Source of the DNA: Verrucomicrobiota bacterium
GTDB lineage: Bacteria > Verrucomicrobiota > Verrucomicrobiia > Verrucomicrobiales > Akkermansiaceae
Assembly (NCBI GenBank): GCA_004293445.1
Contig: RDYP01000007.1
Span: 1 to 64,000, forward strand
Reading direction: 5' to 3'
Length of the DNA stretch: 64,000 nt
In this document: positions 1 to 64,000 of the stretch, piece by piece
Numbering within the stretch: position 1 is the stretch's first letter
How the letters are laid out: the number at the start of each line of letters is the position of its first letter
The notes under the pieces: model-generated
The model's database searches: none
What the model was told of the DNA's origin: nothing
The model's input: the letters and a program-made list of their open reading frames with translations, nothing else
Made by a program: the position numbers and the translations under genes

Positions 1-173
1 GCTTCCATTGGAAGGAATGAGGCTTTCGTATCCCGGGGAAGGTTGCTGGCCTCAGACTTGGAAGGGTTCAGCTGGGCAACAAAGCGCAGACGCTTCACCC
101 CCCAATGCTCCGGCACCTCCCCCAGCCACTCGACGCCGGAGTCCTTGTATTTCGGGTAGCGCGGGAAGCTCAT
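1..173 (-). CDS. hsdS: Type I restriction-modification specificity subunit HsdS, N-terminal fragment (runs off left edge)
   Basis: Reverse complement from ATG at 173 reads MSFPRYPKYKDSGVEWLGEVPEHWGVKRLRFVAQLNPSKSEASNLPRDTKASFLPME, the typical HsdS N-terminus (YKDSGVEWLGEVPEHW). Not in the supplied ORF track because it is truncated. Confidence 0.88.
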   Translation of the reverse strand, partial: MSFPRYPKYKDSGVEWLGEVPEHWGVKRLRFVAQLNPSKSEASNLPRDTKASFLPME

Positions 174-259
174 GGGGTGCGGCGGGTGGTGAGGGTGCGG
201 ACGGCTTTCAGCGAATGGCCGGCGGCGAGGGTGTCCTGAATGAAGGCGGATCCGTTCAC
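170..259 (-). CDS. Possible 29-aa small ORF coupled between yhcG and hsdS
   Basis: GTG at 259 overlaps the yhcG stop (GTGA) and its TGA overlaps the hsdS start (ATGA). Translation (M/V)NGSAFIQDTLAAGHSLKAVRTLTTRRTP. Confidence 0.35.
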   Translation of the reverse strand: MNGSAFIQDTLAAGHSLKAVRTLTTRRTP

Positions 260-1347
260 GGGTCGCAGCCCTCTTCATGGGCGGATTGGAGGTAAAACTC
301 GTGGAGTTTTTCTTGCAGCAGCTTTTTGTCTGGAAGTTGGGTTTGATACTCCGCGATCAGGGCGGGCGAAAGCGAGCGGCTGAGCGCGTATTCCACCACT
401 TCGACATCCTTGTTGGCACAGAGCAGCACGCCGATGGCCGGGTTTTCGTGAGCTTTGCGGTGGTCCCGATCGAGCGCTTCCAGATAGAAGCCGAGCTTGC
501 CCAGGTATTCCGGTTCGAAGCGGCCGACTTTCAGTTCGATCGCGACGAGGCAGTTGAGTCCGCGGTGGAAGAAGAGGAGATCGAGTGCGAAATCCCGCGC
601 TCCGACTTGCAGGGGGAATTCGGTGCCGATGAAGCAAAAGTCCCGGCCGAGTTCGATGAGGAAGTCGCGGAGCTGGAGCAGAAGGCCGCGGTGGAGATCC
701 GCCTCCGCATGCGCGGCGGGGAGGTCGAGAAACTCCAGCAGGTAGCTGTCCTTGAAAAGGCTGGCGGCGTCCGGGTGGGTTTGGGCCAACGCTTGCGAAA
801 CCTGGGGTGGGCTGAGAACGGCCCGTTCGAACAAGCTCCCCTTGAGTTGGCGCTCCAGTTCGCGGCTGGACCATTTCTCGCGGATCGCATGGCGGAGGTA
901 GAATTCCCGCTCCTCCGGCCGCTTGCATTGGCCCATCACGATGGTGTGGTGGGTCCAGGGCAATTGCCGCAGCAGTGCCACGACGTTTTCCTCGCCCTGC
1001 GCGGGTGTCCCCGCCCCTGCATCGTCGGAGAAATGTCGCGGCACTGCCGCGACAAATTCCTGGTCGCGATAGGTCTGGTAAAACTGGCGCATTCTCAGGA
1101 GGTTGCTGCGGGTGAAGCCCCGCATCCCGGGATAGGCGGTGGCGATCTGGCGCGCGAGTTGATCGACCACGCCATCGCCCCACTCCGCGCTGGCGATTTT
1201 CCGGCTGATGTGGCCGCCGATCTGCCAATAGAGGTCGATCAACGCGCTGTTGACCGCCTGATAGGCCCGCTGGCGCGCCGCGGCGATGAGCCCCAGAACC
1301 TCGGCGAACGCCGGGTCGGAGGGTGGCGGGGTGGGAAGATCACTCAT
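256..1347 (-). CDS. DUF1016 / YhcG family PDDEXK nuclease-domain protein
   Basis: ORF 256..1533; likely start MSDLPTPPPSD at 1347. Contains the DUF1016 N-terminal block (LIAAARQRAYQAVNSALIDLYWQIGGHI) and nuclease-like block (DFCFIGTEFPLQVGARDFALDLLFFHRGLNCLVAIELKVGRFEPEYLGKLGFYLEALD). Confidence 0.88.
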   Translation of the reverse strand: MSDLPTPPPSDPAFAEVLGLIAAARQRAYQAVNSALIDLYWQIGGHISRKIASAEWGDGVVDQLARQIATAYPGMRGFTRSNLLRMRQFYQTYRDQEFVAAVPRHFSDDAGAGTPAQGEENVVALLRQLPWTHHTIVMGQCKRPEEREFYLRHAIREKWSSRELERQLKGSLFERAVLSPPQVSQALAQTHPDAASLFKDSYLLEFLDLPAAHAEADLHRGLLLQLRDFLIELGRDFCFIGTEFPLQVGARDFALDLLFFHRGLNCLVAIELKVGRFEPEYLGKLGFYLEALDRDHRKAHENPAIGVLLCANKDVEVVEYALSRSLSPALIAEYQTQLPDKKLLQEKLHEFYLQSAHEEGCDP

Positions 1348-1376
1348 GGCAGGCGGGCGCGGGACAAGCGGGCATT

Positions 1377-3119
<1,743 letters not shown>

Positions 3120-3330
3120 GCGAAGCGAGAAAATTGGCAGCGGGCCTGGGACAAAGACGGGGTGAGGGAACCATTTCCCAAAATCTTGAGTTTAATGGTC
3201 TCGGAATCCTCTAACTGGACGAGAACGGTGCCTCAAGGGGAATCGCCCGGCTCACCAGGTGCTTCCGCTCTCCCTCGAAAAGTCGAACACGAAAAACGAT
3301 GGCGGAAGCGCGGGGAAAGGGGCTTGATGC

Positions 3331-5019
3331 TTGGCGATGAAGCGATCGATGAAAACCCGTGGGACCGCCGCCAACGCGGGTCGGCGGGGGAAGCGTCTGC
3401 TGATCGCGGGCTACCGACTGGCCCTGCTGGCGCTAGCTTTTTTCAGCCTGCACACCGCGACCCAACGGCGCGAGGCACGGAAGGACTCGGCGCTGGGCGA
3501 GGAAGCACTGGCGGCGGCGAAGGCTTTCGCGCCGACCGCGGTGAAGCTGGGTGCGCCGGATGGCGACGACCGGGTCTCGCCGCTGCTCGACGCCCGCGGC
3601 GCGACGGTCGGCTGGGTGGCGCAGACCTCCCCCGAGTCCCGCGCAGTGACCGGCTACGCGGGACCGTCGAACCTGCTGCTCGTCTTCGATGCCGCGCGGC
3701 GGGTGGCCGGAGCGACGATCCTGCAAAGCGCCGATACCGCAGGCCATGTGGCGAAGGTGGCGGAAAGTACGAGATTTCTAGGACAATGGACCGGCAAGCC
3801 GCTGGCGAGCCTCGGTTCGCCGGGCGAGGCGGAGATCGTCAGCGGGGCATCGCTGACCAGCGAGGCGATGGCACGCGGCGTCGCGGCCCGCTTCGGCGCG
3901 ACCGGGATGGATCAGTGGTTTCCCGGCGAGGTGAGGATTGAAGAACTGCGCGAGTGGTTTCCATCCGCCACCGCGCTGGTCGGGACGGAAGCGCACGACG
4001 CGGGCGGCACACGGCTGGGCAGCGTGCTGCGATCGAGCCGGATGGGCGTGGCGGTGCGTGGATTTCAGGGTGCCTCCGACGTGCTGGTGGCACTCGATGC
4101 CGACGGTAAAAAACTCATCGGCGTGGCCTTGAAAGGCAGCCGCGACAACGAACCCTACGTCCCGGATGTGCGCGACGGACTGCGCTTCGACCTGCCCTAT
4201 GCCGGGTTGACGGTGGACGAGGTGATGGGCAGTGAAAGCGGCGCGGTGGTGATGGTCAGCGGCGCCAGCCGGACCGCGGAGTCGGTGGAGGAGACGGTGA
4301 AAGAAATGCTGCGCCGTCATTTCGCTCCGCCCCCGGTCGCGCCGCCGTGGCTCGATCTCCGCAGCGGCATCGCTCTGGCCTGGATCGCCGCCGGGCTGGG
4401 GATCGGACTGGGACCTTGGCGTGGAAAAAAACAGGTGCGCACGATTTTTGCCGCGGTCTCCGTAGCCGTGGGCGGGTTGTGGCTGGGACTGATGACCGGC
4501 CAGGACCAGTGGATCAAAGGCGCGATGCGTGGCACCCTGTGCGGCACCGCGCTGCCCTTACTCGCACTCAGCGCCGCGGCCTTGCTGGTCCCAGCGATCA
4601 GCGGCAAGAACGTCTACTGCGCCCAGCTCTGTCCGCACGGTGCGGCCCAGCAACTCGCCGGGCAACTGCGCACGCGACGACTCGCCTTGCCGCCGAGACT
4701 CCACCGCGCGCTGGCCGGCCTGCCTTGGCTGACGCTTGGCCTGCTGTGGCTACTTGCCTTCCTCGGGCTGGCCTTTCCCTTCGCCCACGCCGAGCCCTTC
4801 GAAGTCTGGAGCGCCGGCTTGGTCGCACTGGCCCCCGTGCTGATTTTCGCCAGCGGAATGATCGCCGCAGTGTTTCTGCCACAGGCCTACTGCCACTACG
4901 GCTGCCCGACCGGAGCCGTGCTGAAATTCCTCGCCAGTTCGCCGGGCCGCTGGACCCGCCGCGACGCCATCGCCGGTGCGGTGGTCGCGCTGACTGGGTG
5001 CGTCACGTATTTCGCATGA
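3331..5019 (+). CDS. NosR-like membrane protein with two FMN-binding domains and CxxxCP iron-sulfur motifs
   Basis: Two flavinylation-type motifs SGASLT (3841-3858) and SGASRT (4258-4275); multiple TM segments; CAQLCPHGAAQ and CHYGCPTGAV. Followed directly by apbE. Confidence 0.82.
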   Translation: MAMKRSMKTRGTAANAGRRGKRLLIAGYRLALLALAFFSLHTATQRREARKDSALGEEALAAAKAFAPTAVKLGAPDGDDRVSPLLDARGATVGWVAQTSPESRAVTGYAGPSNLLLVFDAARRVAGATILQSADTAGHVAKVAESTRFLGQWTGKPLASLGSPGEAEIVSGASLTSEAMARGVAARFGATGMDQWFPGEVRIEELREWFPSATALVGTEAHDAGGTRLGSVLRSSRMGVAVRGFQGASDVLVALDADGKKLIGVALKGSRDNEPYVPDVRDGLRFDLPYAGLTVDEVMGSESGAVVMVSGASRTAESVEETVKEMLRRHFAPPPVAPPWLDLRSGIALAWIAAGLGIGLGPWRGKKQVRTIFAAVSVAVGGLWLGLMTGQDQWIKGAMRGTLCGTALPLLALSAAALLVPAISGKNVYCAQLCPHGAAQQLAGQLRTRRLALPPRLHRALAGLPWLTLGLLWLLAFLGLAFPFAHAEPFEVWSAGLVALAPVLIFASGMIAAVFLPQAYCHYGCPTGAVLKFLASSPGRWTRRDAIAGAVVALTGCVTYFA

Positions 5020-5828
5020 AACGAGCACTCATCGCCATCGGTCTGGCCGCAGCCGCGGTGGCGATCCTGCTCAAGCGTCCACCGCCGGAGCCGATGCTCG
5101 GCCGCGCGATGGGCTGCGAGTGGAAATTGCAGGTCGGAGAAAGGATCGATGCCGATTCCGTGCGGGCGGAAATCGTGAACGAGCTGGAAAAATGGGAGCA
5201 GGTTCTCAGCACATGGCGGCAGGATTCCGATCTGTCCCGCCACAATCGCGGAGAACCCGCCAGTCCGGAGCTGGCCCGCGTGCTGGAACTGGCAGAAGAA
5301 CTCCACACCCAGAGCGGCGGGGCATTCGACCACCGGATGCTTGGCGCACTGACCCGCGCCGGCTTCGGACCGGGTGGCGAAGGCATCGATCTCTCATCGA
5401 TCGGCAAGGGCTGGGCGGTCGACCGGGTGGCCGAGCGACTCGCGGCTCGCGGCCTGCGGCGTTACGCATTCTCGCTGGCCGGAGAGGTCCGAGCCGGAGA
5501 GGGCGAATGGCCGGTGGCGATCGAGAACCCCGACCCCCTTGTCGGCGGCATCGCCGAGACCCTTCCGCTGAGCGGCCTGGCGCTGGCGACCAGCGGAAAT
5601 TATCGTCAATGGCGTCGTGCGGCGGGCGGCAAGCTGGCCAGCCACCTGCTCGATCCCGCAACGGGTGAACCGGTACTGCGCCCGCCATCGAGCGTCACCG
5701 TCATCGGTCCATCGGCCGCTCGAGCCAGCGGCTGGGCGACCGCACTCTTCGTGATCGGCCCGAAAGGCGACCCTCTGGCGATGGCCCGTGGCATGCGGGT
5801 GATCCGCCACGGCGATGCCGGACCCTGA
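5016..5828 (+). CDS. apbE: FAD:protein FMN transferase (ApbE family)
   Basis: ATG at 5016 overlaps the upstream stop (ATGA). Motifs MGCEWKLQV, DLSSIGKGWAVDRVAE, SGNYRQW, HLLDPATGEP, ASGWATALFVIG. Confidence 0.88.
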   Translation: MKRALIAIGLAAAAVAILLKRPPPEPMLGRAMGCEWKLQVGERIDADSVRAEIVNELEKWEQVLSTWRQDSDLSRHNRGEPASPELARVLELAEELHTQSGGAFDHRMLGALTRAGFGPGGEGIDLSSIGKGWAVDRVAERLAARGLRRYAFSLAGEVRAGEGEWPVAIENPDPLVGGIAETLPLSGLALATSGNYRQWRRAAGGKLASHLLDPATGEPVLRPPSSVTVIGPSAARASGWATALFVIGPKGDPLAMARGMRVIRHGDAGP

Positions 5829-5883
5829 GCGCCGCAAATTTCCCCCTTGTCGCGGCGGGGATCTTTCGAAAACTGCCGCCGCG

Positions 5884-6846
5884 ATGCCGACCGACTCGAT
5901 CCTCTACGCCACCCGACAATACCTCGGGATCGACCCCACCGTGATCGTCACCTTGATCCCGATCAAACGCGGCGCGTCCGGTCGGACCATCGTGCGGGTC
6001 AAGGCACCTGGCCGCGATCCCTTCATCGGCGTCCACTGGACCGACGAACGCCCGGACAGCGACAACTTTCTGCCCGTCGCGAAATTCCTGAAGTCGACCA
6101 AACTTCGGGTTCCAGAAATTTTCTACGAGATCCCGCACCGCCGGGTCGCGCTGGTCGAGGATCTGGGCGACAGCGACCTCCTCTCGCTGAAAGATCGTCC
6201 CTTCGCGGAACGCGAACCCTACTACCGCTCCGCTCTCCAGCAGATCGATAAGCTGTTCTACTCCAAGGGACCGAAAGACTTCGAACTGATGCCGCCCTTC
6301 GACGAGGCGCTCTACCGCTGGGAGCAGGAATACTTCTTCGAGCATCTGGTGGAAGGCCTGCTCGGAATGGACGCGGACTCCCTGCGCGAGGCACCGGAAT
6401 TCCGCGACCTCGCACGGCGACTCGGAGCCAGCGCGAAGCACCTGGTGCACCGTGATTTCCAATCCCAAAATCTCCTGCTCAAGGACGGGGATGCCTGGTG
6501 GATCGACTTCCAAGGCATGCGCCGCGGACGCCAGGAATACGACCTCGCATCGCTGGTGTTCGATCCCTACATGGATCACTCGGCCGATGACCGGGAAGCG
6601 ATTCTTTCGATCTGGGAGGACATTTCGGAGGACCGACCGGAAGCGACGATCTTCCGCGAATGCGCCGCCCAGCGGCTGATGCAGGCCCTCGGCGCCTATG
6701 GCAACATCCTGAAAAAGCGCGGCGACGAATGGTATGCCCAGCACATTCCTGTGGCCGCCCGGCTGCTCGGTGAGGTGACCGCCGGCACCGCGCTGGAAAA
6801 ACCCCTCGCCCCGGTGCTCGCGAAAGCTTCCGGGTTCGTGCCGTGA
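5884..6846 (+). CDS. Aminoglycoside phosphotransferase-fold kinase (AmgK-like sugar kinase possible)
   Basis: HRDFQSQNLLL and DFQGMRRGRQEYDLASLVFDPY kinase motifs. ORF opens at 5815; MPTDSILYATRQYL at 5884 is the probable start. Confidence 0.75.
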   Translation: MPTDSILYATRQYLGIDPTVIVTLIPIKRGASGRTIVRVKAPGRDPFIGVHWTDERPDSDNFLPVAKFLKSTKLRVPEIFYEIPHRRVALVEDLGDSDLLSLKDRPFAEREPYYRSALQQIDKLFYSKGPKDFELMPPFDEALYRWEQEYFFEHLVEGLLGMDADSLREAPEFRDLARRLGASAKHLVHRDFQSQNLLLKDGDAWWIDFQGMRRGRQEYDLASLVFDPYMDHSADDREAILSIWEDISEDRPEATIFRECAAQRLMQALGAYGNILKKRGDEWYAQHIPVAARLLGEVTAGTALEKPLAPVLAKASGFVP

Positions 6847-8252
6847 GCCCTTCGTCCCGCCGAAGCTTCACGAATGCCGCCGTCCTGCTCGGCGCCGGCC
6901 TTTTCACGCTCGGCGGAGCCTCGCGGATCGCACCCTTGGCATGGCTCGAGCGCCAAGCCGTAACCGCCTTGGCACAGGAAATCGACCCCACCGGCCAACG
7001 CATCGAGGGCAATGGCAGCACACGAGACCCCTGGCTCCGCCGTCGTGCGATCCAGCCCGCCGACACGCCGCCGCGCGTGCTCGGTATCGACGACGACCCC
7101 GAGCAGTGGTTCAGCAGCTCGCCGCTGTCGCCTGTCGACCACGCACTGATCTTCGCACGATTGCGCGAGGCCGGGCATCGGGTGCTGGGCATCGGCCACC
7201 TGATGGCTTGGGACGAAGCCGAACCGCTCGCAATGGACGCCTTGCGCAAGCAGCTCGACCTCCTCGACAAAGCGGTGCTCGCCCTGCCACTCGCGCGCGG
7301 TGCCGATGCGGAACCCGTTCCCGCACCCTTCCTCCGCATGTCGCTCCCGGAGTCGGCCGTGAGCGGCGACCTATCCGCCTTGCCACGGGTCAACCGCGTC
7401 GCCGTGGCCAACGCCGAGCTGGGCGGCGAACGATCGCTGGCAGGATTTTCCCTGCTCGAAAACGAAGCTCGGGCCGATAAAAGCCAGCATCACCTGCTCG
7501 CCCGCTGGAACGATCGCATCCTCTTCTCATTCCCCCTGGCTGCGGAAATGGCCGCGCTGGGGATCTCGCCCGATCAGGTTCAGATCCAACCCGGCAAGCA
7601 GATCCGCCTCGGTCCAGCCGGCCCGGTTTTCCCGATCGACGAATTCGGCCGAACCCCCATCCGCCGCGACGGCGAAGCGCTCGACATCCCGGCGATGCAG
7701 CTGATCCGTGAGGAAAATCCGATTCCGCCCGATGACAGCGTGCTCTTGACCCGGGACCTCCGGAAAGAATTGGCAGATGAAGAAAAAGCCTGGTCGGAAG
7801 AATTGGCATCGATCGCTCGGACCCTGCGTAGCGCCCCACGTTTCGGTGACGCGATGGCGCTGAAGCGAGCCAGCACCCCGCTCGCACTGGCCTCGCTGCT
7901 CTGCCTCAATTTTTTCGCCACCTGGGCCTGTAGCTTGCAACGCCGCCGCTGGCGCATCGCCGTCAGTCTCATGGTAGCCGCCCTCGGGGGCCAGTTCCTC
8001 TACCTCCTCGCCGCACGCCAGGATGTCTGGCTCCCCCCCCTCGCCCTGCTCGTTCCCGGCCTCACCGCATTCGCACTGTCTCTCCGCCGGGAAAAGCCTC
8101 CCATCCGGCAAGCCCCTGCCCCAACGCCGATCGCACCCGAGCCCGAAACACCCAAAACTCCAAGCCAAGCACCCGCGAAAGCAGCACCTGCCAAAAAACG
8201 CGGCCGCAAAGGATCGGGGAGCAAACGCAAGGGCCCTGGCAAAAAAAGGTGA
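6843..8252 (+). CDS. CHASE2-domain-like membrane/periplasmic protein
   Basis: PPRVLGIDDDPEQWFSSSPLSPVDHALIFARLREAGHRVLGIGHLM resembles the CHASE2 start; C-terminal TM helices and basic tail; no kinase or cyclase domain in the ORF. GTG start overlaps the previous stop. Confidence 0.55.
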   Translation: MSPSSRRSFTNAAVLLGAGLFTLGGASRIAPLAWLERQAVTALAQEIDPTGQRIEGNGSTRDPWLRRRAIQPADTPPRVLGIDDDPEQWFSSSPLSPVDHALIFARLREAGHRVLGIGHLMAWDEAEPLAMDALRKQLDLLDKAVLALPLARGADAEPVPAPFLRMSLPESAVSGDLSALPRVNRVAVANAELGGERSLAGFSLLENEARADKSQHHLLARWNDRILFSFPLAAEMAALGISPDQVQIQPGKQIRLGPAGPVFPIDEFGRTPIRRDGEALDIPAMQLIREENPIPPDDSVLLTRDLRKELADEEKAWSEELASIARTLRSAPRFGDAMALKRASTPLALASLLCLNFFATWACSLQRRRWRIAVSLMVAALGGQFLYLLAARQDVWLPPLALLVPGLTAFALSLRREKPPIRQAPAPTPIAPEPETPKTPSQAPAKAAPAKKRGRKGSGSKRKGPGKKR

Positions 8253-8313
8253 ACCCCTCGGCGAAACTTCGTTCTTGGAACCCAAGCCCTTTCCCTCGGA
8301 AATTCTCCCGCAC

Positions 8314-9192
8314 ATGAGCCTCCAGCATCCCATCGCCAAAGCCGAAGCCCTGATCGAGGCCCTACCCTACCTCCAGGCATTCCGCGGCAAGACCTTCCTC
8401 ATCAAAATGGGCGGCTCCGCCATGGAGGACCCCGAGCTGGTCGCCAAGGTCATGCGCGACGTCGTTTTCCTCGAAGTCGCCGGCATCAATCCGATCGTCG
8501 TCCACGGCGGCGGCAAGGCGATCTCCGCCGCAATGAAGGAAGCCGGGCTCGATGCGGAATTCATCGGCGGCTTCCGCGTGACCTCGGACAAGGCGATCTC
8601 GATCGTCGAGAAAGTCCTCTCCAACGAGATCAATCCCGGCCTCGTCCGCATGATGCGCGACTTCGGCGGCAAGGCGGTCGGCATCGCCGGCAGCGACGTT
8701 TTCCTCGGCGAAAAAATGCACGCCACCGACAAGGAAGGCAACCGCGTCGACCTCGGCCGCGTCGGCGAAGTCGTCGGCTGCCAACTCGGCCAAATGGACG
8801 CCGCCCACCGCGCGGGGATCGTGCCCGTGATCTCCCCCCTCGCCGCGGAACTCGCCACCGGTCGGCCGCTCAACATCAACGCCGACCTCGCCGCCGCCGC
8901 TCTGGCGAAAGAACTGCGCGTGGCCAAGCTGGTCTATCTCTCCGATGTGCCCGGCTTGATGCACGATCCCTCAAAACCCGAGACGCTCATCAAATCGGTC
9001 AATCGCGCCGAGGCGGATGCGATGATCGCCGACGGCACGATTTCCGGAGGCATGATCCCGAAAATCCGCAGCGCCATCGACGCGCTCAACGCCGGCGTCC
9101 GCAAGGTCCACTTCATCGACGGCCGCCTGCCGCACGCCCTATTGTTGGAAATTTTCACCGATGGCGGGATCGGCACCGAAGTCACTCGCTGA
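8314..9192 (+). CDS. argB: Acetylglutamate kinase
   Basis: GKTFLIKMGGSAMED, VVHGGGKAISAAMKEAGL, NINADLAAAALAKELRVAKLVYLSDVPG. Confidence 0.96.
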   Translation: MSLQHPIAKAEALIEALPYLQAFRGKTFLIKMGGSAMEDPELVAKVMRDVVFLEVAGINPIVVHGGGKAISAAMKEAGLDAEFIGGFRVTSDKAISIVEKVLSNEINPGLVRMMRDFGGKAVGIAGSDVFLGEKMHATDKEGNRVDLGRVGEVVGCQLGQMDAAHRAGIVPVISPLAAELATGRPLNINADLAAAALAKELRVAKLVYLSDVPGLMHDPSKPETLIKSVNRAEADAMIADGTISGGMIPKIRSAIDALNAGVRKVHFIDGRLPHALLLEIFTDGGIGTEVTR

Positions 9193-9201
9193 GGCCTAGC
9201 T

Positions 9202-10113
9202 TCATTCCTCAAGCTTCGCCTTCGGCGGTTCCACCAGCTTGCGGAAGTCCGCACCCCACTCCCTGGCCTTCGGGTGGCTCAGATTTTCCTCGATGTGCTC
9301 CAGCATCCGCAGGGCGGCACGACGCTCGTCGCCGGCGAGATAGAGCGCGCTCTCCATCCGCCATTCCAGTTCGGGCTGCATTTCGGCACTGAATTTCTCC
9401 TCCTCGGGCGAGGGTCCATCCTTCGGGTCCCGACCACTCCAAAACTCGAGCGGCACCCGCTCGTAACGCACCCGCTTGGCCCATTGGTCGCGCAGGGCAT
9501 CGAACTTCCGCGCACGGACCAGGGGCGGGAAAATCAGCCGTTCGAAGACCGCACCCGACTCCAAAGGCGACAGGGGCCAGTCCTCCAATTTCGTCGCGCC
9601 CAGACCGTAAGCCCGCGCGAACACCGTGCCGGTCACCGGCTCCCGCAAGGCGTCCACCTTGCCATCGAACTGCTCGGGATTGCCAAAAATCGCATCCATC
9701 GCCTCCGCTGCCTTCACCGCCAGCTCCTTGCGATCGCCCTGCTCTTCCGCCGCTTCCAAGGTCAGTAGCAACCAGCGCAGTTGATGACGCCAGCAACGCC
9801 GATTGGCCGGGTCCTTCAGCATCCCTCCCTGACTCCGCTTCCAGTCGCGGAATTCCTTGGAACTGCGCTGGCGATCCTCGAACTCCACCTTCTCCACACA
9901 TTTCACATACAGCTCCGCAGCCGCCTCGTCGCTGACCATCGCCGCACGATAGGCCGCCGCCGCAGTCCCGATCCTCCCCATCACTTTCTCGCGCGCGGAG
10001 TCGCTGAGTTTATCGAGCCGCTCGATCAGGGCCTCGCGATCGGCGGCGCTCAGCGACTCGGCTCGCAGCAAGGGAGCGGCAAGCATCAGGCAGAGGAAAA
10101 AGATACGTCTCAT
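9202..10113 (-). CDS. Secreted protein of unknown function
   Basis: Start MRRIFFLCLMLAAPLLRAES is a signal peptide; remainder is charged, no recognised domain. Confidence 0.6.
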   Translation of the reverse strand: MRRIFFLCLMLAAPLLRAESLSAADREALIERLDKLSDSAREKVMGRIGTAAAAYRAAMVSDEAAAELYVKCVEKVEFEDRQRSSKEFRDWKRSQGGMLKDPANRRCWRHQLRWLLLTLEAAEEQGDRKELAVKAAEAMDAIFGNPEQFDGKVDALREPVTGTVFARAYGLGATKLEDWPLSPLESGAVFERLIFPPLVRARKFDALRDQWAKRVRYERVPLEFWSGRDPKDGPSPEEEKFSAEMQPELEWRMESALYLAGDERRAALRMLEHIEENLSHPKAREWGADFRKLVEPPKAKLEE

Positions 10114-10232
10114 GGCGGCGGCAAAGGGAGCGGGACTCCCGCGGCGATGATTTTCAAGCAGCGCGGAAATGACAGGAATTTCGACGCTCCACAACGTGGA
10201 CAGCCGCGCCCTCCTGCTCCATCTTCCGCCCG

Positions 10233-11123
10233 ATGTCGCAAGCACGCATTGGAATCGTCGGAACGGGTCGCATGGGAGCCAACATGGCACGACGCCTCAA
10301 GGATCAGGGCCACCGCATCAGCGCCGTTCACGACAGTGCCCCGGGAATCGCAGCTGAGCTCGCCGCGGAACTCGGTTGCCACGCCGCCGCCACCCTCGCG
10401 GAACTCAGTGCCGGAGCCGATGTGATCCTCACCGTGGTCAGCGACGATCAGGCAATGCGTTCGATTTTTGCCGCGTCGGGCGACTCTCTCCTCAAAAACG
10501 CCACCGGCCGGATTTTCATCAACTGCGCGACGGTCAGCCCCGCCGTTCACGAGGAAATCGACGCCGCCTGCCGCAACGTCGGCGCATCCTCTCTCGAGGC
10601 ATGCATGGCATCGAGCATCACCCAGGCCCGCCAAGGAACGCTCTACCTGATGGTCGGCGGTTCGACGGAGGACTTCGCACGGGTCGAAGCCATCCTGCGC
10701 GACCTCTCGAGCTCCCTACGCCACGTCGGTGGCACCGGCCAAGCAGCCAAGGTCAAGGCACTGGTGAACATGGTGATGAACATCAACACCGCCGCTTTGG
10801 CCGAAGGCCTCGGCCTCGGTGCCGCCCTCGGCTTGGACCTTCCCATGCTGAAGGAAATCTTCTCCCAAACCGGCGCCAACTCACGGGTGCTGGAGACCGA
10901 TGGCGATGACATGATCTCCCGCGAGCACGACTGCTACTTCTCCGCCGCCCATGCCGCGAAAGACAGTGGCATCGCCAACCAACTGGCCGCCGCTGTCGGC
11001 CTGAAGGTCCCGCTCTCCCTCGCCGCCGAAAGCCAGTACCTTCGCATGATTGACCTCGGCCTCGGCGACCTCGACAAATCCGGCATCGCCGAACTGACTT
11101 TCCCCGGCCGCAACGAGAACTAA
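10233..11123 (+). CDS. NAD(P)-dependent oxidoreductase, 3-hydroxyisobutyrate dehydrogenase family
   Basis: N-terminal GIVGTGRMGANMARRL Rossmann motif; GGTGQAAKVKALVNMVMNINTAALAEGL. Confidence 0.9.
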   Translation: MSQARIGIVGTGRMGANMARRLKDQGHRISAVHDSAPGIAAELAAELGCHAAATLAELSAGADVILTVVSDDQAMRSIFAASGDSLLKNATGRIFINCATVSPAVHEEIDAACRNVGASSLEACMASSITQARQGTLYLMVGGSTEDFARVEAILRDLSSSLRHVGGTGQAAKVKALVNMVMNINTAALAEGLGLGAALGLDLPMLKEIFSQTGANSRVLETDGDDMISREHDCYFSAAHAAKDSGIANQLAAAVGLKVPLSLAAESQYLRMIDLGLGDLDKSGIAELTFPGRNEN

Positions 11124-11141
11124 GCCCCCCCCTGCGAAATC

Positions 11142-11870
11142 ATGGACCTGCCCGAATTCCGCAACCGCTCCGGCGAAAAGCTGGACACCAGCTTTCACCC
11201 CGCATCCCGCGAAGACGTCCTCGTCATCCTCGGCCACGGCTTGACCGGCAACAAGGACCGCCCCCTGCTGCTCGCGCTGGCCGAAGGCCTCGCCGCCCGC
11301 GGCTGGCCTTGCCTGAGGATTTCCTACTCCGGCAACGGTGCCTCGGAAGGCGATTTCCGGGAGGCGACCATCACCAAGGAAAGCGGTGACCTGCGCGCCA
11401 TCCTCGATGCCCTACCGCCGAATCTCAAGATCGCCTACGCCGGTCACAGCATGGGCGGCGCGGTCGGCTTGACGACTGCCGCCGACGACGAGCGGATCCG
11501 CGTGCTCGTGAGCCTCGCCGGAATGGTCCGCACCGACGACTTCTGCGAGCGCGAGTTCGGTTCCGTGAGTCCGGACAAAGGCTGCATGTGGGAAGATCCG
11601 GAATTCCCCCTGTCGCAACATTTCGTCGATGATCTCACCAGCACCGGCGATCTCTTCGACGAAGCCGCCCGCGTCAGCGCGCCTTGGCTGCTGATTCACG
11701 GCACGGAGGACGATGTTGTTCTGATCGAAGACAGCCGCGACGCTTACGACACCGCCGAGGAGCCGAAGCGGCTGGTCGAGATCCGGGGAGCAGGGCATTC
11801 CTTCGACGAAAACAGCTACCCGCAAGTCGTCGCGGAAGTCGCCGACTGGCTCGACGCCCACCTGCGCTGA
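11142..11870 (+). CDS. Alpha/beta hydrolase
   Basis: GHGLTGNKDRPL; AGHSMGG nucleophile elbow; late GAGHSF histidine. Confidence 0.88.
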   Translation: MDLPEFRNRSGEKLDTSFHPASREDVLVILGHGLTGNKDRPLLLALAEGLAARGWPCLRISYSGNGASEGDFREATITKESGDLRAILDALPPNLKIAYAGHSMGGAVGLTTAADDERIRVLVSLAGMVRTDDFCEREFGSVSPDKGCMWEDPEFPLSQHFVDDLTSTGDLFDEAARVSAPWLLIHGTEDDVVLIEDSRDAYDTAEEPKRLVEIRGAGHSFDENSYPQVVAEVADWLDAHLR

Positions 11871-11925
11871 GACCCGCGGCGCTTGATGAGTGGACATCCG
11901 CCCCCTCTCCCGCTTTCCTCCCGCC

Positions 11926-12690
<765 letters not shown>

Positions 12691-12694
12691 GGGA

Positions 12695-12713
12695 TGTCGA
12701 CCTGAGGTCAACA
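12695..12713. repeat. Short palindrome TGTCGACCTGAGGTCAACA between convergent genes
   Basis: Inverted repeat TGTyGACCT/AGGTCrACA; related to the larger hairpin at 21033-21084. Confidence 0.55.
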
Positions 12714-12739
12714 CGATGTCGACGTGCCGTCGGCCCTCC

Positions 12740-13369
12740 TCAAATCACCTCCAAGCTCGCAAGCACCCGGTCCGCCAGCGAGAAATCGAGGCACGCGGTC
12801 GTTCGGTTCGGCACGGCCCACACGTTCAGCCCAGCCGCCTTCGCCGACTTCACACCGTTCAGCGAGTCCTCGATCGCCACGCATTCGCCGGCGGGAAGAC
12901 CCAGCCGCCGCACCGCCTCCAGCCACAAGTCGGGCGCGGGCTTGATCCGTGGCGCATCGCCGCGACAGACGACCTCGCGGAAGTACGATCTCAGCCGTAG
13001 TTTCTCCAGCCAGCCATCGACCCACGAATGGGACGAGCTCGACACCACTGCCAGCGGCACCTCAAGCGCCGCGAGCTTTTCGAGCAGTGCGACCACCCCT
13101 GGCATCGGTCCGGCCAGCTCCAGATCGCGACGAATTTCCACCTGCCGGTCCTCGTCGAGCTGATGCCAGTCAAAACTCCGGCCGGTCAGTTCTTCGAGAT
13201 GGACCTTCGGCGACCAAGTATCGAAGTCCGAGCCGATGCACTGGGTGTAAGTCTCCAGCAGCAGCGGATGCCCGTGAGCAAGAAAAGTGCGGTGCCAAGC
13301 CTCATAAATCGACCACTCGGTATCCACGAGGATCCCGTCGAAGTCGAACAGCACGGCCGAAAATTGCAT
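12740..13369 (-). CDS. HAD-superfamily hydrolase (beta-phosphoglucomutase-like)
   Basis: MQFSAVLFDFDGILVDTEWSIYEAW; VVSSSSHSWVDGWLEKLRLRSYF; KPAPDLWLEAVRRLG; CVAIEDSLNGVKSAKAAGLNVWAV. Confidence 0.92.
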   Translation of the reverse strand: MQFSAVLFDFDGILVDTEWSIYEAWHRTFLAHGHPLLLETYTQCIGSDFDTWSPKVHLEELTGRSFDWHQLDEDRQVEIRRDLELAGPMPGVVALLEKLAALEVPLAVVSSSSHSWVDGWLEKLRLRSYFREVVCRGDAPRIKPAPDLWLEAVRRLGLPAGECVAIEDSLNGVKSAKAAGLNVWAVPNRTTACLDFSLADRVLASLEVI

Positions 13370-13500
13370 GCGCGGGGGATGACCGCGGACCGCCCGCCGT
13401 GCAAGCCCGGTTTGACAGGCGACCGGGCTCAGCGTCCTGTGCAACTCGGAAACCCCGATCGGCCCCAGCCGAATTTCGGTTTTCAAAGACTGAACCTCAA

Positions 13501-13757
13501 GGTGTCTTCCGGGGAGCACACGCGCCCCCGCGTGTCGTTTCCGGCGCCCCCGCCGGAAACCTGCTGGACCCCACCCGAAAACCCCCACCCACTTCGGAAA
13601 TGCCCCAGCGAGGGTCATGTCCCCCGCCCCAGAGAACGCCAATCCGCCCGACCTGCGAGCAACCTGCTTCGATCTTGATTCCGCTTATTTGCAGTGGATT
13701 GCGATTTTTGTAGCTACGGCATCCCTTGCATCGGGGTGGATTCAAAATTCAAGGACT
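13501..13757 (+). repeat. ~257-bp repeat, copy A of an inverted pair
   Basis: GGTGTCTTCCGGGGAGCACACGCGCCC...GGATTCAAAATTCAAGGACT; reverse-complement copy at 15368-15627. Contains hairpins ACACGCG-CCCC-CGCGTGT and GTTTCCGGCG-CCCC-CGCCGGAAAC. Confidence 0.85.
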
Positions 13758-13810
13758 GCCCCGCGGGCCACTGAGAGGCTGAGATGCTGAAATGGAAAAG
13801 TGCTGGGTGA

Positions 13811-14257
13811 TCACTGATCGGTTATCAGGGTGGGATGATTGGCCTTGAGCCAGGCGGTGACATCGGCGCGGAGTTCTTTGTTGTATTCCCGGAGTTCATC
13901 GGCCTCGGACTGGCTGACGGTGCCCGCGGTGTCGTATTCGGCGGTGTTGCGTTTGGCGCGGCAGGTATCGAGGTAGTCGGCATCATCCTTGCGCTCGTTC
14001 CCGAGGATGAGGGGCAGGGCGGCGAGGGTGCGGTAGTGGGCGAGGTTTTTCTCCGGGCGGTATCCGCTGGCGTAAAGCAGGATGGTGCAGAGTTTGAGTG
14101 CGGCATTGTAGGCGATGCCGAACTGCCAGTCCGGCGAGAGGTCGCGCTTGGAGTCCTCCAGATCGCGGTCCACGATGGCGAGGAGATCGGCGATCTGGGC
14201 CGGGGTGGTTTGGTGGGATTGGAGCCAACCGTTAGCCTTCCATTGCTGCAAGCGCAT
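13811..14257 (-). CDS. HEPN-domain protein (putative toxin/RNase partner of MNT)
   Basis: Helical ~148 aa protein with YNAALKLCTILLYASGYRPEKNLAHYRTL and RAKRNTAEYD (RNxxEYD, a HEPN-type motif). Overlaps the upstream MNT gene. Confidence 0.72.
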   Translation of the reverse strand: MRLQQWKANGWLQSHQTTPAQIADLLAIVDRDLEDSKRDLSPDWQFGIAYNAALKLCTILLYASGYRPEKNLAHYRTLAALPLILGNERKDDADYLDTCRAKRNTAEYDTAGTVSQSEADELREYNKELRADVTAWLKANHPTLITDQ

Positions 14258-14819
14258 CGGAACCTCCTTTCAGCCAGAGTTTCGGTTCGGTGGAGACGCG
14301 GGCGGCGAAGGCGTCGTTTTTCCGGCGTTTTTCCCGCCATTCGGCGGCGGTGAGACAGACCGGGTTGATTTCACGGCCGAGTTCATCGGCCACACCACGG
14401 AGGGCAGGCGTGATTTTCCGCAGGCCGGTGCTGCCGATGACGAGAAGATCCACGTCACTTTTTCCGGTGGCGGTGCCAGCTGCGACGGAGCCGAAGACGA
14501 AGGCCAAGTCGATGCCATCGACGGTGGACAGAGCGCGGGAAAGTCCGGATGTGATTCCCGAGGTTTTGAGAACGAGGCCGCGGAGTTCCGGAAAGAGCGG
14601 ATGGGAGGAGTTGGCGCGGTAGTAGAGGCGGTTTCCGTCGCGGCGGGTGAGGACCAGTTCCTTGGAGGCGAGCGAGGTGAGTTCCTTCTGAAGGGCCGCA
14701 GGACTTAGCGAGGCGAGCCGCGCGAGGTCGCGCAGGTGGATTTCCTGATCTCCGGTCTCGAAGAGCAGGCGGAGGATTTCCGCCCGGGTCTTGGGAAAGA
14801 GATCTAAGAGCGTGCTCAT
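14232..14819 (-). CDS. HTH + minimal nucleotidyltransferase (MNT) protein
   Basis: N-terminal winged-HTH (AEILRLLFETGDQEIHLRDLARLASLSPAALQKELTSL); nucleotidyltransferase motif AFVFGSVAAGTATGKSDVDLLVIG. Confidence 0.85.
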   Translation of the reverse strand: MSTLLDLFPKTRAEILRLLFETGDQEIHLRDLARLASLSPAALQKELTSLASKELVLTRRDGNRLYYRANSSHPLFPELRGLVLKTSGITSGLSRALSTVDGIDLAFVFGSVAAGTATGKSDVDLLVIGSTGLRKITPALRGVADELGREINPVCLTAAEWREKRRKNDAFAARVSTEPKLWLKGGSDALAAMEG

Positions 14820-14820
14820 T

Positions 14821-14858
14821 GTTCAAAATTAGTGAACGATTGTTCAAACAAAGTAAAC
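14821..14858 (-). promoter_or_regulatory. Tandem inverted-repeat operator candidate at the MNT start codon
   Basis: GTTCA-N7-TGAAC-N4-GTTCA-N7-TAAAC, one base upstream of the ATG at 14819. Confidence 0.55.
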
Positions 14859-14943
14859 AGTGGATTCGTGGTTTGCGGTGTTAGGAGGATTTGACGATGG
14901 CGAGCTGACCCGAATGGCGCGGGATTAAGGCCAATCTCGCGCG

Positions 14944-14955
14944 CCCCCCCCCCCC
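14944..14955. repeat. 12-bp poly-C homopolymer tract
   Basis: gcg-cccccccccccc-gcg in the intergenic region. Confidence 0.85.
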
Positions 14956-14995
14956 GCGAAATCAGCACTCCGGGGGCTGAAAGCAGGATTAATCC

Positions 14996-15287
14996 CTATT
15001 GCCTCAAAAGTTTTGACACCGGGGGAGGTTGGCTGCGGGCGGCCAGGGAGTCACGGTCGGAACGCACGGCGGCGGCGGCATCCATACGGATTCCCTGCCG
15101 CACCATCACCAGAACGCCATTCTCGATCACCCCCTGAGCCATCACCGGAGGCTCCGGGCAAATGTCGATGCGGTTCGGGCTGACATCAGCGCGAACCTGA
15201 TCGCCCGGCTTCATGCCAAGGACCCGCAGGGCTGGTGTTCGGCAACACCAGCCTGCCGACTTCATCGAGACCGAGCGTGGCGTCCAT
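14996..15287 (-). pseudogene. Frameshifted AbrB/MazE/SpoVT-family antitoxin
   Basis: Frame 1 from ATG 15287: MDATLGLDEVGRLVLPNT; continues in another frame as PALRVLGMKPGDQVRADVSPNRIDICPEP...GVIENGVLVMVRQGIRMDAAAAVRSDRD, stop at 14996. Total span 292 nt, i.e. one nt out of frame. Confidence 0.65.
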
Positions 15288-15367
15288 GTAAATCCTATGC
15301 CACATCCCAAGGCCCTTGGCAAGCCGACGCGTCCCTCCGATGCAGAGCGATGTGGACCACGGGGGTT

Positions 15368-15627
15368 AGTCCTTGAATTTTGAATCCACCCCAAATGCCA
15401 GGCATTCCGCAGCCGAAAAAATCGTAATCCACTGAAAATAAGCGAAATCAAGATCGAGGCGGACTGCTCGCAGGTCGGGCAATTTGGAGGTCTCTGAGGC
15501 GGGGCAAATGACCCTACCTGAGTCACTGCTGAAGTGGGGCTGGGGGGTTTGGGGTTGGGTCCAGCAGGTTTCCGGCGGGGGCGCCGGAAACAACACGCGA
15601 GGGCGCGTGTGCTCCCCGAAAGACACC
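15368..15627 (-). repeat. ~260-bp repeat, copy B (inverted relative to copy A)
   Basis: Reverse complement aligns end to end with 13501-13757, including both hairpins and the shared terminus GGATTCAAAATTCAAGGACT. Confidence 0.85.
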
Positions 15628-15800
15628 CCGGGCGTCGATCATCGAATCCTGCAGATAGGCCTCACCGAATCGCAATGCGCCCAGTGCACAGAACCTGAAA
15701 TGGGATTGGTCCTAGCCGATTCACGTTCTTGCATCGGGCCGGTGCTCTCTGTCGGAGAGGGCCTGTCTCTTCGAGGTGCTCCGTCGAATCTTGCCCCAGC

Positions 15801-17591
15801 TCAATCCAGCTGGATTCGCAGGTCGGGGCCGATGAGCTGGACTTTGCCGTCGGCGCAGCTCGCAGTCCGTCGCAGGACTTTCGCGAGCACGCCGCGCACG
15901 GGCTGCGGCAGAGCTGCTGCCTGCGTTTCGTCCAAGGTGGCACGCAAGGCCGCAGCGATCGGCGAGCGACGCGCACCCATGCGGATAATCTCATCATCAG
16001 CCGGCTCTTCCGGCGCGGCGAACAGCCCTTCAAGCGCGCTCTTCGGCTCGGGCAGCAACTTGGCGGAATCCGTATCCAAGCCGGCTTTCTTCGCAACATG
16101 AGCGATCGCCTCACCGAGCCCGCCAAGCTCGTCCACCAAACCCAACTCCAGCGCACGACGCCCGGTAAAGACACGTCCGCCCGCCATCGATTCCAACTCG
16201 CCCTTGAGCCGATCGCCACGACCGTCCTCGATCCGCTTTTTAAAGGTCCCGTAGACCTGAAGCATCGATTCTCGCACCCGCTTCGACTCGTCCGCCGTGA
16301 AGGGCCGGAACATCGAGTCCGCCCCAGCATTCTTCCCACGCTGAGTGGAATGACTGCTGATACCGAGCTTCTCCATCGCTCCCCCGAGAACGAACTTCAT
16401 CCCGACGACACCGATCGACCCGGTCACGGTCCCCTCCTCCGCGAAAATCCGGTCGGCACCGCTGGCCACATAATAGCCGCCACTGGCCGCCACCTCACCC
16501 ATCGACACCACGAAAGGCCGCCCCGCCGCCTTCCATTCATCGGTCGCCTCCCACAGCACCTCGCTAGCAAGCGCCGAACCCCCGGGTGAATCGACCCGCA
16601 GCACCAGCCCCTTAGCCCGCTCATCCTTGAGCAAGCTCAGGATCTCAGCCCGCACCGGCGCGATCGATTCATTGGAAATCTCACCTTCCAAAGCGACCAC
16701 CGCAAGATAGTCGCGCTTGCCGCCCTTCGCCTCTTCATCCTGAAACATCAGCTTGAAGAGATCGAAAATTCCCTCGATCTCCGGCCCATCGAGATCGGGC
16801 AAGGCGTAGCGATGATCGATCTCCGCGCCCTCGTAGGCCGCTTTCACTGCCTTCGAAAAATCCGTGCGATGACTCAACGCGTCGACCAAACCCGCCTCCT
16901 TTGCCGCAGACGCCGTGAAAGTCCCGAGATCCACCATTGCCCGCACCTTCTTCGGCTCGACCTTCCGCCCCTCGGCGACCTGCGATACGATCTGTTCGAA
17001 GATCCCGTTGATCAATTCCTCCTGCTGGCTCCGCGCGAAGTCGCTGGGACCAGTGCGGTAGAATTCTTCGCCGAAACTTTTGAAGTCTCCGATGTGGATC
17101 ACATCTGCGACCACTCCCGCCTTGTCCAACAAGCCCTTAAAATACAGCGACTCCGCATGAATGCCGCTGAACGACACGTCGCCCTCGGGCATCAAGGTGA
17201 AATGATTGGCGGCCGAGCCAAGCAGGGCGGTCGCGTTGGTGTAAGCGTCACTGTAGAGCCAGACGTCCTTCCCGGCGGCACGCGCGGATAGCAGGCGCCG
17301 GCGGATCTCCTGAATCTGCGAAAGCCCAAGAGCCGCATCATCGACATCGAGCACGATCGCTTTCACCCGGGGATCCGCCGCGGCATCGCCAAGGCTGCGG
17401 GTGATGTCGAACAAGGTCAGCGGCCGCGCCGAGTCCATCTCCAGACCACCGAGAAGCGAGGGATCGCTCTGCCCCGACTCGGAAATCAGGCCTTCGAGGT
17501 CATAGATCGCGACGATCGGCTTTTCTTCCTCCTCCGCCATCAGCGGAACGACGGAAACGAGGCAAGCGACGATGGCGGGAATGGCTTTCAT
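15801..17591 (-). CDS. sppA: Signal peptide peptidase SppA (protease IV)
   Basis: Start MKAIPAIVACLVSVVPLMAEE; LRVDSPGGSALASEVLW, SMGEVAASGGYYVASGADRIFAEEGTVTGSIGVVG. Confidence 0.93.
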   Translation of the reverse strand: MKAIPAIVACLVSVVPLMAEEEEKPIVAIYDLEGLISESGQSDPSLLGGLEMDSARPLTLFDITRSLGDAAADPRVKAIVLDVDDAALGLSQIQEIRRRLLSARAAGKDVWLYSDAYTNATALLGSAANHFTLMPEGDVSFSGIHAESLYFKGLLDKAGVVADVIHIGDFKSFGEEFYRTGPSDFARSQQEELINGIFEQIVSQVAEGRKVEPKKVRAMVDLGTFTASAAKEAGLVDALSHRTDFSKAVKAAYEGAEIDHRYALPDLDGPEIEGIFDLFKLMFQDEEAKGGKRDYLAVVALEGEISNESIAPVRAEILSLLKDERAKGLVLRVDSPGGSALASEVLWEATDEWKAAGRPFVVSMGEVAASGGYYVASGADRIFAEEGTVTGSIGVVGMKFVLGGAMEKLGISSHSTQRGKNAGADSMFRPFTADESKRVRESMLQVYGTFKKRIEDGRGDRLKGELESMAGGRVFTGRRALELGLVDELGGLGEAIAHVAKKAGLDTDSAKLLPEPKSALEGLFAAPEEPADDEIIRMGARRSPIAAALRATLDETQAAALPQPVRGVLAKVLRRTASCADGKVQLIGPDLRIQLD

Positions 17592-17816
17592 TTCGTTAAA
17601 ACAGCGACACCAGCGGCTCCTTCGCCGTCGGAAGGTTGTTTGATTACAAGCGGAAACCCCGGCCTGCAAGCGCGGGACCAGCCCCGTCGTCCGAAGCCCC
17701 CGATGACGACTCCCGCCAAGTTCCCGCAGAAGCTTTTCAAGCAACCCTTTACAAGCCCGGCCGACCCTGCGAAATACCCCGAAATTTAGTCCCCGCGCGC
17801 CTGCCGCCGTCCTGCC

Positions 17817-21026
<3,210 letters not shown>

Positions 21027-21032
21027 GCTTGA

Positions 21033-21084
21033 GGAGTGTCGACCTGTGGTCGACTATGCCGTGTTGACCACAGGTCAACACTCC
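21033..21084. terminator. Long hairpin between convergent genes (candidate bidirectional terminator)
   Basis: GGAGTGTCGACCTGTGGTCGAC - tatgccgt - GTTGACCACAGGTCAACACTCC; 22-bp stem with one mismatch and one wobble. Confidence 0.6.
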
Positions 21085-21608
21085 TTACGGCTGCGCACGA
21101 TCCACCCCAGAAACACCAAACCCGCCAACCCGCCCGCCGCGTAGCAGGTGAGCTGGATGGTCTGGGTGATCAGGAGCGGCTTGGAGAAATCCGGATACAT
21201 CGCCGCCGGATAAAGCGGCCGCCCGGTCTTCCACACCCAAGCACCGGCCAGCAATCCGGCGGCTTCGGTGACGAGAATCCCCCACGGTACCGCCTTCAGC
21301 ATCGTTCCCGGCGCAAGCTTCGGCCGACTGCCCGCGCGGCCAAGGAACAAGGCCGCCAGCCCGAGGATCAGGCCCGGCCCGACCGACGCGCGAAAGCCCC
21401 AAGCGAGCGCCAGCAGCGTCAGGTTCCCGATCCCCCACAGCGGCGGATGCCACTCGGTGAAATGCTCCGGCGCGATCCGGATCAGATAAAGATCGTGCGC
21501 GACACAGTAGGCGAAAACCTGCGCCCAGACGCCGAGGATGATGGCATAGGTCACAGAACGCTTCTCCTCCAAGCGAGGAAAGCGGGGTTTCCGGTCCACG
21601 GAACTCAT
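21075..21608 (-). CDS. Multi-pass membrane protein of unknown function
   Basis: MSSVDRKPRFPRLEEKRSVTYAIILGVWAQVFAYCVAH... with several hydrophobic segments. Confidence 0.6.
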   Translation of the reverse strand: MSSVDRKPRFPRLEEKRSVTYAIILGVWAQVFAYCVAHDLYLIRIAPEHFTEWHPPLWGIGNLTLLALAWGFRASVGPGLILGLAALFLGRAGSRPKLAPGTMLKAVPWGILVTEAAGLLAGAWVWKTGRPLYPAAMYPDFSKPLLITQTIQLTCYAAGGLAGLVFLGWIVRSRKEC

Positions 21609-21733
21609 CGCTACCAAGAATCGACCTCCGACCCGCGAGCGACAAGTCCCGATTAGCCAGAAGACCCGCATCACGGAAACGGCCGGGATCGCTCCCGGCC
21701 GCTTTTGAAACCAACTCGAACGCCGCAGCGTCT

Positions 21734-23152
21734 TCAGCCGATGACCTCGGGCCAATCCGTGTGGAACATCTCGCCGCGCGGCTTGTCGACGCGCTCGTAG
21801 GTGTGGGCACCGAAGAAGTCCCGTTGCGCCTGAAGCAGATTGGCCGGCAGCACCGCGCTACGATAGCTATCGTAGTAGCCAAGCGAGGCGCTGAAGGCCG
21901 GCACTGGAATCCCGGCGAGGGTTGCCAAGCTGATGACCTCGCGCCAGTTCTCCTGGAAGTCGTTCAGCAACTCCGTGAAATAGGGGGCCAGCATCAGATT
22001 GCTGAGCTGAGGATTGCTGCGATAGGCGTCCGTGATGTGATTGAGGAAGCGGGCACGGATGATGCAGCCACCGCGCCAGATGGCGGCGATCTTACCGAGA
22101 TCCAAATCCCAGCCCTTCTCCTTGCCCATGGTGGCGATCAGATCGAGACCCTGTGCGTAAGAGATGATCTTCGAGGCGAAGAGCGCGTCGTGCACCTTCT
22201 TGACCAGCTTCTTCTTTTTCACGTCGATTTCGGGCTTCGGTCCTTCGAGCACCTTGCTGGCGGCGACCCGCTGGTCCTTCATCGAGGACAGGATGCGCGC
22301 TTCAACGGCGGCATTGATGGTGGAGATGACCACGGTGTTCTCGACCGCGTTCATGATGGTCCACTTGCCGGTGCCCTTCTGCCCAGCGGTGTCGAGGATC
22401 TGCTCGACGAGGGCCTTGCCGCTTTCCTTGTCGGTCTGCTCGAAAATTTTGGAGGTGATTTGAATCAGGTAGGACTCGAGGTCGCCGTTGTTCCAGTCGG
22501 TGAAGACCTCGGCCAGTTCCTCGGCGTCGAAGCCCGCAGCCTTGAAAATGTTGTAGGCCTCGCAGATGAGCTGCATGTCGCCGTATTCGATGCCGTTGTG
22601 AATCATCTTCACGTAGTGACCCGCACCGCCGGGCCCGATGTGGGTCACGCAGGGCTCGCCATCGACCTTCGCGGAAATGCTCTCGAAGATCGGCTTCATC
22701 ACGTCCCAAGTGGAGGCGGGGCCGCCGGGCATGATCGATGGACCCTTGCGGGCGCCTTCCTCACCGCCGGAAACGCCAGCACCGATGAAACGGAAACCGA
22801 GGTCGCCGAGCCACTTGTCGCGGCGCTCGGTGTCGGTGTAGAGCGAGTTGCCGCCGTCGATGATGATGTCGCCCTTGTCGAGCAATGGAATCAGCGACTC
22901 GATGACCGCGTCGACCGGGCCGCCGGCCTTGACCATGATCATCACCTTGCGCGGAGAAGCCAGAGACTGGACGAACTCCTCAAGGGACTTCGCACCGACC
23001 AACTTCTTGTCGGGATGGGCTGAGACGAATTCCTCGGTAACCGAGGTCGTGCGGTTGTAAACGGAAACCTGGAAGCCGCGGGATTCCACGTTCAGGACGA
23101 GGTTTTGACCCATGACGGCCAGGCCGATGAGGCCGAAATCGCTGTTGCTCAT
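21734..23152 (-). CDS. gnd: 6-phosphogluconate dehydrogenase, decarboxylating
   Basis: FGLIGLAVMGQNLVLNVESRGF; GAGVSGGEEGARKGPSIMPGG; ends with the GxFHTDWP-type C-terminus. Confidence 0.97.
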   Translation of the reverse strand: MSNSDFGLIGLAVMGQNLVLNVESRGFQVSVYNRTTSVTEEFVSAHPDKKLVGAKSLEEFVQSLASPRKVMIMVKAGGPVDAVIESLIPLLDKGDIIIDGGNSLYTDTERRDKWLGDLGFRFIGAGVSGGEEGARKGPSIMPGGPASTWDVMKPIFESISAKVDGEPCVTHIGPGGAGHYVKMIHNGIEYGDMQLICEAYNIFKAAGFDAEELAEVFTDWNNGDLESYLIQITSKIFEQTDKESGKALVEQILDTAGQKGTGKWTIMNAVENTVVISTINAAVEARILSSMKDQRVAASKVLEGPKPEIDVKKKKLVKKVHDALFASKIISYAQGLDLIATMGKEKGWDLDLGKIAAIWRGGCIIRARFLNHITDAYRSNPQLSNLMLAPYFTELLNDFQENWREVISLATLAGIPVPAFSASLGYYDSYRSAVLPANLLQAQRDFFGAHTYERVDKPRGEMFHTDWPEVIG

Positions 23153-23253
23153 GATCTTGAAACGGTTCTGGAAACGGCGGGGGGTTTAGGGAAGAGCGGA
23201 CGCGGGTGCAACCCCTTGTTGCCATCATGCCATGTATTCCCCACATTCGCCGC

Positions 23254-23853
23254 GTGAACCTGCCAAATGCGATCACCCTTTCCCGCCTGGTGCTAACCGG
23301 CGTTTTCGTCGCTGCGGTGGGCTTCCCGGGCAACCCCGGCTACGCAGTGGCCTTGGTAGCTTTCACCGTGGCGGCCGCCACCGATTGGCTGGACGGTCAT
23401 CTCGCCCGCAAGCTCGGACTGGTGACACCGCTGGGAAAACTGCTCGATCCCCTCGCCGACAAGATCCTCGTCTGCGCCGCCTTCGTTTTCTTCTCCGCAC
23501 AAGCGCCCGGCGGCTACCACTGCCCGGTTTGGGTCACCGCCCTGATCATCGCCCGCGAATTTCTCGTCACCGGCCTCCGCCAGATCGCCATGGAAGCCGG
23601 CCAAGTTCTAGCAGCCGATGGACTCGGGAAGTGGAAAACCACCTTTCAGCTGACTTACTGCATCGCCGGTCTGGTCTGGCTGACCTTTTCCGCAATGCCC
23701 GATCCCGGATTCGCGGGCTCGAAACTCCGCGATCTGGCCAGCCCTTCCGCCTGGCTCGCTCCACTGTCGCTGTGGACCGCAGTGGCACTGACACTGGTGT
23801 CCGGGGCGAACTACGTGTGGAATTGCCGACGCCTTCTTGCTGGCCGTTCTTGA
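23254..23853 (+). CDS. pgsA: CDP-diacylglycerol--glycerol-3-phosphate 3-phosphatidyltransferase
   Basis: VNLPNAITLSRLVL; DWLDGHLARKLGLVTPLGKLLDPLADKIL (CDP-alcohol phosphotransferase motif). Confidence 0.93.
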   Translation: MNLPNAITLSRLVLTGVFVAAVGFPGNPGYAVALVAFTVAAATDWLDGHLARKLGLVTPLGKLLDPLADKILVCAAFVFFSAQAPGGYHCPVWVTALIIAREFLVTGLRQIAMEAGQVLAADGLGKWKTTFQLTYCIAGLVWLTFSAMPDPGFAGSKLRDLASPSAWLAPLSLWTAVALTLVSGANYVWNCRRLLAGRS

Positions 23854-23861
23854 CCCGCCAA

Positions 23862-24446
23862 TCAGCGTCCCAAATCGCTCAGCAGGCGTGCATGGATCTG
23901 TGCCAGCACGGAGTCGAGGGCCTGAACCAAGGTGCTTGGCTCGCTGCTCGACGAGACGAAACGGGGCACCCGATCCACGGGAAGCCCGAGCGACGCGTCG
24001 TAACGCACGGCATCGAAATCCACATGCAGGTCGCCGCGATGGTACTGCACCGCCAGCCCGACCGAGGAGAGTTCGTAACCGTTGCGCCTGGTATTTTCGG
24101 CAAGACGTAACAAGCGATCCCATGCCAGGGGAAATTTGAGCGGATCGACGTCGACCACGAAGACAATCCCCGCCGCATCACGCAGCAGCAATTCCTCGGC
24201 GGCATTGTAATCGATCTCCCCCATCAGCGAAAAAACCGAAACATTCAACAAACGACCGTCCGGCAAATGCGTCGGCTCCGTCCACGAAACGCGATGAATC
24301 CGCTGCGACGCCACTTGATCCTCACGGACTGTGGCATAGCCGAATCGGGCAGCGATCGCCTGCAGCGTGGCCAGCTTGCCCGCATCCGCCATCCCGGCCA
24401 AAGCAACCTTGACCGAGACCTGAGTTCGATCCTGCCCCACGATCAT
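23862..24446 (-). CDS. MglA-like small GTPase homolog with degenerate P-loop
   Basis: VKVALAGMADAGKLATLQAI; LMGEIDYNAAEELLLRDAAGIVFVVDVD; LAVQYHRGDL in the position of MglA QYNKRDLP. Confidence 0.7.
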   Translation of the reverse strand: MIVGQDRTQVSVKVALAGMADAGKLATLQAIAARFGYATVREDQVASQRIHRVSWTEPTHLPDGRLLNVSVFSLMGEIDYNAAEELLLRDAAGIVFVVDVDPLKFPLAWDRLLRLAENTRRNGYELSSVGLAVQYHRGDLHVDFDAVRYDASLGLPVDRVPRFVSSSSEPSTLVQALDSVLAQIHARLLSDLGR

Positions 24447-24459
24447 GCGGAGGCGGACT

Positions 24460-25179
24460 TTAGAGACGACCCAACTCGCGGGCCACGATCATCAGGGTCT
24501 CGCGAACCCCGGGGGCAAAAGTGCCATCGTTCTGCACGGCCAAGAGAATCTTGCCTTCACGGATGAACTCGACCGGGACATTGCCACAGAAAATTCGCAC
24601 CGGGGCGGAACCAAACCCAAGTTGAGCAACCACCCGCTTGAAGGCATCGACCACCCCGCCCTCGACCGCCGAGACGCAGGCGACGTGGCGGATCCCCGGC
24701 AAGGCCCTCGCCCGCTGGAGAATTTCCTCGGCACCCAATTCCCGATCCACTCCGAAGATGGCCCGCAACTCCAACTGGCGAATGCTCCGGGAATCGGATT
24801 CCGTGGACTCCACCTGCACCGACTGCGCGAGCGGAAGCCCTCCCGTCGGCTGCAAGGCCGGCATCGTCGGCGCGGGAGCTTCCGGTACGTAGGAAAAGGG
24901 AGCGGGCGTCGGCGCGGAAACCGGCGCCTCGAACGAAGGCAGTGAGGCGGCCGAGAAAGGCGAGCGAGACTCCTGAGCAAAGGGCTCCCGGCGCTCGGGA
25001 TCCAGCCCACCACGCGGGGCGAAATCTTCCCGCATCGCGGCGAATGGCGACTCCAGTTCAGGCAGGGAAGCAAAGGGGCTCGATCCAGCGCCCGTACTGG
25101 CGACAGCGAAAGGACTCGTGGCGGGAGGAGTGGGCGCAAAGCCCTCCTGAGGCTCGAAAATACCGCGGTTGCTGTTCAT
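24460..25179 (-). CDS. Roadblock/LC7-like (MglB-like) protein with low-complexity N-terminus
   Basis: C-terminal IRHVACVSAVEGGVVDAFKRV...IFCGNVPVEFIREGKILLAVQNDGTFAPGVRETLMIVARELGRL; P/S-rich N-terminal linker; adjacent to the MglA-like gene. Confidence 0.55.
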   Translation of the reverse strand: MNSNRGIFEPQEGFAPTPPATSPFAVASTGAGSSPFASLPELESPFAAMREDFAPRGGLDPERREPFAQESRSPFSAASLPSFEAPVSAPTPAPFSYVPEAPAPTMPALQPTGGLPLAQSVQVESTESDSRSIRQLELRAIFGVDRELGAEEILQRARALPGIRHVACVSAVEGGVVDAFKRVVAQLGFGSAPVRIFCGNVPVEFIREGKILLAVQNDGTFAPGVRETLMIVARELGRL

Positions 25180-25272
25180 GACATCTGGGGAGTTGGAAAA
25201 ATGAAGAAAGGGACGGTCGAAGCACTACTTTCCGCCCGACACCAAGTCGAGCCTTCAGATAAGAACCCAACC

Positions 25273-25821
25273 TTACTGCTCGGCCGCCAATCGACGCAAC
25301 TGACGACGAAGGCTGATCTTGGCCGCAGGAGAGACTCGATCAATGTAAAGCACCCCGTTGAGATGATCCGTCTCGTGCTGGATCGCCCGGGCGAGCAAGC
25401 CATCGGTCTCGATCTCCAACACGGTGCCGTCCAATTGCGGTAGGCGCGCCTTGATCACGCTCGGCCGACTGACATCCGCCCGCAAATCCCGGATCGAAAG
25501 GCAGCCCTCGGTGTCCCGCTCCTTCGGACCGACAAATTCCAATTCGGGGTTGATGAACACGAGGGGCATGATCGAAGCCAAGGGCGCATCCTGGCCACCC
25601 ACCTTGAGAAAACTGATGCACTCCGGATCGTGGGAGACATCGACCACCGCCAAACGCAAAGCGACACCCACTTGAGGCGCGGCAAGCCCGACACCGTTGG
25701 CGTCGTTCATGGTCTCCAACATATCACCCACCAGTTGGCGCAAGGAATCATCCACAACACCGACCGGCTTGCAACGCTCGCGGAGGACCGGATGCCCATA
25801 CTGTACGATTTCGAGAATCAT
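25273..25821 (-). CDS. def: Peptide deformylase
   Basis: GVGLAAPQVG, EGCLSI, QHETDHLNGVLYIDR. Confidence 0.97.
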   Translation of the reverse strand: MILEIVQYGHPVLRERCKPVGVVDDSLRQLVGDMLETMNDANGVGLAAPQVGVALRLAVVDVSHDPECISFLKVGGQDAPLASIMPLVFINPELEFVGPKERDTEGCLSIRDLRADVSRPSVIKARLPQLDGTVLEIETDGLLARAIQHETDHLNGVLYIDRVSPAAKISLRRQLRRLAAEQ

Positions 25822-25837
25822 CGGAAGGAATGCCCGC

Positions 25838-26257
25838 TTATTGAGGAAGCCGGATGCGGGCGGGGACTTCCTTAATCGGGATTCCGGCCCGGGTCAACGC
25901 GTCCCACACCTCGAGCAGTTTCTCCAGTGAAAGATTTTTGTCGGCCTCCAGCTCGAGCTTGCGCCCCGGATTCTCCTTCTGGAAAGCCCGCAGATAGGCC
26001 TCCAGCAACTTGGCGTCCGGGACCGGGACGGCGTCCAAAGTGATCCGCCCCTCCTTGTCGACCGCCAGCACCGATCGTTCATCCATCACCTCGCTGCCCG
26101 CGACCTCGCGCACCGTCGGCAGTTCGATCGGCAAAATGGTCCGCGGCTTCTTGAAGGTGGTCGAGACGATCAGGAAAATCAGCACGATGAACAGGATGTC
26201 GATCATCGGCACGATCGGCACGCCACGGGAACTCCTAGCAGGGCGGTAAAATTGCAT
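25838..26257 (-). CDS. exbD: ExbD/TolR-family biopolymer transport protein
   Basis: VPIVPMIDILFIVLIFLIVSTTF transmembrane segment with the conserved Asp. Confidence 0.9.
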   Translation of the reverse strand: MQFYRPARSSRGVPIVPMIDILFIVLIFLIVSTTFKKPRTILPIELPTVREVAGSEVMDERSVLAVDKEGRITLDAVPVPDAKLLEAYLRAFQKENPGRKLELEADKNLSLEKLLEVWDALTRAGIPIKEVPARIRLPQ

Positions 26258-26263
26258 CGCGTT

Positions 26264-26932
26264 TCAGGATTGCGGGGAGCTGGACGACGGCTCGCAAGCT
26301 TGGGCCACACGGGTAAGCAGCACTTCCAAACGGGCCGCCATGGTGTCGATGCGACGCTGGAACCAGCCCTGGGCCACCACCGCAGGAATCGAAATGGCGA
26401 GGCCGACGATGGTGGTGTTCAAAGCCCGCCCGATCCCGAGCGCGACCGCGGTGTGATCCGAGCTGTCACCCAAGCCGCCAAAGACCACCACCAAACCGCT
26501 CGCCGTGCCGAGCAAACCCAATAGGGGGGCGACGGTGATCACCACGTCGAGCGCGGTCATTCCAGCATGCAGGTGGACGATCTCCTCCCGCGCGGCAGCC
26601 TGCACCGCTTCGGCGATCTCGGCCTTCGACTTCGCACGATGCCGCAAGGCCACCGCACACAAACGGGCCAGGCAACTGCCACCCCGCTCCAACTCCTCCC
26701 CGGCCAATCCCACGATGGGACGCTCACAAAAACGCTCCACCGCCTGCGCCAACTTTTCGGGAACCACCGCGCCACGCCGCAACGACAGGACTTTGAAAAA
26801 GATCACCGTCACCGCGACCAAGGAACAGCCCGCCAGCAGCACCATGAAAAATCCACCCTCCTCGAAAAACTTCCAGACTGCCTGGAGGCCTTCAACTTGG
26901 GTCGCAGCGGCAAAAAACGAAAGCATCGACAT
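26264..26932 (-). CDS. exbB: MotA/TolQ/ExbB proton channel family protein
   Basis: APLLGLLGTASGLVVVFGGLG and LNTTIVGLAISIPAVVAQGWFQRRIDTM. Confidence 0.92.
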   Translation of the reverse strand: MSMLSFFAAATQVEGLQAVWKFFEEGGFFMVLLAGCSLVAVTVIFFKVLSLRRGAVVPEKLAQAVERFCERPIVGLAGEELERGGSCLARLCAVALRHRAKSKAEIAEAVQAAAREEIVHLHAGMTALDVVITVAPLLGLLGTASGLVVVFGGLGDSSDHTAVALGIGRALNTTIVGLAISIPAVVAQGWFQRRIDTMAARLEVLLTRVAQACEPSSSSPQS

Positions 26933-26943
26933 GGCGGTTGGGA

Positions 26944-28071
26944 TCAAAAGTTGAAACGGTAAATGAATTCCAAAGGCTCGCCGTCGAGCTGCTTTTTCAA
27001 GTCGGCCGGCATTCCCGGAATCTCCGCACCTTGAATGCTCTTGAGCGTGAAACCCTTCGGTATGGCTCCCACTTCGACGTCTTCGACCACGGACACTCCG
27101 CGAACCTTCCCGGACGCGTCCAGCAGGAAACTCATCGTCAAAAGCCCTGGCGTGATGTAATCGCGATTCCGGACGCAATTCCGCTGCCACTCTTTTTCCA
27201 CCGCACGACTCACCGCGGCATGGTAGCGGCCCAGGACGGAATCCTCGACATTCAACGCCGAGCGACCGCTGCGGGCGATCGAGCCCTCGAGCCGAGTCTT
27301 TTTTTGATTCCCACGAAACCCCGGCGACGATGCTTCCGCCGCCGCTTCACCATTCCCGACCGCAGCGGACTGAAGCGCCTTCTCGGCTTCGCTCTGCGAC
27401 TCACCCTCAGAACGCCGATCCGTAGGCGATGGCTTGGGTGCCTCGTCCACGGCTTTCCGCTCCTCCACCATCCGGTCCACCGGTAAAGGACCCTCCGCCA
27501 GACGCTCCTGCTCGCGCTCGGGCATGGCGTCTGCCGGCCGCTGATCCGCGGCCGCCTCGGTCGATGCCGCTTCCGCCCCGGGCGGTCGAGCCGCTGTCGC
27601 CGATGCATCCGCCACCCGCTCGCTCGCCAACTCACCGTCCTGATAGTCGCTCTCGGTGGTCTCGACCTCGTCCTCAAATTCAGGTTCCCGACCCCTCTGA
27701 CTCGGCTGATCCGGAGCACCCACCACCGCAGGCGCATCGCTCGTCGCCCGGGTATTCCGCTCACCGATAAAATCCGCCTTTTCCGGAGCTTCCTCCACCT
27801 GATCTGGAGAAGTCCGGGCGAAACGAGACCCTGCTGCCACTTCCTCGACCGGATCAGGCACGGTCTCCGGCACGGACTTCGCCGCAGCCATGGGCACGAT
27901 CATCGCCACCGTCTCCAAAGGCGCTGCGACCGGCGGCGGACGCAGCACGATCCGCTCCACCATCCACCAAGCCGCCATCAGCAAGACCAAGGCATTGAGC
28001 AAGGCCGACGCCACAAAGGCCGCCAGCCACAGCCTCGCTTGGCTTTGAAAGGGAGAGAGCGCCGCTCGCAT
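26944..28071 (-). CDS. TonB-like energy transducer
   Basis: Single N-terminal TM, long charged P/E-rich linker, C-terminal TonB-like domain (AAVSRAVEKEWQRNCVRNRDYITPGLLTMSFLLDASGKVRGVSVVEDV); downstream of exbB/exbD in the same orientation. Confidence 0.72.
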   Translation of the reverse strand: MRAALSPFQSQARLWLAAFVASALLNALVLLMAAWWMVERIVLRPPPVAAPLETVAMIVPMAAAKSVPETVPDPVEEVAAGSRFARTSPDQVEEAPEKADFIGERNTRATSDAPAVVGAPDQPSQRGREPEFEDEVETTESDYQDGELASERVADASATAARPPGAEAASTEAAADQRPADAMPEREQERLAEGPLPVDRMVEERKAVDEAPKPSPTDRRSEGESQSEAEKALQSAAVGNGEAAAEASSPGFRGNQKKTRLEGSIARSGRSALNVEDSVLGRYHAAVSRAVEKEWQRNCVRNRDYITPGLLTMSFLLDASGKVRGVSVVEDVEVGAIPKGFTLKSIQGAEIPGMPADLKKQLDGEPLEFIYRFNF

Positions 28072-28205
28072 GGGAAGTCGGGCAAAGACTCCACTGGAAG
28101 CCACCACCCTGCAATCCGGGAAATCCCAGCTCCGACCCGAGACATTCTAGATCGCCCAGACCGCCGCCGAAAAAACGCCGGTGCCTTGGCTCGCAGACCT
28201 CGCGA

Positions 28206-29573
28206 TCAGCCACCCCGCGCCAGCTTCCAGCACTCCAGAAACCCGCTCGCAAAGTCCTCCGGCCGCGCCGTAATCCACTTCTCCAACTCGTCGGGCTTCA
28301 TCCACAAGGCCGCCTCGACCTCCGCACACGGAAAACGCGGCACTCCATCCCAGCGCGCCAAAAACAGACGCACGTGCTCCCAGCCCGTCCCCTCGCAGGG
28401 CGCGATCCGGCCGATTTCCTCGGCTGCCACCCCGACGACCCCCATTTCCTCCTCCATCTCCCGCAAGGCGGCATCGGCATAATCCTCACCCGCATCCAAA
28501 TGCCCCGCCACGCTGGAATCCCACACGCCCGGATGGACGTCCTTGAAGCGCGAACGCTTCTGCAAAAGCAACTCGCCATGACGATTCACCACGAACACGT
28601 GCACGGCACGATGCAGCAAACCCCGGGCATGAACCTCGCTGCGAGTGGCCTGCCCCGTCACTTCGTCCGCCTCGTTCACCACATCGAATATCTCCTCCCC
28701 CCGCTGCGGCACGTCCCGCAGTGGATGCTCGTCGTAAAAACGCGCCAAACCCACCCACTGCGCCAAAGAAAGCTCCTCCGCGCGGGCCGTCAACGCCGCC
28801 CCCACCTCCTCACAAGCCGCCTCCCAGGATCGGGATTCCGGCATCGATTTGCCCATCTGCTTCCGACGCTGCGCGAAACCTCGCCGAATCAATTCATCGA
28901 AGCGCCGCGCGTCAAAGGCCGGCAAATCCACCCCGCGCGGCAGCAGCAAGGCCACCGAGGAATCAATCTGTGGCCGCGGATGAAACGCCTCGGGCGGCAC
29001 CGTCCGCAAGGACCGCACCGTCCACTCGCTTTGCACCCGCAAAGTCAGCACCCCATACTCCTTCGTCCGCGGCCCGGCGGCCAGACGCTCGATCACTTCC
29101 TTCTGCAGCATCACCACCGCGCGCTCGAAGGGATTCGGACGCGATAGGAAATTCCGCAGGATCGCCCCCCCACAGGAATAGGGGAGATTCCCGAGAAATT
29201 TCACCGGCCGATGCTGGAAAAGCACCCGCGCATCGAATTTCACGGCATCCGCATGATGCACTTCCACGGAAGGCTCGTCCGCGAAACGCTCCCGCAACCA
29301 GGCCGCCAAGCGGGAGTCGAACTCCACCAGCACCATCCGCTTCACCTTGCCGACCAGATGCCCGGTCAAGGCACCTGTTCCCGGACCGACCTCCACCACC
29401 GTATCCTCTGGCCCGGCATCGAGCTGATCGGTGATCCAACGCGCCATGTTCGGGTCGCAGAGGAAATTCTGCCCCAGTTGCCGGCTCGGCATCACTCCAG
29501 CGGATTCAAGCGCATCGCGGATCTCTTGTCCTGTCACGCCGCGACCGATGTCCCCTCGACCGCCTCCCGGCAA
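28206..29573 (-). CDS. rsmA: 16S rRNA dimethyladenosine transferase (RsmA/KsgA) fused to C-terminal Nudix hydrolase
   Basis: N-terminal half: SRQLGQNFLCDPNMARWI, VVEVGPGTGALTGHL, KFLGNLPYSCGGAIL, FHPRPQIDSSV. C-terminal half: perfect Nudix box GHLDAGEDYADAALREMEEEMGV. Single continuous ORF. Confidence 0.92.
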   Translation of the reverse strand: MPGGGRGDIGRGVTGQEIRDALESAGVMPSRQLGQNFLCDPNMARWITDQLDAGPEDTVVEVGPGTGALTGHLVGKVKRMVLVEFDSRLAAWLRERFADEPSVEVHHADAVKFDARVLFQHRPVKFLGNLPYSCGGAILRNFLSRPNPFERAVVMLQKEVIERLAAGPRTKEYGVLTLRVQSEWTVRSLRTVPPEAFHPRPQIDSSVALLLPRGVDLPAFDARRFDELIRRGFAQRRKQMGKSMPESRSWEAACEEVGAALTARAEELSLAQWVGLARFYDEHPLRDVPQRGEEIFDVVNEADEVTGQATRSEVHARGLLHRAVHVFVVNRHGELLLQKRSRFKDVHPGVWDSSVAGHLDAGEDYADAALREMEEEMGVVGVAAEEIGRIAPCEGTGWEHVRLFLARWDGVPRFPCAEVEAALWMKPDELEKWITARPEDFASGFLECWKLARGG

Positions 29574-29701
29574 GATCGCTTTCCGAGAAAACCATGAAAA
29601 ACCCCTCCAGCAGGGACCCGCCGCGCCCGCGAATTTGGATTGATGCCCTCCCGGTCGCTCCCTTTACTTCCGCGCCCCACCGGCACACCCTTTTAGCGTC
29701 C

Positions 29702-31342
29702 ATGATCGAACACCTCCGCAAATACACCGGCCTGATCATCTTCGTGGTCGCCCTCCTCTTCGTCGGCCTCGCCTTCTTCGGCGATACCGCCAGCATGGGC
29801 GGCCGCAACTCGAACGACCCGCCAGCACTGGCCGTCGACGGCAAAAGCTACAGCTACAGCGAAGTCCAAAAGGGCGGCAAATCCGCACGCCAACTCGCCG
29901 AAGGCCTCCGCCTCTTCGAACTGCTGATGGCCACCGACAGCTTCACCATGGGCCCTGACGCGCAGGCCGACCAACGCTTCTTCGTCAATCGCCTGCTCCT
30001 TCAGCAAGCCCGCGAAGAATTCGGCGTCCACCCCTCCGATGAGGAAGTCTCCGCCTCCCTCAAAACCATCACCGCCTTCCAAACCCCAGAAGGAGCCTTC
30101 GATCAGCAGCGCTACAACGACATCGCCACCAAGTTCATCGGTAGCCTCGGTATGGACGAACAGGACATGATCGAAATCCTCCGCGACAACCTCGCCACCC
30201 GCAAACTCGCCGAGATCATCGGCGGAGGCCTCGCCGCCGACCGGAAGTTCGCCGCCGAACAGGTCGCCAGCAACGACCAACAAGTCAGCCTCCAGATCGC
30301 CCGCGTTCCGCTCTCGAAATTCCAGGAGTCGGTCAAACCGACCGATGAGGAACTGAACACCGCTTGGGAAACCACCAAGGAAAAATATCAGACCGAACGC
30401 CGCATCAAGGTCAGCTACTTCATCGCCAAGCCGAACTATCCGGAACTCAAGCTCGACGCGCCAAAACTCCCCGACGCGGTCACCGAAGAAGCCAAGAAGG
30501 CCGCCGAAAAAGAAGCCGCTGACAAGAAAGCCGCCGCCGAAGCCGCCCACGCCGAAACCAAACGCGGCGTGGATAACGAACTCGCCGACGTGGTCGATTC
30601 CTTCCTCCAAGACCTCGAAGCAAGCGACGGCAAAGACCTCGAAAAACTCGCCGAGGAAAACCAATGGGAACTCGTCACCACCGACTTCTTTCCCCGCTCA
30701 GCCACCCCACCTGCCCTCGCGGTCAACCTCCGCTCCGCCAGAAACCCACGCCCCGTCGCCGACCTCCTCTTCCAACTCAGCCTCGGCAAGGAGAGCATGA
30801 CCCGCTTCACCGATGCCCTGCCCATCGCCGACGGCGCCTTCCTGATCGCCCGCCTCGACGCAGAGGAAGCCGTCCGCGACAAAAACTTCGACGAAGCCAA
30901 GGAGGAAGTCCGCAGCGACTTCATCGCCAAGGCCGCCGCCGAAGCCCTCAAAAAGGACGCCGACGACAAAGCCGCGAAAATCCGCGAAGGACTCGCCGCC
31001 GGTAAGGCCTTCGTCGACCTCGCCAAAGAGCAAGGCCTCGAGCCCAAGGCCCTCGGCCCCTTCAAGTCGAGCGACAAACTCGATGGCGAAGCCGATACCG
31101 CCAGCCTGTTCCAGACCGCTTCGCTCATCGATCCCGGTAGCCTCGCCGACCCCGTCGTCCAGGCCGATGGCTCGCTCTTCGTCTTCGTCGAGAAACGGGA
31201 AATCGTGAAAGACCCCGCCCGCGAGAGCCGCATCGAAAGCTCCCTCCAAGGCATCCGCGCCAACCACGAACGGCTCGTGTTCTCGGCTTGGATGACCAGC
31301 CGACTCGATGCCACCAAGGTCGAGGAAATCCTTCCGCGCTGA
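29702..31342 (+). CDS. SurA/PpiD-like peptidyl-prolyl isomerase or chaperone (SurA N-terminal domain)
   Basis: MIEHLRKYTGLIIFVVALLFVGLAFFG anchor followed by a SurA_N-type region (LAVDGKSYSYSEVQ...NRLLLQQAREEFGVHPSDEEV). Confidence 0.75.
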   Translation: MIEHLRKYTGLIIFVVALLFVGLAFFGDTASMGGRNSNDPPALAVDGKSYSYSEVQKGGKSARQLAEGLRLFELLMATDSFTMGPDAQADQRFFVNRLLLQQAREEFGVHPSDEEVSASLKTITAFQTPEGAFDQQRYNDIATKFIGSLGMDEQDMIEILRDNLATRKLAEIIGGGLAADRKFAAEQVASNDQQVSLQIARVPLSKFQESVKPTDEELNTAWETTKEKYQTERRIKVSYFIAKPNYPELKLDAPKLPDAVTEEAKKAAEKEAADKKAAAEAAHAETKRGVDNELADVVDSFLQDLEASDGKDLEKLAEENQWELVTTDFFPRSATPPALAVNLRSARNPRPVADLLFQLSLGKESMTRFTDALPIADGAFLIARLDAEEAVRDKNFDEAKEEVRSDFIAKAAAEALKKDADDKAAKIREGLAAGKAFVDLAKEQGLEPKALGPFKSSDKLDGEADTASLFQTASLIDPGSLADPVVQADGSLFVFVEKREIVKDPARESRIESSLQGIRANHERLVFSAWMTSRLDATKVEEILPR

Positions 31343-31353
31343 AGCCCGGCCCC

Positions 31354-31695
31354 GTGCACGATTCCCCACGCGACGCTCTCTTCGACGAAGCCAACGGCGC
31401 TCTCGCCCTCGGTGAACTCGAGGAAGCGGTCGCACTCTACCGCCGCTGCGTCGATCTCGACCCAGCCTTCTTCGACGGCTGGCACGCCCTCGGCATGTGC
31501 CTCTTGAAAGTCGGAGAAATCAAGGAAGCCATCGGCTGCGGCCTCCAAGCTACCACTCTCCGGCCCAACGATCTCCTCGCCTGGACCGCTCTGTCGCAGA
31601 TGTATGTCCGCGACGGCCAGATCGCCGAGGCCGAGTCCGCCAAAGCCAACGCCCGCATCCTGTCCCTCGGCGGAAAGGTCGTCCGCGACGCCTGA
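31354..31695 (+). CDS. TPR-repeat protein
   Basis: GELEEAVALYRRCVDLDPAFFDGWHALGMCLLKVGEIKEAI TPR pattern; GTG start. Confidence 0.75.
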   Translation: MHDSPRDALFDEANGALALGELEEAVALYRRCVDLDPAFFDGWHALGMCLLKVGEIKEAIGCGLQATTLRPNDLLAWTALSQMYVRDGQIAEAESAKANARILSLGGKVVRDA

Positions 31696-31761
31696 TCCTC
31701 GCCCTCGCCGGGATCGCCACTCGGCGTTCGCATCCCGCGCGATCCATGCCATGGTCGCGCC

Positions 31762-32481
31762 ATGCAAAACGACACGGACCTCCGCTTCCGCCGCTCTCAC
31801 GAACGCGGCCGCGCCCACCACGGCTGGCTCGATAGCCGCTTCAGCTTTTCTTTCGCTGATTACTACGACCCCTCCCACATGGGCTTCCGCTCGCTGAGAG
31901 TCATCAACGACGACCACATCGCCCCCCGCGGCGGCTTTCCGACCCACCCCCACCGGGACATGGAGATTTTCTCCTACGTCCTCGAAGGACAACTCGCCCA
32001 CCAGGATAGCATGGGCAACGCCCGCGTCCTCACCCCCGGCCAGATTCAACTCATGAGCGCCGGGTCAGGCATCACCCACTCCGAGTTCAATCCCTCCGGC
32101 GACCAGACCACCCACATGCTCCAAATCTGGATCACCCCGCGCCACCGCGGCCTCCAGCCCCGCTACACCGAATGGACCCCCACCCCGGAACAGGAACGGG
32201 AACCCAAGGTGCTCGTCATCTCACACGATGGCCGGAACCACTCCGCGACCATCGCCCAAAACGCCGATATCTATCGAATCAAACTCCAAGCCGGCGAAAG
32301 CAGCAGCCACTTCCTCGCCCCCGGTCGCGGGCTCTGGCTCCACCTGATCCGTGGCAATGCCATCTTGAATGGTGAATCAATGTCCCCCGGCGATGCCGCT
32401 TCCAGCGAACAAGGCGGCGAGTTCACCCTCCGGGCCGAAGACGAGGACATCGAAGCCCTGCTTTTCGACCTCGGGGCCTGA
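31762..32481 (+). CDS. Pirin family protein
   Basis: HERGRAHHGWLDSRFSFSFADYYDP, GGFPTHPHRDMEIFSYVLEG, MSAGSGITHSEFN. Confidence 0.94.
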   Translation: MQNDTDLRFRRSHERGRAHHGWLDSRFSFSFADYYDPSHMGFRSLRVINDDHIAPRGGFPTHPHRDMEIFSYVLEGQLAHQDSMGNARVLTPGQIQLMSAGSGITHSEFNPSGDQTTHMLQIWITPRHRGLQPRYTEWTPTPEQEREPKVLVISHDGRNHSATIAQNADIYRIKLQAGESSSHFLAPGRGLWLHLIRGNAILNGESMSPGDAASSEQGGEFTLRAEDEDIEALLFDLGA

Positions 32482-32499
32482 GCCCGCCGACACGCAGCC

Positions 32500-33669
32500 T
32501 CAGAATCTCCGTGCCCGGAACTGCGCTCGATAGTCCCGAGGCGTCATCCCGGTATCTGCTTGGAAAATCCGCCCCATGTAATTGTAGGAGGCAAACCCAC
32601 ACTTCTCCGCGATCGAGGTGATCGGATCGTTGGTCGCCGAAAGCAGCAGCCTCGCTTCATTCACCCGGATTTGACGGATGCGATCGATCACCGACATCCC
32701 AAAAGTCTGGCGGAACTTTCGCTCCAGCGACCGCCGCGACATCGGCACCGCCCGCAGAATGTCCGGCATGTCGATCGGCTCCCGGAACTTCGCTTGGACA
32801 TACCGCATCACCGATGCCATCTGCGCGTCATCCACCGCTAGGGCGTCGGACGAAGCCTTCGCCACCACCCCACCCGCGCTGATCTCCCAGTGATCCCGCT
32901 CCAGCAGGCGACCCGCCATCCGCGAATCCAACAAAGCCGCGGCGATCAATCCGATCTGCTCCGATGCCATTCTCACCCCGGACTGCGGAGGATGCGACGC
33001 CTCGCTCTGCAACTCATCGTAATCCGCACCCAAAACCGCCACGTCGTGGGGCACCGCGATCCCCTCCGCAAGGCAGGCATCAATCACCAAACGCCCGATC
33101 CTCGGCCCCCAACACAGCACCCCGGATGGCTTCGGCAGCGTCCGCAACCAAGCCGCCATCCCCTCGCCACCCCCGGAATCGCAACAGGCCCCGCATTCCA
33201 AGCCACGAGCGCGCAAGGCAGCCACGAAGGCCTCATACTGACTCTTGATATACGACTGACCCAAATTCCCGACATAGGCGAAATGCCGCAAACCCCGCAC
33301 CGTGAAATGATCGACCGCCATCCGGCATACCGCATCCGCATTGGTCGTCACCCGCGGATGATCCACCCCGGGAATCTTGATCGACGACACATTCACCACC
33401 GGCACGCCCAGCGCCTCCAGTTGCTGGGCGAAAGACCGCGTCGCCACCCGGGCAATCACTCCATCCCCACGCCAGCCCGACGGGATCACCGGCTCATCGC
33501 TCGGCCCCGTGGGTTCGATCTGGATGTGCCAAGGACCATGCTCCTTGGCGTAGGATAGAATGCCCGCCACAACCCGCCGCCCCCAGGAAGTGGCGGTCTC
33601 GACAAAGATCGACACGGTGGGGATGGGCGATCCCCCGCCTGCAGCCGTCGACCTTGTCCTTGTTCCCAC
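32500..33669 (-). CDS. XylR-type AraC family transcriptional regulator with LacI-like sensor domain
   Basis: N-terminal periplasmic-binding-like domain; C-terminal AraC HTH (SRRSLERKFRQTFGMSVIDRIRQIRVNEARLLL...CGFASYNYMGRIFQADTGMTPRDYRAQFR). Confidence 0.92.
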   Translation of the reverse strand: MGTRTRSTAAGGGSPIPTVSIFVETATSWGRRVVAGILSYAKEHGPWHIQIEPTGPSDEPVIPSGWRGDGVIARVATRSFAQQLEALGVPVVNVSSIKIPGVDHPRVTTNADAVCRMAVDHFTVRGLRHFAYVGNLGQSYIKSQYEAFVAALRARGLECGACCDSGGGEGMAAWLRTLPKPSGVLCWGPRIGRLVIDACLAEGIAVPHDVAVLGADYDELQSEASHPPQSGVRMASEQIGLIAAALLDSRMAGRLLERDHWEISAGGVVAKASSDALAVDDAQMASVMRYVQAKFREPIDMPDILRAVPMSRRSLERKFRQTFGMSVIDRIRQIRVNEARLLLSATNDPITSIAEKCGFASYNYMGRIFQADTGMTPRDYRAQFRARRF

Positions 33670-33792
33670 GGAACGGAAATTCCAACCGGGATCTAAAAGT
33701 CACATTCGGCGCCGATAAAAACCCACCCCTGCAGCCACCCGACCCCACGCTTCCGTTCGTGACAGCCGCCACCCGGTGACGAACATGGAGAC

Positions 33793-34821
33793 ATGAATTT
33801 CCTGACCGTTTCCGCCCTCAAGGAAAAAGCCGGCGATGAACCCCTCCAAGCCGCGGTCGACTGCGAACTGCAATCGCGCAGCCAACGCCAAACCAAAGGC
33901 GGCAAACCTTACATCCTCCTCTCCCTCGCCGACGCCACCGGCCATTTCACGCTCAACGTCTGGTCCGATAGCCCGATCTTCGACGCCGCGAAAAACCTCG
34001 CCGACACCAGCGTGCTCCGCATCGACGCCGAGTGGACGCAAACCGCTTACGGCCTCAATGCGAGCCGGATCGACCTCACACGACTCGATGACGATGCCCG
34101 CGAGGCCTTCTATGCCGGCGACCCCGACACCGCTGCCAAACAACGGCACGACTGGGACTGCATCACGACCCACTGCGCCGGCCTCCGCGATCCACGCCTG
34201 CACGCCCTCGCCAACCACTTCATCGCCGAACTGGGCGGCAAATTCCGCCGAGCCGCCGCCGCTCGCAAGAACCACCACGCCCGCCGCGGCGGCCTCGTCG
34301 AACACGTTGCCCAGATGATGCGCAGCGCCGACCTCATCTGCCAGGCCTACCCCCATCTCAACCGCGACCTCATCATCGCCGGCATCCTCTTCCACGACTG
34401 CGGCAAGCTCTGGGAAAACCAGTACGGCGAAAAGGGCTTCAGCCAAGCCTACTCCCTCCACGGCGAAATGCTCGGCCACATCCCGCTCGGCATCGAACTC
34501 GTCAACAAACTCTGGCGCGACGTCGCCGACAGCCCCGCCGCCGCCAAGTGGCTCAGCCTCGAACCCGCCAGCGAAAAAGTCCGCCTTCACCTCCTCCACC
34601 TCATCGCCAGCCACCACGGCGAACTCCAGTTCGGCTCACCCACCCTCCCCCGCACTCCGGAAGCCATCGCCCTTCACTACATCGACAACCTCGACGCCAA
34701 ACTCGAGATGATGAAGGACGCCTACCATCAGGCCAAGCAACTCGCCGATGGCATCTACGAAAAACAATTTCCCCTCCCCGCCAACCTCGTCGACCCCCTC
34801 CCCAGCTTCGAACTTCCCTGA
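33793..34821 (+). CDS. YhaM-like 3'-5' exoribonuclease (OB fold + HD domain)
   Basis: OB-like N-terminus with GGKPYILLSLADATGHFTLNVWSD; HD region HHARRGGLVEHVAQMM...GILFHDCGKLWE. Confidence 0.82.
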   Translation: MNFLTVSALKEKAGDEPLQAAVDCELQSRSQRQTKGGKPYILLSLADATGHFTLNVWSDSPIFDAAKNLADTSVLRIDAEWTQTAYGLNASRIDLTRLDDDAREAFYAGDPDTAAKQRHDWDCITTHCAGLRDPRLHALANHFIAELGGKFRRAAAARKNHHARRGGLVEHVAQMMRSADLICQAYPHLNRDLIIAGILFHDCGKLWENQYGEKGFSQAYSLHGEMLGHIPLGIELVNKLWRDVADSPAAAKWLSLEPASEKVRLHLLHLIASHHGELQFGSPTLPRTPEAIALHYIDNLDAKLEMMKDAYHQAKQLADGIYEKQFPLPANLVDPLPSFELP

Positions 34822-34892
34822 AATCCCGCAAAGTCAGGCGAATCCGCCGCCTTTGAAACGACCACCCCGCCACCGGGGTATCCTCCCCAGCA

Positions 34893-35471
34893 ATGGAACA
34901 CTGCCACGGCACCCTGATCCGCCTCACCAAGCTGACCGACACCAGCTGGATCGTCCATTGGTTCACCCTCGAGCACGGCCTCATCAAGACCGTCGCCAAA
35001 GGAGCCCGCAACCCGAAGAGCCCCTTCGCCGGCAAGCTCGACCTCTTCTTCGACGCCGAGATCGCCTGGTCGCCCGCACGCAGCGGCGACCTCCACGGAC
35101 TCCGCGAAGTCGCCGTCACCGATACCCGCGAATCCATCCGCGGCGACTACCACTCGATGCTCCTCGCCGGCTACTGGTGCCGCCTTCTGGAACTGACGGT
35201 CGAACGCGACCACCCCGAACCCGAGCTCGGCCGACTCCTCCGCCGCGCTCTGGATCACGTCGCAACCCGCGGTGCCTCGATTCGCGCCCTCCAGCACTTC
35301 GAACAAGAACTGGCCACCAACCTCGGCATCGCCCGCGACCGCGATCAAGCCGCCCTCGCCCTCCGCGAAGCCCTCGGCGGCCTCCCGCCCCAGCGGGCGC
35401 AACTCCTCGAACGCCTCAGCTCCACCCGGGATTTCCCGATTGCAGGATCGAAGCCTCACGACTTATCTTAA
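34893..35471 (+). CDS. recO: DNA repair protein RecO
   Basis: GTLIRLTKLTDTSWIVHWFTLEHGLIKTVAKGARNPKSPFAGKLDLFFDAEI. Confidence 0.88.
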   Translation: MEHCHGTLIRLTKLTDTSWIVHWFTLEHGLIKTVAKGARNPKSPFAGKLDLFFDAEIAWSPARSGDLHGLREVAVTDTRESIRGDYHSMLLAGYWCRLLELTVERDHPEPELGRLLRRALDHVATRGASIRALQHFEQELATNLGIARDRDQAALALREALGGLPPQRAQLLERLSSTRDFPIAGSKPHDLS

Positions 35472-35487
35472 CGACAAGCGAAAAGCC

Positions 35488-36375
35488 ATGGACTCTCCCA
35501 CCTCCACCCTCATCCAGATTCTCCGCGGCCGGGTCGAAGAACAAGTCGCCCTCGGCGATCTCGACGAGGCCCTCCACGCGGCCAATGCCGCCGTGCTGAA
35601 AGCCCAGCAAATCCTCAGCAGCGACCTCGGCAGCATCGACGAATTCGCCAGCTCCCTGGAAGTCCGGGCCGATGTCCTCCGCCAACTCGGCCGGCAACAG
35701 GAAGCGCTCGACGACTACAAACAGGCCATCGACCAACTCGACAACCGCCCCGACCGCTGCAACCAACTCGGTCGCCTCCACGCCGGCTACGGAGCCATCC
35801 ACGACCAACTCGGCCACCCCGAACGCGCCGCCGAACTCTGGCAGCAAGCGATCCATTACTTCGAGACTGCCGAGCCTCCCGCCCTGCGCGATATCGCCGC
35901 CCTCTCCAACAACCTCGCCTACCTCAAAAAAAGCTCCGGCGACATCGATGGCGCCGAAACCCAGTTCCTCAGAGCCCTCGAAATCCTTCACAAGGAACTC
36001 GGCCCCGATCACGAGGAAACCGCCGCCGTCTCCAATAATATCGGAGCCCTCTACCAAGCCGCCGGCTTCCACGAACAAGCCCGCGAAATGCACATGATGG
36101 CGCTCGATGCCCGCCGCAAGCTCTTCGGCGACACCCACCCCGACACCGCCCAGTCCCACAACAACCTCGCGCTCGCCCTCCTCTGCACCGGCGACAAAGT
36201 CTGGGCCCGACGCCACTTCGAAAAAGCACTCCTCGGCTTCGAAGCCCTCGGCATCGAATTCGCCGACGACCTCGAAGCCGTCGCCAACAACTACTCCGAA
36301 TTCCTGCGCGAGGAAGGCGACATCGACCAAGCGAACGAAGTCGCCGCCCGCAGCCACAGCGCCAGCATCGGCTGA
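35488..36375 (+). CDS. TPR-repeat protein
   Basis: Kinesin-light-chain-type TPRs (DIDGAETQFLRALEILHKELGPDHEETAAVSNNIGALYQAAG; HPDTAQSHNNLALAL). Confidence 0.85.
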   Translation: MDSPTSTLIQILRGRVEEQVALGDLDEALHAANAAVLKAQQILSSDLGSIDEFASSLEVRADVLRQLGRQQEALDDYKQAIDQLDNRPDRCNQLGRLHAGYGAIHDQLGHPERAAELWQQAIHYFETAEPPALRDIAALSNNLAYLKKSSGDIDGAETQFLRALEILHKELGPDHEETAAVSNNIGALYQAAGFHEQAREMHMMALDARRKLFGDTHPDTAQSHNNLALALLCTGDKVWARRHFEKALLGFEALGIEFADDLEAVANNYSEFLREEGDIDQANEVAARSHSASIG

Positions 36376-36388
36376 GCCCCGGCCAAAC

Positions 36389-37177
36389 TCAGCGCCGACT
36401 GGCCGCCGCCGGGACATGCTCCCTGACCTCGATCCGCGCCCCAGCCAGCCAGCGCAGAAGAAGGTCCCGATCGCCCGTCAGCAGGCCATGCACGCGGTAG
36501 TTCGACCGCTGCAAGACCTCCGCCTGCTCCCGACCCTCGTCGACCACGCACCACGGCTCCGAGCCGGATGAGTGGATGAAGCGAAATCCCTCCGGCCCCG
36601 TGATCGCGAAAGCCACATGGTGGTCCAGCCCGACGATCCGTACTCCGGGCTCCGCCGCCGCCAATTCCGCCGCGAAACGCTCATACGGCACCCCTACCCG
36701 CAAGGTCAGCGCCTCGCGCGGTAGGAAACTGCGCAGGATGTTCTGCGACGGTTGCCGCGCCAATTTGTAGCGATCCACCCGAAACCCCGCATCGCGCAGC
36801 ACCGTGGCCACAAAATAACCACACGCAATCCGCCCCTCTCCCGGCACTTCCGACGTGCCATGAAAATCCCAGCGAGTCCCCAGCCAGCAACGCATCATCT
36901 CAGGCAGCACGAGCTCGAGAAATTTTCGACTCTCCTCGATCACTTCTTCCTTCGCCGCCTCACCCCGCGCCCTCCCATGGCGCGCCGCCAGATCCACGCG
37001 CCATCGCTCACACTCCTGCTTCAAGGTTGCATAACGCTCAGGATCCGGGCGCTCTGCCGATGCTTCAGACCCCGAAGCTCCCGACCACCAAAGCCGTAAG
37101 GCTTCGACGCGGAACCACACGACCCCCACGGCCAGCGCCACGAGGATCAACAGGAGAATGGAAACACGCCGCCGCAC
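36389..37177 (-). CDS. Membrane-anchored protein, possible NlpC/P60-like fold
   Basis: N-terminal TM; GEGRIACGYFVATVLRDAGF and GLDHHVAFAI could be Cys/His catalytic segments. Low certainty on family. Confidence 0.45.
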   Translation of the reverse strand: MRRRVSILLLILVALAVGVVWFRVEALRLWWSGASGSEASAERPDPERYATLKQECERWRVDLAARHGRARGEAAKEEVIEESRKFLELVLPEMMRCWLGTRWDFHGTSEVPGEGRIACGYFVATVLRDAGFRVDRYKLARQPSQNILRSFLPREALTLRVGVPYERFAAELAAAEPGVRIVGLDHHVAFAITGPEGFRFIHSSGSEPWCVVDEGREQAEVLQRSNYRVHGLLTGDRDLLLRWLAGARIEVREHVPAAASRR

Positions 37178-37268
37178 TTGCTGCCCGCACTCAAGCAGGT
37201 GGAAACCAACTGGCGATGCGGTTTTTCACGGGTTGCCATCGCGCCCGAAATCCCCAGGCTCCCCGGCG

Positions 37269-38177
37269 GTGAGCGCGAAACTTTCCGACGACCAGTCCCG
37301 GGTGATGAACCTGTCCCTCGTCGTCGCCATCCTGTTGCTGGCCACCAAGATCGCCGCCGCTGCGATGACCCGCTCATCGGCCATCTACTCCGACGCCGCG
37401 GAATCCGTCACCCACGTCCTCGCCGTCGCCTTTGCCGCGTGGGCGCTGCGACTGGCCCACAAGCCCTCCGATGACACCCACCACTTCGGCCACGACAAAG
37501 TTGCCTTCGTCTCCTCGGGCTTCGAAGGCGCCATGATCAGCGCCGCCGCCCTGCTCATCGCCTACGAAGCGGCCGTCCAGGCCTTCACCGGGGGCGAGAT
37601 CGCCAGCATGGGCATCGGCATGATCCTCACCGCCGCGGCCGCCCTTGTGAACCTGATCCTCGGCTGCGCCCTCTTGCGTGTCGGAAAACGTCGCCACTCC
37701 GCCGTCCTGCGGGCCAATGGCGAACACGTCCTGGCCGATGTCTGGACCAGCGGTGGCGTCCTCGCCGCTCTCGCCCTCGTCCATTTTACCGGCTGGCGCG
37801 GATGGGACCCCGTATTCGCCATCCTCGCCGCCGCCAAACTCCTCTGGACCGGTACCCGACTCATGCGCGAAAGTCTCGGCGGACTCATGGACGCGGCCGA
37901 TCTGGCCGTGGAAAAAACCCTGCGCGCCACCCTCGATACCGAGTGCACCAAGCGCGGACTCTCCTACCACAACCTCCGCCACCGCCACTCCGGTCACACC
38001 CACTGGGTCGAGTTCCACCTTGTCTTCCCAGACGATAGCGGACTGCTCGATGCCCATGAGATCGCCACCGAACTCGAGGGCCGGGTCGCCACCACCATCG
38101 GCCGACAGGCCCGAGTCATCTCCCACCTCGAACCCCGCTCGGCCGAACACCGCGAGGAATATTGGGAACTCCGCTGA
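37269..38177 (+). CDS. Cation diffusion facilitator family transporter
   Basis: SSAIYSDAAESVTHVLA, KPSDDTHHFGHDKVAFVSSGFEGAMI; cytoplasmic C-terminal domain. GTG start inferred. Confidence 0.92.
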   Translation: MSAKLSDDQSRVMNLSLVVAILLLATKIAAAAMTRSSAIYSDAAESVTHVLAVAFAAWALRLAHKPSDDTHHFGHDKVAFVSSGFEGAMISAAALLIAYEAAVQAFTGGEIASMGIGMILTAAAALVNLILGCALLRVGKRRHSAVLRANGEHVLADVWTSGGVLAALALVHFTGWRGWDPVFAILAAAKLLWTGTRLMRESLGGLMDAADLAVEKTLRATLDTECTKRGLSYHNLRHRHSGHTHWVEFHLVFPDDSGLLDAHEIATELEGRVATTIGRQARVISHLEPRSAEHREEYWELR

Positions 38178-38189
38178 ACTCCCGGCCGC

Positions 38190-39077
38190 CTAGCGCGGTG
38201 CAGCAAACTCCAAGTGCGGCCGCAAACGGCCCAAGGTCGCCTTGCCGATCCCCGGCACCTTTCCCAAGTCCTCCAGCTTGGCGTAGGGCCGACCCTCGAT
38301 GATTCGCCCGGCCATCACCGGACCCACCCCCGGCAGCCGCATCAATTCCTCACGCGACGCAGCATTGGGATCCAAACGCTCCCCCTCGGGCAAGGCCGCA
38401 TCGCCCGTCGCCGCTGCCAATTCCGCTTCCTCCTCCCGCTGCAAACGCCGCTCGTCCGGCAACGATTTCCAATCCGTTCGCGCCCAAATCCCCTTCCCCA
38501 GCCGGGCCGCCTGAAACTCGAGATCCAGCATCCGCGCCTGCGATTCCTTCCGGGAAATCCCATCCACCGTCTCCCGGAACATCCCGGTTCCCCGCGCCAA
38601 GCCCAACTTCACCAACCGAGAAGCCAGGTCCTCACCGTCCGCGGTGGTGACAAAGGCATACACCCGACGATGCCGCCCGTCGCCCCGCGCATCGGCAAAA
38701 CTGGTGTGCACGGTGAAAGGCCGCGCCAAAACCCGCGCGGTCTCCTCCGCCGCAGCCTTGCCGAAAGCCTTGGCCGCGGCGATCGATTCCGCCGATTCCC
38801 CGGGCCGCCCCGAAATTCCGAAATAGCGCCGCTGCTCCCGCAAACGCCGGGCATCGGTCTCGTCGTTCACATGCCACTCAATGCAGTCCGCCCCATACAA
38901 GCGCAGCGTCATCGCTTCGCCATCGGGCCCCACGATCCCGAAACTATCGCCATCCGCCCAGTCCGATGCGACGAACTTGCAGGACGAAAGGGTCGTAATC
39001 GGCTGCGGCGCGCCAGACACCACACCCAGCAACATCAACAAAATCAGCGGCCAGCATCTCTTCACGCCGCCCACCAT
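38190..39077 (-). CDS. Secreted thermonuclease (SNase)-like protein with C-terminal helix-hairpin-helix domain
   Basis: Signal peptide; DWADGDSFGIVGPDGEAMTLRLYGADCIE; GRHRRVYAFVTTADGEDLASRLVKLGLAR; C-terminal LDPNAASREELMRLPGVGPVMAGRIIEGRPYAKLEDLGKVPGIGKATL. Confidence 0.88.
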   Translation of the reverse strand: MVGGVKRCWPLILLMLLGVVSGAPQPITTLSSCKFVASDWADGDSFGIVGPDGEAMTLRLYGADCIEWHVNDETDARRLREQRRYFGISGRPGESAESIAAAKAFGKAAAEETARVLARPFTVHTSFADARGDGRHRRVYAFVTTADGEDLASRLVKLGLARGTGMFRETVDGISRKESQARMLDLEFQAARLGKGIWARTDWKSLPDERRLQREEEAELAAATGDAALPEGERLDPNAASREELMRLPGVGPVMAGRIIEGRPYAKLEDLGKVPGIGKATLGRLRPHLEFAAPR

Positions 39078-39151
39078 GCAGCATTCCACCCCGCTTGCAA
39101 CGGTCGGCCGCACGCCCACGAAAGGAAGCACGCCTGAAGCCTCCGCTCTCC

Positions 39152-39970
39152 TCAACAAAGCCGGACCATGTCCTTCACAAACTGCCCCCACAAAAACAAC
39201 AGCCCGCGGAAAGAATACACAAAGTGCCCGTCGCCCGTCTCCACGATGATTCCAGCGTCCAGATTGTGACGGATCTGGGTCTTCATCTCCGCCTCGATCG
39301 CCGCCTCGATTTCATCCGGATCGGGCACCCGCAAAGCATCCACCCCCACCTTCCGCTTGCGCAGGAATTCATGGTGATCCCGCAAGATCTGATGGAAGCA
39401 ATTCCGCTCACAGGGAACATGGTTCCACCGCATGTGCGAAGGGCATTTCAAGGTCGGCGAAAAAGGATAGTTGGTCGTCCGCCACAGACCGCCCGACTTG
39501 TCGCGCGAGGTCACCGAAATGAATGCGAAGGCCACCTCACCCTGCTCACACAGACAGACCGCACTGACCGCACGTTCTTCCGGATGCCAGAAGAGCCGGA
39601 AATGCTGTTTCATTCCACCCCACTCCCAACCGCAGTCATCGACGTGCTCGAAGCCGGCCTCCTCCATCGCCCCGGCCGCTTCCACCGCATTCGGGAAAAA
39701 CGCGGGATTCGGCAGCTCGCGGCTCCGCAGCCGATTCTCCACCGGCAAGCGCATCCTGCGGATCCGCGTGAGCAGCTCCACCCAAGGCAGAAAGAACCAC
39801 AATGCCACCCCGATCAAACCACCCGCGACCCTGCCAGTCATGAAATAGAAAGCCATGAAGCTGGCTCCCAGAAACACCAGAGCCCCCAACTTCCGCCACA
39901 AGGCCCGCCGCGCCGACCGCAGGCCGAGGGCGAGAAGAAATAGACCAAGAACAATCAGACAGGGACGCAT
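39152..39970 (-). CDS. Membrane protein of unknown function
   Basis: MRPCLIVLGLFLLALGLRS...LGALVFLGASFMAFYF; no recognised domain. Confidence 0.55.
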   Translation of the reverse strand: MRPCLIVLGLFLLALGLRSARRALWRKLGALVFLGASFMAFYFMTGRVAGGLIGVALWFFLPWVELLTRIRRMRLPVENRLRSRELPNPAFFPNAVEAAGAMEEAGFEHVDDCGWEWGGMKQHFRLFWHPEERAVSAVCLCEQGEVAFAFISVTSRDKSGGLWRTTNYPFSPTLKCPSHMRWNHVPCERNCFHQILRDHHEFLRKRKVGVDALRVPDPDEIEAAIEAEMKTQIRHNLDAGIIVETGDGHFVYSFRGLLFLWGQFVKDMVRLC

Positions 39971-40155
39971 GCGGCAGGTTCGGAGTGCCACAAACAAGCG
40001 CGCCACCATCCCCCGTCAAGGAGGACCTTGCAAAACAAGCCATTGCCACCCCCGCGACCACCCCACATCCGCAGTTCCTTCCCCATCCTCCCAAGCGCCC
40101 ACCCCGCGGAAATCCCCTCGCCTCCCCGCACCCAGCCGCCCACATTCCCACCATC

Positions 40156-40671
40156 ATGGCCATCGAACGCTACGAAGACTTCACCCCCGACATTCCAGCC
40201 AGCGCCTTCGTCGCCTCCAGCGCCGACATCATCGGGCGCGTGAGCCTCGGCGAAGAGTCGAGCGTCTGGCACCACGCCACCCTTCGCGGCGACATCAACC
40301 GCATCAGCATCGGAGCCCACTCGAACGTCCAAGACAACGCGGTCATCCACCTCTCCGACGACCACGGCTGCCACGTCGGCGAATGGGTCACCATAGGCCA
40401 CTCCGCCATCCTCCACGCCTGCACCGTGAAGGACGAAGTCCTCGTCGGCATGGGAGCCATCGTGCTCGATGGTGCCATCATCGGCGAAAGGTCCATCATT
40501 GGTGCCGGCGCCCTGGTCACCGGCGGCAGCATCATCCCCCCCGGTTCCCTGGTCCTCGGCTCCCCCGCAAAAGTCGTCCGCACCCTCTCCGCCGAAGAAC
40601 AAGCCAAGGTCAAATCCTGGGCTGAAAAATACGTCGTCCAATCCCGCAAATACCTCAGCCGCGGCAACTGA
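40156..40671 (+). CDS. Gamma-carbonic anhydrase family protein
   Basis: Left-handed beta-helix hexapeptide pattern: ADIIGRVSLGEESSVWHHATLRGDINRISIGAHSNVQDNAVIH...GHSAILHACTV. Confidence 0.93.
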   Translation: MAIERYEDFTPDIPASAFVASSADIIGRVSLGEESSVWHHATLRGDINRISIGAHSNVQDNAVIHLSDDHGCHVGEWVTIGHSAILHACTVKDEVLVGMGAIVLDGAIIGERSIIGAGALVTGGSIIPPGSLVLGSPAKVVRTLSAEEQAKVKSWAEKYVVQSRKYLSRGN

Positions 40672-40761
40672 TTCCCGGCGGAGAATCTCACACCAAAAAC
40701 CGTCTCCTTTTCCGGATTCCCTTCCGCCACCTCGCGACTAGCTTTCCAAGAGCATCAAGCC

Positions 40762-42042
40762 ATGAAAAACCTGTTCGTCCTCCTCTCCCTCGCCAGCCTC
40801 GCCGCCGCGGAGCCGACCGGCCCGCGCGATTGGAAATCCTCGGCAAACACCACCATCCACGCCGACGCCCTCGCCCTGAAGCAAGGCATCGTGACCCTCC
40901 GCAAGGACGATGGCACGACCCTCAAGGTGCCCCTCGCCAAATTCGCGACCGATGATCAAAAAGCCCTTCTCGCCCACTTCGGCGAAGAGCAGGCGAAGGC
41001 CGCCAGCGGGTCCGGCATCGCATTCGTTACCGAGGGCCTGCCCCACCCCATCGGCAAAACAAGCGGACCGATCAAAACCGGCGACGGCTCCACCTACTTT
41101 GTCTATCTTCCGAAAACCCTGCGCGAAGGCCGCAAAGCCCCTCTCCTCCACTTCAACGGCTCAGGCGGCGGCAGCGCGGCATCGCTCAAAGGATATCTCG
41201 AAGGTGCCGAACTCAACGGCTGGATCCTCGCCGCCTGCGTGGAATCCCGGAACTCGAATCCCATCCCGAGCAACCACGAACACGCGAAACGCTGCGTCGA
41301 ACACCTCGTCAGCACCTTGCCGATCGATCGCGAACGCGTCTATTTCACCGGCCAATCCGGCGGCGGTGCGATGTCCTTTTACAATGCGGCCCGCCTCGAT
41401 GCCGCCGGCGCGATTCCACTGATCGGTTACATCCCACAAGGCACCTCCATCCGCAAAGGCCACTACTTCATCTGCGGCGGCGCGACCGACTGGAATCGCT
41501 ATCTCTGCGGCCAAGCCACCGTCTTTCTCGGCAAAGATGCGGTCCATCGCGTTCACCCCGGCGGCCACTCCAGCACGCCATCATGGATTCTCAACGAGGG
41601 CATCACCTGGCTCAATGGCCGCTACCTCGGCGATGCATCCCGCAAACGCGAGCTCGATCCCGAACGCGCCGACTACGAGGCCGCCCTGCTCGCGTGGATC
41701 GGCGTCCTGCGTGAAAAAGAACCGCACCGCGCCCTCTTCTGGTGCCGTTTCCTCACCGACACCTACAAAGCCAAAGGCAATACCGCCACCGCCGCCGAAG
41801 CCATCGCACGCGAACTCGAGAGAGACGACATCAACAAACTCTACGTCGAAGGCATCGCGGCCATCGACGAGTTCTCCCGCGACTACTACGCGACCTTCGA
41901 ATACAGCGGCTACGCCAACGGCCTCACCTCCGATCGCATCATCAAGGCCGCCGACAAACTCGCCGAGAAATACGCGGGCATCCCCTTCATCGAGGACACC
42001 GCCCGCGAAATGGGCCTCAAAACCGCCGGCCAACGGAGATAA
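40762..42042 (+). CDS. Secreted SHD1-domain plus alpha/beta-hydrolase (esterase-like) protein
   Basis: Signal peptide; RDWKSSANTTIHADALALKQGIVTLRKDDGTTLKVPLAKFATDDQKAL (SHD1-like); YFTGQSGGGAMSFYNAARL nucleophile elbow. Confidence 0.78.
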   Translation: MKNLFVLLSLASLAAAEPTGPRDWKSSANTTIHADALALKQGIVTLRKDDGTTLKVPLAKFATDDQKALLAHFGEEQAKAASGSGIAFVTEGLPHPIGKTSGPIKTGDGSTYFVYLPKTLREGRKAPLLHFNGSGGGSAASLKGYLEGAELNGWILAACVESRNSNPIPSNHEHAKRCVEHLVSTLPIDRERVYFTGQSGGGAMSFYNAARLDAAGAIPLIGYIPQGTSIRKGHYFICGGATDWNRYLCGQATVFLGKDAVHRVHPGGHSSTPSWILNEGITWLNGRYLGDASRKRELDPERADYEAALLAWIGVLREKEPHRALFWCRFLTDTYKAKGNTATAAEAIARELERDDINKLYVEGIAAIDEFSRDYYATFEYSGYANGLTSDRIIKAADKLAEKYAGIPFIEDTAREMGLKTAGQRR

Positions 42043-42120
42043 CGACACCCGCTTGCAAGCGGTCGGACCGCAGAGCGGGTTCGACGTTCGACATCCTGCG
42101 ACCAAGAGTCCGGCACCGCC

Positions 42121-42882
42121 ATGGATCCGCTCGATCTGATTCCTTTCCTCGATCTCACCACCCTCGGCACCTGCGACACGCCCGCAGTGGTCGAGGCCGT
42201 GGCGCGCCGCGCACTGCACCCGCTGGCGAGTCGGCCGGAACTTCATTGTGCGGCACTTTGCACTTGGCCGAACTTCGCGGCCGACGCCGCCCGACTGCTG
42301 GCCGGATCTCCCGTAAAACTCGCCTGCGTCGCCGCCGCCTTCCCCTGCTCGCAGGCTCCACTGAAAATCAAGCAAGGAGAGATCGAACAGGCGGTGGCCG
42401 ACGGTGCCGACGAGATCGATATCGCCATTCCCCGCGGCCTTGCCATCGCCGGCGACTTCGCGGCACTGGCCGCCGAGCTCCGTGCGCTCAAAGCCGCCTG
42501 CGGTTCCGCACGGCTGAAGGTGATCCTGGAAACCTGCGACCTGAAGCGGCCGGACTTGATCCGCAGTATCTGCCAGATCGCGCTGGAATGCGGAGCGGAC
42601 TTTCTCAAGACATCGACCGGCATGGGCAGCCACGGCGCGACGCCCGAACACGCCCTCATCCTCTTCCAAGCCGCCCGCGACTGGCACGCAACAACAGGCC
42701 GGACCGTCGGGGTGAAACCGGCAGGCGGCATCCGTCGCCACGCGGATGCACGGATCTATCATCAACTCGCCATCGACCACCTGCCTTCGGTCACGCCCGA
42801 CACCTTCCGGCTCGGAGCTTCGTCGCTACTCGATGACCTGCTGCGCCCACCCGGCGAGGAGGAGAGTCCCAGCGGCTACTGA
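42121..42882 (+). CDS. deoC: Deoxyribose-phosphate aldolase
   Basis: DLTTLGTCDTPAVVEAVARRA; GADEIDIAIPRGLA; GADFLKTSTGMGSHGAT; GVKPAGGIR. Confidence 0.94.
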   Translation: MDPLDLIPFLDLTTLGTCDTPAVVEAVARRALHPLASRPELHCAALCTWPNFAADAARLLAGSPVKLACVAAAFPCSQAPLKIKQGEIEQAVADGADEIDIAIPRGLAIAGDFAALAAELRALKAACGSARLKVILETCDLKRPDLIRSICQIALECGADFLKTSTGMGSHGATPEHALILFQAARDWHATTGRTVGVKPAGGIRRHADARIYHQLAIDHLPSVTPDTFRLGASSLLDDLLRPPGEEESPSGY

Positions 42883-42886
42883 TCGA

Positions 42887-44086
42887 TCAGCCGCGGCGGA
42901 TTTTCGATCCGGCGAACAGGATGGTGATGCGATAAACCCGCTTCTCCCGCGTCTCGATCTTACCCGTGCTCAGGTCGAAGCGCTCCGGGATTTCTTGGCG
43001 ATGGATGTCCACGCTGGCCCGGAAACCGCGCTCCGAAAAGATATCGATCAGGATGGCCAGCGCGATCCCTTGGCGGAAAAGCGGATTCTCGGTGTTGATC
43101 ATCGCCCGACCGCTCACCGCATAGCGCTGGATGATCGGCATCATCTTCCCCTGGATGAAATCGACCACCGCGCTCAGTAGCTCCGGGTGCTCCACCTGAT
43201 AGCCATCGAGTCGTTTCACCAGTTCCTGCCGCGCATGCTGCACGATCTCATCCGCTAGGGGAATGTGGCGCAGTGAGTCGTAAGTCCGAGGATCAAGCTC
43301 CAGCGAGCTCTGGTATTCCAGCTCGCGGATGATGTTCTGCTGGACCACCTCGATCGACGCCTGCGCGTTGATAAAGTGATAGTGGAAGATCTGCTTGAGC
43401 GAGACCAGCGCATCATAGGTCTTCTCCTTGAAGGTCCGATAGCGGTTGCGCGCCAACTCCGGATCGAAGTCGGTATTGCGCTCTTCCCAAAGCTCGCCGA
43501 CGCCCGTCTTGCGGACCTCCGCATTGTGCTCCAGCGCCTCGCGGCCCCGCTTGAGCTGACGGGCGATGCTCTCCGCCTCGTCGACGAACAGCACCATGAT
43601 GTGGAAAGTCGGCTGGCGAAAAAGATGGGCCTGTGGAGTCCCGGCGAACTCACGCCGCAGGGCAATCATCTGATCGTAAAACAATTTCAGACACTCCACC
43701 TGCACCTTTGTCCGCGGGAAGCCGTCGAGCACCGTGCTGTCGCGGAAACGCGGCTCAAGCAGTTCTTTCAAGAGCAGCCGGAGCACTTCCTCGTCGCCCA
43801 CCATCCCGCCGCCCGCCTTGATCTTCCGCGCCTCGGGCGAATCCAACAACTGACTGATCACGATCGGCTCCGCAGTGATTCCACGCAGCTCGCGGATGAA
43901 GTCCGTGTTCGTCCCTTTGCCCGATCCCGGCGCACCACCGAGGAGGATCAGCTCCTTGGGAAACTGCAGCTTTTCACGTCCCAACTCCGCTTCGAGCTGC
44001 TTCCACACCCGATTGAAAATCAACTGGGCGTCCTTGATCTCAAGATCCTGCGGACTGGTCGCGGCGGGGGGCGGGCTGGAACTCAT
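42887..44086 (-). CDS. Adenylate kinase-like nucleoside monophosphate kinase with long C-terminal extension
   Basis: ELILLGGAPGSGKGTNTDFI P-loop; TVLDGFPRTKVQVE; ~190-aa C-terminal extension without an obvious motif. Confidence 0.85.
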   Translation of the reverse strand: MSSSPPPAATSPQDLEIKDAQLIFNRVWKQLEAELGREKLQFPKELILLGGAPGSGKGTNTDFIRELRGITAEPIVISQLLDSPEARKIKAGGGMVGDEEVLRLLLKELLEPRFRDSTVLDGFPRTKVQVECLKLFYDQMIALRREFAGTPQAHLFRQPTFHIMVLFVDEAESIARQLKRGREALEHNAEVRKTGVGELWEERNTDFDPELARNRYRTFKEKTYDALVSLKQIFHYHFINAQASIEVVQQNIIRELEYQSSLELDPRTYDSLRHIPLADEIVQHARQELVKRLDGYQVEHPELLSAVVDFIQGKMMPIIQRYAVSGRAMINTENPLFRQGIALAILIDIFSERGFRASVDIHRQEIPERFDLSTGKIETREKRVYRITILFAGSKIRRG

Positions 44087-44175
44087 GGCGGGCAGAGAGC
44101 ACAATATTCCAAGCAAGCCGTCGAGCATCGCGTCACCCGCCTTGCGCAGACGACACCGCGCGCCAGCTTCTTGGG

Positions 44176-45393
44176 ATGATCTGTCCCGCCACCCGTGACG
44201 AAGCCCTCACGCAACTCGCCGACTTCGTCCCGCGCGCTCCACTCTACGCCCGCGACCGCAATCATGTGATTCCCGGGCACCCAGCGGTCTCCCGCCTCTC
44301 CCCAGCCATCCGCCACCGTCTCGTCACCGAGGACGAAGTCGCCGCCGCCGTCCTCGCCGTCCACTCCCCGGATCGAGTGGAAAAGTTCGTGCAAGAAGTT
44401 TACTGGCGGCGCTACTGGAAAGCCTGGCTCTCTCTGCGCCCGGAAGTCTGGCACGACTACCTCGCCGCCCTACGCGCGCTGCCCGATTCCCCCGCGGTCC
44501 ACCGCGTCGAAGCCGCCGATTCCGGTAACGCGGTAATCGACCACTTCGCCCGCGAGCTGGTCGGCACCGGCTACCTTCACAACCACGCCCGGATGTGGTT
44601 CGCCGCCTGGTGGGTCCACGAAGCCCGCCTCCCCTGGGAAGCCGGGGCCGACTTCTTTTTCCGCCACCTGCTCGATGGCGACCCGGCATCAAACACCCTC
44701 TCCTGGCGCTGGGTCGCCGGCCTGCAAACTCCTGGAAAAACCTACCTAGCCCGCCGCTCCAATCTGGAAAAATACCTCGCGCCCGATCTGCTCGAATCGC
44801 TCGCCCAAGGCCTGCCCGACTTCGAGAACCCCCGCTCCTACCTGCCGGACATTCCCGCCCGCGTCCCCATCACCCGCCCGGAACTGCCTGCTGCCGAGCC
44901 CGATTTCCAGCTCACCAGCGGCCTCTGGATTCACGACGAGGACCTCTCACCGGAAAGCTCACCCATCGCGACCCACGAGTTCACCGCGATCATCGTCGGC
45001 GACAATCCCTCATCGCGCGACGCCTTCGCCGTCCCCACCGCAAAGCGCGCGTGGCTCGATGCCGCCCTGACCGATGCCGCCACGCGCGCCGGCCGCCATT
45101 GGCAACTGCCGACCGCGCGGGTCGACGGCCCCGATCTCGCCGCATCGCTCCTCAGCTGGGCGCAAAATACGGGCATCCAACAAATCGTCACCCTCCGGCC
45201 CGAGGTCGGCGCGCTCGACGATGCCCTGCCGCAGGTCACCACCAAACTCGCCGCTGCGGGCATCCGCCTCGCCCTCGTCGACCGCCCGCAAGACCTCGCA
45301 CTGCGCCCACTCGCCACCGCTGGCTTTTTCCAATTCCGCGAACGCATGCTGAAGCGCACGAAACCCACCGAAAGCGCCAAAAATCCTCGTTGA
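44176..45393 (+). CDS. Photolyase/cryptochrome-like FAD-binding domain protein with C-terminal Rossmann-like domain
   Basis: VEKFVQEVYWRRYWKAW; GTGYLHNHARMWFAAWWVHEARLPWEAGADFFFRHLLDGDPASNTLSWRWVAG (photolyase FAD domain) located N-terminally; C-terminus ends GIRLALVDRPQDLALRPLATAGFFQFRERML. Confidence 0.85.
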   Translation: MICPATRDEALTQLADFVPRAPLYARDRNHVIPGHPAVSRLSPAIRHRLVTEDEVAAAVLAVHSPDRVEKFVQEVYWRRYWKAWLSLRPEVWHDYLAALRALPDSPAVHRVEAADSGNAVIDHFARELVGTGYLHNHARMWFAAWWVHEARLPWEAGADFFFRHLLDGDPASNTLSWRWVAGLQTPGKTYLARRSNLEKYLAPDLLESLAQGLPDFENPRSYLPDIPARVPITRPELPAAEPDFQLTSGLWIHDEDLSPESSPIATHEFTAIIVGDNPSSRDAFAVPTAKRAWLDAALTDAATRAGRHWQLPTARVDGPDLAASLLSWAQNTGIQQIVTLRPEVGALDDALPQVTTKLAAAGIRLALVDRPQDLALRPLATAGFFQFRERMLKRTKPTESAKNPR

Positions 45394-45425
45394 ATCCCTT
45401 CCCCAAGCCCCACGAAACTCCTCCC

Positions 45426-45674
45426 ATGTCCGACCTCCCTGTCCTCTACCTCAAGCCCGGCTGCCCTTGGTGCGATGAAGTCGTCACCTACCTCGCCCAG
45501 CAAAAAATTGCCGTTCGGAAAGTGATCGTCTCCGGCAACCGCGCCGCCATGCAGGAAATGGTCGACCTCTCCGGCCAATCGAAGGCCCCGACGATGGACT
45601 GGCACGGCGAAGTGCTCGCGGACTTCGGCGTCGACGAACTGCGCCCTTTCCTGAAACAGCGCGGAGTGATCTGA
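45426..45674 (+). CDS. Glutaredoxin-like protein
   Basis: LYLKPGCPWCDEVVTYLAQQKI; TMDWHGEVLADFGVDELRPFL. Confidence 0.9.
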   Translation: MSDLPVLYLKPGCPWCDEVVTYLAQQKIAVRKVIVSGNRAAMQEMVDLSGQSKAPTMDWHGEVLADFGVDELRPFLKQRGVI

Positions 45675-45689
45675 CAAACGCCACGCGCG

Positions 45690-47402
45690 TCAAAGCTCCA
45701 GCTCCACCGACTTCAGCGCGATGTAGAGCGAATTCGACCGCTCCAAGCGCGGTTGCAACGCCGCCTTCTGCGCGGCCAATTCCCGGCGCACCTCGATCAG
45801 CCCGCTCGAATAATCGCGGAACAACACGCGGATCGCCTCGCCATGATCGGCGCGCAGTCCGTCCGCAAAAGTCCCCGCCCCGGCGAGCAGGCGCTCCCGA
45901 TAGGCCGCGACAACCCGCGCCCGCGTGATCCATCCGGCGCAGCCTGCCAACAAAAACACCGCCCACGCGCCGGCGAGCAGACCGAAGGGCAAGCCCGACA
46001 AGCCAAGCAAACCGCAGGATCCAGCCGCGATCAAAAGCAGCAGGCCGACCACGGTGAAGCCTTGCAAAATCCGATTCCGCCGACGCAGCAAAGGATCCAG
46101 CACACCCCGAATCCGCAATCCACCCAAAGCCTGCGGCAAGGCCTTCTCCAGACCCGCGACGAAGCGACCGATCACATCCTCACGTCCGGCATCGGCCACT
46201 GCGCAGGCACCTGGCTCGAAGCCCATCCGCTCCTTCACCCGTGGCCGCAAGGTCTCCCAATGCGCCGCACAGGCGGAAAGCATCCGCGCCGCATCGTCCT
46301 GCGCGAAGCCAATCACCATCTCCTGCATCCGCGCCGCAAAAGTCCCCTCGATCTCCACCGCCAATCGATCGCCCAAGAGCAGCCGGGCGAAAGATCGCCA
46401 CCAGCCCAACTTCGAACGCAAGCGCCGCACCACCACCTCTACCTCCGCCCGATAACGCTCCAAGGCCGCAACCAAAACACGCGGAGAGGCCGCCAAGGAA
46501 TCGTCTCGCAGCAACTCAAGCTCGCGCTCGATCCCCGATAGAAACCAAGCGTCGTCCTCCATCCCACGACGACGAATGTCAAAAAACGCCTCCAGCCGCC
46601 TCACCTTGCGCGCGGCATGATGCCATCCGTCATGCAACAACTGCCGCCGCTCCATCGAATCGCAGATCCGCTCGGATACGAAATGCTCCAGATTGGAAAA
46701 TCGGCTGGCCGACCACAGCTCCCGGCTCACCGGCCGCGACCGCTTCGCTTCCAAAGCCAACCGCGCGGACACGGGAAAGATCGGCAACTCCCTGCCCAAG
46801 CGCTTCATCGACAGATCGCGCATGTGGCCGAGGATGATCGGGATATCCAGCGGCTGTTTCAGATCGACCCGCTGGACCACCAAGGCGGCACGCCCCAAGG
46901 CCGCAGGCGAAAGCCGCGACAAGGCATCCCAGGTCGCCGCTGTCCATGGATTCTCCGCTGTGAACACCGCAAGCACCAAGTCCGCGTGCTCCAGAAAAGG
47001 CCCCAGCGATGGCAAATGCTCACTGCCCCGCGCATTGGTCCCTGGCGTGTCGAGCAGCTCGAAATTCCGCAGATACTCGTTCGGCCGCCGACAGTCGACC
47101 ACCCACGCCCCCTCGGCGCGCTCCGACTCGGCCCCATGGCGATAAAGCCGGATCTCCGAAGTCATCGGCAGCGGCCCCGCCGGACAGAGCTCCGAACCCG
47201 CGAGCGCGTTGAGCAGGGTCGACTTGCCCGCATTGACCTCCCCGATCGCGGCGATCAACACCGGCTGCCCAAGCGATGGCCCGACTTCCCCGGCTTCGGC
47301 CTCCATCCCCACTTCAGCCGCGAAGTCGTCGATCCACCCCAGCAGCTCGACAAGCCGGTCACGCACCGCGAAATAACGCTCACCCGGCATCGTGCGAAAC
47401 AA
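45690..47402 (-). CDS. Bacterial dynamin-family GTPase
   Basis: IGEVNAGKSTLLNALAGSELCPAGPLPMTSEI; ELLDTPGTNARGSEH; QRVD; hydrophobic hairpin (TVVGLLLLIAAGSCGLLGLSGLPFGLLAGAWAVFLLAGCAGW). Confidence 0.88.
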   Translation of the reverse strand: MFRTMPGERYFAVRDRLVELLGWIDDFAAEVGMEAEAGEVGPSLGQPVLIAAIGEVNAGKSTLLNALAGSELCPAGPLPMTSEIRLYRHGAESERAEGAWVVDCRRPNEYLRNFELLDTPGTNARGSEHLPSLGPFLEHADLVLAVFTAENPWTAATWDALSRLSPAALGRAALVVQRVDLKQPLDIPIILGHMRDLSMKRLGRELPIFPVSARLALEAKRSRPVSRELWSASRFSNLEHFVSERICDSMERRQLLHDGWHHAARKVRRLEAFFDIRRRGMEDDAWFLSGIERELELLRDDSLAASPRVLVAALERYRAEVEVVVRRLRSKLGWWRSFARLLLGDRLAVEIEGTFAARMQEMVIGFAQDDAARMLSACAAHWETLRPRVKERMGFEPGACAVADAGREDVIGRFVAGLEKALPQALGGLRIRGVLDPLLRRRNRILQGFTVVGLLLLIAAGSCGLLGLSGLPFGLLAGAWAVFLLAGCAGWITRARVVAAYRERLLAGAGTFADGLRADHGEAIRVLFRDYSSGLIEVRRELAAQKAALQPRLERSNSLYIALKSVELEL

Positions 47403-47414
47403 TCGAAACCCTCC

Positions 47415-48374
47415 TTATTGACCCGCAGCCAAAGGCCCCGGCTCGACTTGGCTGCCCATGGCGAGCAACTGCGACACCGTGACAAACTTGTATCCCCGCT
47501 TCAGCAAGCCATCGATCGTCGCCGGCATGGCGTCCACCGTGCCCGCGTGCAAGTCGTGAGCCAGCAAGATGGCACCCGGCGTGGTCGCGGAAATCATCCG
47601 CGAGGTGATCACTCCCGCCCCCGGCTTCTTCCAGTCCAAGGGATCGACCGACCACATGATCGTCGGATACCGCAGTTCCGCCCGGACCCACTCCCGCTGC
47701 CGCTGGAGCAGCGCACCATAGGGCGGACGCATCGTGCGCGGCTGCACGCCCGCTGCACGTGCCACGGCATCGCGGCACTTCAGCAATTCCTCGCGCACCG
47801 CGGAGTCGCTCAATTTGCTGAGAATCGGATGGTTGTAGGTGTGATTGCCGATCTCGTGCCCCTCCGACACCGTGCGCCGCAGCACGCTCGGATAGAGATC
47901 CACATTGCGGCCGATCACGTAAAAGGTGGCCTTCACGTTCCGCTCCCGCAGGATGTCGAGCAAACGCGGCGTATTTCTCGGATGCGGCCCGTCGTCAAAG
48001 GTCAGCGCGATGTACGGCTGCGAAACCGCAACCCGCGAAAAAGTCACCCCCGAGCTGGCTCCCGATGCCGGGAAATTCATGTCCGGATTCCGCAACACCG
48101 GACCACCCAAGCGCGGCGTGCGATAGCCCGTATTGGCCGTCGTCCGCGCCGCCGCACCACCACCATCACCCTCGCCGAAGGAAAGCATCGAGCAACTGCT
48201 GCCCAGCGACGCGCTCAAGGCGATGAAACCACGACGCGAGAGCTTCGGAACCATCGATGCACCCGTTTTCGAAGAAGTGAGAATCTGGAAATCAAGGGGC
48301 TGGAAAGGGCGCTTCATGCGGGAAAGGAAAGCTTTGAGATGGTCGGACCCTATCGGCCGCGAGGTCTTTGTCAC
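47415..48374 (-). CDS. Polysaccharide deacetylase
   Basis: YIALTFDDGPHPRNTPRLLDILRERNVKATFYVIGRNV; GHEIGNHTYNHPIL; MRPPYGALLQRQREW. Start uncertain (internal Met options). Confidence 0.93.
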   Translation of the reverse strand: MTKTSRPIGSDHLKAFLSRMKRPFQPLDFQILTSSKTGASMVPKLSRRGFIALSASLGSSCSMLSFGEGDGGGAAARTTANTGYRTPRLGGPVLRNPDMNFPASGASSGVTFSRVAVSQPYIALTFDDGPHPRNTPRLLDILRERNVKATFYVIGRNVDLYPSVLRRTVSEGHEIGNHTYNHPILSKLSDSAVREELLKCRDAVARAAGVQPRTMRPPYGALLQRQREWVRAELRYPTIMWSVDPLDWKKPGAGVITSRMISATTPGAILLAHDLHAGTVDAMPATIDGLLKRGYKFVTVSQLLAMGSQVEPGPLAAGQ

Positions 48375-48397
48375 GCCTGCATTTGATCGCCCTCAAC

Positions 48398-49258
48398 TCA
48401 GAGAAAGCGCTGAAGAATAGGAGCCAGCATCCGGACACTTTCCTCCGGCCACGCTGTCCGCGGGGTCATGATCGCCCCGTCCAAAGAACGATGCTCCGGC
48501 CATTCCGCCTCGACGGGAATCTCCGGCACCGCGCGGGCAATGATCCGCTTGGCCGCCGCAACGTTTGCCTGCAAATGCCCCATCACCGCCTCCGCCGTCA
48601 CCGGAGCCTCGTCCGTTTTCCAACAATCGTAGTCCGTGATCATCGCCAAGGTCGCCAACGCGATCTCCGCCTCCCGCGCCAACTTCGCCTCGGGCAAATT
48701 CGTCATCCCCACCACATCGAACCCGAGCTGGCGATTGCCCTCGCTCTCGGCCCGGGTCGAAAAGGCCGGACCATCCATGTTCACGTAGGTGCCGCCATCG
48801 TGCACCGCCACCGCCTCGGGCTGCGACGCCGCTTTGAGAATTCCACGTAGCCCGGCACTCACCGGATCGCCGAAAGAAACGTGCCCGACGATCCCGCGCC
48901 CGAAAAACGTGTGCTGCTCCCGACGACTGGTCCGATCAAAATACTGATCCGGCAAGACGATGTCCCGAGGCCGATACGCCTCCTTCAAACTCCCCACCGC
49001 GGTGACGCAAATCAGGAAGCGAACCCCGGCGTCGCGCAGCGCCCACAGGTTTGCACGATGATTGATCTCCGTCGGCAACAGACGATGCCCCCGACCATGG
49101 CGTGGCAGGAACCAAACTTCGCGCCCACCCAGAGATCCGCCAACCAAGGCGTCCGATGGCGAACCGAAAGGCGTCTCCACCACCCGCTCTTCCGCTTTCT
49201 CGAAGCCCTCGATTTCATACAAACCGCTTCCTCCAATGATACCGATCGCCGCTGCCAT
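48398..49258 (-). CDS. mtnP: S-methyl-5'-thioadenosine phosphorylase
   Basis: IGIIGGSGLYEIEGFE; FLPRHGRGHRLLPTEINHRANLWALRDAGV; YVNMDGPAFSTRAESE; GMTNLPEAKLAREAEI. Confidence 0.95.
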   Translation of the reverse strand: MAAAIGIIGGSGLYEIEGFEKAEERVVETPFGSPSDALVGGSLGGREVWFLPRHGRGHRLLPTEINHRANLWALRDAGVRFLICVTAVGSLKEAYRPRDIVLPDQYFDRTSRREQHTFFGRGIVGHVSFGDPVSAGLRGILKAASQPEAVAVHDGGTYVNMDGPAFSTRAESEGNRQLGFDVVGMTNLPEAKLAREAEIALATLAMITDYDCWKTDEAPVTAEAVMGHLQANVAAAKRIIARAVPEIPVEAEWPEHRSLDGAIMTPRTAWPEESVRMLAPILQRFL

Positions 49259-49375
49259 CCCGCCGGTCTAGCCGCCCGACGCGGAAGCGTCGAGCACAGC
49301 GGCATCCGCGCTTCACGGGGAATTCACGATTCCCTGCGCGACAGTCTCGATCGCCCACGCCACACTCCGAACTCG

Positions 49376-50128
49376 ATGAGCCCACGCGCTTCGATTTTTC
49401 TCCTCCTGTCCTTCCTCACCAGCCTGCTTCCCGCCTGTCGCGGCAAAGAGGAAAGCAGCGGGATCGATCCCACCGCACCCCTCCCCGGACCCGCTCGCGC
49501 CCGGGCCGCCGCTAAGCGGACCCGCCCGGAACTGGAACGCGCCCTCGCCGCAAAAAACCTGCGCCTAGGCGACCCCGTCTTCCTCCGCGCCTTCAAAGAG
49601 GAAGCCCTGCTCGAACTCTGGGTCCTCCAGCGTGCCAGTGGACGATACCAACATTTCCGCACCTGGAGCATCGCCGCGCTTTCGGGTGGACCGGGACCGA
49701 AACTCGCCGAAGGAGATCGCCAGGTGCCCGAAGGCTTCTACTACGTGCCGCCCTCGGCAATGAAGCCCGACAGCCGTTTTCACCTCGCCTTCAACATCGG
49801 CTACCCCAACGCCTACGATCGCCACCATCGTCGGACCGGCAGCCACATCATGGTCCACGGCGACCGGGTCTCGATCGGATGCCTTGCCATGACCGATGAG
49901 CGGATCGAGGAAATCTACACCCTCTGCGCCGCCGCCCTCGACGGTGGCCAGCCATTCTTTCGCATCCACCTTTTTCCCTTCCGCATGAATGACGAACGAA
50001 TGGCACGGGAGACGAAAAGCGAGTGGTTCGATTTCTGGCAAAATCTTCGCGAAGGCCACGACCACTTCGAGCGTCTCGGTCTTCCTCCCGAAGTCGACAT
50101 CAACCAAGGCCGCTATCGCTTCCGCTGA
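49376..50128 (+). CDS. YafK-like L,D-transpeptidase domain lipoprotein
   Basis: Lipoprotein-like [65 protein letters not shown] (HG...SxGC). Confidence 0.9.
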
Positions 50129-50198
50129 GATCGACCCTTCTTTCCTGCCATCCGTTTTTGACTTCCGCCATTCGACGAGCTAAGCAGACGCCCGAAAA

Positions 50199-50272
50199 GC
50201 ACCCGTAGCTCAGCTGGATAGAGCACCCGCCTTCTAAGCGGACGGTCACTGGTTCGAATCCAGTCGGGTGTG
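50199..50272 (+). tRNA. tRNA-Arg (anticodon TCT)
   Basis: GCACCCG acceptor, GCTC/GAGC D-arm, CCCGC-CTTCTAA-GCGGA anticodon arm, ACTGG-TTCGAAT-CCAGT T-arm, CGGGTGT acceptor plus G discriminator. Confidence 0.95.
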
Positions 50273-50310
50273 CTTCACACCTATATTCCAAAACGGTCCG
50301 GAGGACGCAC
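50257..50310 (+). repeat. 54-bp direct repeat, copy 1 (includes 16 nt of tRNA-Arg 3' end)
   Basis: aatccagtcgggtgtgcttcacacctatattccaaaacggtccggaggacgcac, identical to 50333-50386. Confidence 0.95.
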
Positions 50311-50332
50311 ACCAGATGGAGCGACGGAGCTC

Positions 50333-50386
50333 AATCCAGTCGGGTGTGCTTCACACCTATATTCCAAAACGGTCCGGAGGACGCAC
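50333..50386 (+). repeat. 54-bp direct repeat, copy 2
   Basis: Exact copy of 50257-50310, offset 76 bp. Confidence 0.95.
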
Positions 50387-50402
50387 CCTACCCCATAAAA
50401 AT

Positions 50403-50524
50403 GGTAGGGACCGACCGCCGGGCGGTCCCAAGTCACCTGCGGCAGAGGAGGCAGCGGATTTGCGGATGCCTTGGCGATTCGCCCGCAGAGAAAAAGTGGG
50501 CGGGCCCAGCGGTCCAGCCTTACC
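50403..50524. repeat. ~122-bp imperfect long palindrome (MITE/REP-like)
   Basis: Starts GGTAGGGACCGACCGCCGGGC, ends GCCCAGCGGTCCAGCCTTACC; nested inverted segments (GGGACCG/CGGTCCC; CTGCGG.../...CCCGCAG). Confidence 0.5.
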
Positions 50525-50619
50525 GGATTGAGGTGGCTGCCGCCGATTGGCGTTTTCTCTTCCGCGTTCCCGTCCGCCCTTGCCCTCGGCCCGGCACTCT
50601 GGAAACCTCCTAGCGCCCC

Positions 50620-51216
50620 ATGAATCCCGGACTCTTCATCGTGCTCGAAGGCATCGACGGCACCGGCAAGTCGACCCAAACCCGCCGCCTCGCCGAGTGG
50701 TTCCGCACCCGAGGCCGCGAAGTCGTCGCCAGCCGCGAGCCCACCGACGGCCCCTGGGGCAGCAAGCTCCGCGCCACCGCCGCTACCGGACGACTGTCAC
50801 CGGAAGAGGAACTCGATCTCTTGCTGCACGACCGCCGCGATCACGTCGCGGAAGTCATCGCGCCCGCCCTCGCCGCCGGGAAAGTCGTCATCCTAGATCG
50901 CTACTACTTCTCAAACATGGCCTATCAAGGATCGCGCGGACTCGATCCTGCGGAGATCCGCCGCGTGAACGAGGCCTTTGCCCCCCGCCCCGATCTGCTG
51001 TTCATCCTCGATCTCGACGTGGAGACCGCCCTCTCCCGCATCACCGCCCGCGGCGATGTCGCCAACGAATTCGAGCGCGCCGAATCGCTGGCGAAATGCC
51101 GAGAAATCTTCCTCACCCTCGCCGACGAGCCTTTCGTGGAGACCGTCGACAGCGCGGCTGGGCTCGATGCCGTGCAGGCCCGCTTGCGGGAAATCGCAAC
51201 GGCCCGCGGATTCTGA
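50620..51216 (+). CDS. tmk: Thymidylate kinase
   Basis: FIVLEGIDGTGKSTQTRRLAEW; DRYYFSNMAYQGSRG. Confidence 0.95.
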   Translation: MNPGLFIVLEGIDGTGKSTQTRRLAEWFRTRGREVVASREPTDGPWGSKLRATAATGRLSPEEELDLLLHDRRDHVAEVIAPALAAGKVVILDRYYFSNMAYQGSRGLDPAEIRRVNEAFAPRPDLLFILDLDVETALSRITARGDVANEFERAESLAKCREIFLTLADEPFVETVDSAAGLDAVQARLREIATARGF

Positions 51217-51251
51217 TCCACCGCGGGCGGGAGCGATTCCCTCGACCCTCC

Positions 51252-51896
51252 TCACTCGCTCGCCTGGCGCTCTTCCTCGGTCTTGAACCACACCGACTCC
51301 GGGCGCAGATCCGATTCGATCGTCATTCCCCGCGCGGAGCCGTCGAGCATCAACGCGGCCGCCTTGCCGGCGTAGCGCTCGGGATCGGGCATGATGGAAT
51401 CACCCAGCAAGGCATTCCCACCCTTTCTCGCGCCATCCGCCAGCACCATCACATTGGAAGGCTCGCGGAAATTGACCATCCGCTTCGGGCCGTCATCACC
51501 TTCGGAAGTCTCGTAACGACCCACCACCCGCGCATTCCAACCGTAGGAAAGGTTCGGCGACGAGGGATTGGAATCGAACTCCCGGTGACCCGGGCTTCTG
51601 AAAATTTCCAACTGCGACTCGTTCTTCGGATCCTCCACTAGCATGCCCCACCAGTAGAGATCCTGCGACTGATCCTTCCACACCGGAAGCTGACCGGAAT
51701 TGTCTTGGGTGTAGTTCTGCACCCGCACGCCGATGTCGCGCACTCGATTCACACTCGCCGCCAGTTGCGACTTCGCCCGCGCCCCGCGGGTCAGTGAGAA
51801 TACGAGCCCCGCAAGGGCCGCGATGATGGCGATGGTCACCAGCAGTTCCACCAGAGTGAAGCCCCCGGTACGTTTTCCGATCTTTGGTTTTTTCAT
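51252..51896 (-). CDS. Type II secretion/pseudopilin-like prepilin protein
   Basis: KRTGGFTLVELLVTIAIIAALAGLVF class III prepilin motif. Confidence 0.9.
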   Translation of the reverse strand: MKKPKIGKRTGGFTLVELLVTIAIIAALAGLVFSLTRGARAKSQLAASVNRVRDIGVRVQNYTQDNSGQLPVWKDQSQDLYWWGMLVEDPKNESQLEIFRSPGHREFDSNPSSPNLSYGWNARVVGRYETSEGDDGPKRMVNFREPSNVMVLADGARKGGNALLGDSIMPDPERYAGKAAALMLDGSARGMTIESDLRPESVWFKTEEERQASE

Positions 51897-52096
51897 AAAG
51901 GATTTCTTCGGGCGCTCGAGCAGGCCGCTACGAAAACGCGCGCCCGCCGCACCAAAGGCACCACTTCCCCAGCCCGATTCAACCCGAAATCCTTCCAAGC
52001 TCAGGATAATCCATCGGCCGCCGGTCCAACCCACCCACTTGCAGATACCATCATCGGGCTGGTCAGATCCTTCACTTTGCTGTATCGCCTCTCCCC

Positions 52097-52792
52097 ATGC
52101 CGACCGATTTCCTCGATCCATCGAGCCTTCTTGAGAACGGAGGTCCGATTCTTTGGCTGCAAGCGGCGCTCGCATTTTTCGGAGCGGTGTTCGTGGTCGA
52201 ACGGCTGTTTTTCTTTCATCGGGCCCGGATCAATGCGGGCGATCTCTTGGTGGGTCTGTCCAATCACGTGCGCCGCAAGGCCTACGCTGAGGCCATGCAC
52301 GAAGCCGCCCGCGCGCCCGGCCCCGTCGCCCGGGTCGCGCATTCCGTTCTTCTGCGCCACTCCATGGAACGCCCCGACCTCCGCGACATCGCGCAGGAAG
52401 CCGGCCAGCTCGAGGTCCCGCGGATCGAGAAAAATCTCCGCGCCATCCTCGCCGTGGCGATGCTCGCGCCGATGACCGGGATGCTCGGCACCGTCCTCGG
52501 ATTGGCGGAAACCTTTCAGCGGATGAGCGAACGCGGAGGCTACGCCGGCCCGGCCGAACTGACTTCAGGCGTTCTTGCCGCACTTCTCACCACCGCTCTG
52601 GGACTCACCATCGCCATCCCCGCCTATCTGTTCTACCTCTACTTTCTCGGCCGGGCGAAGCGACTGTTCCACCGGATCGAACGCACCGGTATCGAAATGG
52701 TCAATATGATCTGCGACGCGCGGACCGACACCGGCATCGTCTCCATGCGCGACGAATTGGAAGCCCGCCGCCGCGAGGAACGCAAAAAATGA
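52097..52792 (+). CDS. exbB: MotA/TolQ/ExbB proton channel family protein (second locus)
   Basis: APMTGMLGTVLGLAETFQRM; LLTTALGLTIAIPAYLFYLYFLGR. Confidence 0.92.
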   Translation: MPTDFLDPSSLLENGGPILWLQAALAFFGAVFVVERLFFFHRARINAGDLLVGLSNHVRRKAYAEAMHEAARAPGPVARVAHSVLLRHSMERPDLRDIAQEAGQLEVPRIEKNLRAILAVAMLAPMTGMLGTVLGLAETFQRMSERGGYAGPAELTSGVLAALLTTALGLTIAIPAYLFYLYFLGRAKRLFHRIERTGIEMVNMICDARTDTGIVSMRDELEARRREERKK

Positions 52793-53226
52793 AGCTGGAA
52801 TCGACCCTACCGGAACGGGCTGGCTTCTTCTTCGCGGTGCCAGCCTTCAATCTGTTCGCCCTCCTGCTGGTCTTCCTGATGCTCGGCCCCTCCTTCGTGA
52901 GTCAGTCGGGTGTGGCGGTGGAGCTGCCGGTATCGCGCTTCCAGATGGAACGCCAAGCCGACGCCACCGTGCTCAGCATCACCGCGGGGGAACCTCCCAT
53001 CTACTGGATCGAACGCGAGCCGGTCTCCATCGACGAACTCTCGGACCGCCTCGATACCCGCCGCGGCAGCGACGCCACGCCCGCGACCAGCGTGCTGCTG
53101 CGGGTCGATAAAGGGGTGCCCGCAGACGTCCAGCGACAGGTAGCCGAGATCGCCCTGCAAAAAGGACTGCGCGTGTATCTCCTCGGCCAACCGCAAGGCA
53201 CCGAGCCCGCCACGGAGTCGCAGTGA
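52789..53226 (+). CDS. exbD: ExbD/TolR-family biopolymer transport protein (second locus)
   Basis: Single N-terminal TM (FFFAVPAFNLFALLLVFLMLGPSF), ExbD-like periplasmic part; overlaps exbB (ATGA). Confidence 0.78.
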   Translation: MKLESTLPERAGFFFAVPAFNLFALLLVFLMLGPSFVSQSGVAVELPVSRFQMERQADATVLSITAGEPPIYWIEREPVSIDELSDRLDTRRGSDATPATSVLLRVDKGVPADVQRQVAEIALQKGLRVYLLGQPQGTEPATESQ

Positions 53227-53269
53227 CGCCCTCGCGCGGTGGCCTACCCCGCTTCATTCCGCCCTGACC

Positions 53270-54013
53270 ATGTTCGGACTCCGCACCAAGCGCACCCATC
53301 GCGATCGTCAGTCGGGACTGGTTTTCCGCTGGCGCCTGCCGGTTGGCAGTCATTTGGGCTTCGTCGCGGCAGTCGGCGTGGTCGCCTTGCTGAGTGCCGG
53401 ACTCGCCACTGCGGTGAGGGTCCGCGTGGGCGGTCCTCCACGGGAACCGGAGCGACGCGGTGCTCTGGTGCTGGTTCCCCAAGGCCCGGAGTGGCGGGCC
53501 TTGGAAATGCTGGCGCTCGAAGCCGGCCCGATGCCGCGCCGTGAACATCCCGCCACGGAAGCCGCGATCGCCGGGCTTCTGGCTGGACAGGTGGCCGATG
53601 CCACCCCGCCGGGTCATGCCTATCAGCCTCGTTTGAGCCCGGTTCCCGTCAACTTGCCAAGCGTCGCGTCCATGTCCGACCGACGCCCCTCGCCCGGCGT
53701 GCTTCCAGCCCTGCCCACGCCGCCGCAACCCTCAGAGAATCCTCCTCCGCCCGAGACCTCGCAGCCATTGGTCCTCGCCGCGAACGGAATCCGAGCCATC
53801 GTCCCCCAAGACCCGCCACCCCCAGCACTCGCCCGCGGCAACCGCTACCTGCTCGCCTACGACGAGAGCGGTCGCGTCACACGCGTCACCACCCTTTTCG
53901 CGGAAACTCCCACAAGCGACGACCGCGCCGAGCTCTGGCTGCGCCAATTGCGTATCGAAAACGGAACTCGGGCCGGCGGCTGGACCGCGGTGGAAATTTC
54001 AAGCCGACCATGA
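53270..54013 (+). CDS. Single-TM proline-rich protein, TonB-position gene of unknown function
   Basis: One TM (LGFVAAVGVVALLSAGLAT), P-rich linker; third gene after exbB/exbD. Confidence 0.55.
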   Translation: MFGLRTKRTHRDRQSGLVFRWRLPVGSHLGFVAAVGVVALLSAGLATAVRVRVGGPPREPERRGALVLVPQGPEWRALEMLALEAGPMPRREHPATEAAIAGLLAGQVADATPPGHAYQPRLSPVPVNLPSVASMSDRRPSPGVLPALPTPPQPSENPPPPETSQPLVLAANGIRAIVPQDPPPPALARGNRYLLAYDESGRVTRVTTLFAETPTSDDRAELWLRQLRIENGTRAGGWTAVEISSRP

Positions 54014-54252
54014 TCGAACTCACCCTCACCGAACTGGCAGCAGGGAGCATCGGCCTCGCGATGATCCTCGCGGTCTTTTTCACTTGGGTCTCCCGCTGGT
54101 CCACCCGCAATGCCGAACGCCGCTCGCTGCGCCGTCGGGCCATCTGCCGCCTTTGCCTACAGGTCATTGAAGACAGCAGCCGCGACCGGATTTTCCACTG
54201 CCCCCACTGCGGTGCCGAGAACGAACGCGGCCGCGACCGCAGTCTGGGATGA
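54010..54252 (+). CDS. Small membrane protein with C-terminal zinc-ribbon-like CxxC pair
   Basis: N-terminal TM then CRLCLQVIEDSSRDRIFHCPHCGAENE; ATGA overlap with the previous gene. Confidence 0.65.
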   Translation: MIELTLTELAAGSIGLAMILAVFFTWVSRWSTRNAERRSLRRRAICRLCLQVIEDSSRDRIFHCPHCGAENERGRDRSLG

Positions 54253-54320
54253 GGCTTGCCACCCATCCCGCCAGTCTCTAAGCACGCCCACCAATCCCCG
54301 CCACGCCCCACTCACACACC

Positions 54321-55565
54321 ATGAGCGAAAGAAGAGTCGTCATCACCGGAATCGGCTGCGTCAGCCCGCTTGGCAATGATCTGCAATCCACCTGGGACGG
54401 CATGAAAGCCGGACGCAGCGGAATCGGCCACATCACCCAGCTCGATACCGAGCCCTACGAGTGCAAGATCGCCGGCGAGGTGAAAAATTTCGCCCCCGAC
54501 CCCTATTTCCGCGTTCCCAAGGATTCACGCCGGTCCGATCGCTACGTGCAGTTCGCCGTGGCCGCCGCGAAGATGGCGATGGAAGACAGCGGGCTCGATG
54601 TCTCGACCATCGATACCCGGCGCGTCGGAGTCATGGTCGGCAGCGGCATCGGCGGCCTCGGAACCCTCGAACGCGAGCACGAGGTCTGCCTCAGCAAGGG
54701 ACCGAAGCGCGTCTCGCCCTTCACGATCCCGATGATGATTTCCAACATCGCCAGCGGCATCATCTCGATGGAACACGGCCTCCACGGACCGAACATGGTG
54801 ATCGTCACCGCCTGCGCGACCTCCAACCACAACATCGGTGAAGCGTGGCGGATGATCAAATTCGGCGACGCCGATGCCTTCCTCGCCGGTGGCGCGGAAG
54901 CGACGATCCTGCCGATGGGCCTCGCTGGCTTCTCGAACATGAAGGCGCTCAGCACCCGGAACGATGAACCGGAAAAGGCTTCCCGCCCCTTCGACAAACA
55001 CCGCGACGGTTTCGTGATGGGCGAGGGCGCCGGGGTCGTGATGATCGAGGAGCTCGAGCACGCCAAGAAGCGCGGAGCGAAAATTTACGCCGAACTCGTC
55101 GGCTACGGCGTCAGTGCCGATGCCTACCACCTCAGCGCTCCCTCGCCCGATGGCTCAGGCCCGGCCTACGCGATCGCCATGTCGCTCAAGCACGGCAAGC
55201 TCAACCCCGAGGACGTGCAGTACCTTAACGCCCACGCCACCTCGACCGGCCTCGGCGACATCGCCGAAACCAAGGCCATCAAGCTGGCCTTCGGCGATCA
55301 CGCGAACAAGGGCCTGATGGTCAGCTCCACCAAGTCGATGACCGGCCACATGCTCGGCGCCGCCGGCGGCATCGAACTCATCGCCTCCGTGATGGCCATC
55401 GTCGACGGCGTGGTGCCACCCACCATCAACATCGAGGAACAGGACCCGGAATGCGATCTCGATGTCGTCCCGAACGTCGCCCGCGAGGTGAAGATCGACG
55501 TCGCCCTGAGCAACAGCTTCGGCTTCGGCGGACACAATGCCTCACTGCTGGTGAAGCGTTTCTAA
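54321..55565 (+). CDS. fabF: Beta-ketoacyl-ACP synthase II
   Basis: RRVVITGIGCVSPLGND; VTACATSNHNIGEAWRMI; HATSTGLGDIAETKAI; STKSMTGHMLGAAGG; SNSFGFGGHNASLL. Confidence 0.97.
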   Translation: MSERRVVITGIGCVSPLGNDLQSTWDGMKAGRSGIGHITQLDTEPYECKIAGEVKNFAPDPYFRVPKDSRRSDRYVQFAVAAAKMAMEDSGLDVSTIDTRRVGVMVGSGIGGLGTLEREHEVCLSKGPKRVSPFTIPMMISNIASGIISMEHGLHGPNMVIVTACATSNHNIGEAWRMIKFGDADAFLAGGAEATILPMGLAGFSNMKALSTRNDEPEKASRPFDKHRDGFVMGEGAGVVMIEELEHAKKRGAKIYAELVGYGVSADAYHLSAPSPDGSGPAYAIAMSLKHGKLNPEDVQYLNAHATSTGLGDIAETKAIKLAFGDHANKGLMVSSTKSMTGHMLGAAGGIELIASVMAIVDGVVPPTINIEEQDPECDLDVVPNVAREVKIDVALSNSFGFGGHNASLLVKRF

Positions 55566-55575
55566 CACCCAGGTG

Positions 55576-55965
55576 ATGGACCGCCCCTGCCACATTCATC
55601 GCACGGAAGTGGCATTCGGCGACACCGACTGCAGCGGCTGGCTGCACTTCCCGAAGATCTTCCGCCACGTCGAGGAGGCCGAACACGGCTTTCTCCGCGG
55701 GCGCGGTGTGATGATCTTTGACCGCGCCCTCGGCGGCTGGCCCCGAGTCCACGTGTCTTGCGACTACAAGCAAGCCCTGCGCTTCGGCGACCCGATCGAG
55801 GTCCGTCTGGGCATCGATCGGATCGGCTCCAGTTCCCTGCATTGGTGCTTCGAGGTCTGGCGGGACGGCGAATGCTGCGCCTCCGGGAAGATGAGCACGG
55901 TCCGCGTCGACGCCACGGGGAAGGCGATACCGATCGACGCCGACACTCGGGCCCGCTTGGCCTGA
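55576..55965 (+). CDS. Acyl-CoA thioesterase (4HBT hotdog family)
   Basis: TEVAFGDTDCSGWLHFPKIFRHVEEAEHGFLR. Confidence 0.9.
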   Translation: MDRPCHIHRTEVAFGDTDCSGWLHFPKIFRHVEEAEHGFLRGRGVMIFDRALGGWPRVHVSCDYKQALRFGDPIEVRLGIDRIGSSSLHWCFEVWRDGECCASGKMSTVRVDATGKAIPIDADTRARLA

Positions 55966-55970
55966 TCGCC

Positions 55971-57059
55971 TCAGACCGTCTCCACCGCCACGGCCTTGCC
56001 CTCGCGGATGGAGCGATAGATCGCCTCGATCACCAGCAAGTCTTTCAATCCCTCCTCGCCCGCCGGTGCGAAGGGCTTGCCGTCGAGAATCGCCCGCGAG
56101 AAAAGGTCCATCTCCACCGCGAAATGATCGGTCGCCGGAAACTCGATCTTTACCCCCGGCTGAGAGCTCCAGCCCTTCTGGCCACCGTAGCCATAAGCTG
56201 CCTCCAGTCCGAAACGCCCGCCTTGGCCGATCGCTGTGAAGAAATTGCTGCCGTTGAAGGCATAGGTCGTCATCAGCGAGGCCAGCAAGCCAGAGGGAAA
56301 CTTCATCGAGCACGAAATCGTCTCATCGACTTCCGCGAACTTCACCGGGTCCGTCTTGGTTTCCTGGGCAACGATCTCAACCGGCTCCTCTCCTGTTAGA
56401 TAACGACAGGCCTGAATGGCGTAGATGCCGACGTCCATCAGCGCGCCTCCGCCAGCGAGACTCTTCCGCAGTCGCCACTGGGCAGGGTCTCCGGCTTGAA
56501 AGCCGAAGCCGGCCTCGATGAACTTCAACTCGCCAAACACCTTCTCCCGCGCAAGCCGCATGCACTCGACGTGATGAGGTTCGAACTGGCAGCGATAACC
56601 AATGCCGAGCTGCTTGCCCGCCGACTTCACCGCCTCGATCATCCGCCGGCATTCCTCGGCCGTATTGGCCATCGGCTTCTCGCAGAACACATGCTTGCCG
56701 GCCTTCGCCGCACGAATGGTGAATTCCTCATGCATCGAGTTCGGCAGCACCACGTAAACAACGTCGACGTCGGGATTATCCACAATCCGATCGAAGTTTT
56801 CGTAGTTGTAAACGTGGCTGTCCGGAATCCCATACTGCTTCTGCCACTCCGCGGCCTTGGCAGGCGTGCCGGTGACGATCGCTGCCAGCCGGGAATGAGT
56901 CGTCTTCGCAAGAGCGGGCGCGAGCTGGTTCTTGCTGAGCGAGCCGAGCCCGACCAGCGCCCAACCGAGTTTTCGACCGGACTCCTGCTTGGCCCATGCC
57001 GAGGAACCGAGGGCGGCGGCGGTGGCACCGAGACCGGCGAGAAATGGACGACGTTGCAT
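55971..57059 (-). CDS. Gfo/Idh/MocA family oxidoreductase with signal-like N-terminus
   Basis: MQRRPFLAGLGATAAALGSSAWA; LGWALVGLGSLSKNQLAPAL; HVFCEKPMANTAEECRRMIEA. Confidence 0.93.
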   Translation of the reverse strand: MQRRPFLAGLGATAAALGSSAWAKQESGRKLGWALVGLGSLSKNQLAPALAKTTHSRLAAIVTGTPAKAAEWQKQYGIPDSHVYNYENFDRIVDNPDVDVVYVVLPNSMHEEFTIRAAKAGKHVFCEKPMANTAEECRRMIEAVKSAGKQLGIGYRCQFEPHHVECMRLAREKVFGELKFIEAGFGFQAGDPAQWRLRKSLAGGGALMDVGIYAIQACRYLTGEEPVEIVAQETKTDPVKFAEVDETISCSMKFPSGLLASLMTTYAFNGSNFFTAIGQGGRFGLEAAYGYGGQKGWSSQPGVKIEFPATDHFAVEMDLFSRAILDGKPFAPAGEEGLKDLLVIEAIYRSIREGKAVAVETV

Positions 57060-57193
57060 GGTGTGGATAGAGAGCTTTTTGAATTTCGGGCATCCCCGCA
57101 ACGCGCGGATCGTAAACCCTAGGCCAAGACCTTGAGCGAAAACCTCCATTCGCCGCAATCCGCAAAACTCAAGAGACGCCGAGCCAGACGCGC

Positions 57194-59866
57194 TCACGTC
57201 ACCGGCTCCACACGCACCGCGACGACCTTGTATTCCGGAGTCCCCTCATGGCGATCCCGATGCGGCCCCGTCAAGGCGTTGAGCCCGGCACCCGCGCTAT
57301 GAAAGCTCGCGAAAAGCAGGCCCGTCGACATCGCCTCACTCACTCGAAGGACCAAGTGACAAGCTCCGTGACGACTAAGAATCCTCACTCGATCCCCATC
57401 ACGCAGGCCCAGCGCCGATGCGTCGACCGCGGACATGTCGAGGAAGTCATCGGCCTGCAACCACTGGTTCGCGGTTCGCCGGGTCATGGTTCCCGAATTG
57501 AACTGATAGCGGACGCGCCCGGTGCTCAGCAAAAAAGGAAACTCCGGCGTCACCGTCTCAGAGGTCGGCTCATAGTCGATGATCCGCAAGCTGGCAGGCC
57601 GACCCGAAGCAAACGCGTCCGTGTGGAGAATTGCCGTCCCCGGGTGCACTTCATTCGGACAGGGCCACTGCAAGCCCCCCTGCTCCAAGCGAGCATACGA
57701 GATCCCGGCACCTGCAGGCCACAGCGATCGGATCTCGTCCCAAATCTCGGCAGGCGAATCGAAGCCGAACCCATCGCCATGGCCCATCGCCGCCGCGACC
57801 TCGCAAAGAATCCGCCAATCCGCCTTCGCCTCACCCGGCGGCGGAACCACGGCACGCACCCGCTGGACGCGACGCTCGGCATTCATGAAGGTACCATCTT
57901 TCTCGAAGGCCGACGCAGCAGGCAGCACCAGATCCGCCACCTCGCGAGCCAGCTCGTTCATGAACAAGTCTTGGACCACGACGAAGTCGAGCGATTCCAA
58001 TGCCGCCCTCGTGACCCGGGTGTCGGGATTCGTCTGCAAGATGTCGTAGCCGATCACCCACATCGCCTTCAAACGGCCCGCAGCCGCAGCGTCGATCATC
58101 TCCATCAGGTTCAAGCCGGGGCCGACAGGAATCGACGACTCCCAGCATCTCGCAAAGCGATCCCGCCCCTCGGCGAGAGGGACAAAGCCGGTGAGGTGTC
58201 CCGGCTCGCACCCCATGTGGGCAGAGCCCTGCACGTTGTTCTGCCCGCGCAGAGGATTGATGCCGCTTCCCGGACAACCAAAGTTTCCGGTGATCAAGGC
58301 GAGGTTCACCAAGGCCATGACACCCTCGGTTCCCTGCCCCTGCTCGGTCACGCCCAAGCCATGGAAGCACATCGACGGCTTGCAGCGCGCGTAAATCTCA
58401 GCCGCACGACGAATCGCATCCGCCGACACGCCGCAAATCTCCGCCGCCCGCTCCGGCGTCCATTCCCCGATGAATGACCTAAACTCTTCCCACCCGCTGA
58501 TCCGATCTCCGAAAACGATGGGATCCTGCCAGGCCTCAATCACGATCGTGTGAGCGATTGCATGAAGCAGCGGGAGGTTCGTGCCCGGTCGCAGCGCCAG
58601 ATGGACATCGGCCATCTCTGCAAGCTCCGTGCGCCGAGGGTCCACCACCACCAAGGCGGCACCGCGCGCGACCGCACGCCGGATGCGTGCGCCGAGGACC
58701 GGATGCGCCTCGGTGGGATTGCAGCCGAACACCAGAAAGCCGGCCGCTTGCTCGATGTCCGCAAAGCTGTTCGTCGCCGCGCCCGTCCCGAGCATCGACT
58801 TCATCCCCGCAGCCGTCGGCTGATGGCAAACGCGCGCGCAGCTATCGACGTTGTTGGTTCCAAGCACCACCCGCGCGAATTTCTGCACGAGGTAATTTTC
58901 TTCATTCGTTCCGCGCGCCGAACCCAGCAGCCCGATGCTGTCCGCGCCATGACGCTGCCGGATCTCGGTCAATCCACCCGCCAAGCGCTGGATCGCCTCC
59001 GGCCAAGAAATCGGCCGCCACTCGTCGCCCTCACGCAACAAGGGCTGCGTCAGACGATCGACGGAATGATTGAAGCCAAAAGCATAACGACCTTTCACAC
59101 AAAGGTGCCCTCGGTTCACAGGAGCATCGAGCACCGGCTTCACTCGCAACACACGCCCGGCCCGGCTTCCCGCGAACAATTCGCAGCCGACACCACAGTA
59201 AGGGCAAACCGTGCGCGTCCATCGCTCCGGCTCCATGTGGCCGACAGCGCTCTGATCCTCCAAGGCACCGGTCGGACAGGTATCGACACAAGCCCCGCAA
59301 CTCACACAAGAGCTGGCGAGCAAGCTCGACCCATCGGGGACCACCCTCGTGCCGGCTCCCCGGCCAAGCTCGTTCCACACCGAACGTCCCTCGACTTCCT
59401 CACAGATGCGAACGCAGCGAAAACAATCGATGCAGCGACTCAGATCCGCCGCGAGATAGGGATGCGTCGAATCCTTGAAAACCGGCGGCCAGATCGCCCG
59501 CGGCCTTTCCGAGCCCCTCACGCCATACTGCATCAGCCATCGATGAAAGAGCTTGTCGGGCCGACGCTCGATCTCACGCGCCGGATAATTCCACGCCAGA
59601 AATTCCAAGGCCGCACGACGCCCCGCTTCCAAATCGGCGGTGTGGGTCTCCACGACCATCCCCGCGCGCACCGGCGTCGCGCAGGCGGGCTGAGGACGCG
59701 ACTGCCCGGCCACTTCCACCAAACACAAACGACAAAGCCCCGCTGCCGCCAAACGCTCGTCGTGACACAAGGTCGGAATCTCAATCCCCGCCAGCCGCGA
59801 GGCGTCGAGAATCGTCGCAGCCTCAGGAACCGAAAGCACCCGACCATTGATTTGGAGTTCGATCAT
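57194..59866 (-). CDS. Molybdopterin-dependent formate dehydrogenase-like alpha subunit (2Fe-2S and 4Fe-4S N-terminus)
   Basis: N-terminal 2Fe-2S cysteines (CHDERLAAAGLCRLCLVEVAG...PACATPV), 4Fe-4S CIDCFRCVRIC and CVSCGACVDTCPTGAL, catalytic NNVDSCARVCHQPTAAGMK (Cys, not Sec). Confidence 0.92.
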   Translation of the reverse strand: MIELQINGRVLSVPEAATILDASRLAGIEIPTLCHDERLAAAGLCRLCLVEVAGQSRPQPACATPVRAGMVVETHTADLEAGRRAALEFLAWNYPAREIERRPDKLFHRWLMQYGVRGSERPRAIWPPVFKDSTHPYLAADLSRCIDCFRCVRICEEVEGRSVWNELGRGAGTRVVPDGSSLLASSCVSCGACVDTCPTGALEDQSAVGHMEPERWTRTVCPYCGVGCELFAGSRAGRVLRVKPVLDAPVNRGHLCVKGRYAFGFNHSVDRLTQPLLREGDEWRPISWPEAIQRLAGGLTEIRQRHGADSIGLLGSARGTNEENYLVQKFARVVLGTNNVDSCARVCHQPTAAGMKSMLGTGAATNSFADIEQAAGFLVFGCNPTEAHPVLGARIRRAVARGAALVVVDPRRTELAEMADVHLALRPGTNLPLLHAIAHTIVIEAWQDPIVFGDRISGWEEFRSFIGEWTPERAAEICGVSADAIRRAAEIYARCKPSMCFHGLGVTEQGQGTEGVMALVNLALITGNFGCPGSGINPLRGQNNVQGSAHMGCEPGHLTGFVPLAEGRDRFARCWESSIPVGPGLNLMEMIDAAAAGRLKAMWVIGYDILQTNPDTRVTRAALESLDFVVVQDLFMNELAREVADLVLPAASAFEKDGTFMNAERRVQRVRAVVPPPGEAKADWRILCEVAAAMGHGDGFGFDSPAEIWDEIRSLWPAGAGISYARLEQGGLQWPCPNEVHPGTAILHTDAFASGRPASLRIIDYEPTSETVTPEFPFLLSTGRVRYQFNSGTMTRRTANQWLQADDFLDMSAVDASALGLRDGDRVRILSRHGACHLVLRVSEAMSTGLLFASFHSAGAGLNALTGPHRDRHEGTPEYKVVAVRVEPVT

Positions 59867-59937
59867 GAGTTCGAAAAATCCTCCCTCCTTCGCACGCTCC
59901 GCCACTCCGGGACGATGTCAAACGGCAGCTCATCCCG

Positions 59938-62337
59938 CTACACGGCGCGCTCCTCATCGATGATTGCCAAAGTGGTCGCCATCACCGAATCCGGATCGAG
60001 CGAGATGCTGTCGATCCCCTCCCGCACCAGAAAGCGCGCGAACTCGGGGTAATCGCTCGGTGCTTGCCCGCAGATACCGATTTTCCGGCCACGACTGCGA
60101 CAAACCCGAATCACGCGGGAAATCATCCGCAGCACGGCTTCATTCCGCTCGTCGAAGATCGGAGCCACCACCTCGCTGTCCCGATCCACCCCGAGAACCA
60201 GCTGAGTCAGATCGTTCGAACCAATGCTGAAGCCATCGAACAACTCGCAAAACTCTTCCGCCAACATCACGTTGCTCGGAATCTCGCACATCATATGGAC
60301 CTCGAGTCCCTTCTCTCCCCGCCTCAATCCGAGATCGGACATTTCCGCCAGCACGCGCCGCGCTTCCTCCGGAGTCCGACAGAAAGGAATCATCAATTTG
60401 AGATTCACCAAGCCCATCTCCTCGCGAACCTTCCGCACCGCACGACACTCCAAGGCAAAGCCTCGTCGATAGCGGGGATGACCGTAGCGACTCGCCCCGC
60501 GGAACCCGAGCATCGGATTCTCCTCAAGCGGCTCATAGGCTTTGCCGCCCACCAGGTTCGCATACTCGTTGGTCTTGAAGTCGCTCAGCCTCAGGATGAC
60601 ATCCTTCGGATAAAAAGCCGCTGCGAGCATCGCGACGCCCTGCGCCAGCTTGTCGACAAAGTAGCCCGGCTTGTCCGCATACCCGGCGCTCAATCGTTCC
60701 ATTTCCACCTTCGCCACCGGATCTTCCACATTGGGATAATCCAGCAGCGCCAAGGGATGAATCCCGATCGAATTCGAAATGATGAATTCCTCCCGTGCCA
60801 GACCCACGCCGTCATTCGGAATGAAACTCAAACGAAGGGCCTCCGCCGGATCGGCGACGTTCATCATCACCCGCGTGATCGGCCGGACCAGATCGCCCGG
60901 CTCCGTCCGCTCGACCCCAAAAGCAAGTCGCCCGCCATAAACCCGCCCGACCTCGCCCTCGGCGCAACTCACCGTGACCACCTGTCCGTCGCGCAAGCGC
61001 GCCCGCCCGTCGCCCGTGCCGACCACCGCAGGAACCCCCAGCTCGCGACTCACGATCGCCGCATGACAGGTCCGCCCTCCGCGGTCCGTCACGATCGCCG
61101 CGGCCTTTTTCATGATCGGCTCCCAATCCGGATCGGTCTTATCCGTGACCAGAACTTCCCCAGCTTGAAAACGGGCGATGTCCGCGGCATCCGCAATCAC
61201 CCGGACCGGCCCGCTCGCGATCTTCCGCCCCACCCCACGCCCCGAAACAAGGAGCGGTCCGCTTTCCTGCAGCCGCCATGTCTCGATCACCGCCCCCACC
61301 TCGCGCGAACGCACCGTCTCCGGCCTGGCCTGCACGATGAACAGCTCTCCGCTGAGACCGTCCTTCGCCCACTCGATGTCCATCGGCACCGCCCGCCCTT
61401 GCCGCTCGGAATAGTGCCGCTCGATCAAACAGGCCCAACGCGCCAGCTCTAACAGATCGCCATCCTCCACGCAAAAACGTGCGCGCTCATCAGGCGGCAC
61501 TTCGACGTTTCGGACCGCTCCGGCAGTGCTGTCATAGACCAGTTTGAACTCCTTGGCACCGGTCGCTTTGCGCAAGATCGGCCGGAAGCCCATCGCCAGG
61601 GTCGGCTTGAAAACGAGACACTCGTCCGGCACCACGGCACCCTGCACCACGTTCTCGCCCAGGCCGTAAGCCGCCTCGATCAAAACGACATCGCGAAAGC
61701 CGGTCTCGGTATCGAGGGTGAACATCACCCCGCTCGTCGCGAGGTCGGAACGGACCATCCTCTGCACGGCGACACTCAGGGCGACGCGCGACGCATCAAA
61801 GCCCTTGTCGGCACGATAGCTGATTGCCCGGTTGGTGAAGAGCGAGGCGAAGCAACGCTTGCAGGCATCGAGCAGTGCCGCCTCGCCCGCCACGCGCAGG
61901 AAGCTCTGCTGCTGTCCCGCAAATGATGCCTCGGGCAAATCCTCCGCCGTCGCGCTGGAACGCACCGCCACATCGATCCCCTGCGCGCCGCCGAGTCGGC
62001 CGTAGGCGTTCAGGATTTCCGCGGCGAGATCCCCCGGCCAATCCGCTTCGAGAATCATGGCGCGCAGTGCCTCGCCCCGCTGTGCGAGGTCTTCGAGATC
62101 GGTCACATCCAGCCCCGCGAGCCGCTCTTCGATCCGGCGATCCAAACCCGAAGCGGCGAGAAAGCGACGGTAGGCATCGGCCGTGATGGCGAATCCATCC
62201 GGCACCCGCACGCCCAGCGGGCTCAGCGAGCGAAGCATTTCACCGAGCGAGGCGGTCTTGCCGCCCACCAAGGGGACATCGCTGATGCCCAGTTCACGGA
62301 ACCAGCGAATGAAACGAAAAACGGGGGGAGTCTTCAT
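59938..62337 (-). CDS. ppsA: Phosphoenolpyruvate synthase
   Basis: VPLVGGKTASLGEML; DRGGRTCHAAIVSRELGVPAVVGTG; SNDLTQLVLGVDRDS; GICGQAPSDYPEFARFLV. Confidence 0.96.
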   Translation of the reverse strand: MKTPPVFRFIRWFRELGISDVPLVGGKTASLGEMLRSLSPLGVRVPDGFAITADAYRRFLAASGLDRRIEERLAGLDVTDLEDLAQRGEALRAMILEADWPGDLAAEILNAYGRLGGAQGIDVAVRSSATAEDLPEASFAGQQQSFLRVAGEAALLDACKRCFASLFTNRAISYRADKGFDASRVALSVAVQRMVRSDLATSGVMFTLDTETGFRDVVLIEAAYGLGENVVQGAVVPDECLVFKPTLAMGFRPILRKATGAKEFKLVYDSTAGAVRNVEVPPDERARFCVEDGDLLELARWACLIERHYSERQGRAVPMDIEWAKDGLSGELFIVQARPETVRSREVGAVIETWRLQESGPLLVSGRGVGRKIASGPVRVIADAADIARFQAGEVLVTDKTDPDWEPIMKKAAAIVTDRGGRTCHAAIVSRELGVPAVVGTGDGRARLRDGQVVTVSCAEGEVGRVYGGRLAFGVERTEPGDLVRPITRVMMNVADPAEALRLSFIPNDGVGLAREEFIISNSIGIHPLALLDYPNVEDPVAKVEMERLSAGYADKPGYFVDKLAQGVAMLAAAFYPKDVILRLSDFKTNEYANLVGGKAYEPLEENPMLGFRGASRYGHPRYRRGFALECRAVRKVREEMGLVNLKLMIPFCRTPEEARRVLAEMSDLGLRRGEKGLEVHMMCEIPSNVMLAEEFCELFDGFSIGSNDLTQLVLGVDRDSEVVAPIFDERNEAVLRMISRVIRVCRSRGRKIGICGQAPSDYPEFARFLVREGIDSISLDPDSVMATTLAIIDEERAV

Positions 62338-62422
62338 GACATGGGGGGAATCCTCCCACCCTCGCATCAATCCCCCCACCCCGCGAGCGATCCTTTTCTA
62401 TCCGGCTCACTCTCCAAGATCC

Positions 62423-64000
62423 CTACGACTTCAAACTGGCGAGCCCCAGAACCGTCATGTTCTGGGCGATCTTGTCGTGAGCGATCAGCACATATTCCCA
62501 AGTTTTTCCGCCATTGGTCGCGCTGTAGTCGCTGGCCCGTCGACACCAGTTTTCCGCAGCCTCCTTCTTCGCGATCACGATCGGATCATCCAATTCCTTC
62601 CTCGCCTTGGGCTCGAACATGAAAATCGTCGATTCCGTCTCCGCCACGAAGTCCGGCTGATACTCGGGGTGATCCGCCCCATTCTTGTAGTAGATCTGGA
62701 ACTGGCCCTTCGCGGGCTTGAACCACTTGTTCGCCTCCCGGTCCAGAATCACCGCAAGCACGCGCTCTGCTTCGGACTGGAACTTCTGCGCCGAGTAAAG
62801 ACATCTTGAGAAGCCCCCGAAAAGATACTTCGACATGTTGCTCTTGTCGGCCGGAGAAACGCGAAAGTCCAAGGCCTGCTGGCGATAGTTCACCGTGAAC
62901 GCGCTCGGCTTCAGCTCGGTGAATCCCTTGCTGATCTTCACGTCGTAACCAGACGACTCTTCCCGGTAGTGCGACTGCATCTGTCCGTGGATGAAGCGCG
63001 CGATGTCCTTTTGGTGATGGTGAAGCACCTGCCACACCTCCTCTTCGGGGAGGTAGCTCTGGAAGTGTTTCACCGTCTGGCTCGCGAGGTCGTAGAGAAG
63101 CTCGGCGTTGCTGTCGTAGGAAATGTCGTCGAAATCGATCAAGCCGCCGACCACATAGTCCTCCATCCGCGGTTCGCGGAATCCCCTGCCGCTGACAGCA
63201 ACCGCTTCACCCGAGTCCGTGTGGAGATTGTGAACCCAAAGGTCTCTCGATGGCGCGGGGTATCGCAGCGACTTCAGATCCACCTGGAAGGGCTCGAACC
63301 AGCTCTTCACCTCTCCCCGCGGAACCACCAGAATCCGCGGAATCGGAATCATCTCCTTCACCACCAACGCTGTCGTCTTAAACACCACCTCGGCGATGTT
63401 CGGGCTCGCACCGATGCCTTCAAGTTCCCCCTGCTGCGGTCGATAAAGAGAGGTCACCTCATCGATGATGGCGTTCTGGATTTCCGGCGACTCCAGCGAG
63501 GCCAGGGTCGGAACGCTTTGAGGCTTTGATTCCAGCCTCTTGATGACTTCGAAAGCCAGGCGGGCAACCTTCTGCTGTTCGGGGGTCTCGAAAGCCACGG
63601 GAGCCTCGCTTCCGGCCACTTGAGTGTTCGCAGTGGCTTGTGGCGGCTTGATCCCCAGCAGGTTTGCGACGTTGGATTGAGACACCACCGTTTCCGTCCG
63701 GCTCTCGATGGCGTCGTCGTCCAGCTCGATGAGTTGCAGTTTCTTGATCGAGGAATCCGGCTTCCTGGCCTCGTCCACGATCTCCTGGAACTTGTCGTGC
63801 GCGATGATGTTGAGCCGGTCCACCGCGGCGACGCCGACCCGCCTGCCGTAGGGAAGACGGAGGCCGCGGCCGATGGACTGCTCGATCAGGATCCGCGCGT
63901 TCGCCGCCCGCAGCGGGACGATGGTGTAGAGATTGGTCACGTCCCAACCTTCCTTGAGCATGTTGACGTGGATCACGATCTCGGTGGGATCCTCGTTGTG
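62423..64000 (-). CDS. Type III-like restriction enzyme Res subunit / DEAD-box helicase, C-terminal part (runs off right edge)
   Basis: Upstream codons at the window edge read HNEDPTEIVIHVNMLKEGWDVTNLYTIVPLRAANARILIEQSIGRGLRLPYG (helicase motifs V/VI); C-terminal nuclease-like YQPDFVAETESTIFMFEPKA. Confidence 0.85.
   Translation of the reverse strand, partial: HNEDPTEIVIHVNMLKEGWDVTNLYTIVPLRAANARILIEQSIGRGLRLPYGRRVGVAAVDRLNIIAHDKFQEIVDEARKPDSSIKKLQLIELDDDAIESRTETVVSQSNVANLLGIKPPQATANTQVAGSEAPVAFETPEQQKVARLAFEVIKRLESKPQSVPTLASLESPEIQNAIIDEVTSLYRPQQGELEGIGASPNIAEVVFKTTALVVKEMIPIPRILVVPRGEVKSWFEPFQVDLKSLRYPAPSRDLWVHNLHTDSGEAVAVSGRGFREPRMEDYVVGGLIDFDDISYDSNAELLYDLASQTVKHFQSYLPEEEVWQVLHHHQKDIARFIHGQMQSHYREESSGYDVKISKGFTELKPSAFTVNYRQQALDFRVSPADKSNMSKYLFGGFSRCLYSAQKFQSEAERVLAVILDREANKWFKPAKGQFQIYYKNGADHPEYQPDFVAETESTIFMFEPKARKELDDPIVIAKKEAAENWCRRASDYSATNGGKTWEYVLIAHDKIAQNMTVLGLASLKS

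Follow-up and report, generated by a model that had tools for sequence, protein, structure and literature searches.

Fusion of the rRNA dimethyltransferase RsmA to a Nudix domain in Akkermansiaceae: a probable bifunctional enzyme grown from a coupled gene pair

The window analysed here, a stretch of 64,000 nucleotides from a member of the Akkermansiaceae, carries a single gene in which a complete RsmA (KsgA) domain is followed by a complete Nudix domain. RsmA is the enzyme that adds the universal double methyl mark to small-subunit rRNA (A1518/A1519 dimethylation); to our knowledge, few RNA-modifying enzymes are as highly conserved, and it normally stands alone. The active-site residues of both domains are conserved in the fused protein, and within the class coupled rsmA and nudix genes are found beside fused sisters, with repeated changes of state. 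The reading that we favour, with rather more confidence than doubt, is that of a bifunctional housekeeping enzyme, an RsmA with an active Nudix half, which would have grown from a coupled gene pair and been fused probably three times. An earlier, sequence-only reading of the window had proposed the fusion and its unusual character, both of which are supported here. We found the RsmA–Nudix fusion undescribed in the literature searched, which covered few subscription papers. The features referred to below are as follows, with residues of the fused protein counted from the TTG at 29573.

28206–29537, minus strand: fused rsmA–nudix gene, most likely GTG start at 29537, 443 aa, with full-length Akkermansiaceae homologues
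28734–29483, minus strand: RsmA/KsgA domain (Pfam RrnaAD), residues 31–280, E = 1.3e-51
29367–29399, minus strand: SAM-binding sequence motif VVEVGPGTGAL
29178–29189, minus strand: catalytic sequence motif NLPY
28695–28733, minus strand: short linker, between the end of the RrnaAD match and conserved Glu294, with which the Nudix unit begins
28272–28616, minus strand: Nudix domain (Pfam NUDIX), residues 320–433, E = 1.8e-19
28437–28505, minus strand: Nudix box GHLDAGEDYADAALREMEEEMGV, a perfect sequence match to G-x5-E-x7-RE-x2-EE-x-G-U
25273–28107, minus strand: TonB-like gene (by eye), ExbB, ExbD and peptide deformylase, downstream of the fused gene on the same strand
29594–31342, plus strand: SurA-like protein, upstream of the fused gene and divergent

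The minus-strand frame from 28206 to 29573 is open from end to end, with no stop, and to that extent the uninterrupted 455-residue ORF first described for this region stands. Its TTG start does not: the TTG at 29573 is a mechanical start only and is not generally kept among the family loci, whereas GTG or ATG lies exactly at the codon of 29537 in 30 of 30 family loci (from the genus itself and genus g13), so that the protein is most likely the 443-residue product of the GTG. A stop in the linker was considered and rejected, as the 'stops inside' that were located sit upstream of the start. Chance, a frameshift and mis-assembly were also ruled out as the source of the fusion, because the same fusion recurs across ∼140 independent genomes.

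The RsmA half has all the features by which RsmA/KsgA is recognised, namely the SAM motif, NLPY and the conserved C-terminal domain. It scores 216.7 bits against the NCBIfam ksgA model (TIGR00755), above the equivalog cut-off of 171. Residues E61, G63, P64 and G65 of the SAM motif are invariant in 16 fused proteins, as is NLPY in the same number of proteins from 13 families, and HPRPQIDSSV is present in the C-terminal part. The complete RsmA originally read from these motifs is upheld by the Pfam and equivalog matches; both Pfam hits, RrnaAD and NUDIX, score well over their cut-offs. The AlphaFold2 model superimposes on Bacillus subtilis KsgA (6ift) with a TM-score of 0.83 by target length. 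Compared with known RsmA/KsgA proteins (TIGR00755; 6ifs, 1qyr, 7o5h), the fused protein has the whole catalytic and C-terminal domains, the SAM motif, NLPY and a single gene copy in common; unlike them, it adds a C-terminal Nudix domain where an ordinary RsmA ends at ∼270–290 aa. A genome-wide profile search returned this half as the only RrnaAD match of the genome, and the fused protein should therefore be its working RsmA.

Conservation in the Nudix half was assessed over 102 sequences (71 fused, 18 adjacent and 13 unlinked). The box residues R371, E372, E375 and E376 are invariant, as are H315, H321, H325, H358 and E399, histidines and a glutamate of metal-ligand type, with one partial copy gapped. 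The box with its catalytic glutamates, the mark of a Nudix pyrophosphohydrolase, is thus in place, and the invariance of the box and of the His/Glu positions is as expected of a working enzyme and disfavours a domain that has decayed or has a structural role only. In both sequence and fold the nearest solved relatives are YfcD (TM 0.91) and DR_0079 (TM 0.83), then IPP isomerase (∼0.82); the Pfam match, the box and the proximity to YfcD agree with the complete YfcD/IPP-isomerase-like Nudix domain that had been noticed at the outset. YfcD (2fkb) is the best match, with 33% identity and the same domain boundaries, but it is a stand-alone protein and carries GG in place of the GH that is invariant in the fused family (SSxxGH). 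DR_0079 (1q27/2o5f) belongs to the same Nudix branch but also stands alone, and its box ends in Asn rather than the Gly of the fused family (PMC5389931). As the YfcD equivalog model (NF011922) gives 90 bits against a cut-off of 152, the domain in the window is, on its sequence, a relative of YfcD and not YfcD itself.

It is very improbable that the Nudix half is an isopentenyl-diphosphate isomerase instead of a hydrolase. The isomerase model does match (TIGR02150, 61 bits), the fold of the E. coli enzyme is similar (TM ∼0.82) and several His/Glu positions are held in common, but the scores fall well short of the cut-offs (61.4 against 105.8 for TIGR02150, and 82.1 against 127 for NF002995), 101 of the 102 sequences have Ala or Ser where the isomerase has its catalytic cysteine (NSVCGH), and the perfect hydrolase-type box is kept. 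Identity as a type 1 IPP isomerase was accordingly rejected. Since the YfcD and isomerase cut-offs are both missed, the substrate cannot be read from a family name. We infer that the Nudix half belongs to the YfcD/DR_0079/IPP-isomerase branch as a pyrophosphohydrolase competent for catalysis, with a substrate that would be nucleoside-diphosphate-like. The genome carries five other Nudix matches besides the fused domain. In genome G098 a full fusion is accompanied by an extra copy of the fused-family Nudix domain (L046), partial and stand-alone, which the Nudix tree pairs with the fused Nudix domain of that same genome.

The two halves are joined by a linker that is short and steady in length. 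Of 71 fused proteins, 51 have a spacing of 20 residues between W273 and E294, and the range is 12–27. An AlphaFold2 run using 23 fused homologues gave a compact two-domain protein (mean pLDDT 92.8, pTM 0.89), in which the pLDDT of the linker falls no lower than 73; structure prediction of the linker, which had been proposed as a check, thus returned a confident two-domain model with only a dip at the join. A pTM of 0.89 over two domains suggests that RsmA (∼270 residues) and Nudix (∼165) have a defined relative arrangement, with a putative interface between them.

The fused family was matched in 142 of 145 Akkermansiaceae genomes, and nearly all the matches run across both domains with no stop; the fragments in three genomes (G099, G111 and G130) end at, or a few bases from, contig ends. 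Beyond this set, the named carriers of the fused gene among the matches listed include Akkermansia and Verrucomicrobium sp. BvORR034, together with MAGs assigned to Prosthecobacter (one), the Chthoniobacterales and the Terrimicrobiaceae. Class-wide, the fusion is present in 13 of the ∼53 families sampled (f1, f2, f3, f10, f15, f19, f25, f27, f29, part of f30, f38, f41 and f47). A further set (f4, f5, f11, f16, f18, f23, f24, part of f30, f34, f37, f39, f42, f52 and a Pedosphaera parvula MAG) has adjacent genes, with Nudix 3′ of rsmA on the same strand, mostly <100 bases apart; at L076, L136, L137, L141 and L142 the gap is larger or the start uncertain. In the remaining class families sampled, RsmA and Nudix are unlinked. 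The observation that was to count against the first reading, homologues almost always separate with a stop in the linker, is made in the coupled families but not in Akkermansiaceae or a dozen related families. Sampled genomes from other classes of the phylum have RsmA alone, and the fusion was found in 0 of 79 Planctomycetota, 0 of 60 Pseudomonadota and 0 of 7 genomes chosen from further groups. A Gemmatimonadetes match (L191, 22–388) that looked like a fusion turned out to be RsmA alone. One member of genus g86 (G412, locus L232) has RsmA and no Nudix match, the other g86 members being fused; its Nudix half may have been lost, or the gene may be missing from a genome that is 77% complete. In a Terrimicrobiaceae MAG (L174), RsmA lacks the Nudix half and gives way, at a contig end, to unrelated sequence rich in AT; this is probably an assembly chimera.

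The surroundings of the gene are much less constant. The flanking SurA-like and TonB-like genes are kept only within the genus and a few relatives, beyond which no conserved wider neighbourhood was found; the rsmA–nudix pair is kept further out, and within the class no other neighbour recurs as widely. The genes 3′ of a lone rsmA at ten other loci included no Nudix gene and had no common theme. A SurA-like gene near rsmA is also seen in 15 families with rsmA alone, as with surA in E. coli. A QueE-like gene (queuosine precursor; by eye) lies near the coupled pair in seven families (L133, L087 and other adjacent-pair loci), and an aminotransferase-like gene is likewise near the coupled pair in seven.

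The adjacent pairs point to how the fusion may have come about. At seven loci (L087, L090, L133, L134, L149, L151 and L218) the stop of rsmA and the start of nudix overlap as ATGA, the usual sign of translational coupling, and one small indel would be enough to fuse such a pair. This is the ancestral-looking state, and coupling would have preceded fusion. On a tree built from both domains concatenated, fused proteins occupy three places: a clade of 28 rows (support 100/97), family f3 beside the coupled f11 (100/98), and the f30 fusion, which is placed next to a coupled member of its own family (100/99). The minimum number of changes between fused and unfused states is three, and it is 3–3 across bootstraps. 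A single fused clade was rejected by the AU test (p-AU 1.2e-6), more weakly when the f30 row was dropped (p 0.026). Three g86 genomes carry the f30 fusion, which is therefore not one bad assembly. Taken on the tree, the two genes were probably fused three separate times. A single ancient fusion followed by repeated fission is conceivable, but it requires more events than three fusions; no reversion to separate genes was seen among the ∼140 Akkermansiaceae genomes.

The bifunctional enzyme that we favour would thus begin as adjacent, translationally coupled rsmA and nudix genes, whose fusion into one chain, probably on three occasions, would fix the two halves at 1:1 and in the same place. The Nudix half would cleave a nucleoside-diphosphate-like compound. 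Judged by the conserved residues, both activities of the protein are expected to be real, and stoichiometry or place is the likely gain from fusion: selection may maintain the two halves in equal amounts, or their joint presence at the 30S particle. A tethered Nudix enzyme would sit at the late pre-30S particle bound by KsgA. That the Nudix activity directly serves ribosome assembly is possible, although on balance we doubt it. It counts against this reading that RsmA and Nudix are unlinked in many families of the class, which do without physical coupling, and that the incomplete G412 genome may have lost its Nudix half. Of the options first put forward, simple co-expression by gene fusion receives direct support from the coupled pairs with their ATGA overlaps. 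Another, the removal of a nucleotide by-product, receives none, because the by-product of RsmA is S-adenosylhomocysteine, which offers a Nudix enzyme no diphosphate to cleave.

A serious competitor, to which we give somewhat less than an even chance, is that coupled genes simply drifted into one frame, the Nudix half having an unrelated job and shared expression being the only gain. The ATGA overlaps leave in-frame joining one small indel away and unlinked copies are frequent elsewhere in the class, both as expected of a neutral event; it fits less well with separate fusions in distant families, with the persistence of the fused state in ∼140 Akkermansiaceae genomes, or with the short, steady linker and the confident overall arrangement of the model. 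A more specific role is unlikely but worth stating: with RsmA bound to the late pre-30S particle, the tethered Nudix domain might clear or sense an alarmone-like or damaged nucleotide there, an association that would have arisen separately from the rsmA–apaG–apaH clustering of E. coli. KsgA is a late 30S assembly factor whose catalytically dead form traps pre-30S particles (review PMC9032327), and a ribosome-assembly checkpoint is compatible with that role. Less probable still is a pairing of repair with pool sanitation, in which KsgA would act as a DNA glycosylase and the Nudix half would clean up pyrimidine nucleotides that are oxidised or unwanted. For KsgA of E. coli, DNA binding and the removal of cytosine opposite oxidised thymine have been reported (PMC10091538), and for DR_0079, the second nearest solved relative, a preference for cytosine nucleoside di- and triphosphates is given in a title (Buchko 2008) cited by PMC5389931. 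The glycosylase activity, however, apparently rests on the reports of one group, the genome has its five other Nudix matches, and the neighbouring genes that were typed, those immediately around the fusion, included no repair genes.

The reported KsgA glycosylase activity (PMC10091538) is one lead to function. Another, likewise a lead and no more, is the surA–pdxA–rsmA–apaG–apaH arrangement of E. coli, in which rsmA is again, as a separate case, clustered with the gene of a nucleotide hydrolase: two genes 3′ of rsmA lies that of a dinucleoside polyphosphate hydrolase. There, however, the genes are separate, ApaH is a non-Nudix enzyme, and the likeness is one of gene neighbourhood only. Akkermansia is a gut bacterium of wide interest, and in it and many relatives the rsmA annotation conceals a second, putative enzyme. 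The repeated, clade-wide gain of a domain from a coupled pair points to a possible link between 30S maturation and nucleotide metabolism.
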